A DNA stretch of 64,000 nt from Entoloma clypeatum (Eukaryota; Basidiomycota; Agaricomycetes; Agaricales; Entolomataceae): NCBI GenBank assembly GCA_963565915.1, contig OY751492.1, forward strand, positions 4,836,001 through 4,900,000. Reading direction: 5' to 3'. This document shows positions 1 to 64,000 of the stretch, in pieces (the first letter of the stretch is position 1; each line of letters begins with the position of its first letter). The position numbers were made by a program, and so were the translations under genes. The notes under the pieces are model-generated. The model had not been told where the DNA came from and made no database searches. It saw only the letters and a list, made by a program, of their open reading frames with translations.

Positions 1-820
1 CCCTACGATCAATTGGACAACCAGCGCTGTAACATTCAACCGGTGCCCAACAACATGCTGAACCAAACATTCAGATTTCAGGGTTAACCTTGATGGTTGC
101 AAACACCGGGTTCGCATGGTTCAGGTGTGCAACAAAGATGCACCCAAGAAGTCAGATCAGAAATGGAAGCCTGGAGACCCTATCTTGGAAGCTGTCACTC
201 CCACACCACCTCCCACAACCAAACGACCCTCATACGTTGATTGGTTTGCTCACCTCTTCGAGAAGGAGAACTTTGATAAGATCCAGAAGGAAAGGGAATG
301 GGACCATGGTATCGAACTTACACCGGAGCAGTCTACTTCAATAAGATGGACATCATGTGGGGTTACTTACAACAACGTCCGGATCAAGAAAGGCGATGAA
401 TGGAAGGCTGCCTTCCTCACCAGTCAAGGATTGTTTGAACCATTGGTCATGTTTTTGGGCCTTTGCAACTCCCCAGGAACGTTCTCTCGGATGATGGCTA
501 GTCTATTCCAGGACCAGATCCGCCGACGCATCTGCATGATCTATATGGATGACATTGTGGTTATCGGTAAAACCAAGGAAGAACTCGTGCAAAACATTCT
601 ACAGATCCTATCTGACAATGACTTATTTCTGAAGAAAAAGAAGTGTTTCTGGAAAGTAACGAAATGCCCCATATTGGGATATGTCATTGGTGAGGGACAT
701 GTCGAGATGGAAACTGAGAAGGTGGATATGATCCAAAACTGGTGAGCACCCACATCAAAAATGGAAGTCCAGACGTTCCTTGGGTTTGCTAACTTCTATC
801 GATGCTTCATTGAAGGATAC
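1..820 (+). pseudogene. Degraded Ty3/gypsy pol fragment (protease end to RT)
   Basis: This is the left half of an old gypsy element; the right half resumes at 6,849. It runs from the end of the protease domain into reverse transcriptase. Recognisable RT pieces are a YNNVRIKKGDEWKAAF segment near 370-415, a catalytic box read as YMDD near 541-555, and the thumb segment QTFLGFANFYR near 770-800. About 90 residues of the RT fingers are missing between the segment near 320 and YNNVRI, and reading frames change there. A TGA at 743-745 interrupts the frame just before the thumb. The start lies outside the window. A second copy of the same family lies at 23,356-25,029 on the minus strand. The reading is by motif only, but the RT/RNase H/integrase order across the nested insertion makes it secure. 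Confidence 0.85.
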
Positions 821-1020
821 TGTAAGGGCAACCACTTTCACTTTTCACTTTTCCTTTACTTTCCTCCTTTCCTTTCTATTCCACCATCTCCGATCCGCTA
901 CTCCGCACGTCGGATCGCAGGTACTATCATTCATCTTGTTTCCATTCATCCTTCATCGCTACTCCCGATCATTGCTCATCATTCATGCGTCTCGTTTTAT
1001 CTCTTATTTCATATCTCATT

Positions 1021-1067
1021 TTACTATTTATCGCAGCTAGCTTGCAGGGGAATCCTTAGAACTTTCT
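1021..1067 (+). promoter_or_regulatory. TATA-like box and predicted start of R in chromovirus A
   Basis: An AT-rich TATA-like stretch (TTACTATTTA, 1,021-1,030) lies about 30 bp upstream of AGAACTTTCT (1,058-1,067). That decamer is exactly complementary to the sequence just downstream of the LTR, which places the RNA start there if self-priming is used. Confidence 0.55.
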
Positions 1068-1087
1068 CTTCGGATCTCCCTTGCAAG

Positions 1088-1145
1088 GTATGTGTTGTAT
1101 TACTTATTAGACTGCTCAATCTAAACTTCGGATCTCCCTTGCAAG
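1088..1145 (+). other. Candidate intron inside the R/U5 part of the LTR
   Basis: Two perfect copies of CTTCGGATCTCCCTTGCAAG lie at 1,068-1,087 and 1,126-1,145. The first is followed directly by GTATGT, a strong donor. The second ends in CAAG, a usable acceptor, and a CTAAAC branch-like sequence precedes it. The 58 bp between fit the intron size seen elsewhere in the window. The arrangement persists in the 3' LTR and in the solo LTR at 23,778-24,210. Splicing is inferred only. Confidence 0.4.
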
Positions 1146-1187
1146 TATCTGAGTTTGAGTCTTGGATCGTAAGGTCGCCCTTACAGT

Positions 1188-1197
1188 AGAAAGTTCT
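1188..1197 (+). other. Primer-binding site of the self-priming type
   Basis: AGAAAGTTCT begins two bases after the LTR end and is the exact reverse complement of 1,058-1,067, the predicted RNA 5' end. No tRNA 3'-end complement (TGG...) follows the LTR. Self-priming of this kind is established for Tf1 and sushi-type chromoviruses. Confidence 0.65.
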
Positions 1198-1346
1198 CTT
1201 CTAATTGGACCGTGTCCGATTGCATCATTGTCACGATTCCGCGCTTCGGAGCAGCCTCTTCCGCGTCTGACTCCGATACATCTCACACCCCTTCCAGTTC
1301 TTCTAACTACCTCTCCGTAACTGGTGATTCTGCTCCGCGCATAGTA

Positions 1347-2507
1347 ATGGACGACCCCAATTGCCTTGAACAGCTCGAGCACGAGTTCCAGGAACAACGT
1401 CAAACTCTCGCTGATATCTTGACTCAACTTGACCAACTCCTCCTTGCCTTCAACGCAATTCCTGCCCCAGCTCCGCCACCTATCCCACCTGCTCCCGCAC
1501 CCGCTATTATACCCGCTCCGATTGCTCCGGCCAATCCGGGCGTGCGTCGAGCAAAACCTGCCAATCCGTCGGACTTCAATGGACTGCGCGCAAATGGCTG
1601 GACCTTTCTAAACTCCTGTGAATTGTTTATGGGGCTGGCTCTGGAACAGTTCGCAGATGACCACGCTAAAATTTATTGGGCTTTATCTTTCATGAAGAGT
1701 GGACGTGCAGCATGCTTTGCAGATCGCATTATCCGACAGGAGCGGAGGACCGGTGCTCCGCCTTATCGGACTTGGGTGGACTTCCGTGCAGTCTTTACAG
1801 CGGAGTTCACTCCGAAGAATGAGGAACAGGATGCGAGACTGATCCTCGAAGGAGAATCCTATTATCAAGGTCAACGGGATGTTGAGACCTATATTGACGA
1901 GTTCAAAGACTACATTGACAAAGCGGGCTACCAGGAGGATACCAACATCATACTCAAATTCCGCCATGGTCTCCGTTTCGACATTCAGAACGAGATTGCC
2001 ACCCTGACCCACGGACGACCTGCGGATGACAACCCCGATGAGTGGTACTCTGCAGCACGAGTCAATGACGACAATAGGATTGCCAACAAAGCCTTCAAAG
2101 CCACTGCTCCGACCCGTACCTCCGCCTTCCGCAATGTTGTCGGACCAAGAGTACCTGGCACCTCAGTATTCCCTCGCCCCTACATTCCATTCACTCCACG
2201 CACAGCTCCGCTTGCATCCGCATCCGCTCCGTCTCCGCCGACAAGGGACCCCAATGCAATGGACATTGATACTTCACGTGTCAAAGGCAAGAATGCCAAT
2301 GCATGCTTCAGATGTAACAAAACGGGTCACTTTAGTTGTGAATGCCCCCTTCGCTTCGACATTCGCTTCATGACAATGGAGGAGCAGGATGAGTTTGTTA
2401 TGGAACAACTCGTGGTCAAGGATGCAGTGGAAGGCAACTCCGTTCCGCCCACGGAGTCTGCGGAGTCGGAGGGAGGACAGGAGGATTTTCCTCCCCACAG
2501 CGAGTGA
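1347..2507 (+). CDS. gag: Gag of chromovirus A
   Basis: 386 residues from the first ATG of the open frame; the frame is open further upstream but without ATG. Gag forms the cytoplasmic particle that packages element RNA. After a Pro/Ala-rich stretch it shows a retrotransposon-Gag region with conserved aromatics (about residues 80-250). A single CX2CX4HX4C nucleic-acid-binding knuckle (CFRCNKTGHFSCEC) starts near residue 320, followed by an acidic C-terminus. The stop overlaps the pol frame, which lies in -1 relative to gag. No obvious slippery heptamer was seen at the overlap, so how pol is expressed is unclear. The frame is intact, so Gag could be made. Confidence 0.9.
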   Translation: MDDPNCLEQLEHEFQEQRQTLADILTQLDQLLLAFNAIPAPAPPPIPPAPAPAIIPAPIAPANPGVRRAKPANPSDFNGLRANGWTFLNSCELFMGLALEQFADDHAKIYWALSFMKSGRAACFADRIIRQERRTGAPPYRTWVDFRAVFTAEFTPKNEEQDARLILEGESYYQGQRDVETYIDEFKDYIDKAGYQEDTNIILKFRHGLRFDIQNEIATLTHGRPADDNPDEWYSAARVNDDNRIANKAFKATAPTRTSAFRNVVGPRVPGTSVFPRPYIPFTPRTAPLASASAPSPPTRDPNAMDIDTSRVKGKNANACFRCNKTGHFSCECPLRFDIRFMTMEEQDEFVMEQLVVKDAVEGNSVPPTESAESEGGQEDFPPHSE

Positions 2508-5500
2508 ACAGTGCGCCCTCGTTGTCTGCTAAAAATCGTTATGCTGCCTTATTTATGGAACAATATGATCCTATACCCTCCATCTCTAAGCCTGCAAACG
2601 ATGCCATAGTCGCACCCAACTCCGCAAATCCCATCCGCCTTCGCCTCTCTAAATGGGAGCGTCAGCTTCCAAAACAATATGTCCTCGCCTCCGCTCACTC
2701 CGACAATTCTATTGAACTAGACATAGTTCTTGAAACTACCGACACCAAAGACACACTATCACAAAAGGCCTTACTCGACAGCGGGGCAACAGGGTCGTTT
2801 ATTGAACGCACTCTGGTCGAGAAACACCGACTCTCTACTCGAAAACTACAACGCGCAATTCTGGTATACAACATCGACGGAACTCCAAACGAGGCCGGAG
2901 CAATAACGGAGGTGTTGGATGTAGTGCTCCGCTACCGGGATCACTCGGAACGGACCCAGCTTGCAGTCACAAGTTTGGGAAAACAAGAAATCGTGTTAGG
3001 CTTCACTTGGCTCAAGGAACACAACCCCGAGGTAGATTGGACATCAGGGGAAGTGAAGATGAGCCGGTGTCCTGCACAATGTCGGACATGCCACCAGGAG
3101 GCAGCCCAAGAGCGGAAGGAGCGGAAGTTTGAACAAGTCCGCATCCGAGCCTGTTGGATGGGTTCCACTCCGACGTCCGGTCTAGAGGAGGAGGCTCCAC
3201 GTGGCCCATGGGTGGAGGATGTCACAGAAGGAGAGAAAGCGGAGGAGTTAGCGGATAACGAGGAGGAAGAGGATGAGTTTGAGGAGGGAGACCGCCTTTT
3301 TGTCGGAACAGTACCCGCGGAGGCGGAGTTCATCCGTGCTTCATCCAATATCTCGCAACGTCTATCGGAGGCCTTCCTCAGTAACCAAAAACCTAAATCT
3401 TTCCGCGACTCTGTACCAGACCACTTGTTTGACTTCGAAGACGTATTCTCAAAGACCTCTTTCGACACCTTACCGGAAGAGCGGACTTGGGACCACGCCA
3501 TTGAACTTGTTCCGGACGCCTCTCCGGCGGGTTGTAAGGTATATCCACTTGCTCCGAATGAACAGAAGGAACTCGACGCGTTTTTGGAGGAAAACCTTGC
3601 AACTGGTCGAATCCGCCCTTCCAAGTCTCCGATGGCATCTCCGGTATTTTACATCAAGAAGAAGGATGGCTCCCTTCGTCTTGTACAAGACTACCGGTCA
3701 CTCAATTCCAAAACTATCAAAAACAAGTATCCGCTTCCGCTCATATCCGAACTGATCAATAAACTTCAACGCGCTCGATACTTCACCAAGCTCGACATCC
3801 GCTGGGGCTACAACAATGTGCGGATAAAACCCGGAGACGAGTGGAAGGCTGCTTTTCGGACCAATCGCGGACTCTATGAACCATTGGTGATGTTCTTCGG
3901 CCTCACTAATAGTCCATCCACATTCCAGACTATGATGAACGAAATCTTTCAGGACCTTATCACTGAAGGTGTAGTCTGTGTTTACCTCGACGACATACTC
4001 ATCTTCACAGAGACCCTTGCGGAGCATCGGAGAGTCACACGGATTGTACTGGAACGACTTCGCGAACACAAACTCTATCTAAAACCAGAGAAATGCGAGT
4101 TTGAACAAACGCGCATTGAATACCTAGGCCTTATTATTGAACAAGGACACGTAGAGATGGATCCGGTGAAGGTAGCGGGGGTCGCGGAGTGGCCTGCTCC
4201 GACAAACGTCCGAGAAGTACAGTCCTTTCTAGGATTCACTAACTTCTATCGCCGTTTTATTGAAGGGTTTTCGGACATCGCGCGCCCTCTTTTCGAGCTC
4301 ACGAAGAAAGGGCACCTCTGGTCTTGGAAGGAGGGAGAAGTGTCCGCATTTGCGGAGTTGAAGCGGAGGATTACATCCGCTCCGATCCTGGTCTTAGCTG
4401 ATCATGGAAAGAAGTGGCGGATAGAAGCAGATAGCTCGGACTTTGCAACCGGAGCAGTACTGTCCCAACCAACAGAGGACGGTAAGTGGCACCCTGTCGC
4501 ATTCTATTCCAAAAGCCTTAGTCCGGTGGAACGCAACTACGAGATCTACGACAAGGAGATGTTGGCAGTGGTCCGCGCATTGGAGGAGTGGAGGCACTTC
4601 CTTGAAGGAGCGGAGAAGACAGTGGAGATTTGGACGGACCACAAAAATCTTGAGTATTTCATGACAGCTCAAAAACTAAATCGACGACAGGCTAGATGGT
4701 CCTTATACCTCGCTCGTTTCGATTTCAAAATGCACCATCGACCTGGCAAGTCAATGGGCAAGTCCGACGCTTTGTCCCGACGAGCGGACCACGGAGACGG
4801 ATCGCGGGACAACGAAAACATCATCCTTCTGCGACCAGAATTGTTTGCAGTGCGAGCAATGCGGGGGGTAACTGTTCAAGGGGAAGAACGCGACGTCCTC
4901 CGCCAGGTCCGACAGGGAATCCGAGAGGGGTTACTGGAAGATAATGTGGCGGAGGTTGTCAAATCCCTTCCGACTGTCGGAGCGGGATCCGTCCGTAGTG
5001 CGGAGTGGAGGCAAGCGGAAGGTTTGTCTACTTCAGGGATCATATCTATGTTCCTAACAATCCCCAACTGTGTCATCGGATCCTCACACAACACCATGAC
5101 ACTCCGGTGGCCGGACATCCTGGACGGTGGAAAACCTTGGAACTGGTGTCGCGCAATTACTGGTGGCCGCACATGTCTCGTTTAATAGGTCAATATTGCA
5201 AGACATGCGACCCTTGCCTCCGCACCAAGGTCCGATGCACTCCGCCCTCCGGAGAGCTCAATCCGCTACTGGTCCCCACGGAGCGATGGCAAGTAACCAG
5301 TGTTGACTTCATTACTGAACTACCAGAAGCCCATGGCTACGACGCTATCATGGTCGTAGTGGACTCAGTAGGGAAGCGGGGACACTTCATCCCAATGCAC
5401 TCCGACATCTCCGCACTCGGGACTGCACGCTCCTATGTTCAAAATGTCTGGAAACTCCACGGACTACCAGAGGCCATTGTCTCCGACCGAGGACCACAGT

Positions 5501-6408
5501 TTGTTGCCAAGTTCACGCGCGAACTATACAGGCTGCTTAACATTAAGGTTGCTGCCTCGACAGCCTACCATCCGCAGTCGGATGGACAGACGGAGCGGGT
5601 CAATCAAGGATTAGAACAATACCTTCGCCTATTCGTCAATGAACGTCAAGACGATTGGGACGAATGGCTTCCGATGGCTGAATTTGCATACAACAACCAT
5701 GTTCACGCATCGACACGTCAAACTCCGTTCTACATTGACACCGGCCGCCATCCGCGCATGGGATTCGAACCTCGCGAGAAGCGGACGGAGATCGAGGCGG
5801 TAGCGGATTTCAGCCAGCAGATGAAGTCCGCTCTAGAGGAGGCTCGCGCAGCACTGACAAAGGCAAAAGATGACATGGCGCAATACTACAACCAGCATCG
5901 GAGCACCACTCCGACATTCCGCCCGGGGGACAAGGTCTTTTTAGACTCATCAGACCTCAAAACCACCCGACCCACAAAAAAGCTTGCACATCGATATGTA
6001 GGCCCTTTCCCAGTGGTCCGACCTGTCGGAACACATGCCTATGAACTTCGCCTTCCCCCTTCCATGTCCCACGTTCACCCAGTATTCCATGTTGTCAAAC
6101 TTTCACTAGTTCCCGACGACCCTTTCCGACGCCAAGTCCGCTCTCCTCCGCCTCCGACGGTAGTCGGAGAAGAATTAGAGTACGATGTTGAAAACCTCTT
6201 GGACAGCTGACTGCATCGAGGCAAGCTTCAATTCTTGGTCAAATGGAAGGGATATGGCTACGAAGAGAATTCCTGGGAAGCAGAAGACAATGTCCATGCT
6301 CCGCGCCTAGTCCGCGACTTCTACGGACGTCATCTGGGAGCTCCGCGGCGGATCGCTGCCGCGATATTCGACTTGTTTCGCCTGACACGTCGAGACGCCG
6401 TGCCTTGA
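2504..6408 (+). pseudogene. pol: Pol of chromovirus A: protease, RT, RNase H, integrase, chromodomain
   Basis: The first part (2,504-5,185) holds an aspartic protease with LLDSGATGSF (about 2,775-2,805), RT with YLDDILIF (about 3,978-4,000), the thumb QSFLGFTNFYRRF, and RNase H with DSSDFATGAVLSQ and TDHKNLEYF. A one-base deletion near 5,025 moves the frame. The second part (5,005-6,210) is integrase: an HHCC zinc region with CKTCDPC, the D,D,E core including SDRGPQFV and TAYHPQSDGQTERVNQ, and a C-terminal GPF...HPVFHVVKL module. A TGA at 6,208 separates this from an intact chromodomain (FLVKWKGYGYEENSWE, about 6,232-6,280). The chromodomain is known to steer chromovirus integration to modified histones. 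With only two small lesions, the copy decayed recently. Confidence 0.92.
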
Positions 6409-6419
6409 AGGGGGGGTGA
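6407..6419 (+). other. Polypurine tract of chromovirus A
   Basis: GAAGGGGGGGTGA lies directly before the 3' LTR and overlaps the pol stop codon. It is the expected plus-strand primer. Confidence 0.8.
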
Positions 6420-6843
6420 TGTAAGGGCAACCACTTTCACTTTTCACTTTTCCTTTACTTTCCTCCTTTCCTTTCTATTCCACCATCTCCGACGTCCTCC
6501 GATCGTATCCGCTGTCTCCGACATCTTATCCACCTCTCCGCATCTGACGACTCCGCCCCCATCCGCTACTCCGCACGTCGGATCGCAGGTACTATCATTC
6601 ATCTTGTTTCCATTCATCCTTCATCGCTACTCCCGATCATTGCTCATCATTCATGCATCTCGTTTTATCTCTTATTTCTTACTATTTATCGCAGCTAGCT
6701 TGCAGGGGAATCCTTAGAACTTTCTCTTCGGATCTCCCTTGCAAGGTATGTGTTGTATTACTTATTAGACTGCTCAATCTAAACTTCGGATCTCCCTTGC
6801 AAGTATCTGAGTTTGAGTCTTGGATCGTAAGGTCGCCCTTACA
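6420..6843 (+). repeat. 3' LTR of chromovirus A
   Basis: 424 bp. It carries the U3 segment missing from the 5' LTR (rich in TCCGA/TCCGC) and lacks 10 bp near the TATA region. It is followed by the GATAC target duplication and then the host gypsy sequence. Confidence 0.95.
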
Positions 6844-6848
6844 GATAC

Positions 6849-8067
6849 TCAAACATCGCAAAACCACTCACCAGGCTCACAGGCAGCACTACATTTACTT
6901 GGGGACCAACAGAACAGAAGGCATTTGAAGGTCTCATACAGGCGATCATATCAGCACCAGTCTTGGCATTACCAAAACCAGATGGGCAGTTCTGGGTTGA
7001 AACCAATGCATTAGGCTATGCAATTGGGGCTGTACTCTCTCAGAAACAAGATATACGACAAGGAACTCTTGGCAGTTATGGAAGCATTGAAAGATTGGAG
7101 ACACTATCTGCTTGAAGCCAAGGAACACTTTGAGATCTTAACTGATCACAAGAACCTGGAGTATTTCTGCCGTCCTCAGGACCTAAATCAACGACAAAGG
7201 TGCTGGAAGATGAAGTTACAAGACTATGACTTCAAATTATGGCACGTGCCTGGCAAGACAAATGCAAAAGTGGACATCCTGTCACGCTTACCCTGGTATG
7301 AAACAGAACTCAAACCACAAGACAGCAATCAAATGCTCAAGAAGGGACTATTCTTGAAACAATTGAAATCAGAAGATGTGGTACAAATGGAGATGTTCAT
7401 GGAGGAACAATTCTTTGAAGGGGGTGAAACATCTGATTCCATCAAGATTGGAAACATCACAACCATCAAAAATTCATGGATTGCATGCATCAAGGGTTCA
7501 AACAGCATGGAGACAGAAGTAGCTCAGGGTCTAAATAAGAATCCTCATTGGTACCAACAGGAAAATGGCATCACCTATGCAGAAGAACAAGTCTATGTTT
7601 CACCAGACCCACAATTGCATCAAGAGCTGATGTTTGAATCACACAATGCACCAATGGCTGGACATCCAGGATGTATCGGACACACCAACTTCTCACTCAT
7701 ATCTACTGGTGGCCCACCATCCTCCAAGATGTGAAAAAGTATGACACCCCCATGCAGCACCAAGTCATCCATGGGAAGATATAGGGATTGATGTTGTGGG
7801 ACTGATACCAGAGTCTGATAGAAAGAATGCATTTCTAATCATCATGGATAGACATTTGAAGATGCTTCATCTCATTCTGACAACCATGGAATTATTGGCT
7901 GAAGAATTAGCCAAGATCTATCGGGATCAGATATGGAAGCTTTATGGGATTCCCAAGAAAATTATCAGTGACAGGGGACCGCAGTTTGTCGTGAAGTTCA
8001 TGGAGATACTTTGCTGCATGTTAGGGATCAAAAGGAATCTGTCCACCACATACCATCCACAACCTCA
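6849..8067 (+). pseudogene. Degraded gypsy RNase H and integrase, right half of the split old element
   Basis: It continues the relic at 1-820 after the chromovirus A insertion. RNase H is seen as DKELLAVMEALKDWRHYL and TDHKNLEYFCRPQDLNQRQ (about 7,055-7,200), followed by HVPGKTNAKVDILSR. Integrase appears in pieces: a HNAPMAGHPG zinc-domain segment near 7,640-7,670, then after a frame change D..LIIMDRHLKM and SDRGPQFVVKF (about 7,960-8,000). The homology stops abruptly at YHPQ near 8,060, where the non-coding repeat begins. Several stops and shifts show it is dead. Confidence 0.88.
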
Positions 8068-8884
8068 TTGTTATGTATCAATTATGTAGCAGAGTATCAT
8101 ATGTCAATAAATATGGGTTGATTTTATGGAATGATGCCAGGGAATTTAAGTTATAGAGGTGCCGTGCTCTACACCAAATAATAGTAAACAATGCGCAAAA
8201 TGCATCATGCAGACACACACGGTGCCTTCCTCATGGTCTAATAATAGTTTGAAGTGATAGAACAGCATATGAAACATGTATCAACCTTCTGAAGCACTTT
8301 GTATAATTTTTAGAACTCCAGATAAGATAGAAATAATGAAATGTGCAGATTCCAGTAAAAGTATTATATCTCCCTAATGAATGAACCAAATTTGAAAAAA
8401 CAAATATGCAGTGAGGTCTCCTGAATGAGAAGAATCCAAAGCTGAAATAAAAAAGTTTTGGTCAAATTTTCACCTTATTAATTAAGCCCCTGAATTTTAT
8501 TTGAAGGGTCTGAATAGGTTTACATACAATGTTTCAATAGTCTATATACAGTATATTTGGAGTACAAATGTTGTGAAAAGGAGAAGCCAGAAAATGTTGT
8601 TTTTTGTTTTTTAAAACACCATGCCACACTGTTCATCACAATTTACATTGTATTTTGATGTATGAGTTTCTAAATATGTCTACATAAGGTAAGAATTATT
8701 TTTGTGGCTTTTGGTGCCACATTTTGGGCATCAAGGGCACAATTCTCAATGATGTGCATTGCTCGGCATTGACTGCCAAGCATGCTTGGCAATTGCCAAA
8801 AGTCGAACCATAACTGCCAGCAAAACCTTCCCACCCTTTTTTTTATCCCCCACCACCACTCCAACCAGCCACCACATCCGCCCA
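8068..8884 (+). repeat. Interspersed repeat copy A: core plus palindromic arm of the foldback-like family
   Basis: Non-coding sequence shared with 12,153-13,610 (plus), 20,010-21,350 (inverted) and 62,528-63,297. Shared landmarks are TAGCAGAGTATCATATGTC, TTATATCTCCCTAATGAATG and TGGTGCCAC...TTTGGGCAT. This copy is 5'-truncated at the junction with the gypsy integrase. Near 8,760-8,800 it carries the hairpin GCTCGGCATTGACTGCCAAGC followed by AGCATGCTTGGCAATTGCC, typical of the element arms. No coding potential. Confidence 0.75.
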
Positions 8885-9612
8885 ACGGCCACTACTTGTG
8901 TATAATGGCCACCACTCATGCCCAACAGCCCATTCACATGCCCAGTGGCCCTTTCTTGTGCCCAACGGCCACCTTTCATGTCCAATGTCATCTCTTTGTG
9001 CCTAGTGTTTCAAGGTCCAGTCTCAAAGACCACAAAGAAGACTGAGACCAGACTGAACCAGGGGGTGGTCCTGGTTCATCTTTTCAAAAATACGAAGACC
9101 ACCCCCCCTGGTTCTATGTAGTTCATAGGTTTAAACTGGTTTTTTGGCCAAAAAAACTGGTTTAAACTGGTCCTGGTCTTAGTTTTTCAGAGAGACCACT
9201 CACCTGGTCTTGGTCTCTGGTCTCAAATTTTTTGGGCAAAAAACCGGACCAGACTGGACCTTGAAACACAAATTGTGCCCAACAGCCTCCATTCATGTCC
9301 AATGGCATCCTTTCGCCCCCAACGGCATCGACCCATGCCCAATGGCTGTCTTTCACGCCTAATGGCCTCCTTTCATGCCCAACAGTCCCAACTTGCACCC
9401 ACCACCATCGATCCATGCCCAACTGCCTCCATTCATGTCCAACTCCATCAACCCATGCTCTCACATGCCCAACGGCCGCTACTCCACCCAATGACCCCTC
9501 GTGTGCCCAACGGCCCCTACTCACACCCAACACTGTCAACTGGCACCCAATGGCCCCTTTCATGCCCAACGGCCTTCCTTCACACCCAACAGTATCCTTT
9601 CACCCCCAACAG
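8885..9612 (+). repeat. 20-bp minisatellite, CCCAACGGCC orientation, interrupted by a MITE
   Basis: Degenerate units of about 20 bp with the core CCCAACGGCC run from 8,885 to 9,003 and resume from 9,270 to 9,612. The inverse orientation (GTTGGGCACGAGGGG...) occurs at 11,095-12,000, 21,360-21,550 and 56,466-56,995. Open frames across it are an artefact of the repeat. Confidence 0.85.
9005..9269. mobile_element. hAT-like MITE inside the minisatellite
   Basis: 265 bp, bounded by a perfect 19-bp terminal inverted repeat, GTGTTTCAAGGTCCAGTCT. The interior is rich in GGTCTGGTC/GACCAGACC and has no coding capacity. The (TA)GTGTTTC terminus resembles hAT ends, but an 8-bp target duplication could not be shown because the flanks are themselves repetitive. 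Confidence 0.65.
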
Positions 9613-10635
9613 CGTTGAAATGAAGGAAGTGAGTCTGGGGATGAGCGCGAGTGATATTTCTATCACACACACAAACACCAAACACAACAACGAAGACAGA
9701 ACAAGTCTCGCAATGCGTACTTCTCAATTGATATAGTTTGGGGTGATGAGTGGGATCACTCAGGATGCGACTCTTCCAAAACAACAATTGAATAACTTGT
9801 TTAGCAATGGCTCGATAAGTCTCAAACAAGACTTAGAGATAGTTCTCAATAGATAATGAACCGAGGTTTGTGATTTCTGAACCAACAAGGCTTCGCAAAC
9901 ACGATCTCGACCGAATATGAACACGATAATGACCAATACCACTGATAGATAACACAATTTGGCGATTGACAAGTTCTCAAACACACAAAGACACAATTGC
10001 AACTGACTTCCCATGTAAACCAAACAATCTTGAGGCTTCAATGATACTCGTGAACGATGACAGATGCACAAGACAAATGCTATCAATTCTGGGGCACAAT
10101 CTAACCTGACCTATCTACAACGAAACTATGAGACTTTATACATGAGCAGCAATATATATAGAAAAGGGATGCATGTGGTCTCACTAATGGGTATCCAGTC
10201 AAGTGAGCCTTTGCTAGAGATGTTGCCATGTGTTCATGTGGTTGACAATGCAACAGGTACCTTCTTTTCTCCATATTCTACCTCTATCATGCTTGTGAGG
10301 ACACTATTCCACTATCTTGGTCTATTGATACACCTTGTGACGATGCTGATGAGTTACCACGAGGTATCAAATGCTTCAATTAAAGGTCATCTTGGCAAGC
10401 AACCAATCAACAACCAATCCATATCAATATGTCTGCCATGTAGTGCACATTGGTCGTGGTGTATCAAACCCGATCTTGGTCTGTTCGATCTGATGTCATT
10501 TGCTATTCCTGATATGGACAATTTGGACACGAAGCCAGGTGCACATCTGCCAAGCCTCTCGCAAGGATGTCTCCAGTCAAGCCCTCAATGTATAGTAGAC
10601 AGTGCTAGTGTCATCAATAAGTCATCAGGAAAAGG
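9613..10635. other. No recognisable gene or repeat family
   Basis: AT-moderate sequence with a TATA-like run near 10,150 and one modest open frame (10,064-10,648 plus) with no recognisable motif or coding signature. It may be remnant LTR-type DNA, but I cannot support a family. Confidence 0.4.
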
Positions 10636-10975
10636 TCAAACTACTTAAATGATACTTAAACAAACTTAAAGAGAAAGTTAAGTGGTTTAAGTTATTTAAG
10701 CTAAGTCAGCATCTTCAAACTACTTAAAATCATATTTTTTCTCGGATTTTCTTGTGGTAGTTTAAGTGTGTTTAAGAATGTATAAGTAGATTTAAGTCAT
10801 TATTTCTATAGAGGTCTTGAGGTGTCTTACAAAGCTTGGACAACCTTTAAACATACTTAAAAAATCAAAAGCTGGCATAATATTTGGTTTAGTAGTTTGA
10901 GTAGTTCAAGTAATTTAAGTAGTGTTTGATGTGTTCAAGTGATGCTATTTTGAGTTGTCTAAGTAATCATTTAAA
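10636..10975. repeat. TTTAAG/CTTAAA-rich inverted-repeat-like segment
   Basis: At least ten copies of ACTTAAA or its complement TTTAAGT occur in about 340 bp. The CTTAAA form predominates on the left and TTTAAG on the right, so the segment could fold back. No coding capacity; it may be a degenerate MITE. Confidence 0.45.
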
Positions 10976-11094
10976 AGTATTTTGCAGTTAGATAAATATA
11001 GAAGTTGAATTCTATATTAATTTGGAGGGTAGGGGGTGGGGTAGAGAAGTGTTGAGTAGGGGGTAAAATATAAAAATAATTTATGAAGTATGAG

Positions 11095-11280
11095 CACGAA
11101 GGGAGGGCGTTGGGCACAAGGGATAGCCATTGGGGAAGCGAGGGACAGACATTGGGTACAAGGGATGGCTGTTAGGCATGAGACGCAGCCGTTGGGTGCG
11201 AGAGATGGCCATTGGGTGTGAAAGGAGGGCCGTTGAACATAAAAAGAGCTGTTGGGCACGAAGCAAGGTCATTGGGCATT
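11095..11280. repeat. GTTGGG minisatellite, short array
   Basis: About nine degenerate 20-bp units of the GTTGGGCACGAGGG type. It is separated from the next array by a GGTC/GACC-rich MITE-like insert at 11,281-11,460. Confidence 0.8.
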
Positions 11281-11460
11281 GTGTTTGAAGGTTTGGTTCA
11301 GTTCGGTTTTTTGCGTCTGAAAGGCATGGACCGAGACCGAGACCAGTCTTTCAAAACCGCAGAATGGGAAAAGACTGGACCGGACGGACCACACAGGACT
11401 GGTCCATTGGACCCACAGAGGGTGGACTGAACCGGTCTGCACTGGTCAGAACCGATTTTG
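11281..11460. mobile_element. GACCGAGACC-rich MITE-like insert
   Basis: It begins GTGTTTGAAGGTTTGG, close to the 9,005 MITE terminus, and is filled with GACCGAGACC and GGACCGGACGG motifs ending near GGTCAGAACCG. It is non-coding. Its right terminus is degraded, so the boundary is approximate. Confidence 0.5.
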
Positions 11461-11509
11461 TATAATACATCTTATCTCAATATATACTGACATCGTACAT
11501 AATGTTAGT

Positions 11510-13925
11510 GGGCGTGAATGGAGGCCGTTGGCCACCAGTGGACGGCTGTGAGAGGGCATTGCATGGGAGAAGGGGTGGTTGGGCTTGAAGAAAGGGCGTT
11601 GCACATGAAAGAAGGGTGTTGGCGCAAGTTGGAGGGCGGTGCATGCAAAGGAAGGGTGTTGGGCACCAGTGGAAGCCGTTGGGCGCTAGAGGGGGTCGTT
11701 GGGCTTGAAGAAAGGGCATTGTGCATGAAAGGAGGGCGTTGGAGGGCGTTTCACGTGAAGGGAGGGTGTTGGGTGCCAGTGGATGCCATTGGGCGCTAGA
11801 GGGGGCCATTGGGCACGAAGAGATGCCGTTGGATGTGAAATGGGGTGTTAGACATGGGTCCTGGCAGTTGGGCATGAGTCGGGACCGTTGGGCACAAAGG
11901 GATGCCGTTGGGCACAAAGGGACGCCATTGGACATGAAAGGTGGCTGTTGGGTGGAAGAGAGGGCCGTTGGGCATGAGTGGTGGCCATTATGCGCGAGTA
12001 GTGGCCGGGTGGAGTGGTGGTGGGGCATAAAAAAGGGTGGGAAGGTTTTGCTGGCAGTTATGGTTCAACTTTCGGCGATTGCCGAGCATGCTCGGCATCA
12101 ATGCTGAGCCATGCACATTGTTGAAAATCATGCCCTCAATGCCCAAACCGTTAGTGTTTCGAGGTCCAGTTTACCTTCCTCAATTTCAGACCGAGACCAG
12201 ACAGGACCCAACCAGTGAGAGACAGGACCGCCGGTCTCAGTCTTTAAGGTTTGGGATCACGGCCAGTCCTTGGTTCACTGGAAACTTTAGAGTTTGACAA
12301 GGAACTGAAATGGATGTCCCGAAACGGCAAGTACAAAATTTGTGCCACAAGAAAGACTTGAACTCTGAACTTCTATAGTACAAAAGATTCTGTTAACAAG
12401 ACTTAACCAACTGAGCCACAAGACCATTATATTTTATTGCTCACACTCTACTTACATCCCATTTTTCCACTTGCTAAATAAGCACAACCTCATGGTTTTT
12501 GACAAAAGGCGCGCGTGTGCGCTCCCTCCTGCCTCAATCACAAGTAGACAGGTTATAAATATAATCTATAAATATATTCTAAACTTTTCACCACCTGTGC
12601 CCCTCATTGCAGAGTCAGCAATGGGTGGATGACGCGCAACACGCGCGCATCAAACATGTCAAATACATGTAAACAAACCTGAAAAAACATCGCACATCTG
12701 CTTATTATGTCTATACAGGAACAAGTAAGGGCTTCTACTATATTGATTAGGTAGGGGGACCTTCTATATCATCAAGTATGTACTTATTTCATCAAATTAG
12801 GCCACGGATTGTAAGTTATAGAGGTGCGATGCTGATGACCAAATAATAGTAAACAATATGCAAAATACATCGCGCGGGCGCGCGCGGCCCCTTCCTCATG
12901 GACTAATAATAGTTTGCAGTGATAGAATTATATATTGGATATACATTCACCTTCTGAAACACCTTGAATAATTTTTAGAAGTCAAAGTAAGATAGAAATA
13001 ATGAAATGTGCAGATTTCAGAAAAAGTGTTATATCTCCCTAATGAATGAACCAAATTTGAAAAATGAAGGTGCTGGGAGTTCCCCTGAATGTAGGGAATC
13101 CAAAGCTGAAATAAATTTTTTTGACAAATTTTCGACTTATTTTACTCATATTCACCTTATTCAGACTTTGAAATTCATTTGAATACTCTGAGAAGGTTCA
13201 GATATAATGTTTCCATAGTATATATACAGTACATGTAGAATAAAGTGCTTGTGGAAAGGAGGAAGTAAGAAAATGATGTTTTTTGTGTTTGAAGAAAGCC
13301 ATGATGTACTATTCATCATGATTTACAGGGCGTTTGATACATCATTTTGAAGTACAGACTTTCTACCATGCTTAGCTCATGTATCTAACTGTAAATATAC
13401 TTATTTTGAGTTTCTATATATCTCTACATAAGATAAGGACTATTTTTGGGACTCATGGTGCCACAGTTTGGGCATTGAGGCCGCAAGTTTCAAGGACACA
13501 TCGCTCGGCATTGACTGCCGAGCATGCGTAGCAATTGCCGAAAGTCGACCCATATATTCGACGGCCAGCAAAACATTCCCACACTTTTTGTTTGTCCCCA
13601 CCTCCACTACACCTGGCCACAACTGCCACCCAACTGCCACCACTCGTGCCCAACGGCCCCTACTCCCGCCCAACGGCCCCCTCACGTCCTCAATGGCCGC
13701 TCCTTGCCACCCAACGGCCCCTACTCCCGCCCAACAACTTCTCATGTGCCCAACGGCCCCCTCTAGCGCCCAACGGCCTCCACTTGCCACCCAAGGGCCG
13801 CCACTCCTGCCCACCGCCCCCTCATGTGCCCAACGGCCGCCACTCACATCGACTCGCGCGCAACAGCCCCCCTCGTGTGCCCAACTGTCTCCGGTTGCGC
13901 GCAATGGCATCCAATCGTGCCCAAG
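11510..13925. mobile_element. Foldback-like element with minisatellite-containing inverted ends (copy B)
   Basis: The left arm is about 490 bp of GTTGGG-type 20-bp repeats (to about 12,000) followed by about 150 bp including the 16-bp palindrome GCCGAGCATGCTCGGC near 12,080. The right arm (about 13,455-13,925) is the inverted counterpart: TTTGGGCATTGAGG, the GCTCGGCATTGACTGCCGAGC hairpin, then CCCAACGGCC repeats. The core (12,153-13,454) is the interspersed repeat with a tRNA-like segment. Inverted ends built of short tandem repeats are the hallmark of Foldback-type elements. No transposase is encoded, so it would be non-autonomous. No target duplication was identified. Confidence 0.55.
12343..12425 (-). 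repeat. tRNA-like segment in repeat copy B
   Basis: On the minus strand it shows TGGCTCAGTTGG (12,407-12,418), matching the pol III A box, and AGTTCAAGTCT (about 12,354-12,364), matching the B box at most positions. The spacing is somewhat longer than in a simple tRNA. The same segment occurs at 21,031-21,113 and 62,776-62,858. It may be a SINE head rather than a functional tRNA. Confidence 0.5.
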
Positions 13926-14056
13926 AGCATGTACGGCTGGGCTGAGCCCACAGAGGAGCAATCAAGGGAGTACGATGTGCGCGCGCAGCATCTGGCTGTG
14001 CGCGCGCGTCCTTATTGTTATGTACCTCGTAATATATTGCTTTAAACCGGTCTGAA
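13926..14056. other. Left flank of the copia insertion: GC-rich spacer and interrupted MITE
   Basis: Short GCGCGC-rich sequence ending in TTTAAACCGGTCTGAA. The GGTCT-rich MITE sequence resumes at 19,842, so the copia element landed inside it. Confidence 0.5.
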
Positions 14057-14366
14057 TGTTGAAGTTCCACCTGGGCGCTAGCCACAGATGTACTGAGCAA
14101 CATAGCTACAGTGGAAGTACTCTACGATACCGCTATGGTCACTTACATGGTTTGGAGGGGGTAAGGCTAGTGAGAGCGGTTGAGGCTGGTGAGAGCGATG
14201 GAGCTGGTTAAGAGTCAAGAGACAACTTGTTCATATTGACAGTTTCCTGGTCTTATATACCGTACTACTGTTTGTACCAACCAAACAAGTATGTAATGAA
14301 GATATGTAAAGGTCACGTGATGTAATCTAATCTAATCTAATCTACGTGATGGGAAAAGTTTCAACA
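14057..14366 (-). repeat. 3' LTR of the copia element
   Basis: 310 bp. On the minus strand it begins TGTTGAAACTTTTCCC and ends CTTCAACA. It contains four TAATC/GATTA microsatellite units and a TATA-like GGTATATAAGACC on the minus strand. Confidence 0.97.
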
Positions 14367-14380
14367 CCCCCCCATATTTA
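14367..14380 (-). other. Polypurine tract of the copia element
   Basis: TAAATATGGGGGGG on the minus strand directly precedes the 3' LTR. Confidence 0.85.
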
Positions 14381-14440
14381 GTACATACTTCTAAATACAT
14401 CTTACTTTTTCCCACATATATATAGGTACTTTTGTTTCGC

Positions 14441-17400
14441 CTAGTTCTTTATCAGTCCGAAGTACGGGATAAACTTGGAAAAGAGGATTTTCCCCAGATT
14501 CTTAGTCAAAAGGTCTGCAGGGTTATTCACTCCTTCGATGAATTCGACCGTAATAATTCCTTCAGAGACTTTTTCTCTGATGAAGTGAAATCGCACGTCA
14601 ATGTGCTTGGATCGCTTCTCAGTCACAGGGTTGGATGCGATAAAGACGGAGCCGTTGTTATCTCCGTAGATCGGTACTGATCCGATCTGCATTCCAAGTT
14701 CGGCAAGCATGCTTCTCAGCCATGTTGCTGCGCGACTGCAATCTGATAGCGCCATATACTCTGCTTCTGTAGAAGAGAGGGCGATGGTCTTTTGCGCCGA
14801 TGATACCCATGTTATCGCTCCAGACGCCAGTGATATGAAGAAGCCGGTGGTAGACCTCCTCGTGTTTTCATCTGACGCCCAGTCGGAGTCTGTGAATGCA
14901 TAGATCCCTTTCCCTGAGTCCCCATCGTACATGATCGCGTAATTTTTTGTTGCCTTCAAATATCTGCAAATGTCCCTAGCCACCTCTAAATGGCGTTTGG
15001 TGGGATTTGCAGAAAATTGGGACATTTTGATTACAGCAAAGCAGATGTCAGGCCTCGTTCCAATCATCAGATATAGGAGTGATCCGATGACGGATTGGTA
15101 CTTAGATCGGAGTTCCGCATTGGGTTCATCTTTGGACGCCATGGGTTTGTAGCCCGTAGGGAGTGGGGTATGGGTGGCATTAGATTCGCTCATCCCCATG
15201 CGTGCCAGAATTTTCTCAAGGTAAGGTACTTGATCAATAAAGATCCTCTTCCCATGTTGCCTTATTTGGATTGAGAGAAATTCCTTTGGTTCCCCATCGG
15301 GCACTAGGTGACCTAGGTCCCTACATTCCCATGTTGTCATGAAGGCCTTCTTCTTTTCTAGCATATATTCCCGGTTTGTGCCGAGAAAAGCAGAGTCGTC
15401 GACATAGATGACGGCAATTACAATTTCCCCGTTGGTACTTTTGTGAATGAACACTCCCGCATCGGAGTGAAGCCGGACAAAGCCGAGCTTTTTCATGGAG
15501 GAATCAAGTTCCCTCCACCAGGCTAATGCGGCCTGCTTAAGTCCATATAGAGCTTTGAATAGTTGGTACACGAGGTGTTCTTTCCCTTTTACTATGTAGC
15601 CCTCAGGCTGTCGCATGTAAATGACTTCACGGAGCGTTCCATAGAGGAAGGCTGATGAGACGTCCAAAAGAGTCATGAACCACCCTTCAAGGGCTGTCAA
15701 TGCCAGTATTAATCGGACGGTTTCATATCTTACGACTGGTGAGAAGATCTGATCAAAGTCGATCCCTTCTACCTGTGAGAAGCCTTTTGCGACGAGGCGC
15801 GCTTTCAGACGCCCGTCGGACTTTTCGTTGTAAACCCATTTGTTCCTTAGAGCTTTCCTCCCTGCAGGCAGGGGTACTAGCTCCGTGATCACCCCGCGGC
15901 GTTTGAGCATGTCTAGCTCTTTATGTTCAGCCGCATACCAGTCTTCTTTATTTGGAAGGGGGTATATGTCTTTATGGGACATTTCAACGATGCCAACTTG
16001 GACTGATATTGCCTCCATCAGGAGGTCATTCATCCATGCCGTTTGACCGCCCAATCTCCGTCTTCGATCTAATTTTTCAAGATCAGACGCTGGAGTGTCT
16101 TCCCCATAGATGCTTCCTGGCATCTTCCGAACTCGTCGTTCCCTGATCGGTCGATCTGGTACTTGCTCGGGTTCCGGAGTGGGTACTCGCGGTTCGTCAT
16201 CAGGCTCACTGGCAGGCAGTTCGTTGTCTGATTCAGGTTGATCCTGTTCAATGGGAACTGGGATATGAGGTGTTTCGTTGTGACTATCGTCATCATTGCT
16301 GCCGGGAATGAGATCCTCAAACTCATCAGCCGGCTCTGGGTTTTCCATTTCTGGGTGGTTTTCTGGCAACGGGTCAATGTGGCATCTAGGGTACTTGCTT
16401 TCATCAAAGATAGCTTTCCCGCCCATGAAAATCGTGTTCGTCTCAGGATCCATGAAGCGGTATCCTTTGACCCCTGGTTTCGATCCGAGATAAATCATCA
16501 ATCGGGATCTTGATTCCAGGGAGTTCCTATGTTTCTCCTTTGGGATATATACATATGCCTGACATCCAAATACTCTGACACTAGACATGTCGGGGATCTC
16601 ATTGGTCACCCTGAAGTAAGGGGTTTTCCATTCAAGACGCTGCATGGGGGTTCTGTTGTAGAGAAATGCTGCGTGTTCCAAACAGAATTCCCACCACATG
16701 GGCGGTAAGCATGCATCGAAGCGCAATGCCTGAGATTTTTCCCATAGTGTTCGATTGATCCTTTCTGCTCTACCATTCTGCTGGTGCTGATATGGGAGCG
16801 TGACATCGATCAGAATTCCATGATCGGCAAGTACATCCTTGTATTCGTCAAATTCTCCACCTCCATCAACCCGCCACTTTTTAGGGGTAGCGGCAAATTG
16901 ATTCTGGGTCATCGCAAGGAATTGTTTCAGCGCCGTGATGGCGCCTGACTTTTTCCTAAGCAAGACGACCCAGACATGGGATGAAAAATCGTCCAAAAAG
17001 GTAAGGAAATATTTGTACTTATGGTACGATGCTGTGGATATCTGCTTCAAATCCGAATGGATCAAATCAAAGGGTTTGACAGCCCTTGTCGTCGAGTTAG
17101 GATAAGATTGATTCGGCATTTTCCCTTTTAGACACCCCGTGCAGTTTTCCTGTGATTTCTCACGTACTAACGTCCTGGGTACTCCTTTGGTACTAGTGGG
17201 AATTTTATTAAGCGCCTGGTCATTTGGGTGGCCAAGACGTTTATGCCAGGTTTCAACAGTGATTTCGCTAGAGATCGCGTGGATTTGGTCATAGCGTATT
17301 TCAGTGTCTAACCAGTAAATGGTTTGTCCGATGAAATGAGGCGAAAACTGTATTTTGTTCAGCCCTTTGGAGATATTAATTTCTCCGCGCATTCCATCAA

Positions 17401-19168
17401 CTTTGTAACCATGGTTAAGGAAGACGCCTAGGGACAATAGACGTGTGTCCATATCCGGAATATAAAATATCGGTCGTAGGAGATGGGTTTTAGTTTCCCC
17501 ATTCAGGGTATGCCGTACTGGAACGGCCCCAACTCCGAGAATTTCCAGTTTCTTTCCCTTTGCAGCTGTTTGGACAAATCGCTTAGCCTTGAGAGGCCTG
17601 TAATACGCGAAGTCTTTGAACTCATGGGTAAAGTGTAATGATGCGCCGGAATCTAAGATCCACTGAGCGCGTTCTTTCTCTTTGCAGTGTGTGCAGGACG
17701 CAAAATGTTTGGTATATTTTTTGTACAGATCATCGCTAAAGAGATCTATACTATCTGCATCGGTACTAGCTAATATATATTCAAACGTCTGTGCGTGATT
17801 ATTAGCATTTCCCATTTGGTCAAGTTTGAGAGAAGAATGTGACGAACCGTCAAGTTCGATCAGCCCATCTTCGAATTGTTCCGGCCCCATCCGCTCGCTT
17901 TGATGGTCTATGTCCATCATTTTCAGTGATTCTTCTATCGACGGGGCTACGCGACGCTGTTTAGCCGGCCTTTCATCGATGTCAGGAATGATGGTGTCTA
18001 GGATACGAAGATTCGATCCTGAGGGGCGAGCACCAATGCCGCGCGCGAGTTTGCGGACATGGTCGTTCTTTTTCCACACGGATGGTTTTCCAGAAGGAAG
18101 CCCGGTGTACTGTGACGGAGGGGGGTTCATACGCTGCAGGAGCGACTGCATACTTGCGGAATCGGGCTGGGCGGTACTTGTCGTTTTCCCGCGACCAGTG
18201 ACGGTTGTGAAGGACGGTGTCGGAAGAGGAGGGAAGTGGATGGCGGGAGCAACGAACTCAACCGTTTCTTCCACATGGTCGGACGCGTTGTCCGCAGTGT
18301 TGGCGTTTTTCTTCTGATTGCGCCATCGTCCTTTTCCCTTCTTCTTTTCAGAAGCGGTACTATGGTCGGTCGAGTTAGGCTGCTCGTCAGCATCGTTCTG
18401 CGAGGTACTCGGCTTCTGTTGCCTTTCCCATTTGGGGTCCTGCCCCTTTCGCTTTGTCCCGGAAATTTTCCGGGCCTGCTCGTTGGACGTACAAGTGGAC
18501 CCAATCGAATACTTGCGCCGGTACTCTGATATGATGCTTTCGGCGACGGCCTTGTAGGTGAAATCGTCGGCGTCATAGACCTGGAAGAGGGCGGTGGACA
18601 GTGACGACCAGGCGTCGGGAATTGCATTTGCCAGGATCATTGCCTGCATCAGATCGGGGACGTCAAAGTTCGAATCGGCGAGCCGAGCGAAAAGAGACCC
18701 CAGGCGTTCGATTTCGGGGACGGGGTCGCGTCCAGAGAGCTTGTAGGTGGCGGCGGCCTTGAAGTCGCCGAAGATGACAGCCGGGGATACCTTGGAGTAG
18801 GCATCCTTTAATGACTTCCAGGCGTCTTTCGAGGAAGTGGCGTCCTTGATGTGGCGTCTGATCGCCTCGGAGACCTTCAGGTGTATCGCCCCAAGAGCTA
18901 CGTCATCGTCCCTGATCCAGGCTTTTTCTTCCTTGCGGAAGCCGGGCTGGTCGACAGTGGTAGCCAGCACAGGGGGAGCAGCAGCAGTGGCCCCAGGGGT
19001 GGAGACTGTGGTGGTGAAGTCGGCGATGACAGGGCGGGGGATGTCGCCAGAAACAAGGCGCCAGACTCCTTGATGGAGGAGGTAAGACTTCATTTTTTCG
19101 GCCCAGCTCCTGTAGTCGATGCCGTCGAAGGCAGTGATTGTGTCGAGGGCAGAACGAGAGGTAGACAT
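14441..19168 (-). CDS. gag-pol: Gag-Pol polyprotein of the copia element
   Basis: 1,575 residues without stops, in copia order. The UBN2-type Gag region is at about residues 10-230 (FDGIDYRSWAEKMKSYL). Instead of a classical CX2CX4HX4C knuckle, Gag carries a Lys/Arg-rich run (KKKGKGRWRNQKK). Protease is at about 500 (WILDSGASLHF). The GAG-pre-integrase motif WHKRLGHP is at about 640. The integrase D,D,E core follows (HSDLKQI, FLDDFSSHVW, QQNGRAERINRTL). RT begins near 1,090, with its catalytic box (IYVDDSAFLG) near 1,253. RNase H is near 1,428-1,520 (TDSDWASD, SSTEAEYMAL, KHIDVRFHFIRE). The start is the only ATG consistent with Gag, 363 bp inside the 5' LTR. Gag and Pol lie in one frame, so no frameshift is required. 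Confidence 0.97.
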   Translation of the reverse strand: MSTSRSALDTITAFDGIDYRSWAEKMKSYLLHQGVWRLVSGDIPRPVIADFTTTVSTPGATAAAPPVLATTVDQPGFRKEEKAWIRDDDVALGAIHLKVSEAIRRHIKDATSSKDAWKSLKDAYSKVSPAVIFGDFKAAATYKLSGRDPVPEIERLGSLFARLADSNFDVPDLMQAMILANAIPDAWSSLSTALFQVYDADDFTYKAVAESIISEYRRKYSIGSTCTSNEQARKISGTKRKGQDPKWERQQKPSTSQNDADEQPNSTDHSTASEKKKGKGRWRNQKKNANTADNASDHVEETVEFVAPAIHFPPLPTPSFTTVTGRGKTTSTAQPDSASMQSLLQRMNPPPSQYTGLPSGKPSVWKKNDHVRKLARGIGARPSGSNLRILDTIIPDIDERPAKQRRVAPSIEESLKMMDIDHQSERMGPEQFEDGLIELDGSSHSSLKLDQMGNANNHAQTFEYILASTDADSIDLFSDDLYKKYTKHFASCTHCKEKERAQWILDSGASLHFTHEFKDFAYYRPLKAKRFVQTAAKGKKLEILGVGAVPVRHTLNGETKTHLLRPIFYIPDMDTRLLSLGVFLNHGYKVDGMRGEINISKGLNKIQFSPHFIGQTIYWLDTEIRYDQIHAISSEITVETWHKRLGHPNDQALNKIPTSTKGVPRTLVREKSQENCTGCLKGKMPNQSYPNSTTRAVKPFDLIHSDLKQISTASYHKYKYFLTFLDDFSSHVWVVLLRKKSGAITALKQFLAMTQNQFAATPKKWRVDGGGEFDEYKDVLADHGILIDVTLPYQHQQNGRAERINRTLWEKSQALRFDACLPPMWWEFCLEHAAFLYNRTPMQRLEWKTPYFRVTNEIPDMSSVRVFGCQAYVYIPKEKHRNSLESRSRLMIYLGSKPGVKGYRFMDPETNTIFMGGKAIFDESKYPRCHIDPLPENHPEMENPEPADEFEDLIPGSNDDDSHNETPHIPVPIEQDQPESDNELPASEPDDEPRVPTPEPEQVPDRPIRERRVRKMPGSIYGEDTPASDLEKLDRRRRLGGQTAWMNDLLMEAISVQVGIVEMSHKDIYPLPNKEDWYAAEHKELDMLKRRGVITELVPLPAGRKALRNKWVYNEKSDGRLKARLVAKGFSQVEGIDFDQIFSPVVRYETVRLILALTALEGWFMTLLDVSSAFLYGTLREVIYMRQPEGYIVKGKEHLVYQLFKALYGLKQAALAWWRELDSSMKKLGFVRLHSDAGVFIHKSTNGEIVIAVIYVDDSAFLGTNREYMLEKKKAFMTTWECRDLGHLVPDGEPKEFLSIQIRQHGKRIFIDQVPYLEKILARMGMSESNATHTPLPTGYKPMASKDEPNAELRSKYQSVIGSLLYLMIGTRPDICFAVIKMSQFSANPTKRHLEVARDICRYLKATKNYAIMYDGDSGKGIYAFTDSDWASDENTRRSTTGFFISLASGAITWVSSAQKTIALSSTEAEYMALSDCSRAATWLRSMLAELGMQIGSVPIYGDNNGSVFIASNPVTEKRSKHIDVRFHFIREKVSEGIITVEFIEGVNNPADLLTKNLGKILFSKFIPYFGLIKN

Positions 19169-19519
19169 TTTTAGATGAATCTAAAAGAGGGTTTCCAATC
19201 AGTGATGTGTTATGAATATGATTTAAGAAAACAATTAAATGATTCCTTATGACATATTCCCTTTAGGAATAGCGGTCACGGGAAAGCCCTTTATATGTCA
19301 GAAATGTATAAGGGGCGATCAACGTTTCCACATGGAGTGTACTAGGTCAATCCCCTTAGGGACGCCTCATGACAGGTACTTGTCGTAATGACGTTCCCAG
19401 GTTCATATGTGAAGAAGTATGACTCAGAACCTAGATCTTTCGATCGGTTCTTTGCCAACCAGGGTAGAGTGGGCAGGTACTCGCTGTTGCCAGCGTTTCC
19501 CAAGTCCCTCTGCTATCCG

Positions 19520-19531
19520 GGGCCCATAACC
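19520..19531 (-). other. Primer-binding site complementary to the anticodon region of initiator tRNA-Met
   Basis: Next to the 5' LTR the plus strand reads GGGCCCATAACC, which matches the anticodon stem-loop sequence of eukaryotic initiator tRNA. The element RNA therefore carries the complement GGTTATGGGCCC. Priming from a half-tRNA fragment is established for Drosophila copia and for Ty5. Confidence 0.75.
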
Positions 19532-19841
19532 TGTTGAAGTTCCACCTGGGCGCTAGCCACAGATGTACTGAGCAACATAGCTACAGTGGAAGTACTCTAC
19601 GATACCGCTATGGTCACTTACATGGTTTGGAGGGGGTAAGGCTAGTGAGAGCGGTTGAGGCTGGTGAGAGCGATGGAGCTGGTTAAGAGTCAAGAGACAA
19701 CTTGTTGATATTGACAGTTTCCTGGTCTTATATACCGTACTACTGTTTGTACCAACCAAACAAGTATGTAATGAAGATATGTAAAGGTCACGTGATGTAA
19801 TCTAATCTAATCTAATCTACGTGATGGGAAAAGTTTCAACA
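19532..19841 (-). repeat. 5' LTR of the copia element
   Basis: 310 bp, 309 identical to the other LTR. The 19,169-19,519 leader between PBS and the ATG is non-coding. Confidence 0.97.
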
Positions 19842-20009
19842 CTGAACTGGCTCGGTCTCAACTCTAAGAGGTAATGTGGACCGATGCATCGGTCTTGCAT
19901 CGGTCCGGTTCGGTTTTCTGATAATCTTGTGAACCGAAAATTCCGTCTCGGTCTCGGTCTCTCTATTTTGAGGGTCAAAAACCGGACCGAATCAGATCTT
20001 TAAACACTA
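19842..20009. mobile_element. Right part of a GGTCTCGGTC-rich MITE split by the copia insertion
   Basis: It contains GGTCTCGGTCTCGG and CGGTCCGGTTCGG motifs and ends CAGATCTTTAAACACTA, matching the inverse of the TAGTGTTT terminus. It abuts CAAACCGTGGCACC, the edge of repeat copy C. Confidence 0.55.
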
Positions 20010-21350
20010 CAAACCGTGGCACCAAAACCCACAAAAATAATTCTTACCTTATGTAGACATATCTAGAAACTCATAGGAAGTATATATAGAGTTATATACA
20101 TGAGCTATGGATGGTAGAAAGTTGGTGCTCCAAATTGATGCATCAAAACACAATGTAAATCGTGATGAACAGTGTGGCATGATGTTTTCAAACACAAAAA
20201 ACAACATTTTCTAGCTTCCTCCTTTGCACAACATTTGTACTCTAAATATACTATACATATGCTATTGAAACAGTGTATGTAAACCTATTCAGACTCTTCA
20301 AATAAAATTAAAGGACTTGATGAGGTGAATATGAGCAAAATAGGTCGAAAATTTGACCAAATTTTTTTGTTTCAGCTTTGAATTCTCCTCATTCAGGGGA
20401 TCTCACAGCACAGTTGTTTTTCAAATTTGGCTCATTCATTAGGGAGATATAACACTTTTACTGAAATCTGCACATTTCATTATTTCAATCTTATCTGGAC
20501 TTCTAAAAATTATACAAAGTGCTTCAGAAGGTGAATACATATCTATTTATAAGTTCTATCACTTCCAACTATTATTAGACCATGAGGAAGGCACTGTGTG
20601 TGCCTGCACGCCTCTATGACTCAAAATCCATGGCATCATTCCATAAAATCAACGCATATTTATTGACATATGATATTCTGCTATATAATTGATATAGTCT
20701 GTAAGCTGATTTCCTCCTGTGTAGCCATATTAAGGAGAAATGCGATATTTTTTGAGTTTGTTTACATATATTTGACACATTTGATGCACGCGTGATGCAC
20801 GTCATCCAATGTCGAAACGACGCATCTATCCATTGCTGACTCTGCAATGAGGGGCACAGATGCTGAAAAGGCCAGAATATATTTATAGATTTTATTTATA
20901 ATCTGTCTACTTGTGATCGAGGCAGGAGGGAGCACGTACACACACCTTTTGTGTTTTTTTTTAAGTGTGCCTATTTGGGAAGTGGGAAAGTTGTGATGTA
21001 GAATGAGTGTGATGCACCAGTTATAATGAACATGTGGCTCAGTTGGTTAGATAGATGACTGAACTAATGTTCTGTACTATAGAGGTTGTGAGTTCAATTC
21101 TTGCAAATGGCACAAATTTTGCACTTTGCCGTTTCGTGATCTTGATCTCCGTTCCTGGGATTGTTCCATGGAAAAGACCGGTTTAAACCTGTTTGAACTG
21201 GTCTTTGGCTGGTCTTTCAAATTCCCAAGTTTGGAGTGAACCGAGGACTGGTGAGGTCCAAAACCTTAAAAACCAAGACCGGCGGTCTGGTCTTTTATCG
21301 GTTTGGTTCGATCTGGTCTCAGTCTAATTCACAAAAAAGTACACTGGACC
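20010..21350 (-). repeat. Interspersed repeat copy C, inverted
   Basis: About 1.3 kb, homologous in reverse orientation to the core of the 11,510-13,925 element. Landmarks are the TTATATCTCCCTAATGAATG complement near 20,430 and GACATATGATA near 20,665. It ends CTGGACCTTCGAACACTA next to a GTTGGG array. A tRNA-like segment lies near the right end. Confidence 0.75.
21031..21113 (+). repeat. tRNA-like segment in repeat copy C
   Basis: TGGCTCAGTTGG at 21,035-21,046 is a perfect A-box match, and GAGTTCAATTC near 21,090 resembles a B box. The 44-bp gap is longer than in most tRNAs. SINE-type or tRNA-derived. Confidence 0.5.
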
Positions 21351-21359
21351 TTCGAACAC

Positions 21360-21550
21360 TAGTTGGGCACAAAGGGACGCTGTTGGGCGCTAGTGGAGGC
21401 CGTTGGGCACGAGAGGACGCTGTTGTGGATGAGGGATGGCTGTTGGGGCGAGAGGCAGCTGTTGGGAATGAGAGGGTGCTGTTGGAGACGAGAGGGTGCC
21501 ATTGGGCACAAAGGAATGCTGTTGGGCACGAGAGGAGGTTGAGAGGCAGC
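21360..21550. repeat. GTTGGG minisatellite
   Basis: About nine 20-bp units (GTTGGGCACGAGAGG type) adjoining repeat copy C. Confidence 0.8.
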
Positions 21551-22781
21551 TGTTGCAAGTGGTGGCATTGTTCGAGTGCCACCTCAGAGCGTGACATGTG
21601 ATGGGTACCTCACGGGTTGCAGGTCACCTAGTATACCCGAACTACCAGCCTAATTAGGCTCAATATCATCAGATTCCCAACACCAGCGTTAAATCATTCC
21701 CCAAACATGCGAGACTCCAATGGCAAGAACCCCATGCTTTGTCATTGTTGATCATGGTTGGTCGGAGCCATCAAAATCACACCCCACACCCATCAATCAC
21801 AACCATTAACACAGCCACCATGCATGTTGGTTGTTGCTCGGCTACCTCGCGCTCAGTGTTCTGCACGGTGAGCTCAACTATCTCATTATTCTGGCCTCAT
21901 TTCTCTTCCTTTCTTTTTTACAATATGTTTATATATGTAACTACAGTATAATAGAACAAATATTATTGTTATTTGATGCCCTGGAGGCTTAGGATTGTTA
22001 TATCTATAAATCTTGAGGTATGTTGGCTGTTATGCACCTATAGGGGAGCCCTTGGATGAGTTGGGAAGGCTTTGGATGATGTATCATTACAGTAGAACAT
22101 TAGGGAGGGGAGGGAGGGAGGAGGTCAAAAAAGCGCACTTATGGGTGGGGAGGAGGATAGCAGTTCATATGTATTGTTTGAGGCCCTTGAAATGATTGGG
22201 GTAGTCCCAAGGAAGTGTTGGACTATAAATGAAGCATAGGAGCAAAGCCTAGACATGGGTATAGAGCTGTATGTAGATATGTGTGAAGGGACTGGAAGAA
22301 GAAGACTTACTCCTTATTGTCTAGACCATCCACAGCTCTGAATCGCAGGATATATCATCTAGTGGTTCCTCTAAAGTGGATAATGAGTAGTGCCTTGAGA
22401 TATGCTCGATAGGGAAAGAAAAAATGCGATCAAGGGGGAGGAGGAGCACATACCTCCCAGTGAGGGCTCTAAGCCAGGATCTGTCCAATAGTACCTACAA
22501 TGTTATTTTATATGAGTATTATCCTAGAAATGGATACCTTGATGAGCCATAGAATGAGCAGAAATGGGTGATAAAAGCGAAAATATGTGAAAAGGTGTTC
22601 CAACCCCTGATCCTATTTCTGGACATCGATCAGTCCAGTGCACATAGGGGTTCTGACTGCGTGGACTTCATTTTCCTAGATCTTCCTTTGCTCAGGCATT
22701 TCGGCTGCCTGGGTAGACAGATCGTTCTTTGGGTTTTCTTTTTTCAGATCTTTTTTCGCCTAAGCGTTAGAACAGGGTCGC
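21551..22781. other. No recognisable gene
   Basis: Mixed non-coding DNA with short open frames only. No domain, RNA gene or clear repeat was recognised. Confidence 0.4.
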
Positions 22782-23046
22782 GTGCCCAACACAAGGTACT
22801 ACTGTTCAAAAATCACTATCACCATGACCGAAGGCACCAACGCCCAGTTTGATGAAGAATTTGCACAACAACACGCACCACCCCCAGTACCTCCTCCATT
22901 TGACTTTGCCCCTCCCCCACTACATAACAAGCGCGGTAGACGGCGCTTATGTGCAAACATCTTCAAAGGATTGGAATTTAAACCTTATGAAAACTTCAGG
23001 GACACCCCTGATGATATCATATCTCGCCTGGAAGTCGAGATCTAGA
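22782..23046 (+). pseudogene. Proline-rich C-terminal fragment next to a polypurine tract and LTR
   Basis: An 87-codon frame with APPPVPPPFDFAPPP and a basic KRGRRR motif ends just before AGAAAGGGGGTAA and an LTR-like sequence. Its position suggests the 3' end of an LTR element's coding region. I do not recognise the family. Confidence 0.35.
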
Positions 23047-23056
23047 AAGGGGGTAA

Positions 23057-23355
23057 TGTTATGATTGTACTTTCACTTTTTACCTTATCTTATCTAATCT
23101 ACATCTTATCTTATCTAATCTATGTCTTATCTTCATCATATCATATCTCATCATATCTATGGCTACGTGACACATGTACGCCACATGTATTACAGTATAT
23201 AAGTAGCCCACTTTCTCTTGTATTCTGTAGCTTGTTCTCTTGAGATTCCTGCTGGGTCTCTTGGCAATACAGCCCTTTCCTCATCTTTCCATGTTCCACC
23301 TCTAAGTTCCTAAGTTTGGGCTCGCAATGTCATCAGACTTAGCATCGCCTCAACA
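23057..23355 (+). repeat. LTR-like sequence, TGTTATGATTG...CTCAACA
   Basis: 299 bp preceded by a polypurine tract (GAAAGGGGGTAA). It contains a TATCTTATC-rich microsatellite region and a TATA box (GTATATAAG, about 23,194). It abuts the broken minus-strand gypsy at GTATG. Only one copy lies in the window, so the boundaries rest on the TG...CA ends. Confidence 0.55.
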
Positions 23356-25029
23356 GTATGTGCTAGCCCCTTTCTTCTCTAGGACCTTGAATGGTCCATG
23401 TTGGAGTGTGTCAAGTTTCTTCGAGAGACGGTTGGTCCTGATGTTAGTCCCTTTCAGCCACACCTTGTCTCCCATGTGGTAGTTCCGAGACGGACTCCGT
23501 GGTGTGTCAACTGTCTTCTTCATCTGATCCTGTGCCTGTTTCAGCACTGCATTGGCTTTTTCTCTTGCCTGTTTGAGTTTTTTCAAGAAGTTGTTGGCAG
23601 CCGGGTTGGTGCCTTCCAACACAAGTTCTTCCTTCCAAGGATGTAAACCATAGTTAAGATAGAATAGTGTGGGCTTCATCGCCTGATGTTCTTTGTCATT
23701 GTACTGGAATTCAGCAATTGTGATCCATTCAGCCAATCATCTTGCAGATGGTTGACGAAGTTTTGTAAGAACGCTTCTGTAAGGGCGACCTTACAATCCA
23801 AGACTCGAACTCAGATACTTGCAAGGGAGATCCAAAGTGTAGATTGAGCAGTCTGATAAGTAATACAACACATACCTTGCAAGGGAGATCCAAAGAGAAA
23901 GTTCTAAGAATTCCCCTGCAAGCTAGTTAGATAAATAGTAAAATGAGATATGAAATAAGAGATAAAACAAGACGTATGAATGATGAGTAATGATCGGGAG
24001 TAGGGATGGGGGATGAATGGAAACAAGATGAATGATAGTACCTGCGATCCGACGTGCAGAGTAGCAGATGGGCGCAGAGTCGTCGGATGTGGAGAGGCGG
24101 ATAAGATGTGGGAGGCAGCAGATACCATCGGAGGACATCGGAGATGGTGGAATAGAAAGGAAAGGAAGAAAGGAAAGGAAAACTGAAAAGTGAAAGTGGT
24201 TGTCCTTACATGCACCAGTTGAACATTACAGTGCCGGTTGTCCAATTGATCGTAGGGTTGTGGTGTACCAACCAGTCATGTTCCAAGAGCATGTCTGTTC
24301 TTCCAATATGCAGTACCATTGCTTCCATGGTTTCCTGATGTGTTCCCAATTCCAGCTTGACTTCGGCAAGTTGGTTCGCTTTCTGTTGTCAATTTGGTGA
24401 TCCATCCGCATTTAGAATTGCTATGGACGGTATTCCTCGCATAGGGAGGTTCTGTTCACATACTATTCTGGGATGGATGCATGTGCGTTCACATCCACTA
24501 TCAACCTCAGGTCGAATGACCTTTGGTCCTCATCGTGTTTTGAGCTGAGCTAACAGCCTGATTTCTCGTCGTTTTGGAGGTTTGTCTCCCTTCACAATCT
24601 TAGTCGACGCAGCGGCTCGCTTGGCAGGGATGACATAGGTTCTATTGTCTGCAGTCATACAAGGCAAGCAAGTCCATTTAATAGATAAGGGTTGCGACTT
24701 AGCGTCCTTTAATCAGACCCTTTGGAAAAATCCTTCTCATAGGATTCTAAGATTGTGGTTTCATCATTCTTGGTATCTTCATCAGACACCTTCCTAACCC
24801 TTCCAGAGTTCTTCTTCAGCTTGCAGCAGTTGCGTGCAATATGGCCTTCTTGGTCACAGTTGAAACATTTGCAGATGTTGTTGCTGTCATTGTTCAGCAA
24901 GAATTTGTTGAATGGTATGCTTCTTGCAATTGCAATCTGGTCGACGGAGCATGAACAATGTGTGTAGATGAGGGCACGACGTAGGTTGCTTGAGATTGGC
25001 TGGCCACAAATCCTGTTGCTATAGTTCAA
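23356..25029 (-). pseudogene. Degraded gypsy relic of the same family as 1-820/6,849-8,067
   Basis: Minus strand. A Gag C-terminus with the knuckle CFNCDQEGHIARNC lies at about 24,850-24,880. A protease-end segment (NPTINW-like) lies just above 24,211. After an intervening LTR, an integrase C-terminus is seen as AEWITIAEFQYNDKEHQAMKPTLF and VWLKGTNIRTNRLSKKLD (23,350-23,736). The RT, RNase H and most integrase sequence expected between them is absent. Confidence 0.8.
23778..24210 (-). repeat. Solo LTR of the chromovirus A family
   Basis: 433 bp. On the minus strand it starts TGTAAGGACAACC and ends GGTCGCCCTTACA. It includes the duplicated GGATCTCCCTTGCAAG motif and the AGAACTTTCT start of R. 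Its flanks (GCTTC and TGCAC) are not a target duplication. Confidence 0.85.
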
Positions 25030-25639
25030 GTGGAGTGAGCAATGCTGAACATGTCAAAAAGACAGTCCTCACGCACATTCTCTTCAAAATGTCAGTGGGG
25101 CTGACAAAATATGCCCTCCACCTCCAACATATGTGCAACCCAGAATATTCTAATAGTTCCATTGTCTGTAAATGTGTTTCTTGTCTGAAAAGAGCAGGCC
25201 AAAAATGCAGAATGCAAATACCATATACTTCTCTATGAAATCTATGGGACTGTATAGCCCCAGTTTATATGAGCACATCGCCACAATTTTTATGCAAATC
25301 GGTTCAGAAATTGTTGAGATATGGTGGATCTGAGTTAGAGGGTTTTGGTGTGTATTTGTTGTGTGATGTTGCGATCGCGCCAACTATTTTGCAAACGGCA
25401 ATAATTTAAAATTAATTTATATTACATATTCTCATAATCCCGTGCAGAGACAACGCTGCATTGGGAAGCGGTCTAAACGCTCGTCGATGATAATCATTGA
25501 TTAAAATAATGGATTATATAATATGGGGGGCATTTCAAACTCCATTGGGTTCCAGAGACCCTGACACACGAGAGGACCCTAGCGCAAGGCTGCGCATGTG
25601 TGGCCGAACGGGCTCTTATGGCAGCGGGGGTCGCGGGGG
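25030..25639. other. No recognisable gene
   Basis: AT-rich sequence turning GC-rich near 25,550. No supported coding region, RNA gene or repeat. Confidence 0.4.
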
Positions 25640-26223
25640 CCAGTATGACTAGCGAGAGGCTATGGACGGTGGCGGAGACGGAGGAGAAAGATTCCGACAA
25701 AGCATAAAATAGCCCTGGGCATCACGGCGGGCATGGGCTGTAGACACTCTGCAGGACAGAGCCAACGGCTCAACAGTCGTTGACGGAAATGAGAGGAAGG
25801 GCAGGGAGCTGGGTGGGAGCTGAGGACGTGGAAGGTGTCAGACGGCGGCAATGCAGCGGCTATCAGTCGGAGGTGTCATATAGCCGAGAGGCGACGACGG
25901 GAGCTGAGGTAGTCGAGAGGCCACGGACGACAGTAGGAACAAGGGAGCAGGGGCATCTGAGATTACGGAGGGCATGATGCAGCGCAAGGCAATTGAACGA
26001 TGGTGGAGGCAAGGGAGCGGAGCTTCAGCGGCACGGAGGGCATCGGATAGCTCCTGATCACCACCGAGAGGCTGCGGACAGCGGTGGAAACGAGGGAGCG
26101 GGAGAACCTGAGAGTACGGAGGGTGTCGGGCTGCCGGGAGACAGTGGAGGGAGTGAGGGGAGTTTCAACGGGGGCCGACAGCCGCCAATCACAACCAAGA
26201 GCGATGGACGACAGCGGGGAGGG
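25640..26223. repeat. GC-rich tandem repeat with a long degenerate unit, next to the gap
   Basis: Recurring blocks GAGAGGCNNCGGACG and ACGGAGGGYRTC appear near 25,650, 25,890-25,970, 26,034 and 26,070-26,120, spaced roughly 80-160 bp. Open frames here continue into the N run and are not credible. Confidence 0.5.
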
Positions 26224-26423
26224 NNNNNNNNNNNNNNNNNNNNNNNNNNNNNNNNNNNNNNNNNNNNNNNNNNNNNNNNNNNNNNNNNNNNNNNNNNNNN
26301 NNNNNNNNNNNNNNNNNNNNNNNNNNNNNNNNNNNNNNNNNNNNNNNNNNNNNNNNNNNNNNNNNNNNNNNNNNNNNNNNNNNNNNNNNNNNNNNNNNNN
26401 NNNNNNNNNNNNNNNNNNNNNNN
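26224..26423. other. Assembly gap of 200 N
   Basis: Exactly 200 undetermined bases. It truncates chromovirus B inside its integrase. Confidence 1.
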
Positions 26424-29099
26424 GATGCCTTGTTTAGTGAGGCGGTCTACAATGACCAGAATCGCATCGGAGCCAGCGGATGTCGGAAGGGGTTCAATGA
26501 AATCCATGGAAATAGAATGCCAGGGACGTTCAGGAATAGGGAGTTGTTTAAGCAGACCGTAGGGTTTATGACGTTGGGGTTTGGCGCGCATACAAGTGGT
26601 ACATGACTTGCAATACTTTTTGACGAAGTCGCGCATTCCAGGCCAAGTGTATTCTCGTTGGATAAGACTAATAGTCTTATTTTGACCAGGGTGTCCAGCG
26701 AGGATATGGTCGTGCTTATTGCGGAGGATGCGGAGACGGAGGTCGGATGAGTCGGGAACATAGATACGTCCATTGTGGAGTAGATAACCTGCTTCATTCA
26801 CAATCCAGCGTGGATTAGGATTGTCGAGGAAAGAGGTATAAATGGGATCAGTCGGAAGAGCGGAGAGGATGTCGGAGCGGAGCTGATCCGTATCCATGAT
26901 GATTGTGGCACGGAGGACGGGCGTATATAACTCTGTTGCGCGAAGTGAAGTGGTGAGCTGTTCTTGTGTGAAGATGGGTTTGAAGTTGCTTGGGTTGACG
27001 GACGAATAGTCGCTATTTCCCTCTTTAGGGTAGACATCCCATCGTCTACTTAAAAGATCGGGCTTCGTACCTAAACAGCCAGGGCGGAAGCGGATGACGA
27101 GATTGAACTGGCAGAGGTACTCGGACCAACGAGCTTGTCGACGTGATAAAATCTTGGTAGTAGAAAAGTACTCAAGATTTTTGTGGTCCGTTATGACATC
27201 GATCGGAGCAGCGGAGCCTTCAAGGTAGTGACGCCAAACCTTGAATGCATCATGGATCGCTAATAGTTCTTTGTCGTGGGTGTCATAGTTTAACTCGGGA
27301 GGTGTAAAGGTGCGGGAGTGGAAAGCGACCGGATGGATTTTGTCGTCGGAGGTGCGAATGGAGAGGATCGCACCCAAAGCGTAGTCGGAGGCATCGGTTT
27401 CGACAATAATAGGGCTGTCGGGAATCCAATGCGTAAGAACAGGTGCCGTGGTAAAGGCTTTCTTCAAAGTTTTGAAAGATTCGCGAGCGGAGTCGGAGAA
27501 GTGCCATTGTGTGTTTTTGCGGGTGAGTCAAGTGAGCGGAACAGTGATTTCGGAGTAGTAAGGAATGAATTGTTGATAAAAATTGGCAAAACCTAAGAAA
27601 GACTGAATGTCTTTGACCTTCCTTGGTTCAGGCCAATCTTGAATAATTTTGACTTTCTTATCCGACATGCGGAGGCCTGTCGGAGAGAGGATAAAGCCAA
27701 GGTATTCAACAGTATCCGTAGAAAACTCGCATTTGTCTGCGCGTGCGTATAAGCCGTGTTGTCGGAGACGTCGGAGGACTTCGCGGACATGCTTCCGATG
27801 CTCAGAGGGAGAGTCGGAGTAGATGAGGATGTCGTCGAGATATATGGTAACATACTTATCGAGCAGGTCGTGGAAGATGTCGTTCATGAAGCGTTGAAAA
27901 ACGGCTGGGGAGTTGGTGAGTCCAAATGGCATGACAAGCCATTCAAAAGACCCGTAGCGCGTGCGGAAGGCGGTTTTCCATTCATCTCCTTCTGCTATGC
28001 GGACGAGGTGATAGGCATGTCGGAGGACGAGAGCCGTATAAACACTGGCTTTTCCAGCAGTCTGGAGAAGGTCAGATATGAGCGGAAGCGGATATCGGTC
28101 CTTCTTTGAGATTTTGTTAAGACCACGGAAATCGACGCAAAGACGAAGGGAGCCATCCTTTTTACAAATGAAAAGGACGGGAGCACCGTGCGGAGAGGAA
28201 GAGGGTCGGATGAATCCAATGGTGACGTGTTCCTCAATGAATTCACGGAGGGCATTGAGTTCGGTTTGTGAAAGGGAGTAGATCGGACCGAACGGAGGAG
28301 CGGAGCCCTCTTCAAGTTTGATCTTGAGGTTGTAGGGACGGTGGGGTGGAAGAGTGTCTGCTTTTCCTTTACTGAAGACGTCAGCATAGTCGTGGTATTC
28401 TTCGGGTACGTTTGTCAAGTGGGGGGTGTCGGAAGCGGATGCGGAGTGAGCGGAAACGGAGGGAGTCGAAAGGTGAAGTCGAAAGGATTGTGTACCAGGC
28501 AATTTGCATGCCCTCATAAATGCGGCTGCGTTAATGAGTGAAATCTGCGGAGGTACGATCGGAGGTTCCGGAGGAGGAAGCGTAGCTGTCCTACCTTGGG
28601 AGGGGGTCGATGTCGATGTCGGAAACGGCTCTTTTTGCATTTGTGGATGGAAAGTGATACTGCCCAATACCCAGTCAATCATAGGATTGTGGCGGGTGAG
28701 CCAGTTGTATCCAAGAACCACGGAAGAAGCGGAGTCGAGCGGAGTAACATAAAAATCCTGTTCAAAAGATTCACCTGAAGGAAAACATATAGGTATTGTT
28801 ACAACTTGAGTGATAAACGCGTTAGAAGAACCATCGAAAAGCTTTAGTTCTAAGGGTGGAATAGCGGAGGTCGGAAGATCATAGGCGGAGGAAAAGTTAT
28901 TGTCAATAAAACAGTGAGTAGATCCTGAATCAATAAGTGCTGGGACAGAATCTGAGGGGAAAAAAGAAGATGAGATATTGATACGTAAAGAGTTCGGATC
29001 GGAGAGAGCGGACGCGTTAAGTCGGATGGGAGCGGAGGCACGGAGAGAGTCAACGCAGTCCTCAGACCGTGCTTCATGAGGACCACTGCCTATTTTTTT
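26424..29099 (-). pseudogene. pol: Pol of chromovirus B: protease, RT, RNase H, integrase start
   Basis: Frame -1 relative to gag, entered at the A-AAA-AAA run. Protease is seen as ALIDSGSTHCFIDN (about 28,915-28,950). RT has the fingers IRPSSSPHGAPVLFI, then DFRGLNKISKKDRYPLP and YLDDILIYSD (about 27,825-27,850). RNase H has ETDASDYALGAILS and TDHKNLEYFSTTKILSRRQARW. The integrase zinc domain (HDHILAGHPG...CKSCTTC) and the start of the core (DFIEPL...VDRLTKQGI) follow before the gap. A single TGA (27,528-27,530) interrupts the frame between RT thumb and RNase H. Otherwise the copy is intact. Confidence 0.9.
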
Positions 29100-30351
29100 G
29101 ACTCGATCTCCTTACTTTTTTCCTTGGCTTGAGTGCCAACTTGGGCGGCTTTCCCTTTAGCCTTGGAAGCGGAGGAGGTGGACTTGGGACAGTCCTTGAC
29201 AGCGTGTCCGACGCTACCGCAGAATAAGCAAAGGTTATTATCGAAACGACGTTTGTGTTCTTGATACGTCAGTTTGCCGTCTTTGCCTAATTTACTGGAG
29301 AGGTCGGGTTTCGGAGCGGATGTGGAAGCGGAAGCGGAGGGTTTGGTTGATGATGTTTGTGGAGTGGATTGGTTCGGAGCGGATTGTTTTTTGTCGGACT
29401 TGGGAGTGGGTTTATCGGTTCTGGATTTCTCTCGTTGACGTTCCCAGTAGCGAGCGTCAATAGTATGAGCCGCGGATCGTAGGTCTGGTAAAGACTTGAT
29501 CTTGGGTTGTTGGGAGAGGATGTCCTTGATCCGATCCGGAAGTCCGACGTAGTAGCGGTGTCGGAGGGAGTTTTCATCCCAGTCAGTCTTGGTAGCAAGA
29601 CGTTGGAATTCAACATTGTACTTCAATATCTTTTGATTTTCCTTCATCCGTAGGTTGTCCAACTGTTCTTCGGCTTCGCCCTGAGGGTCAATGATACCAA
29701 ACTCGGAGCGGAGAAGTCGGACGAACTCGGGGAAAGAACCCCGCCAATTGGGTTCATCATCATCTAGAATGAAGGGTTCAAAAAATTCGAGTGCTGTGCC
29801 TCGGAAGTAAGACATGGCAAAGTTGACTTTGGAATGTTCTGAGTCGAAGTTGTCGTTGTCGGAGAAGTAAAGTTTGCATTGTAAAATGAATGCGGAGAGT
29901 TTGCGCGGATCGGATCCGTCAAAGGTATCCGGTTCGTTGGCATACGACTTTTTCTTCTTTGTATCTCGACGTTTCAACTCTTTGGTCATGAGCAGAATGG
30001 CTTCAGCTAGATTGGGTTCCTGATCTGGATTGGAATCAGAGTCGTCCAAATCTCCATGTAAACTACCGTCGGAAGGAGGAGGAGATCCTCCTGGAGGTCC
30101 GCCGAATAAGCCAGAATTTAGAGGTGCGGAGGGTTCCGTTGGTGGGTTTAGTGGAGGACTGGCAGGAAGTGGTGGGAGCTGAGAGGAACGGATGGTCCAG
30201 GGGTAGGAGTGGATGATGATGCTGTGGCTCCTCGAGGGGTAATGGTTACATTGCGTGTTCCTCGAAGAAAAGCAGAGCGTGGTGTGGAGGATGAACGTTC
30301 TGCTGCTGCACGAGCAGTCCTAGTTGTTTGAACTGTATTACGGGTTTGAGA
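29090..30351 (-). pseudogene. gag: Gag of chromovirus B
   Basis: The main frame (29,090-30,049 and upstream) encodes a retrotransposon-Gag core (FDGSDPRKLSAFILQCKLYF, YFRGTALEFFEP, LDNLRMKENQKILKYNVEFQ) and one knuckle, CLFCGSVGHAVKDC, near 29,190-29,240. An in-frame initiator is most likely the ATG at 30,351 (MSQTRNTVQTTR), but a frame change near 30,180-30,060 separates that N-terminus from the core, so the copy looks broken. The stop codon TAG directly follows a slippery heptamer. Confidence 0.8.
29093..29099 (-). promoter_or_regulatory. Candidate -1 ribosomal frameshift site at the gag stop
   Basis: On the minus strand the gag frame reads TCA AAA AAA TAG. The heptamer A AAA AAA fits the canonical X XXY YYZ slippery pattern, and slipping back one base enters the pol frame (ATA GGC AGT), which is open through protease. 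Confidence 0.6.
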
Positions 30352-30392
30352 CATGTGGGTAGAGGTTGTTGGGTAAATCAAAGAATGGTGGT

Positions 30393-30403
30393 AGTTCAAA
30401 TAT
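30393..30403 (-). other. Self-priming PBS of chromovirus B
   Basis: On the minus strand ATATTTGAACT begins three bases after the LTR end and is exactly complementary to AGTTCAAATAT within the LTR (30,660-30,670), about 30 bp downstream of a CTATAAATAG TATA box. Confidence 0.65.
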
Positions 30404-30405
30404 AC

Positions 30406-30908
30406 TGTCACGTAGCGTGTTTCTCAACGTTGGAAAACATCGGACGTGTCGGAGCGGAGTAGCGGAGGAGCGGAATGCAGTAAGTGCGACATTGGCAGAA
30501 AGGACCTGGCTTCAACTTGTGCATTGCGCCCCACTCTTTGACGTGGTCCTCGATTTTGGATTGGCGGATGTCGGATGAGCGGATGAGCGGATGAGCAGAG
30601 GTGACGGAGAGTATGCTCAAAGGCAAGTAGAGACGGATGCGAATGAGGTGTAACATATGATATTTGAACTGAGGTTCTACGACAGGTTTGTACACTATTT
30701 ATAGTAGACTAGAATGATCAGCATTACTATAAGTGATAGAGAGTAGCAAATGAAAAGTGAACAACATATGTCTACTTGTAAGTATGGTTGAGATGTTACG
30801 TAGTAGAAGTATAATCAATATAAATAGAATGTTGTTGGAGGGGATGTCGGAGCGGATGAATCGTCGGAGTCGTCGGATAAGTCGGATGTGAATCGTATGG
30901 TTATGACA
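30406..30908 (-). repeat. 5' LTR of chromovirus B
   Basis: 503 bp, TGTCATAACC...GCTACGTGACA on the minus strand. TATA is at about 30,695-30,705. The right flank GAGCA (minus strand) is one half of the expected target duplication. Part of U5 is similar to the chromovirus C LTR (CACAAGTTGAAGCCARGTCC). Confidence 0.85.
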
Positions 30909-30929
30909 TGCTCTCAAAACTGTCAGCGA

Positions 30930-32744
30930 CGCCATCGACTTTGGTCTGGCCTCTGACGGCACTCTCACTTGGCTCAACATGGCCACCCTCTCTGCTGCTG
31001 TCATCTCCCTGGCCCAGCACATCATCATTTGAGGCATCACAAATTCTTCATGCTCTTCGCTCTTAAGGGTGACAAACTCGGCTTCAATCTCAACACTGAC
31101 GACAGTCTCATTCACAAGGATCATGTTCCCCCCCCTCCACCCCCCACACCTGCCTCCCAAGGGAAAGGCAAGTCCAAGGCTCCCCCTCCCCCCCCAGCCC
31201 TCGCACTGTTTTACAGTCAGCGGGCGCTTCTATAGAAGATTCCTGGAGAGTCCACAAAGCCACTCCCACCATGTCACAGTTGGCAGACGCCTCTATGGCT
31301 GGCTCTCACATGCCACTCAAGCCTCCGGCTCTGGAAAGACCCCGAACTCGCATGGCACCAGGGGTTTACCCCTGGCGCCCACCCCAGCAGCCCGACCTTC
31401 CAGGGGTTTACCCCTGGGAACGGCTAAGCGTCCTCCTAGGATCGACGACACATCAGTGTTCCCACCCTTACCGCCTAAGGGCCCTGCATACAACAGCGGT
31501 TCTAGGCCTTCCTATGCCAATAAAGCCAAGAGTGGAGTATGTGCTGCGCCTATGGGCAAGCGCCTGCAGAAACTGGAGGCGATGTTCCCACTCCGAAGAC
31601 TCCTGCGGCTCCCAAACCCAGGACGTCTTCAACTACTAAGGGTGCCAACAGGCGCTTTGTCATGATTTCGAGCTCCGAATGGGCTCTTTTCAAGAAACGC
31701 GACGAGGTCTATAAAGCTGCTCTCAAAGCGCTTAAAAACCTGAACTTTCCTCTCTCTCTTGAGGCGGCAGACCTCTGCCCCAAAGGATTGAGAATGAAAA
31801 CAATCAGCTCCACTGGTCAGGTGGTCCCCACTGATGTTGAGCTGACCAATATCAGTAAATTCATCGAGCACCTGCTCGAGACTGACAATGCAGAAATAAA
31901 TGTCTATCTCCTGACGTCTAAATCTTTCCTTAAGTTGGTCGGCATCCCGCGCGTCATCAATGATGAGCCCATTTCATCTGAGGCCATTGGCAAAATCATC
32001 ATGAAACACTGCTTTACAGTCATGAGGAAACAAGTTGCCCTCATGTCTGCTGCCCAGATCGTCACATATTCCAAAACAGCAGATATGTGCATGGTCTATT
32101 TCAATATTCAGGATTCCCAGAGCAGAGCAACCCTGAACACTTTAATCAAAACCAAGGTCTGGTGGAATGTCAGCGCGGACTTTAGGCCTTCCCCCATCAG
32201 ACAGGCAGATGAACCCATCAGTGTCCCCCTCTGCAAAAACTGCTTCCAGTGGGGGCACCAGATCTGCGACAATGGTACTGGCTGCCCCTCTAGACCTCAA
32301 CTCTGCTCTGCGTGTGGCGGCCCCCACCACATTGATAATCACAGGCACCATGCCCCTTGTTGCAAGGGCGCGCCCAAAGCAAACCCTCCCATCGCCCCCA
32401 CCCCTCCTGGACACCCATGTGATCACGCCCCGAGATGTCGCAACTGTGGTGAAAACCACCGTTCTGACTCCACCATTTGCAAGTTCTGGAAGAACCGCTT
32501 CAACCCCTCTTTCCACTGTAAGGCGTACGACAAGGTCGCCACAAAGGATGTGTCTCGCAAAGCAGCCAGGGCTGCTTGCCCCACCACCATGACGGCGGCC
32601 AAGATTGCAACCCTTGTCCCCACCGATCGTAATCGCTTTGAGATTCTTGAGGATATGGAGGACGTCGCACCTACCAATCCCGAATCCATGCAAATGCCCA
32701 CAACTAGTGGGACCAGCCCCTCCGATGGCATCGTTAATGGTTGA
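30930..32744 (+). pseudogene. LINE ORF1 protein
   Basis: The intact stretch runs from about 31,620 to 32,744; frames change near 31,030 and 31,540. After a Pro-rich N-terminal part there is an RNA-binding-like core, then a cluster of Cys/His knuckles between about 32,230 and 32,480 (CKNCFQWGHQIC, CSACGGPHH, CRNCGENHRSDSTIC). ORF1 proteins bind LINE RNA and form the transposition RNP. Its TGA overlaps the ORF2 ATG. Confidence 0.75.
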
Positions 32745-33689
32745 TACAACCGCAGGGCCTGACGTGGACAAGCTGGTCTCCCTTAAGTTACGTACTCATA
32801 ATGTTCAAAGAACTAATACAATCATTGAATCTTTCCTTGCTAGACACAGTGAAGATATTGATATCTATTTTGTCCAAGAACCTATCAAGTATCTTGCCTG
32901 TTACACGGTTTCCACTTCCTCCAAAGAGGGCAGCCCTATCTATTGGTATCCTCGACACCCATCCTGGACTTGCTCCGATGCTTCCACTTCTGACGCCTCA
33001 GCCCACATGGTTGCCTACATCAACACTCACATCTCGCATCTCCACCCAGTGTTTCACTATGAATTCAATGCCCCTACAGACATTCAAATCCTCTCATTAT
33101 GGCCCACCAAATCCCGGCAGGTCTACCTCATCAATGTCTACTCGGATGCTTCTGGGTCAGCCATCAAATGGCTCACTGGGAATGCCCATACACTCCCTTC
33201 TCCCATCATCTTTCTTGGCGGCGACTTCAACTGCCCATCCACCCTCTGGGACGTTGCAGTCACCCATTCTTCAAGTCTCTCTACAGACCTCATGCAAGTT
33301 GCTTCCTCGTTCGACCTCACATTCAGCAGAACAAATACTGACCCTCCTACGCGGATCCCGGACAACCCCCTCCACTGGCCTTCCACACTCAATCTCGTCT
33401 TCCTCCCGGCCAACAGGCCCAGGAAGTGTGACAGATTTCTTTGCCCATTTGAGCACGACAGCTCCGATCACATTTCTCTGACAGTCTATCTCCCCTGGAC
33501 TCTTTATCAGCCATTGGTCAGACAGATTGTTCCCCTTAAAACTTACGAAGCCTATATTGCAGGCCTCCTAGTCGCCTTTAGCCAGGTCCCAGACTCCTAT
33601 GCTTCAGCCCAGGATGTCGAGTCTGCTGCTACCAACCTCCAAATGGCCCTGTCTGTAAACTGGGACACAAGCCTTACGGTCTACTCAAA
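32737..33689 (+). pseudogene. LINE ORF2, endonuclease domain only
   Basis: It starts at the ATG within ATGGTTGA, overlapping the ORF1 stop by eight bases. An exonuclease-endonuclease-phosphatase fold is indicated by LRTHNVQ...DIYFVQEP near the N-terminus, FLGGDFNCPSTLWD (about 33,211-33,252) and SSDHISLTV (about 33,460-33,486). The reverse transcriptase is lost: the reading joins gypsy integrase sequence at about 33,690. Confidence 0.8.
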
Positions 33690-34788
33690 CAGCTTCCGAT
33701 CCCCGAACGTCCTTGGAATTCTATCTCAATGGATTTCATCGAGACCCTCCCGACCTCCGACAACTTTGATTCAATCCTCGTTATCGTTGACCGATTAACG
33801 AAACAAAGTATTTTCATTCCGACAACAATTCACTGCACCTCTGAAGACCTTGCCGTTCTCTTCGTATTGCGTGTCTTCTCTAAACACGGCGTCCCCGAAC
33901 ATGTCACCTCTGACCGCGGCCCTGAATTCGTCTCCCGATTCTTCCGATCTCTCGGAAAGGCTCTAAACATGACCCTCCACTTCACCTCCGGTTACCACCC
34001 CGAAGGCGATGGCCAAACCGAACGCACTAACCAGACCCTCGAACAGTACTTGCGGATATTCTGCAACTACCAACAGGACAACTGGTCCGCTCTCCTTCCG
34101 ATTGCAGAGTTCGCGTACAACAACGCACCTAGTGCTACCACTGGCATATCTCCCTTCTTTGCTAACAAGGGTTACCATCCGAACATTACAGTTCACCCGG
34201 AACGAGACCTCGCCTCTTCCCGAGCCTGATCCTTCGTGACCGACTTAGACGAACTTCACCAAGAACTGAAAGCCACCATCTCCGACGCTCAACGACAATA
34301 ATCGGATCGCAGCTCCGACATTTTCTGTCGGACAACAGGTTTTCATCAAAGCACAGTTCTTCCGCACAACACGCCCATCCAAGAAACTCTCAGAAAAGTA
34401 CTTGGGACCATACGAGATCATTGCACAACCCAGCACACACTCCTTTACCCTCCGACTCCCCGACACATTCCGCGGTGTTCACCCCGTCTACCACATCTCC
34501 ATGCTTGAACCCACAACTCCGAACACCATTCCGAATCGGACCCAACCTCCGCCTCCTCCGATTGACATTGACGGAGAACTTGAGTACGAGATCGCTGAAA
34601 TAGTCGACTCAAAGATCGACTGACGACGTAGCTGCAAGCTACTATATTTCGTCCGTTGGTTAGGATATGAAAACACTGATGAAGAATTCTCTTGGCTACC
34701 AGCCAATGAATTGGAAAACGCCCCCGAGCTTGTCTCCGACTTTCACTCCGCTTATCCTGACAAACCGGGCCCGCTCACATCGCTCTGA
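33690..34788 (+). pseudogene. pol: Integrase and chromodomain of chromovirus C
   Basis: Integrase core motifs are DFIETLPTSD...IVDRLTKQSIF, TSDRGPEFVSRFF and SGYHPEGDGQTERTNQTLEQYL. A TGA at 34,227-34,229 and a frame change near 34,300 follow, then FFRTTRPSKKLSEKYLGPYEI and HPVYHISML. Another TGA at 34,621-34,623 precedes a chromodomain-like segment (FVRWLGYENTDEEFSWLP). The natural stop is at 34,786-34,788. Confidence 0.85.
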
Positions 34789-34815
34789 AACAAGAAAAAA
34801 CAAGTACTATTCTAT

Positions 34816-35735
34816 CTACTTAGTACGTTGTTTCTTGTTTGACGGACCCTCCTCCTTGTCCGACTCCGACTCCTCCTCCGCCTTCTCCGATGGCTCCGAA
34901 ATTGACATGTCGGAATCATCCGACAGCTCCCGCAACTCCAACCTCTTCCTATTCACAAGGTCCTTCCTAATCCTTCTTGCGATCCTCTTCTCCAGTCTCA
35001 ACTCGTGTGTCTCCTCCGCTGTATCCATCTCCGACTCCGACCCTTCCTCCGACACCTCCGGCGACTTGGGTTGATACTCGGTGTTCACCGAGCCTTTGAC
35101 TGCTGTTAGCAGTCGCCTCACCTGCCTCGTCTCCGCCAGTATCATCTTGAGGACACCCAAGATAGTGTCCTCCGACCCACTCTCCGACGGCATCTCCAAC
35201 GCCTTTTTCTTCCCCTTAATCACCTTCACCGTTTTCTTCACCTCCTTCACCTCCGACTTTCCCTCCGACGCTCCGACCTCGCACTTCTTCTTATCCTTGA
35301 CACAACCCTTGCAGGACGACTTATTCCTAAAAAACAAAAGGTTAAAACAGAAGAGACGAACCAAAGAAGAACTTACTCATCGCGTTCACATTCGACGCCC
35401 TTCACATTGCACCTATCACAGGCGCCGACCCCGACTCCCGACCCCTCTCCGACTGTCGCCGTCACCTCCTCTACCTTCCTTTTCTTCCTCACCTTCTTCT
35501 TCTTCTTCTCCGCCTGCGGCCCCCCCGACCCCTTGCTCGATGCGCCTTGCGCAGCGGCCACTTCATCAGCCCTCTTCTGAGCCGCCAGCTCCGACACCCG
35601 ACGCATCTCCTCCGCTACCCGCACCTCCTCAGCCTTCCTCGCAGCCTCCTCCTCCGCTGCTCGCTTTTTCGCCTCCACCTCCGCGAGCTTAGCCTGCAGC
35701 GCCTCCATCTCCTTTTGAAAATCGGTTGCCGACAT
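34816..35735 (-). CDS. Antisense zinc-cluster protein gene carried inside chromovirus C
   Basis: CDS complement(34816..35326, 35377..35735), 289 residues, with a 50-bp intron (GTAAGT...TTTTAG, TTTTAAC branch). Unspliced, the frame stops just after the donor. Splicing restores a continuous frame and a canonical CX2CX6CX8CX2CX6C cluster (C106, C109, C116, C125, C128, C135). Residues 1-60 are a charged coiled coil, 77-90 a Lys/Arg-rich nuclear-signal-like run, and the C-terminus is Ser/Glu-rich and acidic, ending SNKKQRTK. It lies tail-to-tail with pol, 27 bp between stop codons, and starts 165 bp from the 3' LTR. In the family (fungal Zn2Cys6) the cluster binds DNA. A regulatory role in the element is inferred. 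Confidence 0.75.
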
Positions 35736-35884
35736 ATCGAGGTTTTTTTGGAAGAGTTTAAAACGAAAAGAGAATGGGAAAACAAGAAGAAAGAACCACT
35801 CAGACGGTATTTTCAACCAACGCATCACATGACGCAGTTCACGCGCACCGACCACCTAGGTCCTTAGGCCTCATGGGTTCGGCC

Positions 35885-35899
35885 CTAAGGGGGAAATAC
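35885..35899 (+). other. Polypurine tract of chromovirus C
   Basis: TAAGGGGGAAATAC directly precedes the LTR start. Confidence 0.75.
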
Positions 35900-36384
35900 T
35901 GTTACATTTCAATCCATTCCGACGATTTCCGACCAATCCCGACACCTCCGACACCTCTGACATTTTGACTAATACTTATTATGCATACTTACTGTTATGA
36001 ATCTCGTTACTACGTACATTACTTACATCAGACCATTTTACTTATGTTAAGCATCTCCGACAGCCACTTGTTATCCGACTCCGACAAAGCCACATGTCCT
36101 CCGACATAGTATTTAAACTTATGTAGAATCGTGTATTAGCTTCAGTTTGAATATCAACTTAGATTCGACATCACAACTCCCGTCCTCTTTCCGACTCTTA
36201 ACTTGAGTCCGACCTCTGACCCTCCGATCCTCCCATCCTCCAAAATAAGGACACCCACATATTAGCAAGGGCACAACACACAAGTTGAAGCCAAGTCCTT
36301 GCCCCTACGTTGCACGCGCTCTGACCCTCCAACCTTCCGACGCGTCCGACGTAGCTCCGATATTTTGTCGATCAGTTCTTAACA
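35900..36384 (+). repeat. 3' LTR of chromovirus C
   Basis: 485 bp, TGTTACATTTC...CAGTTCTTAACA, with a TATA-like GTATTTAAAC near 36,107. It is rich in TCCGAC motifs. The right flank is TTCTT. Part of U5 matches the chromovirus B LTR. Confidence 0.85.
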
Positions 36385-36898
36385 TTCTTGCCAAAATCCA
36401 TGTTTATTTTGGTGGGAGTGAATTACACATCAGAGCTTCAAATAACGGTGCATTGTCCATCACCACTGAATAGTGTTTAAAGGTTAGAGTAATTACTTGC
36501 TTGTGATCTTGACCTAATCAGATTTTAACCACTCATAACCTTAACCACTGGTGACCACTGCAGCAGTTAACACTGGTTAAACCAGGTTAGATTGTGGTCT
36601 GAGCAAAACTTATAACGAGTCTGTGAATTCTTGATTATTGACTACTTATTGTGCTTGAATATGTTGTATTAGTATACTAATAGCTATAAAATGCATTTAC
36701 ATATGATTCTATGCTCCAAGATATGTGGAAATTGTAAGGCGGACATTGGGGGAGTTGATGGGGGAAATAAATTCAAGGGCAGATGCTTTCCAGGATCAAA
36801 TGGTGGAGATTGAGCATGCAATCGAGTACAGGTGAACTGTATATGACTCAGTAAACTACAGCAGCGTTGCATTGTTTCTCCCCCTTGCTCAATAAACC
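36385..36898. other. Non-coding spacer with palindromic GGTTAA/TTAACC motifs
   Basis: Between 36,475 and 36,600 several AACCACTGG, GTTAACACTGGTTAA and AACCAGGTTA motifs suggest a small degenerate MITE. No coding region seen. Confidence 0.4.
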
Positions 36899-37333
36899 TC
36901 AAGTAGATACAGCCTCCACTGATTCAGTTTCAAGAACTGCAAGCCTACGCCTCAGTTCCCCATTCTCTACCCTCAAACCATCCAGTTCCATCTTCATGCC
37001 CTCCAAGCTCATCCTGATTCTGTCCATAATATCGGCATCCTCTTCGATCCTCTCCTGCTGTGCCTCCATACTCTCCATCGACTCCATCAGCTCTTTGAGA
37101 GCTTTCTCGTTGGCTTGGGCGATTGCCTCTGCATGCCGCTCCCTCCGAATGGCCTTGCGATCCCTTCCGTCTATCAGGTGCTTCTCTCGTTCGATCCTGG
37201 AGCGCTGCCTGGCTTCCTTGCTCCGCACCTCTGCCCATACTCGTGCCTCTAGCTCCCCAACCTCCGCATTGAGTTCAGTCCATTGCGGATATAGATCTTG
37301 GAGCTCACGGGTGGCCGGTGTTGTGCCAGACAT
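36899..37333 (-). CDS. Coiled-coil protein of unknown function
   Basis: 144 residues from MSGTTPATRELQDLYP; a longer upstream frame exists, but this ATG begins the coding-like part. Nearly the whole chain from about residue 25 is charged heptad-like helix (EVGELEARVWAEV, MESMEAQQERIEED, LRVENGELRRRLAVLE), predicting a long coiled coil. No catalytic motif was seen. It follows the 37,481 gene in the same direction with 147 bp between. The context suggests an accessory protein of the TET/Ulp1 cluster, but no function is assigned. Confidence 0.55.
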   Translation of the reverse strand: MSGTTPATRELQDLYPQWTELNAEVGELEARVWAEVRSKEARQRSRIEREKHLIDGRDRKAIRRERHAEAIAQANEKALKELMESMESMEAQQERIEEDADIMDRIRMSLEGMKMELDGLRVENGELRRRLAVLETESVEAVST

Positions 37334-37480
37334 AATGATTGAAAATGCACGTGACTGGGATAACCTGCGGGTATGCATTGTGCGGAGGGCGGTTGGATTG
37401 ATCAACGAAGGCTGCGGAGGGCTGATGTATTAAATGTGCACAGCCATTGATCAACTTGGATATAATCCTCCACCCTGCCA

Positions 37481-38206
37481 CTAGTCCGTAGTAGCTTGCT
37501 TCAACTGCCTGATTTCTTCCTCCATTTCATCCATCCTCTCCCTCATCTTCTCTTGTGCCTCCTTCGACTTCTCCATATGCTTCTTGAACTCCAGCCCTTG
37601 TTTCTTCAACATCTGCTTGATCCCTTCTGAAGCCTCCGCCATGCCGTCGAAGCGACTCTGTATGAGTGCTTTCACCTTCACCACCTCCTCCTCAAGCTGC
37701 GTGGACAGTGTGTCCACCAACGTCGCCTTGCTCTTCCCTCCTGCTTGCTTTCGACCACCAACTCCAGCTCCAGCTCCAGCTCCCCTTCCCCTGCTACCCC
37801 CCGCCACTGGTTCACCGGATCCCCCCAGACCCCCCGCTGCCACCTTTCCCTTCACCCCCGCTGCTCCTCCTTCCTTCCCTGAGCCCCCCTTTCCTCTTGC
37901 CCCTCTTGGCCCATCCTTGGGTCCCGTAGCTTTGGCTTTCTTCGCTGGCGGAGACTGGGGCTCCTCGCCACGCGGCGGGGTCTTCCGTTTACTCGCACCT
38001 TGCTCGTCCTCTCTCTCATCTTCGCTTGCTGGCAGGTTCCGGTCGCAGTAGTCGTAAAAAGCCGCCTCCGCCTCTTGGTCGTCCTTGTTGTCGGCGTATA
38101 CATTCCAGAGCCGTCCCAGCTCCACCTTCTGTTCTGGCGCGGCTTGCGCATTGAATCGGCGGATAGCATTAACGCGGAGGTTGCGTGGGGCGTTGGGTGT
38201 TGACAT
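37481..38206 (-). CDS. Gly/Ala-rich basic protein with C-terminal coiled coil
   Basis: 241 residues from MSTPNAPRNLRV. The N-terminus is a short folded-looking segment (ELGRLWNVYADNKDDQEAEAAFYDYC). It is followed by a Lys/Pro-rich nuclear-signal-like stretch (SKRKTPP...PPAKKAKA), a Gly/Ala/Arg-rich linker (about 95-155), and a coiled coil (about 165-240: SRFDGMAEASEGIKQML...MRERMDEMEEEIRQL). It is divergent to the zinc-cluster gene at 38,376, sharing 169 bp of upstream DNA. Unknown function; the architecture suggests a DNA- or chromatin-associated accessory protein. Confidence 0.55.
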   Translation of the reverse strand: MSTPNAPRNLRVNAIRRFNAQAAPEQKVELGRLWNVYADNKDDQEAEAAFYDYCDRNLPASEDEREDEQGASKRKTPPRGEEPQSPPAKKAKATGPKDGPRGARGKGGSGKEGGAAGVKGKVAAGGLGGSGEPVAGGSRGRGAGAGAGVGGRKQAGGKSKATLVDTLSTQLEEEVVKVKALIQSRFDGMAEASEGIKQMLKKQGLEFKKHMEKSKEAQEKMRERMDEMEEEIRQLKQATTD

Positions 38207-38375
38207 GAGGTCCGGAAAACAAGAGGATGATGGTGGTGGTCTGAGAAAGGACGATGATGGATGGTGGTTGGAGTTAAATAAGCAGCCAGATCGTGTGACA
38301 ATCACCAAAAATCGTCGTTATTTGTTACTGTTGAGCAAGCCACTTCGCAGAATTACCATCACCACACGCGTACTC

Positions 38376-38934
38376 ATGCCACCTCGCCGGAAGCCCTCGC
38401 AGCCGCAGATTATATTGATAAGAAATGTACCCCCGTGTGCGGCCTGTGTAGGCAAACACGAGGGATGCTTGACCACCTAGTGAGTATTTCGGTACGCATA
38501 TCTCACTGCAGAGGTTGAGGGTTGTAAAATTTTGAAGCAACACCGAAGGGCATGGACGGAAAACCATATCCTGCACTGCCTGTCAAAGGAAAAGGCGGCA
38601 CTGCAGCCTTATCCCTGAGAGAAGGCATGCGAGCGGAGGTAGTAATAACAGAGGGTATACAGATCAAGTTGTTGCAGGTGGAGAGGGTGCGGTGCATCAA
38701 GACCACGCGGAGGCTGCCATCGAGGGCGATTCAGATGGTGCGAACAGCGGTATTGAGCAGGATGAGGACAGCGCGGAGGGATTGAAGAACGGAGACGAGT
38801 TGGCCGCGCTATTCCGCGCTGCCATAAATGATTGGTCTGCATCCATTGAAGGTGGAGCATTCCGAATTCTGGATATCGATGAGGAGGCGTACGAGGCCCT
38901 GAAGGAACGATCCGCAGTGATCAGGGGCATTTGA
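38376..38934 (+). CDS. Small zinc-cluster protein
   Basis: CDS join(38376..38479, 38538..38934), 166 residues. The first exon ends in an early stop unless the 58-bp intron (GTGAGT...TTGAAG) is removed. Splicing yields CX2CX6C (C21, C24, C31), a 15-residue linker and CX2CX6C (C47, C50, C57), a Zn2Cys6-like layout with a longer linker than usual. The rest is acidic, with a conserved-looking ELAALFRAAINDWSASIEGGAF segment. The intron falls four residues after Cys3 in phase 2, exactly as in the genes at 34,816 and 39,332. It is followed by an AATAAA signal and a genomic A23 tract. Confidence 0.65.
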
Positions 38935-39102
38935 TGAGTACCCCCAGTAGCCCTCTATTCCCACCTAAGCCCTCCGCCAATGCATTGCAACACTTGGATA
39001 GGTCTCCGCAGCCCCTTTGAAATAACCACCTGCAGTGCTCTCACCCGCTTATCTACCTGGTTGCATGTAATGTGTAACATGGGAACCCAGTTCCCCCAGC
39101 AC

Positions 39103-39140
39103 AATAAATTGCGCTTCAAAAAAAAAAAAAAAAAAAAAAA
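39103..39140 (+). other. AATAAA signal followed by a genomic poly(A) tract
   Basis: AATAAA at 39,103-39,108, then nine bases and 23 consecutive A (39,118-39,140), about 180 bp downstream of the 38,376-38,934 gene. The layout mimics a polyadenylated transcript end. Confidence 0.7.
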
Positions 39141-39331
39141 GACCCCAGCATATCCGTCCCGCCATGCTTGTGCCACACCCTCCGCTTTGTCACCGTCATA
39201 TACCCACCGCATGGATTACGATTGACCACGTCACGTGATACCGGACCACACAAACCACAATACAGCCCATGGTTAAATACTAAAAAATTGATGGATCTGT
39301 TCCTGTCCCACGCCAACCACCACCTGAAAAC

Positions 39332-40036
39332 ATGCCAGACGATGAAGCCATTGCCCTCCTCTACAGCATGGGTGAAGCCTCTGCGTCACGATCATCCACC
39401 GGCCCCCGCGGAAGAAAGCTGGCTACACAGGGTGTCCCATCGCGCAAAGCCCCAATCATGGAGATTCCGGATGATGACGATGTGCCAACAACAAGCCCCG
39501 CTGCACCAAAACAGAAAGAAAAGGTGGCCTCGCCTGCCATCGTGGCTGTGTCGACTGCCCCCGCAGCCGCGTCGACCCCCTGTCGGGAATGCTTGTACAC
39601 TGCTCAGCAGTGCAAAATACATGAGTACGTATTCCACGACCCACACCCCTACACCTGCTCAGTATCTGACCGCAGACCCGACTCCTGCTGCGGGCCCTGT
39701 CGCAAAAGCCAAGTGTACTGTGAGTGGGACGTTGAGGAGGTGAAGGAAGTCGCAACGGCCATGGCTGTCGTCGACAGGATGAATGTGGCTGACCACCGTG
39801 ATGTCATGATTCGGCAGATGATGACCGTCCAGCGCCTCGCCCGCCTGAACCTTAGTGGCCGCCCTTCGGCGGCGAACACTTGCAGCGTGGATCACTCAAA
39901 GTTGGAGGCCCGCATCGCCGACTTGGAGGAACAGATGGAGGAGGAGCTCGTCCTCAGAAGCAAGATGGCGGAGATATTCGAGAAAGATGACAAAGCAGCC
40001 GGTCCCTCCACGAAGAGACGGCGACAGGCGAACTGA
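39332..40036 (+). CDS. Zinc-cluster protein with C-terminal coiled coil
   Basis: CDS join(39332..39624, 39676..40036), 217 residues when the 51-bp GTACGT...CTGAC...CGCAG intron is removed; the intron is itself open, so retention would give a longer protein. Splicing gives a textbook CX2CX6CX8CX2CX6C cluster (C84, C87, C94, C103, C106, C113). The N-terminus is Ser/Pro/Ala-rich. A coiled coil follows (about 165-200: SKLEARIADLEEQMEEELVLRSKM), and the chain ends in a basic TKRRRQAN tail. This is the layout of a small fungal Zn2Cys6 DNA-binding protein without a transcription-factor middle-homology region. It is a likely paralogue of the antisense gene in chromovirus C. Confidence 0.7.
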   Translation: MPDDEAIALLYSMGEASASRSSTGPRGRKLATQGVPSRKAPIMEIPDDDDVPTTSPAAPKQKEKVASPAIVAVSTAPAAASTPCRECLYTAQQCKIHEYVFHDPHPYTCSVSDRRPDSCCGPCRKSQVYCEWDVEEVKEVATAMAVVDRMNVADHRDVMIRQMMTVQRLARLNLSGRPSAANTCSVDHSKLEARIADLEEQMEEELVLRSKMAEIFEKDDKAAGPSTKRRRQAN

Positions 40037-40212
40037 GCACAGCGACCCCGGTCCGCCCTCCTCCGCCATTCTTTTGAAATTTCTGTATCCTACTGCTGCC
40101 CCCCACTTTTGTCACCCCTGCGGTTTTTTTTTATTTAAATTTATGGTACTCCTGCTGCGCCCGCCTTGTCACCTTTTTTCGGGTCCTAAGAATTGCAACA
40201 GTGAGAGAAACG

Positions 40213-40720
40213 CTACTCTTCCCATGCAGCCTCCACATCCAGCTCCTCATCCTCCTCTTCTGACCCAAATAAATCATCATCCTCTCCAAGAGGTACCTCG
40301 TCTTCAGAAAAAAGATCGTCGTCCGGGCCGAGAGGCTCCCACCTATCCTCCGCTACAGTCCCCATGTCCTCCAACTCTCCCTCATCCACCGCACCAGTGA
40401 TCACTGCGGAGGCTCTGCCCTTTGGCTTGTTAGTGGCTCGTGGCTTTCGGAAGTTCTTCTGCCTGCTCCTTCGCTTTTGGCCATACTTTGCCTCTATCCT
40501 TTCTACGGCCCTCAACTTTTTCTCCAACTGTACCTCATCCCATCCCTGTCCTTCAGCGGCTGTCCCTGCTTCTACTTAATTTAAATCATCCCACTCTTCC
40601 TTCTGCAACATGACCCTCCCTTCAAGGTTCAACAATGCAAGCTTTCCACGCACTTCGACTCTCGGGCAAGCAATACTGAACACTCGCGCAAATGTAGGGT
40701 CTCATGTTGTTTGCAGAGGT
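40213..40720 (-). pseudogene. Transposase-like C-terminal fragment
   Basis: The frame reads FARVFSIACPRVEVRGKLAL through EEWDDLN, then a TAA at 40,576-40,578, then continues in the same frame with WDEVQLEKKLRAVERIEAKYG and a KRRSRQKN basic stretch. It ends with an acidic tail carrying two DDDLF repeats. This order (helical basic segment then acidic tail) resembles the C-terminal end of Kyakuja-Dileera-Zisupton (KDZ) transposases common in Agaricomycetes, and the neighbourhood fits. The assignment is inference from layout only. No catalytic region was found upstream to 40,920, so it is at best a remnant. Confidence 0.4.
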
Positions 40721-41029
40721 AGTTAACATTATCTAGAGCACATGTTTCATACAGGCATGAAGAGGGGATGGAGAAAAGGCCAGTGTACAAAGGACCGGCC
40801 TATTATTGTAGTTTGCTGGGGAACTTCGGTGGAGTTCAGTCTGCAATTCCACTAGGCCTTCCATCCTCCGGCAGCAAACATTTGAAATAGTCAGTCAATT
40901 TTATCCACAAAATGGGCTTTGTCTTTGCCATATGGGAAACCTGGTTCTTTCAGTGAGCGCCTTGCCATCTACATGATGTATTCTGCACTCACTGATTCAT
41001 CCAGGACTCTCATCACCTCCTCTATGGCT

Positions 41030-43561
41030 TTACCACCTATCCTCCACTCCTCGTATGATGACCTTGTCCCACAATTGGTTCTGTATTTCTGTGGGTACAA
41101 TGTTCATGTACCGCTGTACATGCGGATGCTGATGGGTCATCCGTGGAAAGAACATGTAGAGGTTCACCGTCCCTGCCCCATCCCCCATCTTTCCCAATGC
41201 GACGTGCGGTATCTGGCTCAGCTTGAACCCCTTTTCCCACCACTCTTCCCGCATTCCCCCGCGTGCCCGGTCTTCCTCTGATGGTGGGAGAAGCAGCTGC
41301 ACATACACATGATTGTGTTTCCAGATTGGTGCCCGCCTCCGAATGATGGGTCGCATGAATACATGGATCGAGAGACGGAATGTTGGTTCACGTGTCACCC
41401 ATATCATGCTGTCCACATCCACTGTCCGCTTGATTTCAGCTGGTTCCACTCTGTCCCTTTGCAGATCTAGCACAATGAAATGTCCCTTCTCCCATGGCAT
41501 CTCCCCATCCGATCTTCCAGTCACAAACAGGTGGTTTCTCCCAGCTCTCCGTGCCATCTCATTCATCTCACTTGCACTCATCACCTTCATGTCTTGAACC
41601 TGTACCGCATCATCTTCTTCCAGCAGCCCTGGCCCCAGTGGCTCTCCCTCATAACCGACGGGTAGCAGGTGTTCCTTTACCATGATTGGGTCTCCAAGGT
41701 CAAACATTTGGTAGAACTTGGGTTCAATGCGGTACCCGTAATCCAGAATCAGCTGCCACGGCGTGTATATCACCTGACTGAACAAGTACGCCATGTTTAC
41801 CTCCGCAAATGGTTCAATGGTCTCAGGAATCCGCCTTAAGACTTCCAGGGTCGGGCCCGATGTATACTGGTCATAGAAAATGTTGAATGCATTCTTTCGC
41901 CCTCTGTGCGCCTGTAGTTCTGGGAGCTGCGGTGGGGCAATGGGCCGCGGGAATCGTCCGAGGGGTGCGGTGTCTCTGCCTCTGGCAAGGGCCTTCCATC
42001 CGGCCCTTGGTGGATGTCCCCCAATGTCCACCGCAATATCCTCTTCCTCCTCAGCCCCCTCATCTTCAATGGCCTCTGTGGGAGCACCGTCCTTTTCTGA
42101 TGCAGCCATGTCTGGAGAGACATGGATCAACCGCTCGCGTGCTTGTAGGATGTCTCGTGGTCGCAGAGTTTGTTCCCTCCGCCCTGCACTACATGTAGAG
42201 CATGTCACCTTTCCTGCAGTAAGGGAATGCATCACATTGTCGAATGATGGTGGGCGTCCATTCCTGAGAAGCTCATCCCATTGTGGGATCTCGTCCCACC
42301 TCGCCATGGTGTCAATCCTATACTCGCCCGGAAAAATGATCCTCCGCTCCTCCTCATCAACTACCAGCGCCCTCCGCAAGACTGTGTTGTAGTTTTCCAG
42401 ACCTGACCGAGCAAACTCAACTAAATCCCCCGCCATCCGCATCCTCATCTGATGCGGGCATTCCAACACTGGCTTTTTCCAATGACCTGTCCGTTCTGAC
42501 AGCACCATACCGTGTCGCCAAATCCAGTCAATCACCTGGCAAGCAGTCGGCCCACAATCAACTCCATTTTGAGGCCAGTCTAACTCATAAACCCACATCG
42601 GCCGCTCTTCCTGGCCATGACACAGCCTGATCCTCCCCCAGACCTCCGCAATGAACTTCCAAGCCTCCGCCAATGTACATCTGGTTGCCATCGTTCTCGA
42701 GGATCTTCCGAGTATATGGATGGTTCCTCGGTGGGGATCAATTGCCACGGCGCAGTAATGATTGCCATCAACGTGCAGTGAAAGAACCATGCACTCCATT
42801 GCGCATGGACCCTCCGCTGGTAGTCCCATTGTGCTTCTGAAGGTCAAGATCTCTTCATCTGTGGGTCGCCACTCAAAGCCCTGGCGGGATGTTACTCTTG
42901 TTGGAACATATTGGAAATTGCGCCCTTCCAGATTCGTCGAAGTGCGCTCCAGCCAGTAATCTAACAAACTGATGTCCAGCCACTGTCTATCCGCAAGCGT
43001 ATCAAGCAAGTTGAGTGCTAGGCCCCAAAATCTGGGGTCAAACAAGCACCTATCTTTGTTACATGTTCATAGTGAGTAATTACGGTTGCAACAGCTTGAC
43101 TCACTGGCCAAAAGATTCCTCACAGCTTGTTCATCGGCATTTATGTTATCCCCCGGATGCTGTACAAGTGATGCCGTCGACTGCTCTGGCAAATAATCCA
43201 CATCTTCTCCCCTGGTCTCCTCTTCAGTCTCTGTTGCAGTTGTAGAGTGACTAGACTCTTCTGTGGTGCTATCCCCCCATCCAGTAACTGAAGGGACTTC
43301 TTCGAATTGTTGGACCAGGTGGGTGAAATCCTGCACCATTTTCTGAAGCCTATTACTTGGGATGGGCCCTTGCGATCTTGTATCCTTTGATTGTGCAATA
43401 TCGGCGGCCTCTTCAATCATCGCTAGTTCCAGGGCGTTCAATATTTCAGCCGCATTCGGGGATTGTGGGCTCTCTTCTATCACCATTTCCATATCCGCCA
43501 ACATAGACACCGCCGTTTCGGCCAGCAAACGTGCAGTCTCTCCCATGGTAGTGCGCAACAT
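41030..43561 (-). CDS. Ulp1-type (C48) cysteine protease-like protein
   Basis: CDS complement(41030..43053, 43105..43561), 826 residues, with a 51-bp intron (GTGAGT...AACAAAG). Exon 1 is an acidic, Ser/Thr-rich N-terminus. The Ulp1-like domain lies at about 155-330: GNHYCAVAID supplies the His (about 251), PQNGVDCGPTAC supplies Gln and Cys (about 314 and 319). The position where SUMO proteases carry Asp (a YYDSL-like turn) reads IHILGRSS, so the usual acid is replaced. Downstream is a CX2C pair (VTCSTCSAG), an acidic linker and a large unassigned C-terminal region (about 540-826). Ulp1-like proteases are established companions of KDZ transposons. It is divergent from the TET/JBP gene. Confidence 0.8.
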
Positions 43562-43728
43562 TAGGCGGAGGATGGGGGGGAGGGTGATTGTTCCAATGAT
43601 TGATTAAGTTCCTTATCACCCAATCGGTCCATGATGGATTGATGGATGACCTTTGGCGGGACAGACCCACGTGTTCTGCTGGTTCAGGTCTCATCCTTCA
43701 TTCCATATTCACATCTGCTCGTTCTACA
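43562..43728. promoter_or_regulatory. Shared upstream region of the divergent Ulp1 and TET/JBP genes
   Basis: 167 bp separate the two ATGs. It contains two CCAAT-type motifs (CCAATGATTGATTAAG and CCCAATCGG) on the plus strand. A bidirectional promoter is inferred. Confidence 0.5.
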
Positions 43729-45416
43729 ATGCCCTCCCGCACAGCATCAAATAAGAAGATGGGATCGGTAAGTCCCCTTTAGCAATACATAAGCCTACTA
43801 CCTACTGACCAATGGCTAGAAGCCCCCGCAGACCAGAGCCGCAGCGTCACAAAAGAAATGTGGCGATAAGGCTCAAAAATGCAAAGTGTCTGAGAAGCTT
43901 GAGGTTTGTGCTACATTATTGTCTCTTGTCACAGTTTACGGACCTGACATTGAAAGCGCCTACGTCCTGAGCACCATATACCCCCTCCCATAATTCCTGC
44001 CAACCGTCGAGCGACACTTCTCCAGGCCGCAAGCATAGAAAGTGAGGAGCAAGGACACCAGGCAATGCGGAGGGCCGCCGGCCAGCAAGCCAAGAACTTT
44101 TTGCGTTTTGCACCAAGCTTCAAGCTCTCCGTGTCATTAGCAGATTTGAAGGCCTCCGCAAGAGGCCGTAAGGTAAGGAGCCTGAAGCAAGAGCTTGATA
44201 CTTGGTGCGATGAGAAGGGCAGTACCATGTTCTCGACGCCCTTCTCGACAAAGGTGTATGACAAGGATGACAAGCTCATTTTTTGTTATTTGGGTGTGCG
44301 ATGGACAGATGACGGAGCTCCCGATGTACGTCCGAATTCCTGGCCCCCCACATTGTCAGGGTGTCCCAACCCTCATTCTAGCCACTTAAGAAACCCATCA
44401 TGGAGCTTCACAAGGGTCGAACTGTCAAAGAGTGGACTGAAGGGGCTCGGCAGGATCGTCCGTTTGAGACAGATGGATTCCTGGTGCGTGAGGTGGTGTG
44501 ATTGGAGGTGTAATTGACCATTCGTTGAAGATGTCGAGTGAGCATCTCGACCGATATCATAGAGCAACACAAATGCTGGCTGCTTCCATACCCCCCCACC
44601 TCCCAACCTCCGACAGGCGGCATCATAAGGCACAAGCGGAGGGCTCAAAAGACCCCAGGCTCATGCGATATCAAACTATAGCAGGAGATGACATTGAAGA
44701 GCGTAGGGGGGTTCTCCATCTTGTTCAAGGTTGGATTCAACAGAAGCAGATAAAAAAGATATGCATTGCTTTGACTGAGGCGTCCGCATAACCCACCGCA
44801 ACTAGGGCCTCTATTTGTCGAATGATCTTTTGAGAACGTCCACCGCAGGGATGGCTCTTGACCCATATTACACGGTCACAAGGCCTGTGGCGGAGTCACT
44901 AGCCGGCATGTATGAAGTCCTCTTCCCGGAAGAGTATCAGCGACTTCAGCCTGCTTTCCAGGCTGGTCGGTGGGTGATACAGGATGCAGGCCCATGGATA
45001 GGGAGGGCGCTGGTGTACAAGCTTGATGTGGAGATACATCTTGATGACCAGGATACTGGACCCTGTGTCTCGTTTCCATGCGGGGACTTTACAGGAGGGC
45101 AGATGTTCATCCCGCAATTCAAGGGAAAGTTCAGGTGTGTAGAGATTGGCCGATACGTTGTTTGAACATCGACTGACCCTCCGCAAGCTATTGGCCAGGG
45201 CATCTGTGCTTCTTCTACGCGCATTGTATTTTCCATCGTGTCGCACAGTGGAAGCCAACAAGAAAAGGACCGGATGATGTCACAACGCCAGGACGCATTG
45301 GTTCAGTGTTTTTTTTCCCTGAGGAAAGCTTCAAAGTCCTCAAAGAGAAACCGGTGGGTTGGGGAGCAAAGACGGGATACGGGAAATGGGAAGGCTGGGT
45401 GGAAGTCAGGAAGTAA
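43729..45416 (+). CDS. TET/JBP-family 2-oxoglutarate/Fe(II) dioxygenase
   Basis: CDS join(43729..43767, 43820..43903, 43957..44325, 44382..44483, 44531..44781, 44835..45134, 45188..45416), 457 residues. All six introns are 47-56 bp. The catalytic double-stranded beta-helix is C-terminal. VEIHLDDQD gives the iron ligands H350 and D352, SFPCGDFTGGQMFIPQF follows, WPGHLCFFYAHCIFHRVAQW gives the distal H398, and TPGRIGSVFFFPE gives R418 for 2-oxoglutarate. These are the hallmarks of TET/JBP enzymes, which oxidise 5-methylcytosine or thymine in DNA; the family is expanded in Agaricomycetes and linked to KDZ transposons. Residues 1-75 are basic and probably disordered. Intron 5 has an unusual GTCCGC donor. 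No stop or missing ligand was found, so the gene may be functional. Confidence 0.85.
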
Positions 45417-45563
45417 TACCCTCCGCGCTCATGTAGCGCGGAAGTTGTAGTTCCACATTGAACGGAGACCCTTTGATGACAAATGTGCATCACCAGCTCC
45501 CTTTTAAGCCCACCCACCATCATCAAAGTTGAATCACTGCTCAATCCCGGCATATCACACAGG

Positions 45564-47755
45564 ATGGTCGCCTTTATTGTATGCCCAAACCACTTAGAGC
45601 AAGATCACGAGTCACCGCGTCGCAGACTGGGTCTCAGGGGTTGTCCCATCTTCACAGATGTGGAATACATGCAGCATATCGCCGATCTGGCTGAAAATGG
45701 CCAGAGCATTCAGGCAACTCCTTACGTTGAGATCCCAAACGATATATGGGCCCGGTGGGGAACTGATCTGGCTGTATGGTACACCCCGTTGGGGAATTCA
45801 ACAGCTTTACGATACATGCCGGAAACATACCACACCACCCAACCCTCCGATGCTTGGTCGCAACGCGTCACGAGCCTAGTATCAAACATGTACAGGGTTA
45901 TGGAAGGCCCTGCGATGGAGTCACCAGAGGCTCATGTTACTAACACCGACAATGAAGAACGTGTCCATAGGGGAGGGCGAGATGATGATGAGCTGTATCA
46001 AGAAATGCTTAAGGACTGGACAAACATAAGTTCCACACCGCCAGACAACACCCGTCCATCAGACAAGTCGGCGAAACAGGGGACACCCCGCATCTATCCA
46101 TCAGTGTCACCATATCACGACGACCCTCTGCAGTCCAGTGTGGGTGTGTCGCCCACCTCCCCATTGGACATTGTCCTACCATCAAGTGTCGCGGAAGAGC
46201 GTGATATAACCCCTCCATCGATGGGGGACCGCCCACGGTGGAAGGACTAGGCATTACAGACAGATTGGCTCTCACATGACAATATCAAGCAGACCCCTTT
46301 GGATGAGCGGAGGGTGAAAGCGGTCTTCGTCAGCGACCCAAGCATAGAAGTCAAAGATTATGCTTCTGCTGCGGAGTGTTCTATGTTCAACCATGTTTGG
46401 GTGCACTCCTGAGATGTGCACATACTATTGCAATACTCCAGGGTAGCATTCAGGGCTTCAGATGCCATCTACGATGGTCGCACGGAGCCTCCGCATAGGA
46501 ACGATGAGTTGTGGCTGTGTTGGGATCTCGCAACGGATGGCAGATTTTGATCGCTCATCTCTGACCCACCGCACTTTAGCTTGCCTTTGCTCTCCATCTA
46601 TCTGCACACGATGAGGTCGGGGGCTTCCAGTGGGAAATGACATGGAAGAAATGGGAGAATTATTTCCATTCATGGTTTAGAATGGATATCTGAGGGCTGT
46701 TTCAATATGATATCATCATCGGAGGGATTGATTGGAACCAAGATATCCTGTGGGTCACAAAGTCTTCGGAGCTCATTTTCGCTAAGGCTTCTGTTCAGGA
46801 CCAAATATCAATTTTTGACACCCGACCGTCTTCCGATCCTCTTTGAGGCATTCACTCGACTGCAGGATGCGTGGGTTATCTTGTGGGGTGACCCTTGGCA
46901 CAGTGTTACAAGCAGCTCAAAGCTCTTGATCTATGGACATTTGAGGTGGATCGCAGAACACATCACCCGCACCCCATGTCCCACCGTCTTCACCGTTTCA
47001 AACCCAATCGAGTACATGGAGTCCATGCCATCTAATATCATCTTGAAGCGGGGACTCAGCGATGGAGCGAAGCACACGTATTTTCAAGGCTGTGGGACAG
47101 ACAAATTGGGCTTCACAAAGCTTGTCCAAGAGGGTATCGATAAGTATGCTCATCCCCAGTTTGCAAAATTCCGGATGCCGCCGTGCTGGTTCGGAACACG
47201 ATACATAGACCAGATCGTCAAGCTGGGAGAATATTGAGTGTTCACCTTCGGAGGCAGGCCCCTCTCCACAATTCTCACAAAGCCCGCGGAAGGTGAATCC
47301 GGGACGCTTCAAGTGAAGCCACTCCAGACTGTACCACCACTAATCATCACAGAGAGCATGAGGACCTGTTACCACATAACCTGAGTCCGGAGGATGGAAA
47401 TCGGGGGTTGAAGGGGTTGTTCGATTTTTCAAGCAAAGATTTGCATTATATGGTCATGTTGGAGGAACGCGCCATGCCGCCGCATGAGTATTCGGAGCTC
47501 CGCATGTTTGCCCGGATGGACATATCTGTTTTTCAGCCTGAAGATGGGCTGGAATACTTTCTGAACGAAGTGACAGAAGGCCATGCGACTGTATGGTTCA
47601 TGCAATTCCAGGACCAGCGGAGGGGCGTGTTTCATTATGAGCCGGCGGCTGCATTAGGAACAAGGGTTCTCCTTCGGAAGGAGACTTTGAGAAGCGCCTT
47701 GAATCCCGATTCCTCGACCGCTGCACTTTTGCATGTACCCTCGAGCCCGGAGTAG
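45564..47755 (+). pseudogene. Broken ATP-grasp-like gene
   Basis: Three segments read as one damaged gene. Segment 1 (45,564-46,250) begins MVAFIVCPNHLEQDH and ends at TAG; the same frame then stays open for about 49 codons (to about 46,412). Segment 2 (46,707-47,237) includes SNIILKRGLSDGAKHTYFQ, resembling an ATP-grasp nucleotide-binding Lys strand, and stops at TGA after LGEY. The frame continues with VFTFGGRPLSTIL, resembling the core strand of that fold. Segment 3 (47,408-47,755) includes FARMDISVFQPEDGLEYFLNEV, resembling the metal-binding Asp...Asn-Glu motif. Family assignment is by motif resemblance only; the substrate is unknown. Confidence 0.4.
46458..46673 (-). CDS. Possible small protein of unknown function
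   Basis: A 71-codon frame starting MNGNNSPISSMSFPTG with coding-like composition (RPHRVQIDGEQRQAKVRWVRD). It lies between segments of the ATP-grasp-like pseudogene on the other strand. It could be a chance frame; no motif was recognised. Confidence 0.3.
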   Translation of the reverse strand: MNGNNSPISSMSFPTGSPRPHRVQIDGEQRQAKVRWVRDERSKSAIRCEIPTQPQLIVPMRRLRATIVDGI

Positions 47756-47909
47756 GCCTCCGCACATTTCCCATTTATTTACCGTGGGCTCTTGTAATCC
47801 GGAAGTTAGGTGGAGGTTATAGTAAATATGCATTTCTAAACCCTCCACCTGCCATGTTCTGCTACTTGTCAGAGGTCATGGGGGGTCTAGCTGAAGCAGT
47901 AGTTCTTTG

Positions 47910-48345
47910 ACCCTCTGCATGTTAATAATGTCCCAAAAAGGCGGAGGGGGAAGAAGCTATAGCTCTGGCAAAATATGAAGGGTCAGAATGAATAGAACCT
48001 GTGTCGCACTGTCATGCGGGGAGGGGGAAACTACTTTGGCACAAAGGCGGAGGGTCAATGAATGACCCTTTTTGACTAGGTGGTAAAAACGCGGAGGGCC
48101 ATGGAGCTATGGCTCCCGGAAAATGCGGAGGGCCAAGAAACTTTCACTAAGATTACAACTGGTTGACCTACATGCGAAGGAAACTCCTTGGGCAAAATGC
48201 GGAGGGTATAGAAACTACTGTGGTAAAAATGCCGAAATTCAGAAGCCATGGCTATAATGCGTGGGACCCAGAATGACGGCTTTTGACAAGGTGGAAACTA
48301 CTTTCCGAAAAAACCTAGAGGGTCAAGATATCATGACGTTGGCAA
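47910..48345. repeat. Degenerate minisatellite centred on GCGGAGGG
   Basis: Units of about 30-45 bp of the form GGCAAAATGCGGAGGGTCAAGAAACTAC recur near 47,942, 48,049, 48,092, 48,125 and 48,200, with more decayed units before and after. No coding capacity. Confidence 0.6.
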
Positions 48346-51119
48346 AGATGCCGCCCAGTCAAAATGGGGTCAGGTGCTTGTGGGAAAAAGTCAGGTGCCT
48401 GGCCGGAAGGATTGGGTTTCTCATGGTTTCTGCTGGCCCAATTGGGTTTTTTCAAGGAACCTAATAATTCCCACTAAAACCATAAATGTTAGACTAAAAT
48501 TCAATGAAAGTCGGTTTCAGTGGGAAAATTGATAAGTGGTTTTTCACTACAACCAATAAAGCCCAACTTTCCCCAATAGGACCCACTTTCCCCAAATATT
48601 TCCTGACCCTTGCCAACTCAATCCCAATCGTCCCGAATCTCTCCCAGTGGACCCAGTGAATTTACCGGCCTCTGTGGGTTCCAGTCGGTTTTTTGTTGGT
48701 TCCCCTGGTAATTTCCCAGTATTTTCCATTGCCTCCCTCAATATTCCAGATGGGAGATTCCCAATCCCCACTACAACCTACTATTTTCCGGTCTTCTTAT
48801 CACTTTTCCCAATCATTTCCAATCACACCAGTTTTGACCAGTATTTGAAAAACACAAATATTCATTAAAATCATCAAGATGTAATGCAAATGTGATGATA
48901 TTGAAGAAGTAGACAGTCCAGTTCACCCGCACTTCCAAGCCTAATTCAATATAGGGGGGAGGATCGCATTAGTGACATTGCGAGGATATAGAATATATGC
49001 TTACCCTGTCATGGCAGTCATGACAGTCCTTGCTGCAGTGGTAGCAGCATCATGGGGAGTGACAGCCAACTTATCTTTCCACTCCTATCCAAGTGTGGTT
49101 GAGCATAGATATACATTCAGTAAATTAGGAAGCAGACCTTTTGTCCCCCCGATCCTAGGCAGCTCCAATAGATATTGAACTCAGCCGAAGTACCGCCAAC
49201 CTTCACCAACTTGGTCCAATGATGCCCACAGAGATTTCTGATAGGATGATTAATAATGGTCTATAAGAAAATGATTATCACTTGCTTCGCTGAGCGTTTG
49301 GTTCCTGGGCGCCATTTATAAGTTCTCTTCGGCATGGACTTCTTGGCAAGGCTGGTATCATCACTAGTGCAGCTCTCATATGTTGGACCCTCCGTGGTTG
49401 TGATGGCTTGCGCAGTGCGAGGATCAGTATCCATGTTGTTGGGTGGCAGCGCCGGGATGTGTCCCGCCACGGGTGCGGCGGGGGGGTGGAGGCGTTATGA
49501 GTGAAGGAGAAAGGGAGGGGGCTGCGGGAATATGAGGAATAAGAGAAGAAGCGGTTGCAGGCGCAGGAGACAGCATGGGAAGCGGCACATGAGACAGTGT
49601 GGGAGACGGCATGGGAAGCAGTGCATGAGACAGCGTGGGAGACGGTGCAGGCAGCAGCGCATCACAGAGGGAGCCTTCAAGGCATCGGAAATTTGGATGT
49701 TGTCCAGGGCATTTTCCCAGCCCATTACCCTGTGGGGGATGACAGGCTTTGGTCGGAGAAGAGGGATGGGAAGTGACAACGCCTGTGCCGGTGATACAAC
49801 TGTTGAGCGGCTGTGCTCCAAATGGCACATTTCTCATGGTTTTGTCAATATAAAGAATCTAATGTTGGCCCATTTACACTATATTCTATTGGAACTGTTG
49901 GTACTAATGGCTACCTATGAGTGCCTAAATACCACTGGACCCCCTTTGCTCATGATCATGGGAACAGTCTCCCTGAAGGCTTGACCATAGACTTGACACC
50001 ACCATTCTATTAATCAATGGATAAGACCATTGAGGGGACCAATATTAACATATTCTATGACCCATCACCCCATACACTGACTATTGCTATATATGGACTT
50101 ATTGAGGGCCTCGGGGACTTGTGTTTTCAAACGTGTGCAGAGCTATACCCAAGCATCACCACGATCACAGATGCCGTGATGCCGAGCGTGTGGCTTACCA
50201 GAAATAGACCGAACCCTGGAAATGGGTTCCCGGACCGTGATGCTTCAGACCCTTGATCGATGACAACCGGGAACTTGATCGATCGATCGACAACATCAAT
50301 ATTGATGCGGACTTCTAGAATGCTCCGGAAACGACGTGTTCTTGTCGCTCCACTCCGCCAGGGCCAGTTGCCCTCTCGACACCTCGGAAATATGTTTAAA
50401 CGACCCATTTGGATATTTGGACCATGCCTAAATAACAGATACCCTGGAAACCGATTTGTTATGGACATAACTTGTGATAAACCTTATATATATATATCAT
50501 CTCTTGTCTGGTATAAAAACTGTAGTTCCCTGCCATGTACTGTAGATTAGAACGGGCCCCCACCCAAATCGTATTGCAGCTCCCTCCTGTGTTGTTCGAG
50601 TGCAAAGTGATTTTCTAAGTCTCTGTTGGTTGATTGGAGCCTGAGTGCTCACCTTGGTTGTCCCATTGGAAGCTTGATTGCTTCGATTGATTGTTGGCCT
50701 TGGATGGGAGAGGTACTGAGTGACCTTTGAAGATCAGAAACCGATTCCTTAAAAACCTTATTGAATCACCTACCGAATTTCGACATGCGCGACTGCGAGT
50801 TGATCTTCAAACCAAAGACGAACCCTTCCGAACCACTTTGGAACAAGTGGATTCATCCCACCACCCCTAGAACTTGACAAACGAGAGGTTAGTGGTTGGT
50901 GTAAGGTGTTTTCAAACGCTTGCCTTGTCGTTTGGTGCATTTCCACCATCCACCCAAAACCAGCCTTTCACCGGCATCAACGGTGGGAGTGGGCGGACAG
51001 GCAGGTCGGTGTCGTCATGGTCGTCAACATCCATCTCGTTGTCAGAAAGTGTGAGTGTGAGCTGCGGAACCTCAGGTGCTACACCAACAGCATCCCCAAC
51101 CTGTATACAGTATTTGAGA
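48346..51119. other. Non-coding stretch with degenerate repeats, no supported gene
   Basis: 48,380-48,800 is rich in TTCCCA/TGGGAA motifs and probably a decayed MITE; similar sequence occurs near 56,160-56,400. A short array of about 36-bp units (GCATGGGAAGCAGTGCATGAGACAGCG...) lies at 49,570-49,665. An ATCGATCGATCG run is near 50,278. Short frames at 49,261-49,470 (minus) and 50,017-50,256 (plus) have no recognisable domain. Confidence 0.45.
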
Positions 51120-52201
51120 CTACAGAAAGTACATGTGAGGGGGGAGACTTACAAACTGAGATGGTTGGCATGTCTCCATGGGTTGCATTTCAACATCTGT
51201 GGGGAGGGGAGAAATTGGCAGCAGCGGCGAGCCATCAACCAGGTCAATCAGGGTCAACAAGGGGGATAAGATGAAGTTTGACTTGTCGACATCTTCCTGT
51301 TTGAGCTGTTCCTTCTGCTGTCTTCCTCGGTATGTCTTTCGCCAGTCAGGGTACACCTTCATCGCAATGAATTCAGCCCTCCAATCCCCTTTGCAGAATC
51401 GGAGCTCAGGATATCTTGTATACATTCTGGAGTGGTACGTCGCCATGTCTGCTGGCAGGTTATCAGTCCATGCTAATGCAGGTTCCCTCCGTTCGGTGGC
51501 GATGGCTGTGAAGATCTCGCGGGCTAGTTTTCGCTGAGCGGCGATGCGTTCATTGGAGACCACTTGACCACTTTCATTCTCAATGAAGAAGAGAGCCTTG
51601 TACTTCCCCTTGTTTTCATCGGTGACATCAGTGACACCCTTTCGACGGACTCTCTCTGCTTCCGCAATGGCGTAGTCAGCTTGGAGCCAATACTTGACAA
51701 GAGGAAACGCCTCTCGCGAAAGGACAGGAAGGGGAGCGAGATCCAGTTCATCTTTGACCTGAGTAGTCAGTCTCGGTGTCGGTGCTGGCGCGGCTCCATG
51801 GCCGAAAAGAGATGGGTGTCGAGAAGGTGCCTCAGACCTGGGGTCCAGATTGATTAAAGCACGCCCAACAAGAGCCTGGGTCAAAGTCTCATAGTGGCTT
51901 CTGGGGTGCCAATGGGTAGGTAAATAGCAAAGGGTTTACATGTTGAGAAACTCACTTCGCAGAGGTGAGCATTATGTTCAACTCCACATTCTCTTTTCGT
52001 AGCTTCACTGCTTTTCTCAGATGTAGATGAGTATTTGTCTGTGCCCGAAGTGACAGAACTGCCAGGGTCATATCGATTTTGCATTGCAGAAGCATATGCA
52101 GCAGAGGTGGTTTGAACTAACAGAGGTCGAAACAACAATACAAATAATGAAAAACAAATGACTTGAAAGAACTTTACAAGTGATCGAAGATTGATCATCA
52201 T
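51120..52201 (-). CDS. Unknown protein with Leu-rich N-terminal helix
   Basis: CDS complement(51120..51900, 51956..52116, 52178..52201), 321 residues. Two introns of 55 and 61 bp (GTGAGT and GTAAAG donors) join in frame and give a continuous Leu-rich, coiled-coil-like segment (LRKAVKLRKENVELNIML, about residues 37-54). The core contains Trp-containing blocks (VKYWLQADYAIAEAERVRRKG, ALAWTDNLPADMATYHSRMY, CKGDWRAEFIAMKVYPDWRK) and ends in a hydrophobic Pro-rich tail. The length is intact, but no family was recognised. It lies next to Helitron sequence, so it may be a cargo gene or an independent host gene. Confidence 0.6.
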
Positions 52202-52439
52202 TCGTGGATACTCAAGTCACCTTGCTTGCAAGGTCATTCCCAAACCCGAAATTTGAATGATCGAACTCACATCGCAAATAATGCCAAATAGCTTTGGCAT
52301 CTGGCTTGTGTTCCTTTGTTCTCTCACGTTTTTCCTCCTTTTACCTTTCTTTCCTTTGGGGACACGCTGGTCGAGTGCTTCAATCGATACTAATCCGCGT
52401 ATTCTTCACTGCACTCATCTCACATTTTTTCTTTTGGTA

Positions 52440-52830
52440 ACGTGATAAAGCTATGTTGTCTGCGTTCACGGACATTTTATTTATTTGTTTTAGGTTCATT
52501 CATCTTATTCGCAATTGTCATCGACTCTTCGTCGTGTTACCCTAGTCGGGAAGCCTACCGTACTGTTCGCGTTTGTGAATTCCAATCACGCTTGTCATCG
52601 ACTCTTTTGCGGGTTACTACCGTAAATCGATTCGATTTTGTAATGAATGTTCGTCAAACGTGGATTCCGGGGATATTGAACTATTTGGTTTTGGTGTGTT
52701 TAAATCTTATGTTCTCTGATTGCGTGCTTTTGATAATATGCTAAAGACATGCTGTTCGCGTTTGCGAATCTCAATCGCGATTGTCGTGGACTCTTTGACG
52801 ATTTACACTCGCAGGAAGACTACTAAAAAA
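52440..52830. repeat. Diverged tandem repeat, period about 185 bp
   Basis: TGTTCGCGTTTGYGAATYYC with GACTCTTTTGCGG-type sequence recurs near 52,563 and 52,748, with a weaker copy near 52,455-52,550. It lies just beyond the 3' end of the Helitron helicase frame. Confidence 0.5.
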
Positions 52831-52949
52831 CGATACAAAGTTTGTAACAAAATTTTGGCGATGTGTGTTTGATGAATATCGAAATATTTGTTTCCCGTGT
52901 GTTTAATATCATGTTTTGTCATAGCATATTGCTAACAAAAGGTTTATCG

Positions 52950-55900
52950 TCAGATATCTTCAATAGTACTGCGGGCCTTCTCCACTAAGCTGTGTGTTAC
53001 ACTATTCATTTTTTCTAGCCTGTCGTCCTCCATAAGCAGCTCCGCCGAATGACTCTGTTTTATAACATGTGGATCGAAGTTACCCAACAACCTCAAACTA
53101 TCCTGGCCTGAGCTGCGTGATAGAGCAACGTATACATTGAAGAGATTTATGCTGCCGGCAGGTGGCATAGCGATATCGACTATAACGGAAACAATAGTCT
53201 GCCCTTGTGCCCGGTAATCTGTGAACGCATAGGCCAGCGTCAAGGGAAATTGTTCACGCTTGACAGTCCGTTCCAATGTCTTGCCTTTTCGTTGCTGGAC
53301 AGATATCCGTAGGCTCTGCTGCCGAGGTTGTATCGGAATAACTCGCTCCTCCAAACCATTCAATCGCAAGATTTTTGTGCGATCCATCTCGACTAGGATG
53401 TAGCTCGGAAGAAATTTAAGGTGGACAATACTTTGATCTGCGGGAGTATCTGCTTCAAGTGGATCAAGGACTATACCAATTATTGTCCCTCTTGCCCGTT
53501 CGCCAGATCGAGATCAGTCTCGATGTTTTGGACAACCATTACCCGAGCACCAATGGCTATAGACAACTGCTCTGGCAGATCATGCTTTGTGTTTCGTTTA
53601 CGACCGGTTGCTGTGCGGCCGCGCAATGCCAGCCCATAACGTTCTGCAAGGGTTAATGATCGTCCCTTTATTGCATCTCGTGCTGTGCAGATATACATCC
53701 TCCTTCTTGTTTCCTCGCAATGCTTGTATAGTGCTGCTTCATTCCATGCCCTCCTTACTCCATGACGCGGAGTCACCAGAGATGCACTTGACCATTTTGT
53801 TTGTGATGCATCCATCGTGGGGCATTCGGGATGTCCAATGATGAGTTTCTGTTCGGTCAATATTACAACCATTGTGAACTCTTCGTAAAGTTGCCGCCCC
53901 AACTTCTGATTATCGGCATCGCCCACAGAGACAGGGCTATACAGTGCGTTGCGTAATCCACCTGCTACTGGAGGAAACTGATGCAAATCGCCACACAGAA
54001 TAACACTTATACCTCCAAAAGTCATCCCATTGGTGCCCCCCCCCCTTTACCGATTGTGATGTTCTTTTCAAGGTCCCGAAGAAAGGTCTTCTGTATCATG
54101 GAATATTCGTCGATGATGAAATATATGTATGTCCTCCAAAATTCTTGAAGTTTCTTCTTTGCCTCATTGCCTATCTCTTCAGCCCGTGACTTCACAGACT
54201 TGTTCACAGCAATATGGCCGACATTGTGCAATGTTTTTCCTCCTATGAGCGATGCCGCTATCCCTGTAAATGATCATGCGCAATGGAGTTACAGCTCTGC
54301 CGGCTGTGAAACCATTTTTTAAAAATTTAGCTGCCTCTATCGTCAGGCCTCTGCAGAATGGTAAACACGGACCTAGGGTATGCGTCAGATGGCGGGATAC
54401 CATATCGTATGCACGCTTTTGATCTGCATTTAAATCATTCACATTGAGGTTGGGCAGTGCTTTCTCCATTGCAGGATCGTTGGAATTACTGCTGGCGTGC
54501 CTAACTTGCGCTTCGTCTTGACTTTCTAGCAGTTCGACCCTTCCTTCTCTCTGTCCGCTTTTCTCGCTTTGACTCAATTCGCTGTCTCCTGTCACGTCTA
54601 TTGCCTCTTCTCCAATACTTTGAAGATTGATCATATGATCTATCTGTGCCATCCAAATCGACAGTTTTTGAAGTTCGTTTCCGGTACCGATGCCTTCCCA
54701 ATCACCATCAATGCTGAAAGGCCATTGATCTTTCATCCTATGTGGAAGAAAAAGACCACCCTGTCCCGCGGCCACCGCTAAACGGCCCCAATTGTCCTCT
54801 GCTATGGGTCTTAACTCTGGCTTGAGTTGTTCGAGGCCCCCTTCTGTCATTCTAATGCCGCCCGCAATAGTATTGCTGCTGTCATCCAAATCTTCATCCA
54901 TTTCATCTTCCAACACCTCAAACCTATGAGCTATTGCTTCCACTGCCTCAATCGCGTCGAGATCTTCTGTTTTCCAAGCAACTTTTGCCGCGTTCTGGCA
55001 TGTAAAGAAAAATTGGATGTTTTCGATGATGTTCTTGGTAATTTCCGATGCCTGTTGAATGAAACTATTGTATGCTTCCTTCCATGTATGATCATTGGCC
55101 TTCAGATCAGTCGATGGGTTTCTCCATGGCTTCAGCAACAGCAGCATTGATGCATAGAAAAAATCATTCAGATCTTCATCATCATACCGCCACGCGAAAT
55201 AACGGCCAACAAAATTCGGAATATTGTTATGTCCTTTGCTCCGCCTGATGCGTATCTTCTTGTCACTGCATGGATGGTCTGCGGTGTAGGGTATTCGCTC
55301 GTTGCATGGCCGTCCGCGAGCTTTCGGTTTCTTTTGCAGTTCTTCGTGTTCACTGACAGCATTTACCTCAGGCGAAGTTGTGCTTTGACTTTTCTCTTTT
55401 GAGTGTGGTTCTTCTCTCGTATCGGTGAAAAACATGTATACATTTAACGACTCTAGGGCTTTTCCACGACATCTATAGTCTGTTGCTTGATTTGGACTAT
55501 AGAGCCTGCCTTGTTGATCTAATTCAAGATTCACGGTTTCGTCACCGTTCTTATTTCAAACTTGTCGGCGATGAACATATAATGTGGTGGGATGGTTTCA
55601 CTGACCTGGGGGATGCCCTTTGCGAAATCAGGTCCAAAATCGCCATATGGATTCTCTATACTCAGAGAAAACTTCGCCTTCGCTAAATTTCCAAATCTGG
55701 AATTCGCAGAATAGTTTCCGCTAGGCCCGACGTTGAGTTTCTCTTCAGAAACACATCCCACAAGAATGCATGTTGCTTCTTCTAAAATCCCTCCACCAAT
55801 GCCTTTTTTCATCCAACGGTGACCATTCCCTTTTCGTTTCCATTTACCATAAGACAGCATTTCGTCGGATGCAAAATATTGAGAAAGCAACTGTAAAGTT

Positions 55901-56025
55901 TGCACTTTGAAAGCAGGATTGAAGTTGTTCGCCATTGCTGGATGTCGTGAAGTTGTAGGGGTTTGGGCTAAGAAACACGACCTAGGGTGAACACTTTCTG
56001 TTTCATGTGTCAAAGTTTGAGACAA
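52950..56025 (-). pseudogene. Helitron-type Pif1-family helicase, inactivated
   Basis: Frames in order on the minus strand. 55,534-56,025 is an N-terminal segment. 54,179-55,534 contains GRYFAWRYDDEDLNDFFYASMLLLLKPWR and HTWKEAYNSFIQQA, typical of the region before the helicase in fungal Helitrons. 54,022-54,231 has the Walker B-like YIYFIIDEYSMI. 53,480-54,025 has VILCGDLHQFPPV. 52,950-53,387 has LAYAFTDYRAQGQTI and LFNVYVALSRSSGQDSLRLL. Frame changes occur near 55,530, 54,240 and 53,480, and the Walker A loop is corrupted near 54,250. No Rep (HUH) nuclease was seen upstream, so the element is truncated. Confidence 0.82.
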
Positions 56026-56465
56026 TGTTCGAACAATTCATGGTGCATGTGAATGAATCGACCATTGTGCGATAAGATATATCCATTCTTATTGCACTCT
56101 GTGTCAAGCAAGGTGTACTGCCCCCCAAGGGGCACTTCCCGAGTACTCAAGCCGAGTCAAAATCGGATCACGGTTCCAGATGGGGAAATCAGGTGAAATC
56201 TGGCCCCTCGTGATTTTTCCCAGATGGACCCACCGAGAACCTGCTGTTCCGAAAAAAACAGATATCTTGCCTAAAACCTGTGGATGGGTGGGGTTAAGTG
56301 GGTCAAAAACAGGTGCTGATGTGGGATTTTCCTGATTGGGTTTTCAGGGTTGTTTTCGGGGAATTTTCGGTTGGTTCACTTTTAGTTGTAGATGATGGTT
56401 CTTAATAATTTGATTCACTATACTAATATAATACAAAATGACTACAAACTATACTATATATAAAC
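56026..56465. other. No gene; GGGTTTTC-rich degenerate repeat
   Basis: Sequence near 56,160-56,400 rich in CCCAGATGG and GGGATTTTCC motifs, similar in style to 48,380-48,800 and 57,170-57,290. Probably decayed MITE DNA. Confidence 0.4.
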
Positions 56466-56995
56466 TAATTTGAGCACGAGGGCGTTGGATGCGAGGACGG
56501 TGGTTGGGGGGTAAGGAGCGGCCGTTGGGCACGAGGGGAGGCCGTTGGGCCCGAGGGACGGTCGTTGGATGCGAGGGACGGTCGTTGGATGCGAGGGGCG
56601 GTCGTTGGACACGAGGGGCAGCCGTTGGGCATGAGGAGCCGCCGTTGGGCATGAAGGAAGGTGGTTGGACGCGAGGGGAAGCCGTTGGGCAGGAGATGCG
56701 GCCGTTGGGCATGAGGGACGGTCATTGGGCATGGGGAATGGCCATTTGGCATGAGGAATCGCCGTTGGGCAGGAGACACGGCCGTTAGGTGCAAAGGTAG
56801 GCCATTGGGCAAGAGACACAGTCATTGGGCGCGAAAAAAGGTGGTTGGAGGCGAGGGGAGGCCGTTGGGCACAAAGGAAGGTGGTTGGGCAGGAGACGTG
56901 GCTGTTGGGCACAGAGGTAGGCCATTGGGCAAGAAACGTGGACGTTGGGCACGAGGGGTGGCTGTTGAGCCCACGAACCAGGCCCAGAGCGAGGG
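56466..56995. repeat. GTTGGG minisatellite, longest array
   Basis: About 26 units of roughly 20 bp (GTTGGGCACGAGGGGAGGCC type) without a recognisable foldback core beside it. Long open frames on both strands are repeat artefacts. Confidence 0.85.
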
Positions 56996-58402
56996 GGAGG
57001 CGTTGTGGGAAGTGGTTGGCAGTGGTTACATACTTAAATTTTAAAGTTCAAATGACTGGCTTCGGCGAGTTGAATCGGAGTTTGAATTGACTTGAAGGGA
57101 AAAAAAAAATCTTGAGTGTGCCAGCACAATGCGTCGTCGGTGCCAAGTTCGAACAGGTGCAACGCTGGGAATTCCAGGACCATCAGGAAATTTCCCGATG
57201 GTGTCTTGATTCCCAACTTTTCCTGTCAGGGACCCCCTCAATCCCACAAGGGCCGGATTTCACCAGGTCCGATTTTGACTGGGCATGACTCGTGACCATT
57301 TCTGGAAGTGTTCATCAACCTAGTGTGACCGTTACATTGAGCCAAAAGTGTCCGGTTCATCAGGGTGTGTGACACGTGACTGAACACCCCGTCATAATAG
57401 TACAGTACTGAGTACTGAGTACTCAATGCTGATTCTCGCTAGGTCCTGGGCCAGTTGTGGAATACTTTATAATGACAACAGCGGCATATCCCATTTGAGA
57501 TCTGAGTTGTGTTGAAATACGCGGCGTGTTTCGACGATGACAAAGTAAAATCGTCTGACCTCGGAACATGTGAGGCAAACAGATGGTGTACTATAGCAAC
57601 AGAGGTAGCTACCTATATAGAGGATTCAACAATAGAAAACATAAAATGTCTCAACACGGAAAGAGAATCAACCTAAAAAGCAATGGAGCGGACAATGCCT
57701 TGCACTCGATGAGCTCAGATGCAACCGTCTAAATGATACAGTTTAGATCATATACGACTGGTGGAAAACATACCATGGACAAGCCAGTAGCATTTGCGCT
57801 ATCGAAAGGCGCCACTGACCCATCAAAGGAAGCGGCATGTCCAGCTATGATCTTCAAGACATGTCAACTGGAGATGGGCGAAAGACCCTTCGACCACTTG
57901 ACAGAGACCAGCGGCAAGAGACCGGCAGCGAGAGGCTGGCGGCCAAGGCAGCGAGTTCAGCCGACGGTGCGTCGGTGGTTTGAGGATCACCATGTGGTCT
58001 CACCACCGACATAGGAAGCTGGCGTTGAAGTCATTTGGTGGAGGATTTGATGTCTTCGTGAGTGGTGGTGTGGTGGAAGAGGGGTGAACATAGGAACCCC
58101 AATGGCTGTGCCAAGGCCTCGCAGGAAAGGACTGAGAAGACTCACCTGAGCCCACGTACACATGAGAGGCTTGGATGTTCGAGATTTGGCCAATTACCAG
58201 CCTGCGAATACATGACGGTAGCATCAGAAGAGATCTTCTGAAGTAGTGTAATCTTACAGTCCATCAATACTCCCTCCGCCCGAGCGAAGTCCACCCTGCG
58301 TCGATCCGTTTGTTAGAAGAGTGGTTATATATCGTATCCAATGTCTACCTTGAGGAGACGCTGTGGCTTCTTTTGTGAACGACAACTGCTTTACATCTAA
58401 TT
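56996..58402. other. No supported gene
   Basis: Short frames only, including 57,733-58,014 (plus), without domains. Contains an A10 run near 57,100 and an AGTACTGAGTACTGAGTACT run near 57,408-57,425. Confidence 0.4.
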
Positions 58403-59710
58403 CTACGTATGTTTATTCGTCAAAATAGGTCCTAGAGAGCTTCTAGTCAAATGTTGATACAAGGGCAAGATGAATGAGCGTACCTCCGCTTCCATGTCAC
58501 AGCCTCCATGCTGAATGTCCTCTGGTCCCTGCTGAACTTGTCTTTTCCCCGTAGGCGAACACGGCCTCCAATAAGTATGAGTTTCCACTGCAAAAGGTCA
58601 GATTGAATAAATTACCGACATTGATAACGCACTCGGTGACGGATCGGTCTCCATTCCATGTCGTAGCCTTCGAATTGGGCACATTTACGGTTCTTCTTAC
58701 TGTGAATGGCCACCCAAACCTCGTCTCCGGGCTTAATTTGAGGTAAGCACGTTGATTCAAAGAATCGAAAGCCACTTACCGCGAGCGACCAGTCAGGGTG
58801 TGAAGAATGAAGCATAGCCAAACTACCGGAATTAACGATTGGTCGGGTGAATGGGAGAAACCCTACCGTAGATGTTGAGGCCAGAGAACGGGAGGTAAGA
58901 TTCACGCGGGTTCGGCGTCTTACTACCAGTGATGTAATCGGTCCTTGCCCAATTCGGAGACGCGGCGGGTGAGAGGGAGGGTGATCTTCATGCTCAAACA
59001 TTGACATATATTGAAGTTCCTCAGTTTCGTTCCCAGTCTGCTCAGAATAGTCTTGCGGGCCAAGCCACGTCCCGCATCAGACGTATCATCAGGCTGCATT
59101 AAAGTGTGAGGATGAGCAATATGATGATGAACACCATCAGGAATGAGGATGGACCCCGTTTCCTCTTGATCCTCTTGATCAAGGCGTTCAGGCTCTTCGC
59201 CAATCGGATCATGGACGTTGGGCTCTTCATCTTCATTTTTGTTCTCCCCATTGTCGGAGACAATGACGATATCTGCCCTCTCCGTAAACCGACCCGATGA
59301 ATAGCGATTTCCAATGTCATCTTCGTAGTCTCGTCTATGTTCCTCTGTGTCTTGGTAGACGATACCCGTCAATTCCTTCTTCTCCGTGAACCAACCCCGT
59401 GAACCGGGTAGATAATGATTTTCGTAGCCGCCTTCGTAATCCCGTCCATGCTCCTCTGCCTTGTACTCCTCTTCAACGTCTTCAACATCATCTTCATAAT
59501 CGTAAACATCAGTTTCGAACCGGGCTTTCTCATGGCGCATGAGAGCCTGGCCAGAATTTTCTCCATTATCCCAAGGCTGCTGCTCCGCTTCGTCTTCACT
59601 CTCCTCTCGTCACCCTCGTCTTCCGAGGCCGAGTCAATCTCAATTGGCTGACTTCTGTGTCTGGGACCGCCCCTAGGGTCGGGGGCCTTTCCTTTGCCAA
59701 TCGAGTGCAA
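58403..59710 (-). pseudogene. Degraded or multi-exon gene for an acidic repeat-containing protein
   Basis: From ATG 59,710 the frame reads through an acidic Ser/Glu segment (PIEIDSASEDEGDE). After a frame change near 59,600 it continues as a long Asp/Glu/Tyr-rich frame (58,923-59,540) with two related blocks (EEHGRDYEGGYENHYLP and TEEHRRDYEDDIGNRYSS). A further frame change near 59,010 leads to PQIKPGDEVWVAIHSKKNRKC (about 58,660-58,740). Some changes may be introns, but I could not assemble one clean model. Function unknown. Confidence 0.35.
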
Positions 59711-60740
59711 GTGCCAGGACGGTTTCCTGAGCTTGAAGTGGACGTAACAACGCTAGAGGAGACTAATTCGGAATCAGGCGTCGCAGGGCCGGTAGCCTGT
59801 GCCAGAGGATGCGATGCGCGAGGATATCTGCCTGCCCCAGGTTGCGGTTGGGGCGTGACACCAGCAAAGCAGCCTGTAGGCTTACTCTTGAACCTGGTGT
59901 GGGCCTAGCGTGGCTAGATGGACGTTAGTGTACATCTTGATCGATGATCGCTGGGCTGGTCACTAAGCGCCTCATCAGAAGCGGGAATGGCAAAACGGGC
60001 CCTACGAAGGGCAGCTGGTGTTGGAGTAAAAGCCATGAATTGAGCGGGGAAGAACAGCAAGCCCAGTGGTCGGCACATATGCTGTGGGTGTCGTTAACAC
60101 TAAACCAGAGGGGGAAAGCGTCAGTACGACTGACACGTGAAGTATGTTATCAGCGGCATATACAAAGGCACATACACACCTCTTGGAATGAATGGACGCC
60201 CTCCGTGGCCTATACCGCATCTGATTGCCCTCTGCCATCATTTTCCCCCACCCCGTTGCACTCGTCATTGATCTTGACAACAATCTTGAAGTTAGTGGCT
60301 AAATGTCACGCGGTCCTGGCTGGCACCAGCACGTATCGAGAGCCCGCGAGATGTGAAAAGGAGGGTGGCATGGACTCTGGTAACAGATCAATCAACAAAG
60401 GCGCAACCACCGTAATATGCATTATGTAACTTAATTGAATTATTGTAAATGAAATGTACGTGCATGCACCGTTGTGCAACTACTTAGTACTTATCGGTGT
60501 CGCTGCATTGGTGACTTCTTGCACAACATCGTGAGTGGAGAATCCCCACATGCCCCCCAACATGCTCGCTGTGTAGTCATAAGGGTGACATCGGGAAAGC
60601 CATCCCAAAGAGCGCCTACTACCACCACAAAAAGAGGCTGGAGGGTGGAAAAGCAGACCGATCACAGAGGATGGGGGAGATCGAAGTAGGCATCCACCTT
60701 CTCTATCTTTAAATCAAGGTGACATCAGGTGACTCCGACG
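59711..60740. other. No recognisable gene
   Basis: Unclear DNA with one modest frame (59,944-60,429 plus) lacking any motif. Confidence 0.4.
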
Positions 60741-60749
60741 CCCAGCGGA

Positions 60750-61120
60750 GGTCTTTACACTCCCCCATGTCCTGCAGAGGATTCTGCGCAGATTCTGACA
60801 GGAATTTGACATTCCGAGCGGAATCCATGCGGATTCTGATCGGAATTTTGAGGGCCTTTTTGGCTGAGGATAGCCTTATTTTTTTGAGAGGAATCCGAGC
60901 AGATTCCGATCAGAAGGGAATTCCTGTAGGAATGGTGATTGAGGAATGCATAAATTCCGGGCCGAATTCCTTCTGGAGTCCGTGCGGATTCCTCGCAATG
61001 AGTATTGCACTAAATGAGCCATCAAAAACTTTGCCCACGAAGGGGATTGAACATTTGAGCTCTTATAGTGAATTGATAAATTGTAAGAAATTATAACCAC
61101 TGGACCACCGCCCCTTTCTT
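60750..61120 (-). repeat. SINE-like repeat with tRNA-like head and GGAATTC/GGATTCC-rich body
   Basis: On the minus strand a tRNA-like head (61,034-61,120) has GGTGGTCCAGTGGTTA, close to a pol III A box, and TGTTCAATCCC, close to the B box. The body down to about 60,750 is rich in palindromic GGAATCC/GGATTCC and GGAATTCC motifs. Similar motifs recur at 62,280-62,335. Ends and target duplication were not defined. Confidence 0.45.
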
Positions 61121-61239
61121 GAGATCAGTAGCTTACACAACACATCCCACTCGAAGCACCTACCTCCACCACTGTGCTCGGGCCTCGGGAATTCCCAGGG
61201 CCCATCACAAATACAAAGAAATAACAAACCACCCCTTCC

Positions 61240-61930
61240 TTTCATCCCCCCACCTGGCCATGCATCCAGGCTGACGACCGCCGACTGCCACGCCCAGCAT
61301 TATCACCTGCGACGGGTAAGCCCGCCTCCACTCTCGTCTCCCGTGCACTGACAGACACGAGGACTAGCACCGAACGCTGCCACGCCGCCTCCTGACTTTG
61401 CCCCCGCTGCTCTTGTGGTGCCATGTCACCGAACCAGCATGCAACGCCCCACCCACCCTCTCCGCCGTGCCATGTCACCACAGGCGGGGAGCGCCCGTGC
61501 CGCGCCTTACACGCCCCAGGTGCCGTCCAGCCGCCTCTCGGCACCCAACGCCTTCCAGCCACGTCCCACCGCCCCCACCCAGCCGCCACTGCCGTTTCCA
61601 CCCCTCCAACCACCCTTCCTGCTGTGCCATGTCGCCACGTCACAGAACCCGACCAGACGCGCCCGCCCTGACATCTGGCGCGTCACCACAAGCGGGGAGT
61701 GCCCGTTGCAGACCCAGCCACCCATACTGCGCCGTGCACGCCCCAGTCACCGTCTGCCCACCTTCCCGCCTCCATGTACCCAACCCCTCACCCACCCCTT
61801 CACAGACCACTGCTGCGCACAGCCCATTGCCAGGCAAACCCGCGCCCTGATGCCGCCAACACTCGCCGCATCCCCTCCCTTCCCCTGTCATACCCCTTGC
61901 CTCGTACCTACCCCCTGTCTTGCACCTCCC
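61240..61930. repeat. C-rich degenerate tandem sequence
   Basis: Repeated CCATGTCACC, GCGGGGAGYGCCCGT and CACGCCCCAG blocks with a spacing of roughly 200-250 bp. Long proline-rich frames in three registers are composition artefacts. Confidence 0.5.
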
Positions 61931-62040
61931 CCCGCCTTATGCAGGGGGGGTTATTAGTTAATTTTTTGTATTTTGTCTGTCGTCCCCGCCTTATGCGGGG
62001 CTAATCAATTTATTTTTTGTATTCTCAATAGTCCTCCCTG
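61930..62040. repeat. Duplicated GC hairpin followed by AT-rich tail
   Basis: Two tandem copies of a unit of about 55 bp: CCCCGCCTTATGC(A)GGGG followed by a TTAGTTAATTTTTTGTATT-type tail. The second copy is a perfect hairpin (CCCCGC/GCGGGG) followed by CTAATC. Confidence 0.6.
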
Positions 62041-62527
62041 TCCCCCAACTTCTCCCATGGCCTCCTTGCCTCGACAAATGGGGGGAGGTTATTAATTAAC
62101 TGATTATTACTCTGTCAATATATTATTTAGTTTGTAGTGTACAATTCTATTGAATATGAGATTATTGTTACCTTGTGAATGGTTTGGCCCTTGTAAGAAA
62201 ATGACTTAGAAAGCATTGATATGTAGTTAGAAAACAATATAACACATTTGATTCAGTTAGTATTTGTTGTGAAAAAAAAATTCTGATCAAATTCCTATCA
62301 GAATAGTGGATTCCTATCAGAATAATAAATTCCTCTCACATCAATGATGATCTCACCTACACCAAGGTTCCAGAATTGATTGTTGAAAAATACAATCATC
62401 ATCATGGAAACCATATTTCTGATTTCTGGCTGGAGGATTACCTAAATGGCGTAGGCATAACCTACGATCCTCAGCTGGAATCATGCAATGTATTTTATAA
62501 TCTGCATCAGAATCTATGGGAGAAGAC

Positions 62528-63297
62528 TAGTGTTTCAAGGTCCAGTTTACCTTTGTTGATTTCAGACCGAGACTGGACAGGACTGAACCGGTGAGAGACC
62601 GGACCGCCGGTCTCGGTTTTTAAGGTTTCAGATCATGGCCAGTCTTCGGTTCACTTGAAACTTTAGAATTTGAAAGACCGGCCAAAGACCGGTTCGGATC
62701 GGTTTAAACCAGTATTTTCCACGGAACAATCCCAGGAACGGAAATCAAGATCACGAAACGGCAAAGTGCAAAATTTGTGCCATTTGCAAGAATTGAACTC
62801 ACAACCTCTACAGTACAGAACATTAGTTCAGTCATCTATGTAACCAACTGAGCCACACATCTATTATAACTGGTGCATCACACTCATTCTACATCACAAC
62901 TTTTCCACTTCCCAAATAGGCACACATAAAAAAAAACACAAAAGGTGTGTGTACGTGCTCCCTCCTGCCTCAATCACAAGTAGACAGATTATAAATAAAA
63001 TCTATAAATATATTCTGGCCTTTTCAGCATCTGTGCCCCTCATTGCAGAGTCAGCAATGGGTGGATGCGTCGTTTCGACGTTGGATGATGTGCATCACGT
63101 GTGCATCAAATGTGTCAAATATATGTAAACAAACTCAAAAAACATCGCATTTCTCCTTAATATGGCTACAAAGGAGGAAGTCAGCTTACAGACTATATCA
63201 ATTATGTAGCAGAGTATCATATGTCAATAAATATGTGTTGATTTTATGGAATGATGCCACAGATTTTAAGTCATAGAGGTGCCATGCTCTACACCAA
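62528..63297 (+). repeat. Interspersed repeat copy D
   Basis: Starts TAGTGTTTCAAGGTCCAG and follows copy B in order to TGCCATGCTCTACACCAAATG, where it is truncated. A tRNA-like segment lies at 62,776-62,858. Confidence 0.75.
62776..62858 (-). repeat. tRNA-like segment in repeat copy D
   Basis: Minus strand: A box TGGCTCAGTTGG at 62,844-62,855 and B-box-like GAGTTCAATTC near 62,790-62,801. Confidence 0.5.
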
Positions 63298-64000
63298 ATG
63301 AATAATCCAAATAGTTAGTGCACTTTCAAACCGCCTACTATTAAAAGTAAAAAGCATATAAAAAGCATGTGATTTTATATCACATAATTGGGTGTCAAAA
63401 GAACTCTTAATTGAGTTTCTATTCCTGACCCCTCTTAAACTGTGCATTTAAGCTTATATAAAAAAAAACGCGCAAGTCATTAACTTGTCTTTTGCTGCAT
63501 CTTTATTCCTTTGTTCTTGGATAAAATTCCACTTTGCATCATCGCTAAAGCGACATGCTAAAATCACGCCTCTGTCTATAATGCATGATTAATTGGATAA
63601 ATAAATGCTTTTAAGCATTTAAATAATGTTGTAAATCTACTTCATTATTCATGAGATAGAAGAGTCTCAAATACCCTTCAATCATCGATTCAAGATTGGT
63701 CTAACCAACCAACCTTGTTCCTTCACTTTTTCTGCAACAACTGTTGCATAAAGTAGCACAAGATTGAGTTGAGCAAACATGTACGCTCCTCATCTTAAAG
63801 CTCTCCATTATTGCATGGGAATAATTTCTGTTGTGAAATTAAAATAGCGTCCTTGTGACACTCTATTTGCAAAATGGATTAGTCATGGAATCATGCAATA
63901 AATGTTGCTTACAAATGGAACTGGAATGATCACCTGAGACTAGCTATCTCAGATCAGCGATTCACACCCCTTTCACATGAATTTTGGTTTCCCAGCCAAG
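63298..64000. other. No recognisable gene to the window end
   Basis: AT-rich sequence without open frames of note, domains or recognised repeats. Confidence 0.45.

Follow-up and report, generated by a model that had tools for sequence, protein, structure and literature searches.

Accessory genes that run antisense to the rest of an LTR retrotransposon are already known, from plant elements and from Boty of Botrytis. In plants, antisense open reading frames (ORFs) have been described between pol and the 3' LTR of Grande (gene23), RIRE2, Retand (TRP28), and PvRetro13 (excerpts of PMC7264820 and PMC11963269). The antisense products of Retand have a probable DNA-binding domain (PMC11963269, in part), and the available portion of PMC7264820 describes the functions of the plant antisense accessory genes as unknown. 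HBZ of HTLV-1 and APH-2/3/4 are also antisense genes at the 3' end, with spliced forms and nuclear regulatory products (excerpt of PMC10186651). The VANC proteins of the Arabidopsis VANDAL elements are encoded by elements that carry dense, short target motifs in one orientation (excerpt of PMC5735166). In fungi, we found no antisense, spliced, or zinc-cluster retroelement gene among the open-licence PMC titles and first parts of abstracts listed (at most 20 papers per search), the brtn gene of Boty having come from article texts, and the word "antisense" is absent from the main text of a survey of Laccaria transposons (PMC3411680).

We analyzed such a gene in Entoloma clypeatum, in a window of 64,000 nucleotides (the whole stretch under analysis) at positions 4836001-4900000 of contig 11, in an assembly of 60 Mb and 20 contigs. 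The original prediction, made from the letters of the window, placed an antisense gene of two exons between the end of a chromovirus pol and its 3' LTR. This is borne out, with exon 1 at 35735-35377 and exon 2 at 35326-34816. We consider the observation of an antisense zinc-cluster gene confirmed and its interpretation supported, and we read its product, from the sequence, as a putative DNA-binding regulator. The features are the following.

~33664..36384, + strand: chromovirus fragment, 5'-truncated (integrase end, chromodomain region, antisense gene, 3' LTR), adjoining a LINE-like ORF
33729..34226, + strand: integrase core (Pfam rve, E 5.4e-8, 33.5 bits, cut-off 32.6)
34816..35326, - strand: exon 2 of the spliced frame, with the second Cys triad, a basic stretch, an L-LK-IL-ETRQ-RRLL core, an acidic part, and the C-terminal PSNKKQRTK
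35281..35313, - strand: second cluster half, CKGCVKDKKKC, in exon 2
35327..35376, - strand: predicted intron, 50 bp, phase 2, GTAAGT...TTTTAACC...TTTTTTAG, with its signals in aligned copies
35377..35735, - strand: exon 1 of the spliced frame, with a Glu/Lys/Ala-rich N-terminus (coiled coil by eye), a basic run, and the first Cys triad
35388..35420, - strand: first cluster half, CDRCNVKGVEC, in exon 1
35736..35899, - strand: stretch upstream of the gene up to the LTR, with a polypurine tract (by eye) beside the LTR; the antisense promoter is expected here
35900..36384, + strand: 3' LTR, TGTTACA...TTAACA, 485 bp (from LTR pairs in related copies, ends from the sequence)

The fragment follows a LINE-like ORF whose endonuclease domain (PF14529) scores above the cut-off. 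Among the bounds first given for the element (33690-36384), the end stands and the start lies nearer to ~33664, as given by alignment with the LTR-paired copy L028, to whose 3' part the fragment is 93.3% identical over 2789 aligned columns. The integrase core was called on both the window and L028, the chromodomain (PF00385) on L028 only. The window copy lacks the 5' part of the element, and what is left of pol (33729-34788) has an in-frame stop at 34227-34229 and frame shifts; the adjoining antisense gene is open. As originally proposed, the two genes stand tail-to-tail: the pol stop occupies 34786-34788 and the antisense stop 34818-34816, 27 bp away.

The complete element is seen in other copies of the family, here called family I. 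Three with paired LTRs (L013, L027, L028) measure 7046-7113 bp, and their LTRs are 99.6-100% identical over the matched stretch (467 bp at 100% in L028). Gag and pol, with 424 and 1245 open codons, overlap in different frames, and the Pfam families above cut-off in L028 are Ty3_capsid/Retrotrans_gag, RVP_2, RVT_1, RT_RNaseH, Integrase_H2C2, rve, and Chromo. With gag, PR-RT-RNaseH-IN, chromodomain, and LTRs, family I is a chromovirus of the Ty3/gypsy type. LTR pairs at 95-100% identity were found in 10 of 21 family-I loci; L017 has a partial pair (84%), eight have none, and L014 and L018 matched other repeats. L013 and L022 are flanked by what read as target duplications of 5 bp.

A DNA search of the genome with the gene gave at least 41 matches (40 of 188 candidates scored), and protein searches gave at least 266 for exon 1 (150 of 193 scored) and at least 153 for exon 2 (150 of 196 scored), with an in-frame stop in 20 among the exon 2 matches listed. 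Since only part of the candidates was scored, the family size is a lower bound. Copies L009-L028 are ranks 2-21 of the DNA search, that is, 20 of its 40 scored places, and L029-L039 were picked by hand from lower exon 2 matches, mostly those free of stops. Of 32 family-I copies, 23 have the whole predicted spliced frame open, a fraction that is not that of a random sample because the copies were found by the gene itself and partly chosen as open. A 24th (L032) has an open frame when read from an internal ATG, and stops, frameshifts, or the absence of exon 1 disrupt the remaining eight. The most divergent subfamily (L034-L039) has two open copies among the six fetched, one of which (L037) lacks a cysteine. 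Subfamily B (L029-L033, compared here without L032) is mosaic-like: its exon 1 is near that of subfamily A2 (dS 0.06), and its exon 2 is nearer to C (0.22) than to A (0.68). This looks like the pattern that template switching would give.

The predicted spliced product has 289 amino acids and carries CDRCNVKGVECERDENKSSCKGCVKDKKKC. Its cysteines form the cluster CX2CX6CX8CX2CX6C, which arises, as had been claimed, by the joining of the exons: without splicing, the frame would end after 120 codons, leaving the second Cys triad in a different open frame. Among 23 intact copies, five of the six cysteine columns are invariant and the sixth is kept in 22. We take the spacing to be the usual one of PF00172; the basic triad is the second in this protein and presumably the first in the typical Zn(2)-Cys(6) order. 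The Pfam Zn_clus model (PF00172) scored 11.4 and 12.7 bits on two of three family-I proteins (cut-off 21) and had no match on the third, nor on one protein each of the families II and III described below. No bZIP family appeared in Pfam scans of the three family-I proteins with E up to 1, and comparison with solved structures gave insignificant matches only (E 0.13 and 0.55). Zn_clus matches number 18 in this genome and 0 in 14 control genomes. The basic runs and the KKQRTK-like tail suggest that the protein would enter the nucleus. Upstream of the gene, CGTTGGTTGAAAA is common to families I and II in the stretch that separates the antisense ATG from the LTR (35736-35899 in the window, 758-928 in the family II copy L040), and is a candidate antisense promoter element.

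The splice sites were initially chosen for the longest open frame, and the alignment then placed GT and AG identically in 31 of 31 family-I copies, L034 being omitted since it has no exon 1. The sites are mostly GTAAGT and TAG and a branch-like TAAC is retained, in an intron whose body is strongly different in subfamilies A and C. The introns measure 48, 49, 50, 51, 52, or 53 bp and cover all three classes modulo 3; among intact copies, exon lengths hold theirs, a constancy to be read with the fact that these copies were chosen for being in frame, which does not apply to the introns. The survival of an intron in a retroelement would follow from its antisense position, since the sense genomic RNA has no splice signals there. 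The intron would thus pass through reverse transcription and be removed only from the antisense messenger, as expected from established knowledge of splicing and retrotransposition.

Selection on the frame was assessed by Nei-Gojobori counting with our own script, which is not a likelihood model, between subfamilies A (6 copies), A2 (3), B (4), and C (1). For the gene as a whole, dN/dS averages 0.39 in A-B, 0.31 in A-C (dS 0.84), 0.34 in B-C, 0.20 in A-A2, and 0.43 in A2-B. Across six selected pairs, ratios in the gene frame are 0.22-0.42 with no stops (Fisher p 3.7e-6 to 9.9e-14), and four of the five other frames have 0.93-1.59. The remaining one, the reverse frame rc1, in which wobble positions are mirrored, has 0.31-0.63, lies above the gene frame in every pair, and contains 2-3 stops. 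Omission of codons touching a CpG lowers the gene-frame ratio to 0.12-0.26, so that methylation decay is not the source of the signal, and the dS of 0.84 between A and C means that youth does not account for the open frames. The check proposed with the original prediction, that related elements should keep the frame under purifying selection, thus came out in its favor: frame, intron, and cysteines are kept, and dN/dS is well below 1. A chance frame, a mirrored sense frame, young copies, and capture in a single copy were rejected by the frame controls, by the shuffled-window scan presented next, and by recurrence in the genome.

We scanned for split clusters, pairs of CX2CX6C halves with a GT-AG intron between them. 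The real window contains the antisense gene and two others, and 20 windows shuffled in two-base blocks contain none. Run over all the sequence collected, the scan gave four more genes beyond the family-I copies, two of which lie in other repeats: that of L017 (family II), with at least 42 matches in the genome (40 of 150 candidates scored), and that of L016 (family III), with at least 43 (40 of 321 scored) and, at the protein level, at least 153 (150 of 164 scored). In each of these families, the copy inspected (L040 for II, L041 for III) is chromovirus-like and has the zinc-cluster gene tail-to-tail beside pol. In all three families, the antisense accessory ORF lies between pol and the 3' LTR. 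Identity from the integrase to the end of pol is 74.6% between I and II, 77.7% between I and III, and 74.3% between II and III. The spacing CX2CX6C-loop-CX2CX6C is present in all, and the introns are all in phase 2, 14 nt after the third Cys in family II and 11 nt after it in families III and I.

The accessory gene of these two families also shows low ratios. In family II, six pairs have dN/dS of 0.25-0.60, all below 1, and five are significant (the other has p 0.19); L044, which has AA in place of the acceptor AG, was spliced at the homologous place. In family III, six pairs without L041 have 0.27-0.41, and four pairs with L041, retained though its gene ends in a different frame, have 0.57-0.85, two of them not significant. 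L045 and L047 have no usable full frame. Comparison of full-length profiles gave a probability of 94.9% (E 4.3e-8) for I-II, 66.8% for I-III, and 47.2% for II-III, and at most 2.7% for two coiled-coil controls. The cluster taken separately gave 11.3%, 42.0%, and 44.7%. Pfam found no family in the family II protein and a sub-threshold ADD_DNMT3 only in that of family III. From these comparisons, we read the accessory gene as a single lineage that would predate the split of the three families, which may instead have captured it independently from one host gene lineage. The window also contains, at ~26058-30900 on the - strand, what appears by eye to be a remnant of a family II chromovirus, recognized by pol peptides common to L040, close to the LINE-like ORFs and the family I fragment. 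No antisense gene was seen in this remnant, where 26224-26423 reads N.

The two other split-cluster genes of the window, at 38376-38940 and 39332-40036 on the + strand, both have a putative intron that would lie 11 nt past the third Cys. Each is found in three places, all on contig 11, and we therefore rejected them as further retroelement genes. Only the place of the intron and the layout of the cluster agree with the element gene, and profile comparisons with the element protein are not significant (I-H1 20.8% over the full length and 40.2% over the cluster; I-H2 4.2% and 7.1%). They may be the source of the element gene, its descendants, or mere analogues. The protein of the 39332 gene ends in PSTKRRRQAN, which resembles the PSNKKQRTK of the element. 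Beside the two genes, the ORFs at 36899-37405 and 37481-38308 on the - strand are coiled-coil-like with no Pfam family above the cut-off, and served as comparison controls.

L028, the family-I copy examined over its whole length, is filled with a short motif in one orientation. Its sense strand and its other strand have 85 and 1 occurrences of CTCCGA and 85 and 4 of TCCGAC. Each L028 LTR has 15 TCCGAC, all on the sense strand, where 200 simulations with the dinucleotide transitions of the LTR gave a mean of 0.5 and a maximum of 3, and the 3' LTR of the window (35900-36384) has 11 on the + strand and 0 on the other. At the start of the L028 LTR, five [TC]CCGA sites are spaced by 10, 10, 10, and 9 bp. 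In gag and in each of three pieces of pol, both hexamers are more frequent than in all 2000 synonymous shuffles, and TCCGAC occurs in all three reading frames of pol (15, 9, and 8 times). The excess is weaker in the antisense gene of family I (p 0.0005-0.0075) and mostly not significant in those of families II and III (p 0.0025-0.47 over the motifs tried). The pol parts and LTR stretches of II and III (L040, L041) share the CTCCG core and its orientation with family I. Eight control ORFs of the window (two LINE-like, six others) have 0-3 CTCCGA and 0-1 TCCGAC each, with p 0.014 for CTCCGA in one of the LINE-like ORFs and 0.046 in one of the others. A different element, gypsy-like by eye, at positions 1-6700 of the window has a milder excess of CTCCG(A/C) on both strands, and no split cluster was recognized in it. 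The motif of family I is thus dense, short, in one orientation, and largely specific to the element, as in VANC-type systems, with a specificity left incomplete by this other gypsy. The motif contains CCG/CGG, the half-site that Zn2Cys6 proteins usually recognize. The link between the antisense protein and the arrays is suggestive.

Starting from the place of the gene, its frame, intron signals, and cysteines, the selection on the protein, the recurrence in three families, and the motif arrays, we favor, with a probability of roughly 0.55, the following explanation: this clade of chromoviruses carries an antisense gene with a predicted intron, and the zinc-cluster coiled-coil protein that it encodes would bind the element's own CTCCGA/C arrays and thereby set transcription or resist silencing. 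The antisense messenger would start near or in the 3' LTR and then be spliced, giving a putatively zinc-binding protein that would dimerize by its coiled coil in the nucleus and read the arrays of its own DNA. Such a protein would raise or tune the transcription of the element, or keep silencing off. Of these effects, anti-silencing seems favored since the arrays cover the body of the element and not the LTR alone. The opposite direction, a repressor, is equally open, because HBZ lowers the expression of its own virus (excerpt of PMC10186651). A more specific form, which we hold tentatively and would not bet on, is self-addressed control, where the spliced antisense protein would mark its own arrayed DNA against host silencing in a VANC-like manner evolved independently, with an intron coming from an old zinc-cluster lineage that persists in the host.

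Other explanations share part of this evidence. The bias of the arrays to one strand is just as compatible with a motif recognized at the RNA level, and the antisense protein might act in the packaging, export, or protection of the sense genomic RNA by binding its many UCCGAC copies, the cluster and basic runs being an RNA-binding surface. The near absence of TCCGAC from the other strand through LTR, gag, pol, and antisense gene is what this would produce, as is an excess beyond codon usage in gag and pol, which an RNA-level signal would leave. However, dense arrays in the same orientation also mark the DNA targets of VANC21 (excerpt of PMC5735166), and the regular spacing at the start of the L028 LTR suits the DNA helix. 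We find action on RNA unlikely. Slightly less credible still is that the protein reads no DNA and interferes with cellular or element proteins through coiled coils, in the manner of HBZ and CREB-2, a host factor binding the arrays. The long Glu/Lys/Ala-rich N-terminal stretch (by eye) and the HBZ-like position of the gene agree with such a role, which leaves aside a split six-Cys cluster common to all three families.

Two further explanations dispense with the protein. Pol and the antisense gene are convergent and only 27 bp apart, hence their messages likely overlap, and the antisense transcript could matter as RNA, by double-stranded or small RNA feedback on pol, the coding frame being incidental. 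Such a role has been discussed for plant elements (excerpt of PMC7264820), but a protein frame with dN/dS far below 1, in-frame indels, and a drifting intron largely refute it, and we consider it improbable. Hardly any credit remains for an artefact, in which the frame would mirror selection on the sense strand or reflect young copies yet to decay: the low ratio of rc1 is indeed what mirrored wobble yields, but this frame stays above the gene frame in 6 of 6 pairs and is interrupted, and the A-C divergence is not that of young copies.

We searched a database of 5.8 billion proteins for relatives of the antisense protein and found none, either with a four-sequence alignment (7993 candidates scored) or with the cluster region (39 scored). 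A control search with gag gave 778 proteins at E <= 0.001, showing that the database holds related elements. The negative result for the antisense protein is weakened by its intron and low-complexity ends, as a split gene probably suits gene callers poorly. Two pieces of pol had no relative in viral_contigs. In the literature seen, the split cluster with a conserved intron, the spread over three families under measured selection, and the arrays are without counterpart. The system offers three independent handles, namely a protein under purifying selection, a conserved intron that can be used only through antisense transcription, and a candidate binding site present about 85 times in one element, which make the question of its function directly testable. 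If the preferred explanation is true, regulators of the HBZ or VANC type that are encoded by the elements themselves would extend to fungi.

Compared with the plant antisense ORFs, the gene of family I has the same place and orientation and is likewise present in most copies, and some of the plant products are nuclear or predicted to bind DNA (excerpts of PMC7264820 and PMC11963269). However, the plant proteins are different, with no zinc cluster or intron mentioned: the words "intron" and "zinc" have 0 occurrences in the main texts of these two articles. The closest fungal parallel is brtn of Boty, in Botrytis cinerea and Sclerotinia sclerotiorum, also an extra antisense gene between pol and the 3' LTR of a chromovirus (excerpts of PMC7264820, PMC4227169, and PMC8365987), which we liken to ours by gene position alone and not by protein comparison (primary paper Zhao 2011). 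With HBZ and APH-2/3/4, family I shares an antisense gene at the 3' end, but HBZ is a bZIP protein where family I has a split six-Cys cluster, and no descent is claimed. VANDALs are DNA transposons, and the likeness of family I to them is one of arrangement, in that the arrays are alike, with no claim of homology. The VANC motifs are mainly noncoding (excerpt of PMC5735166), whereas those of family I are also found inside gag and pol.
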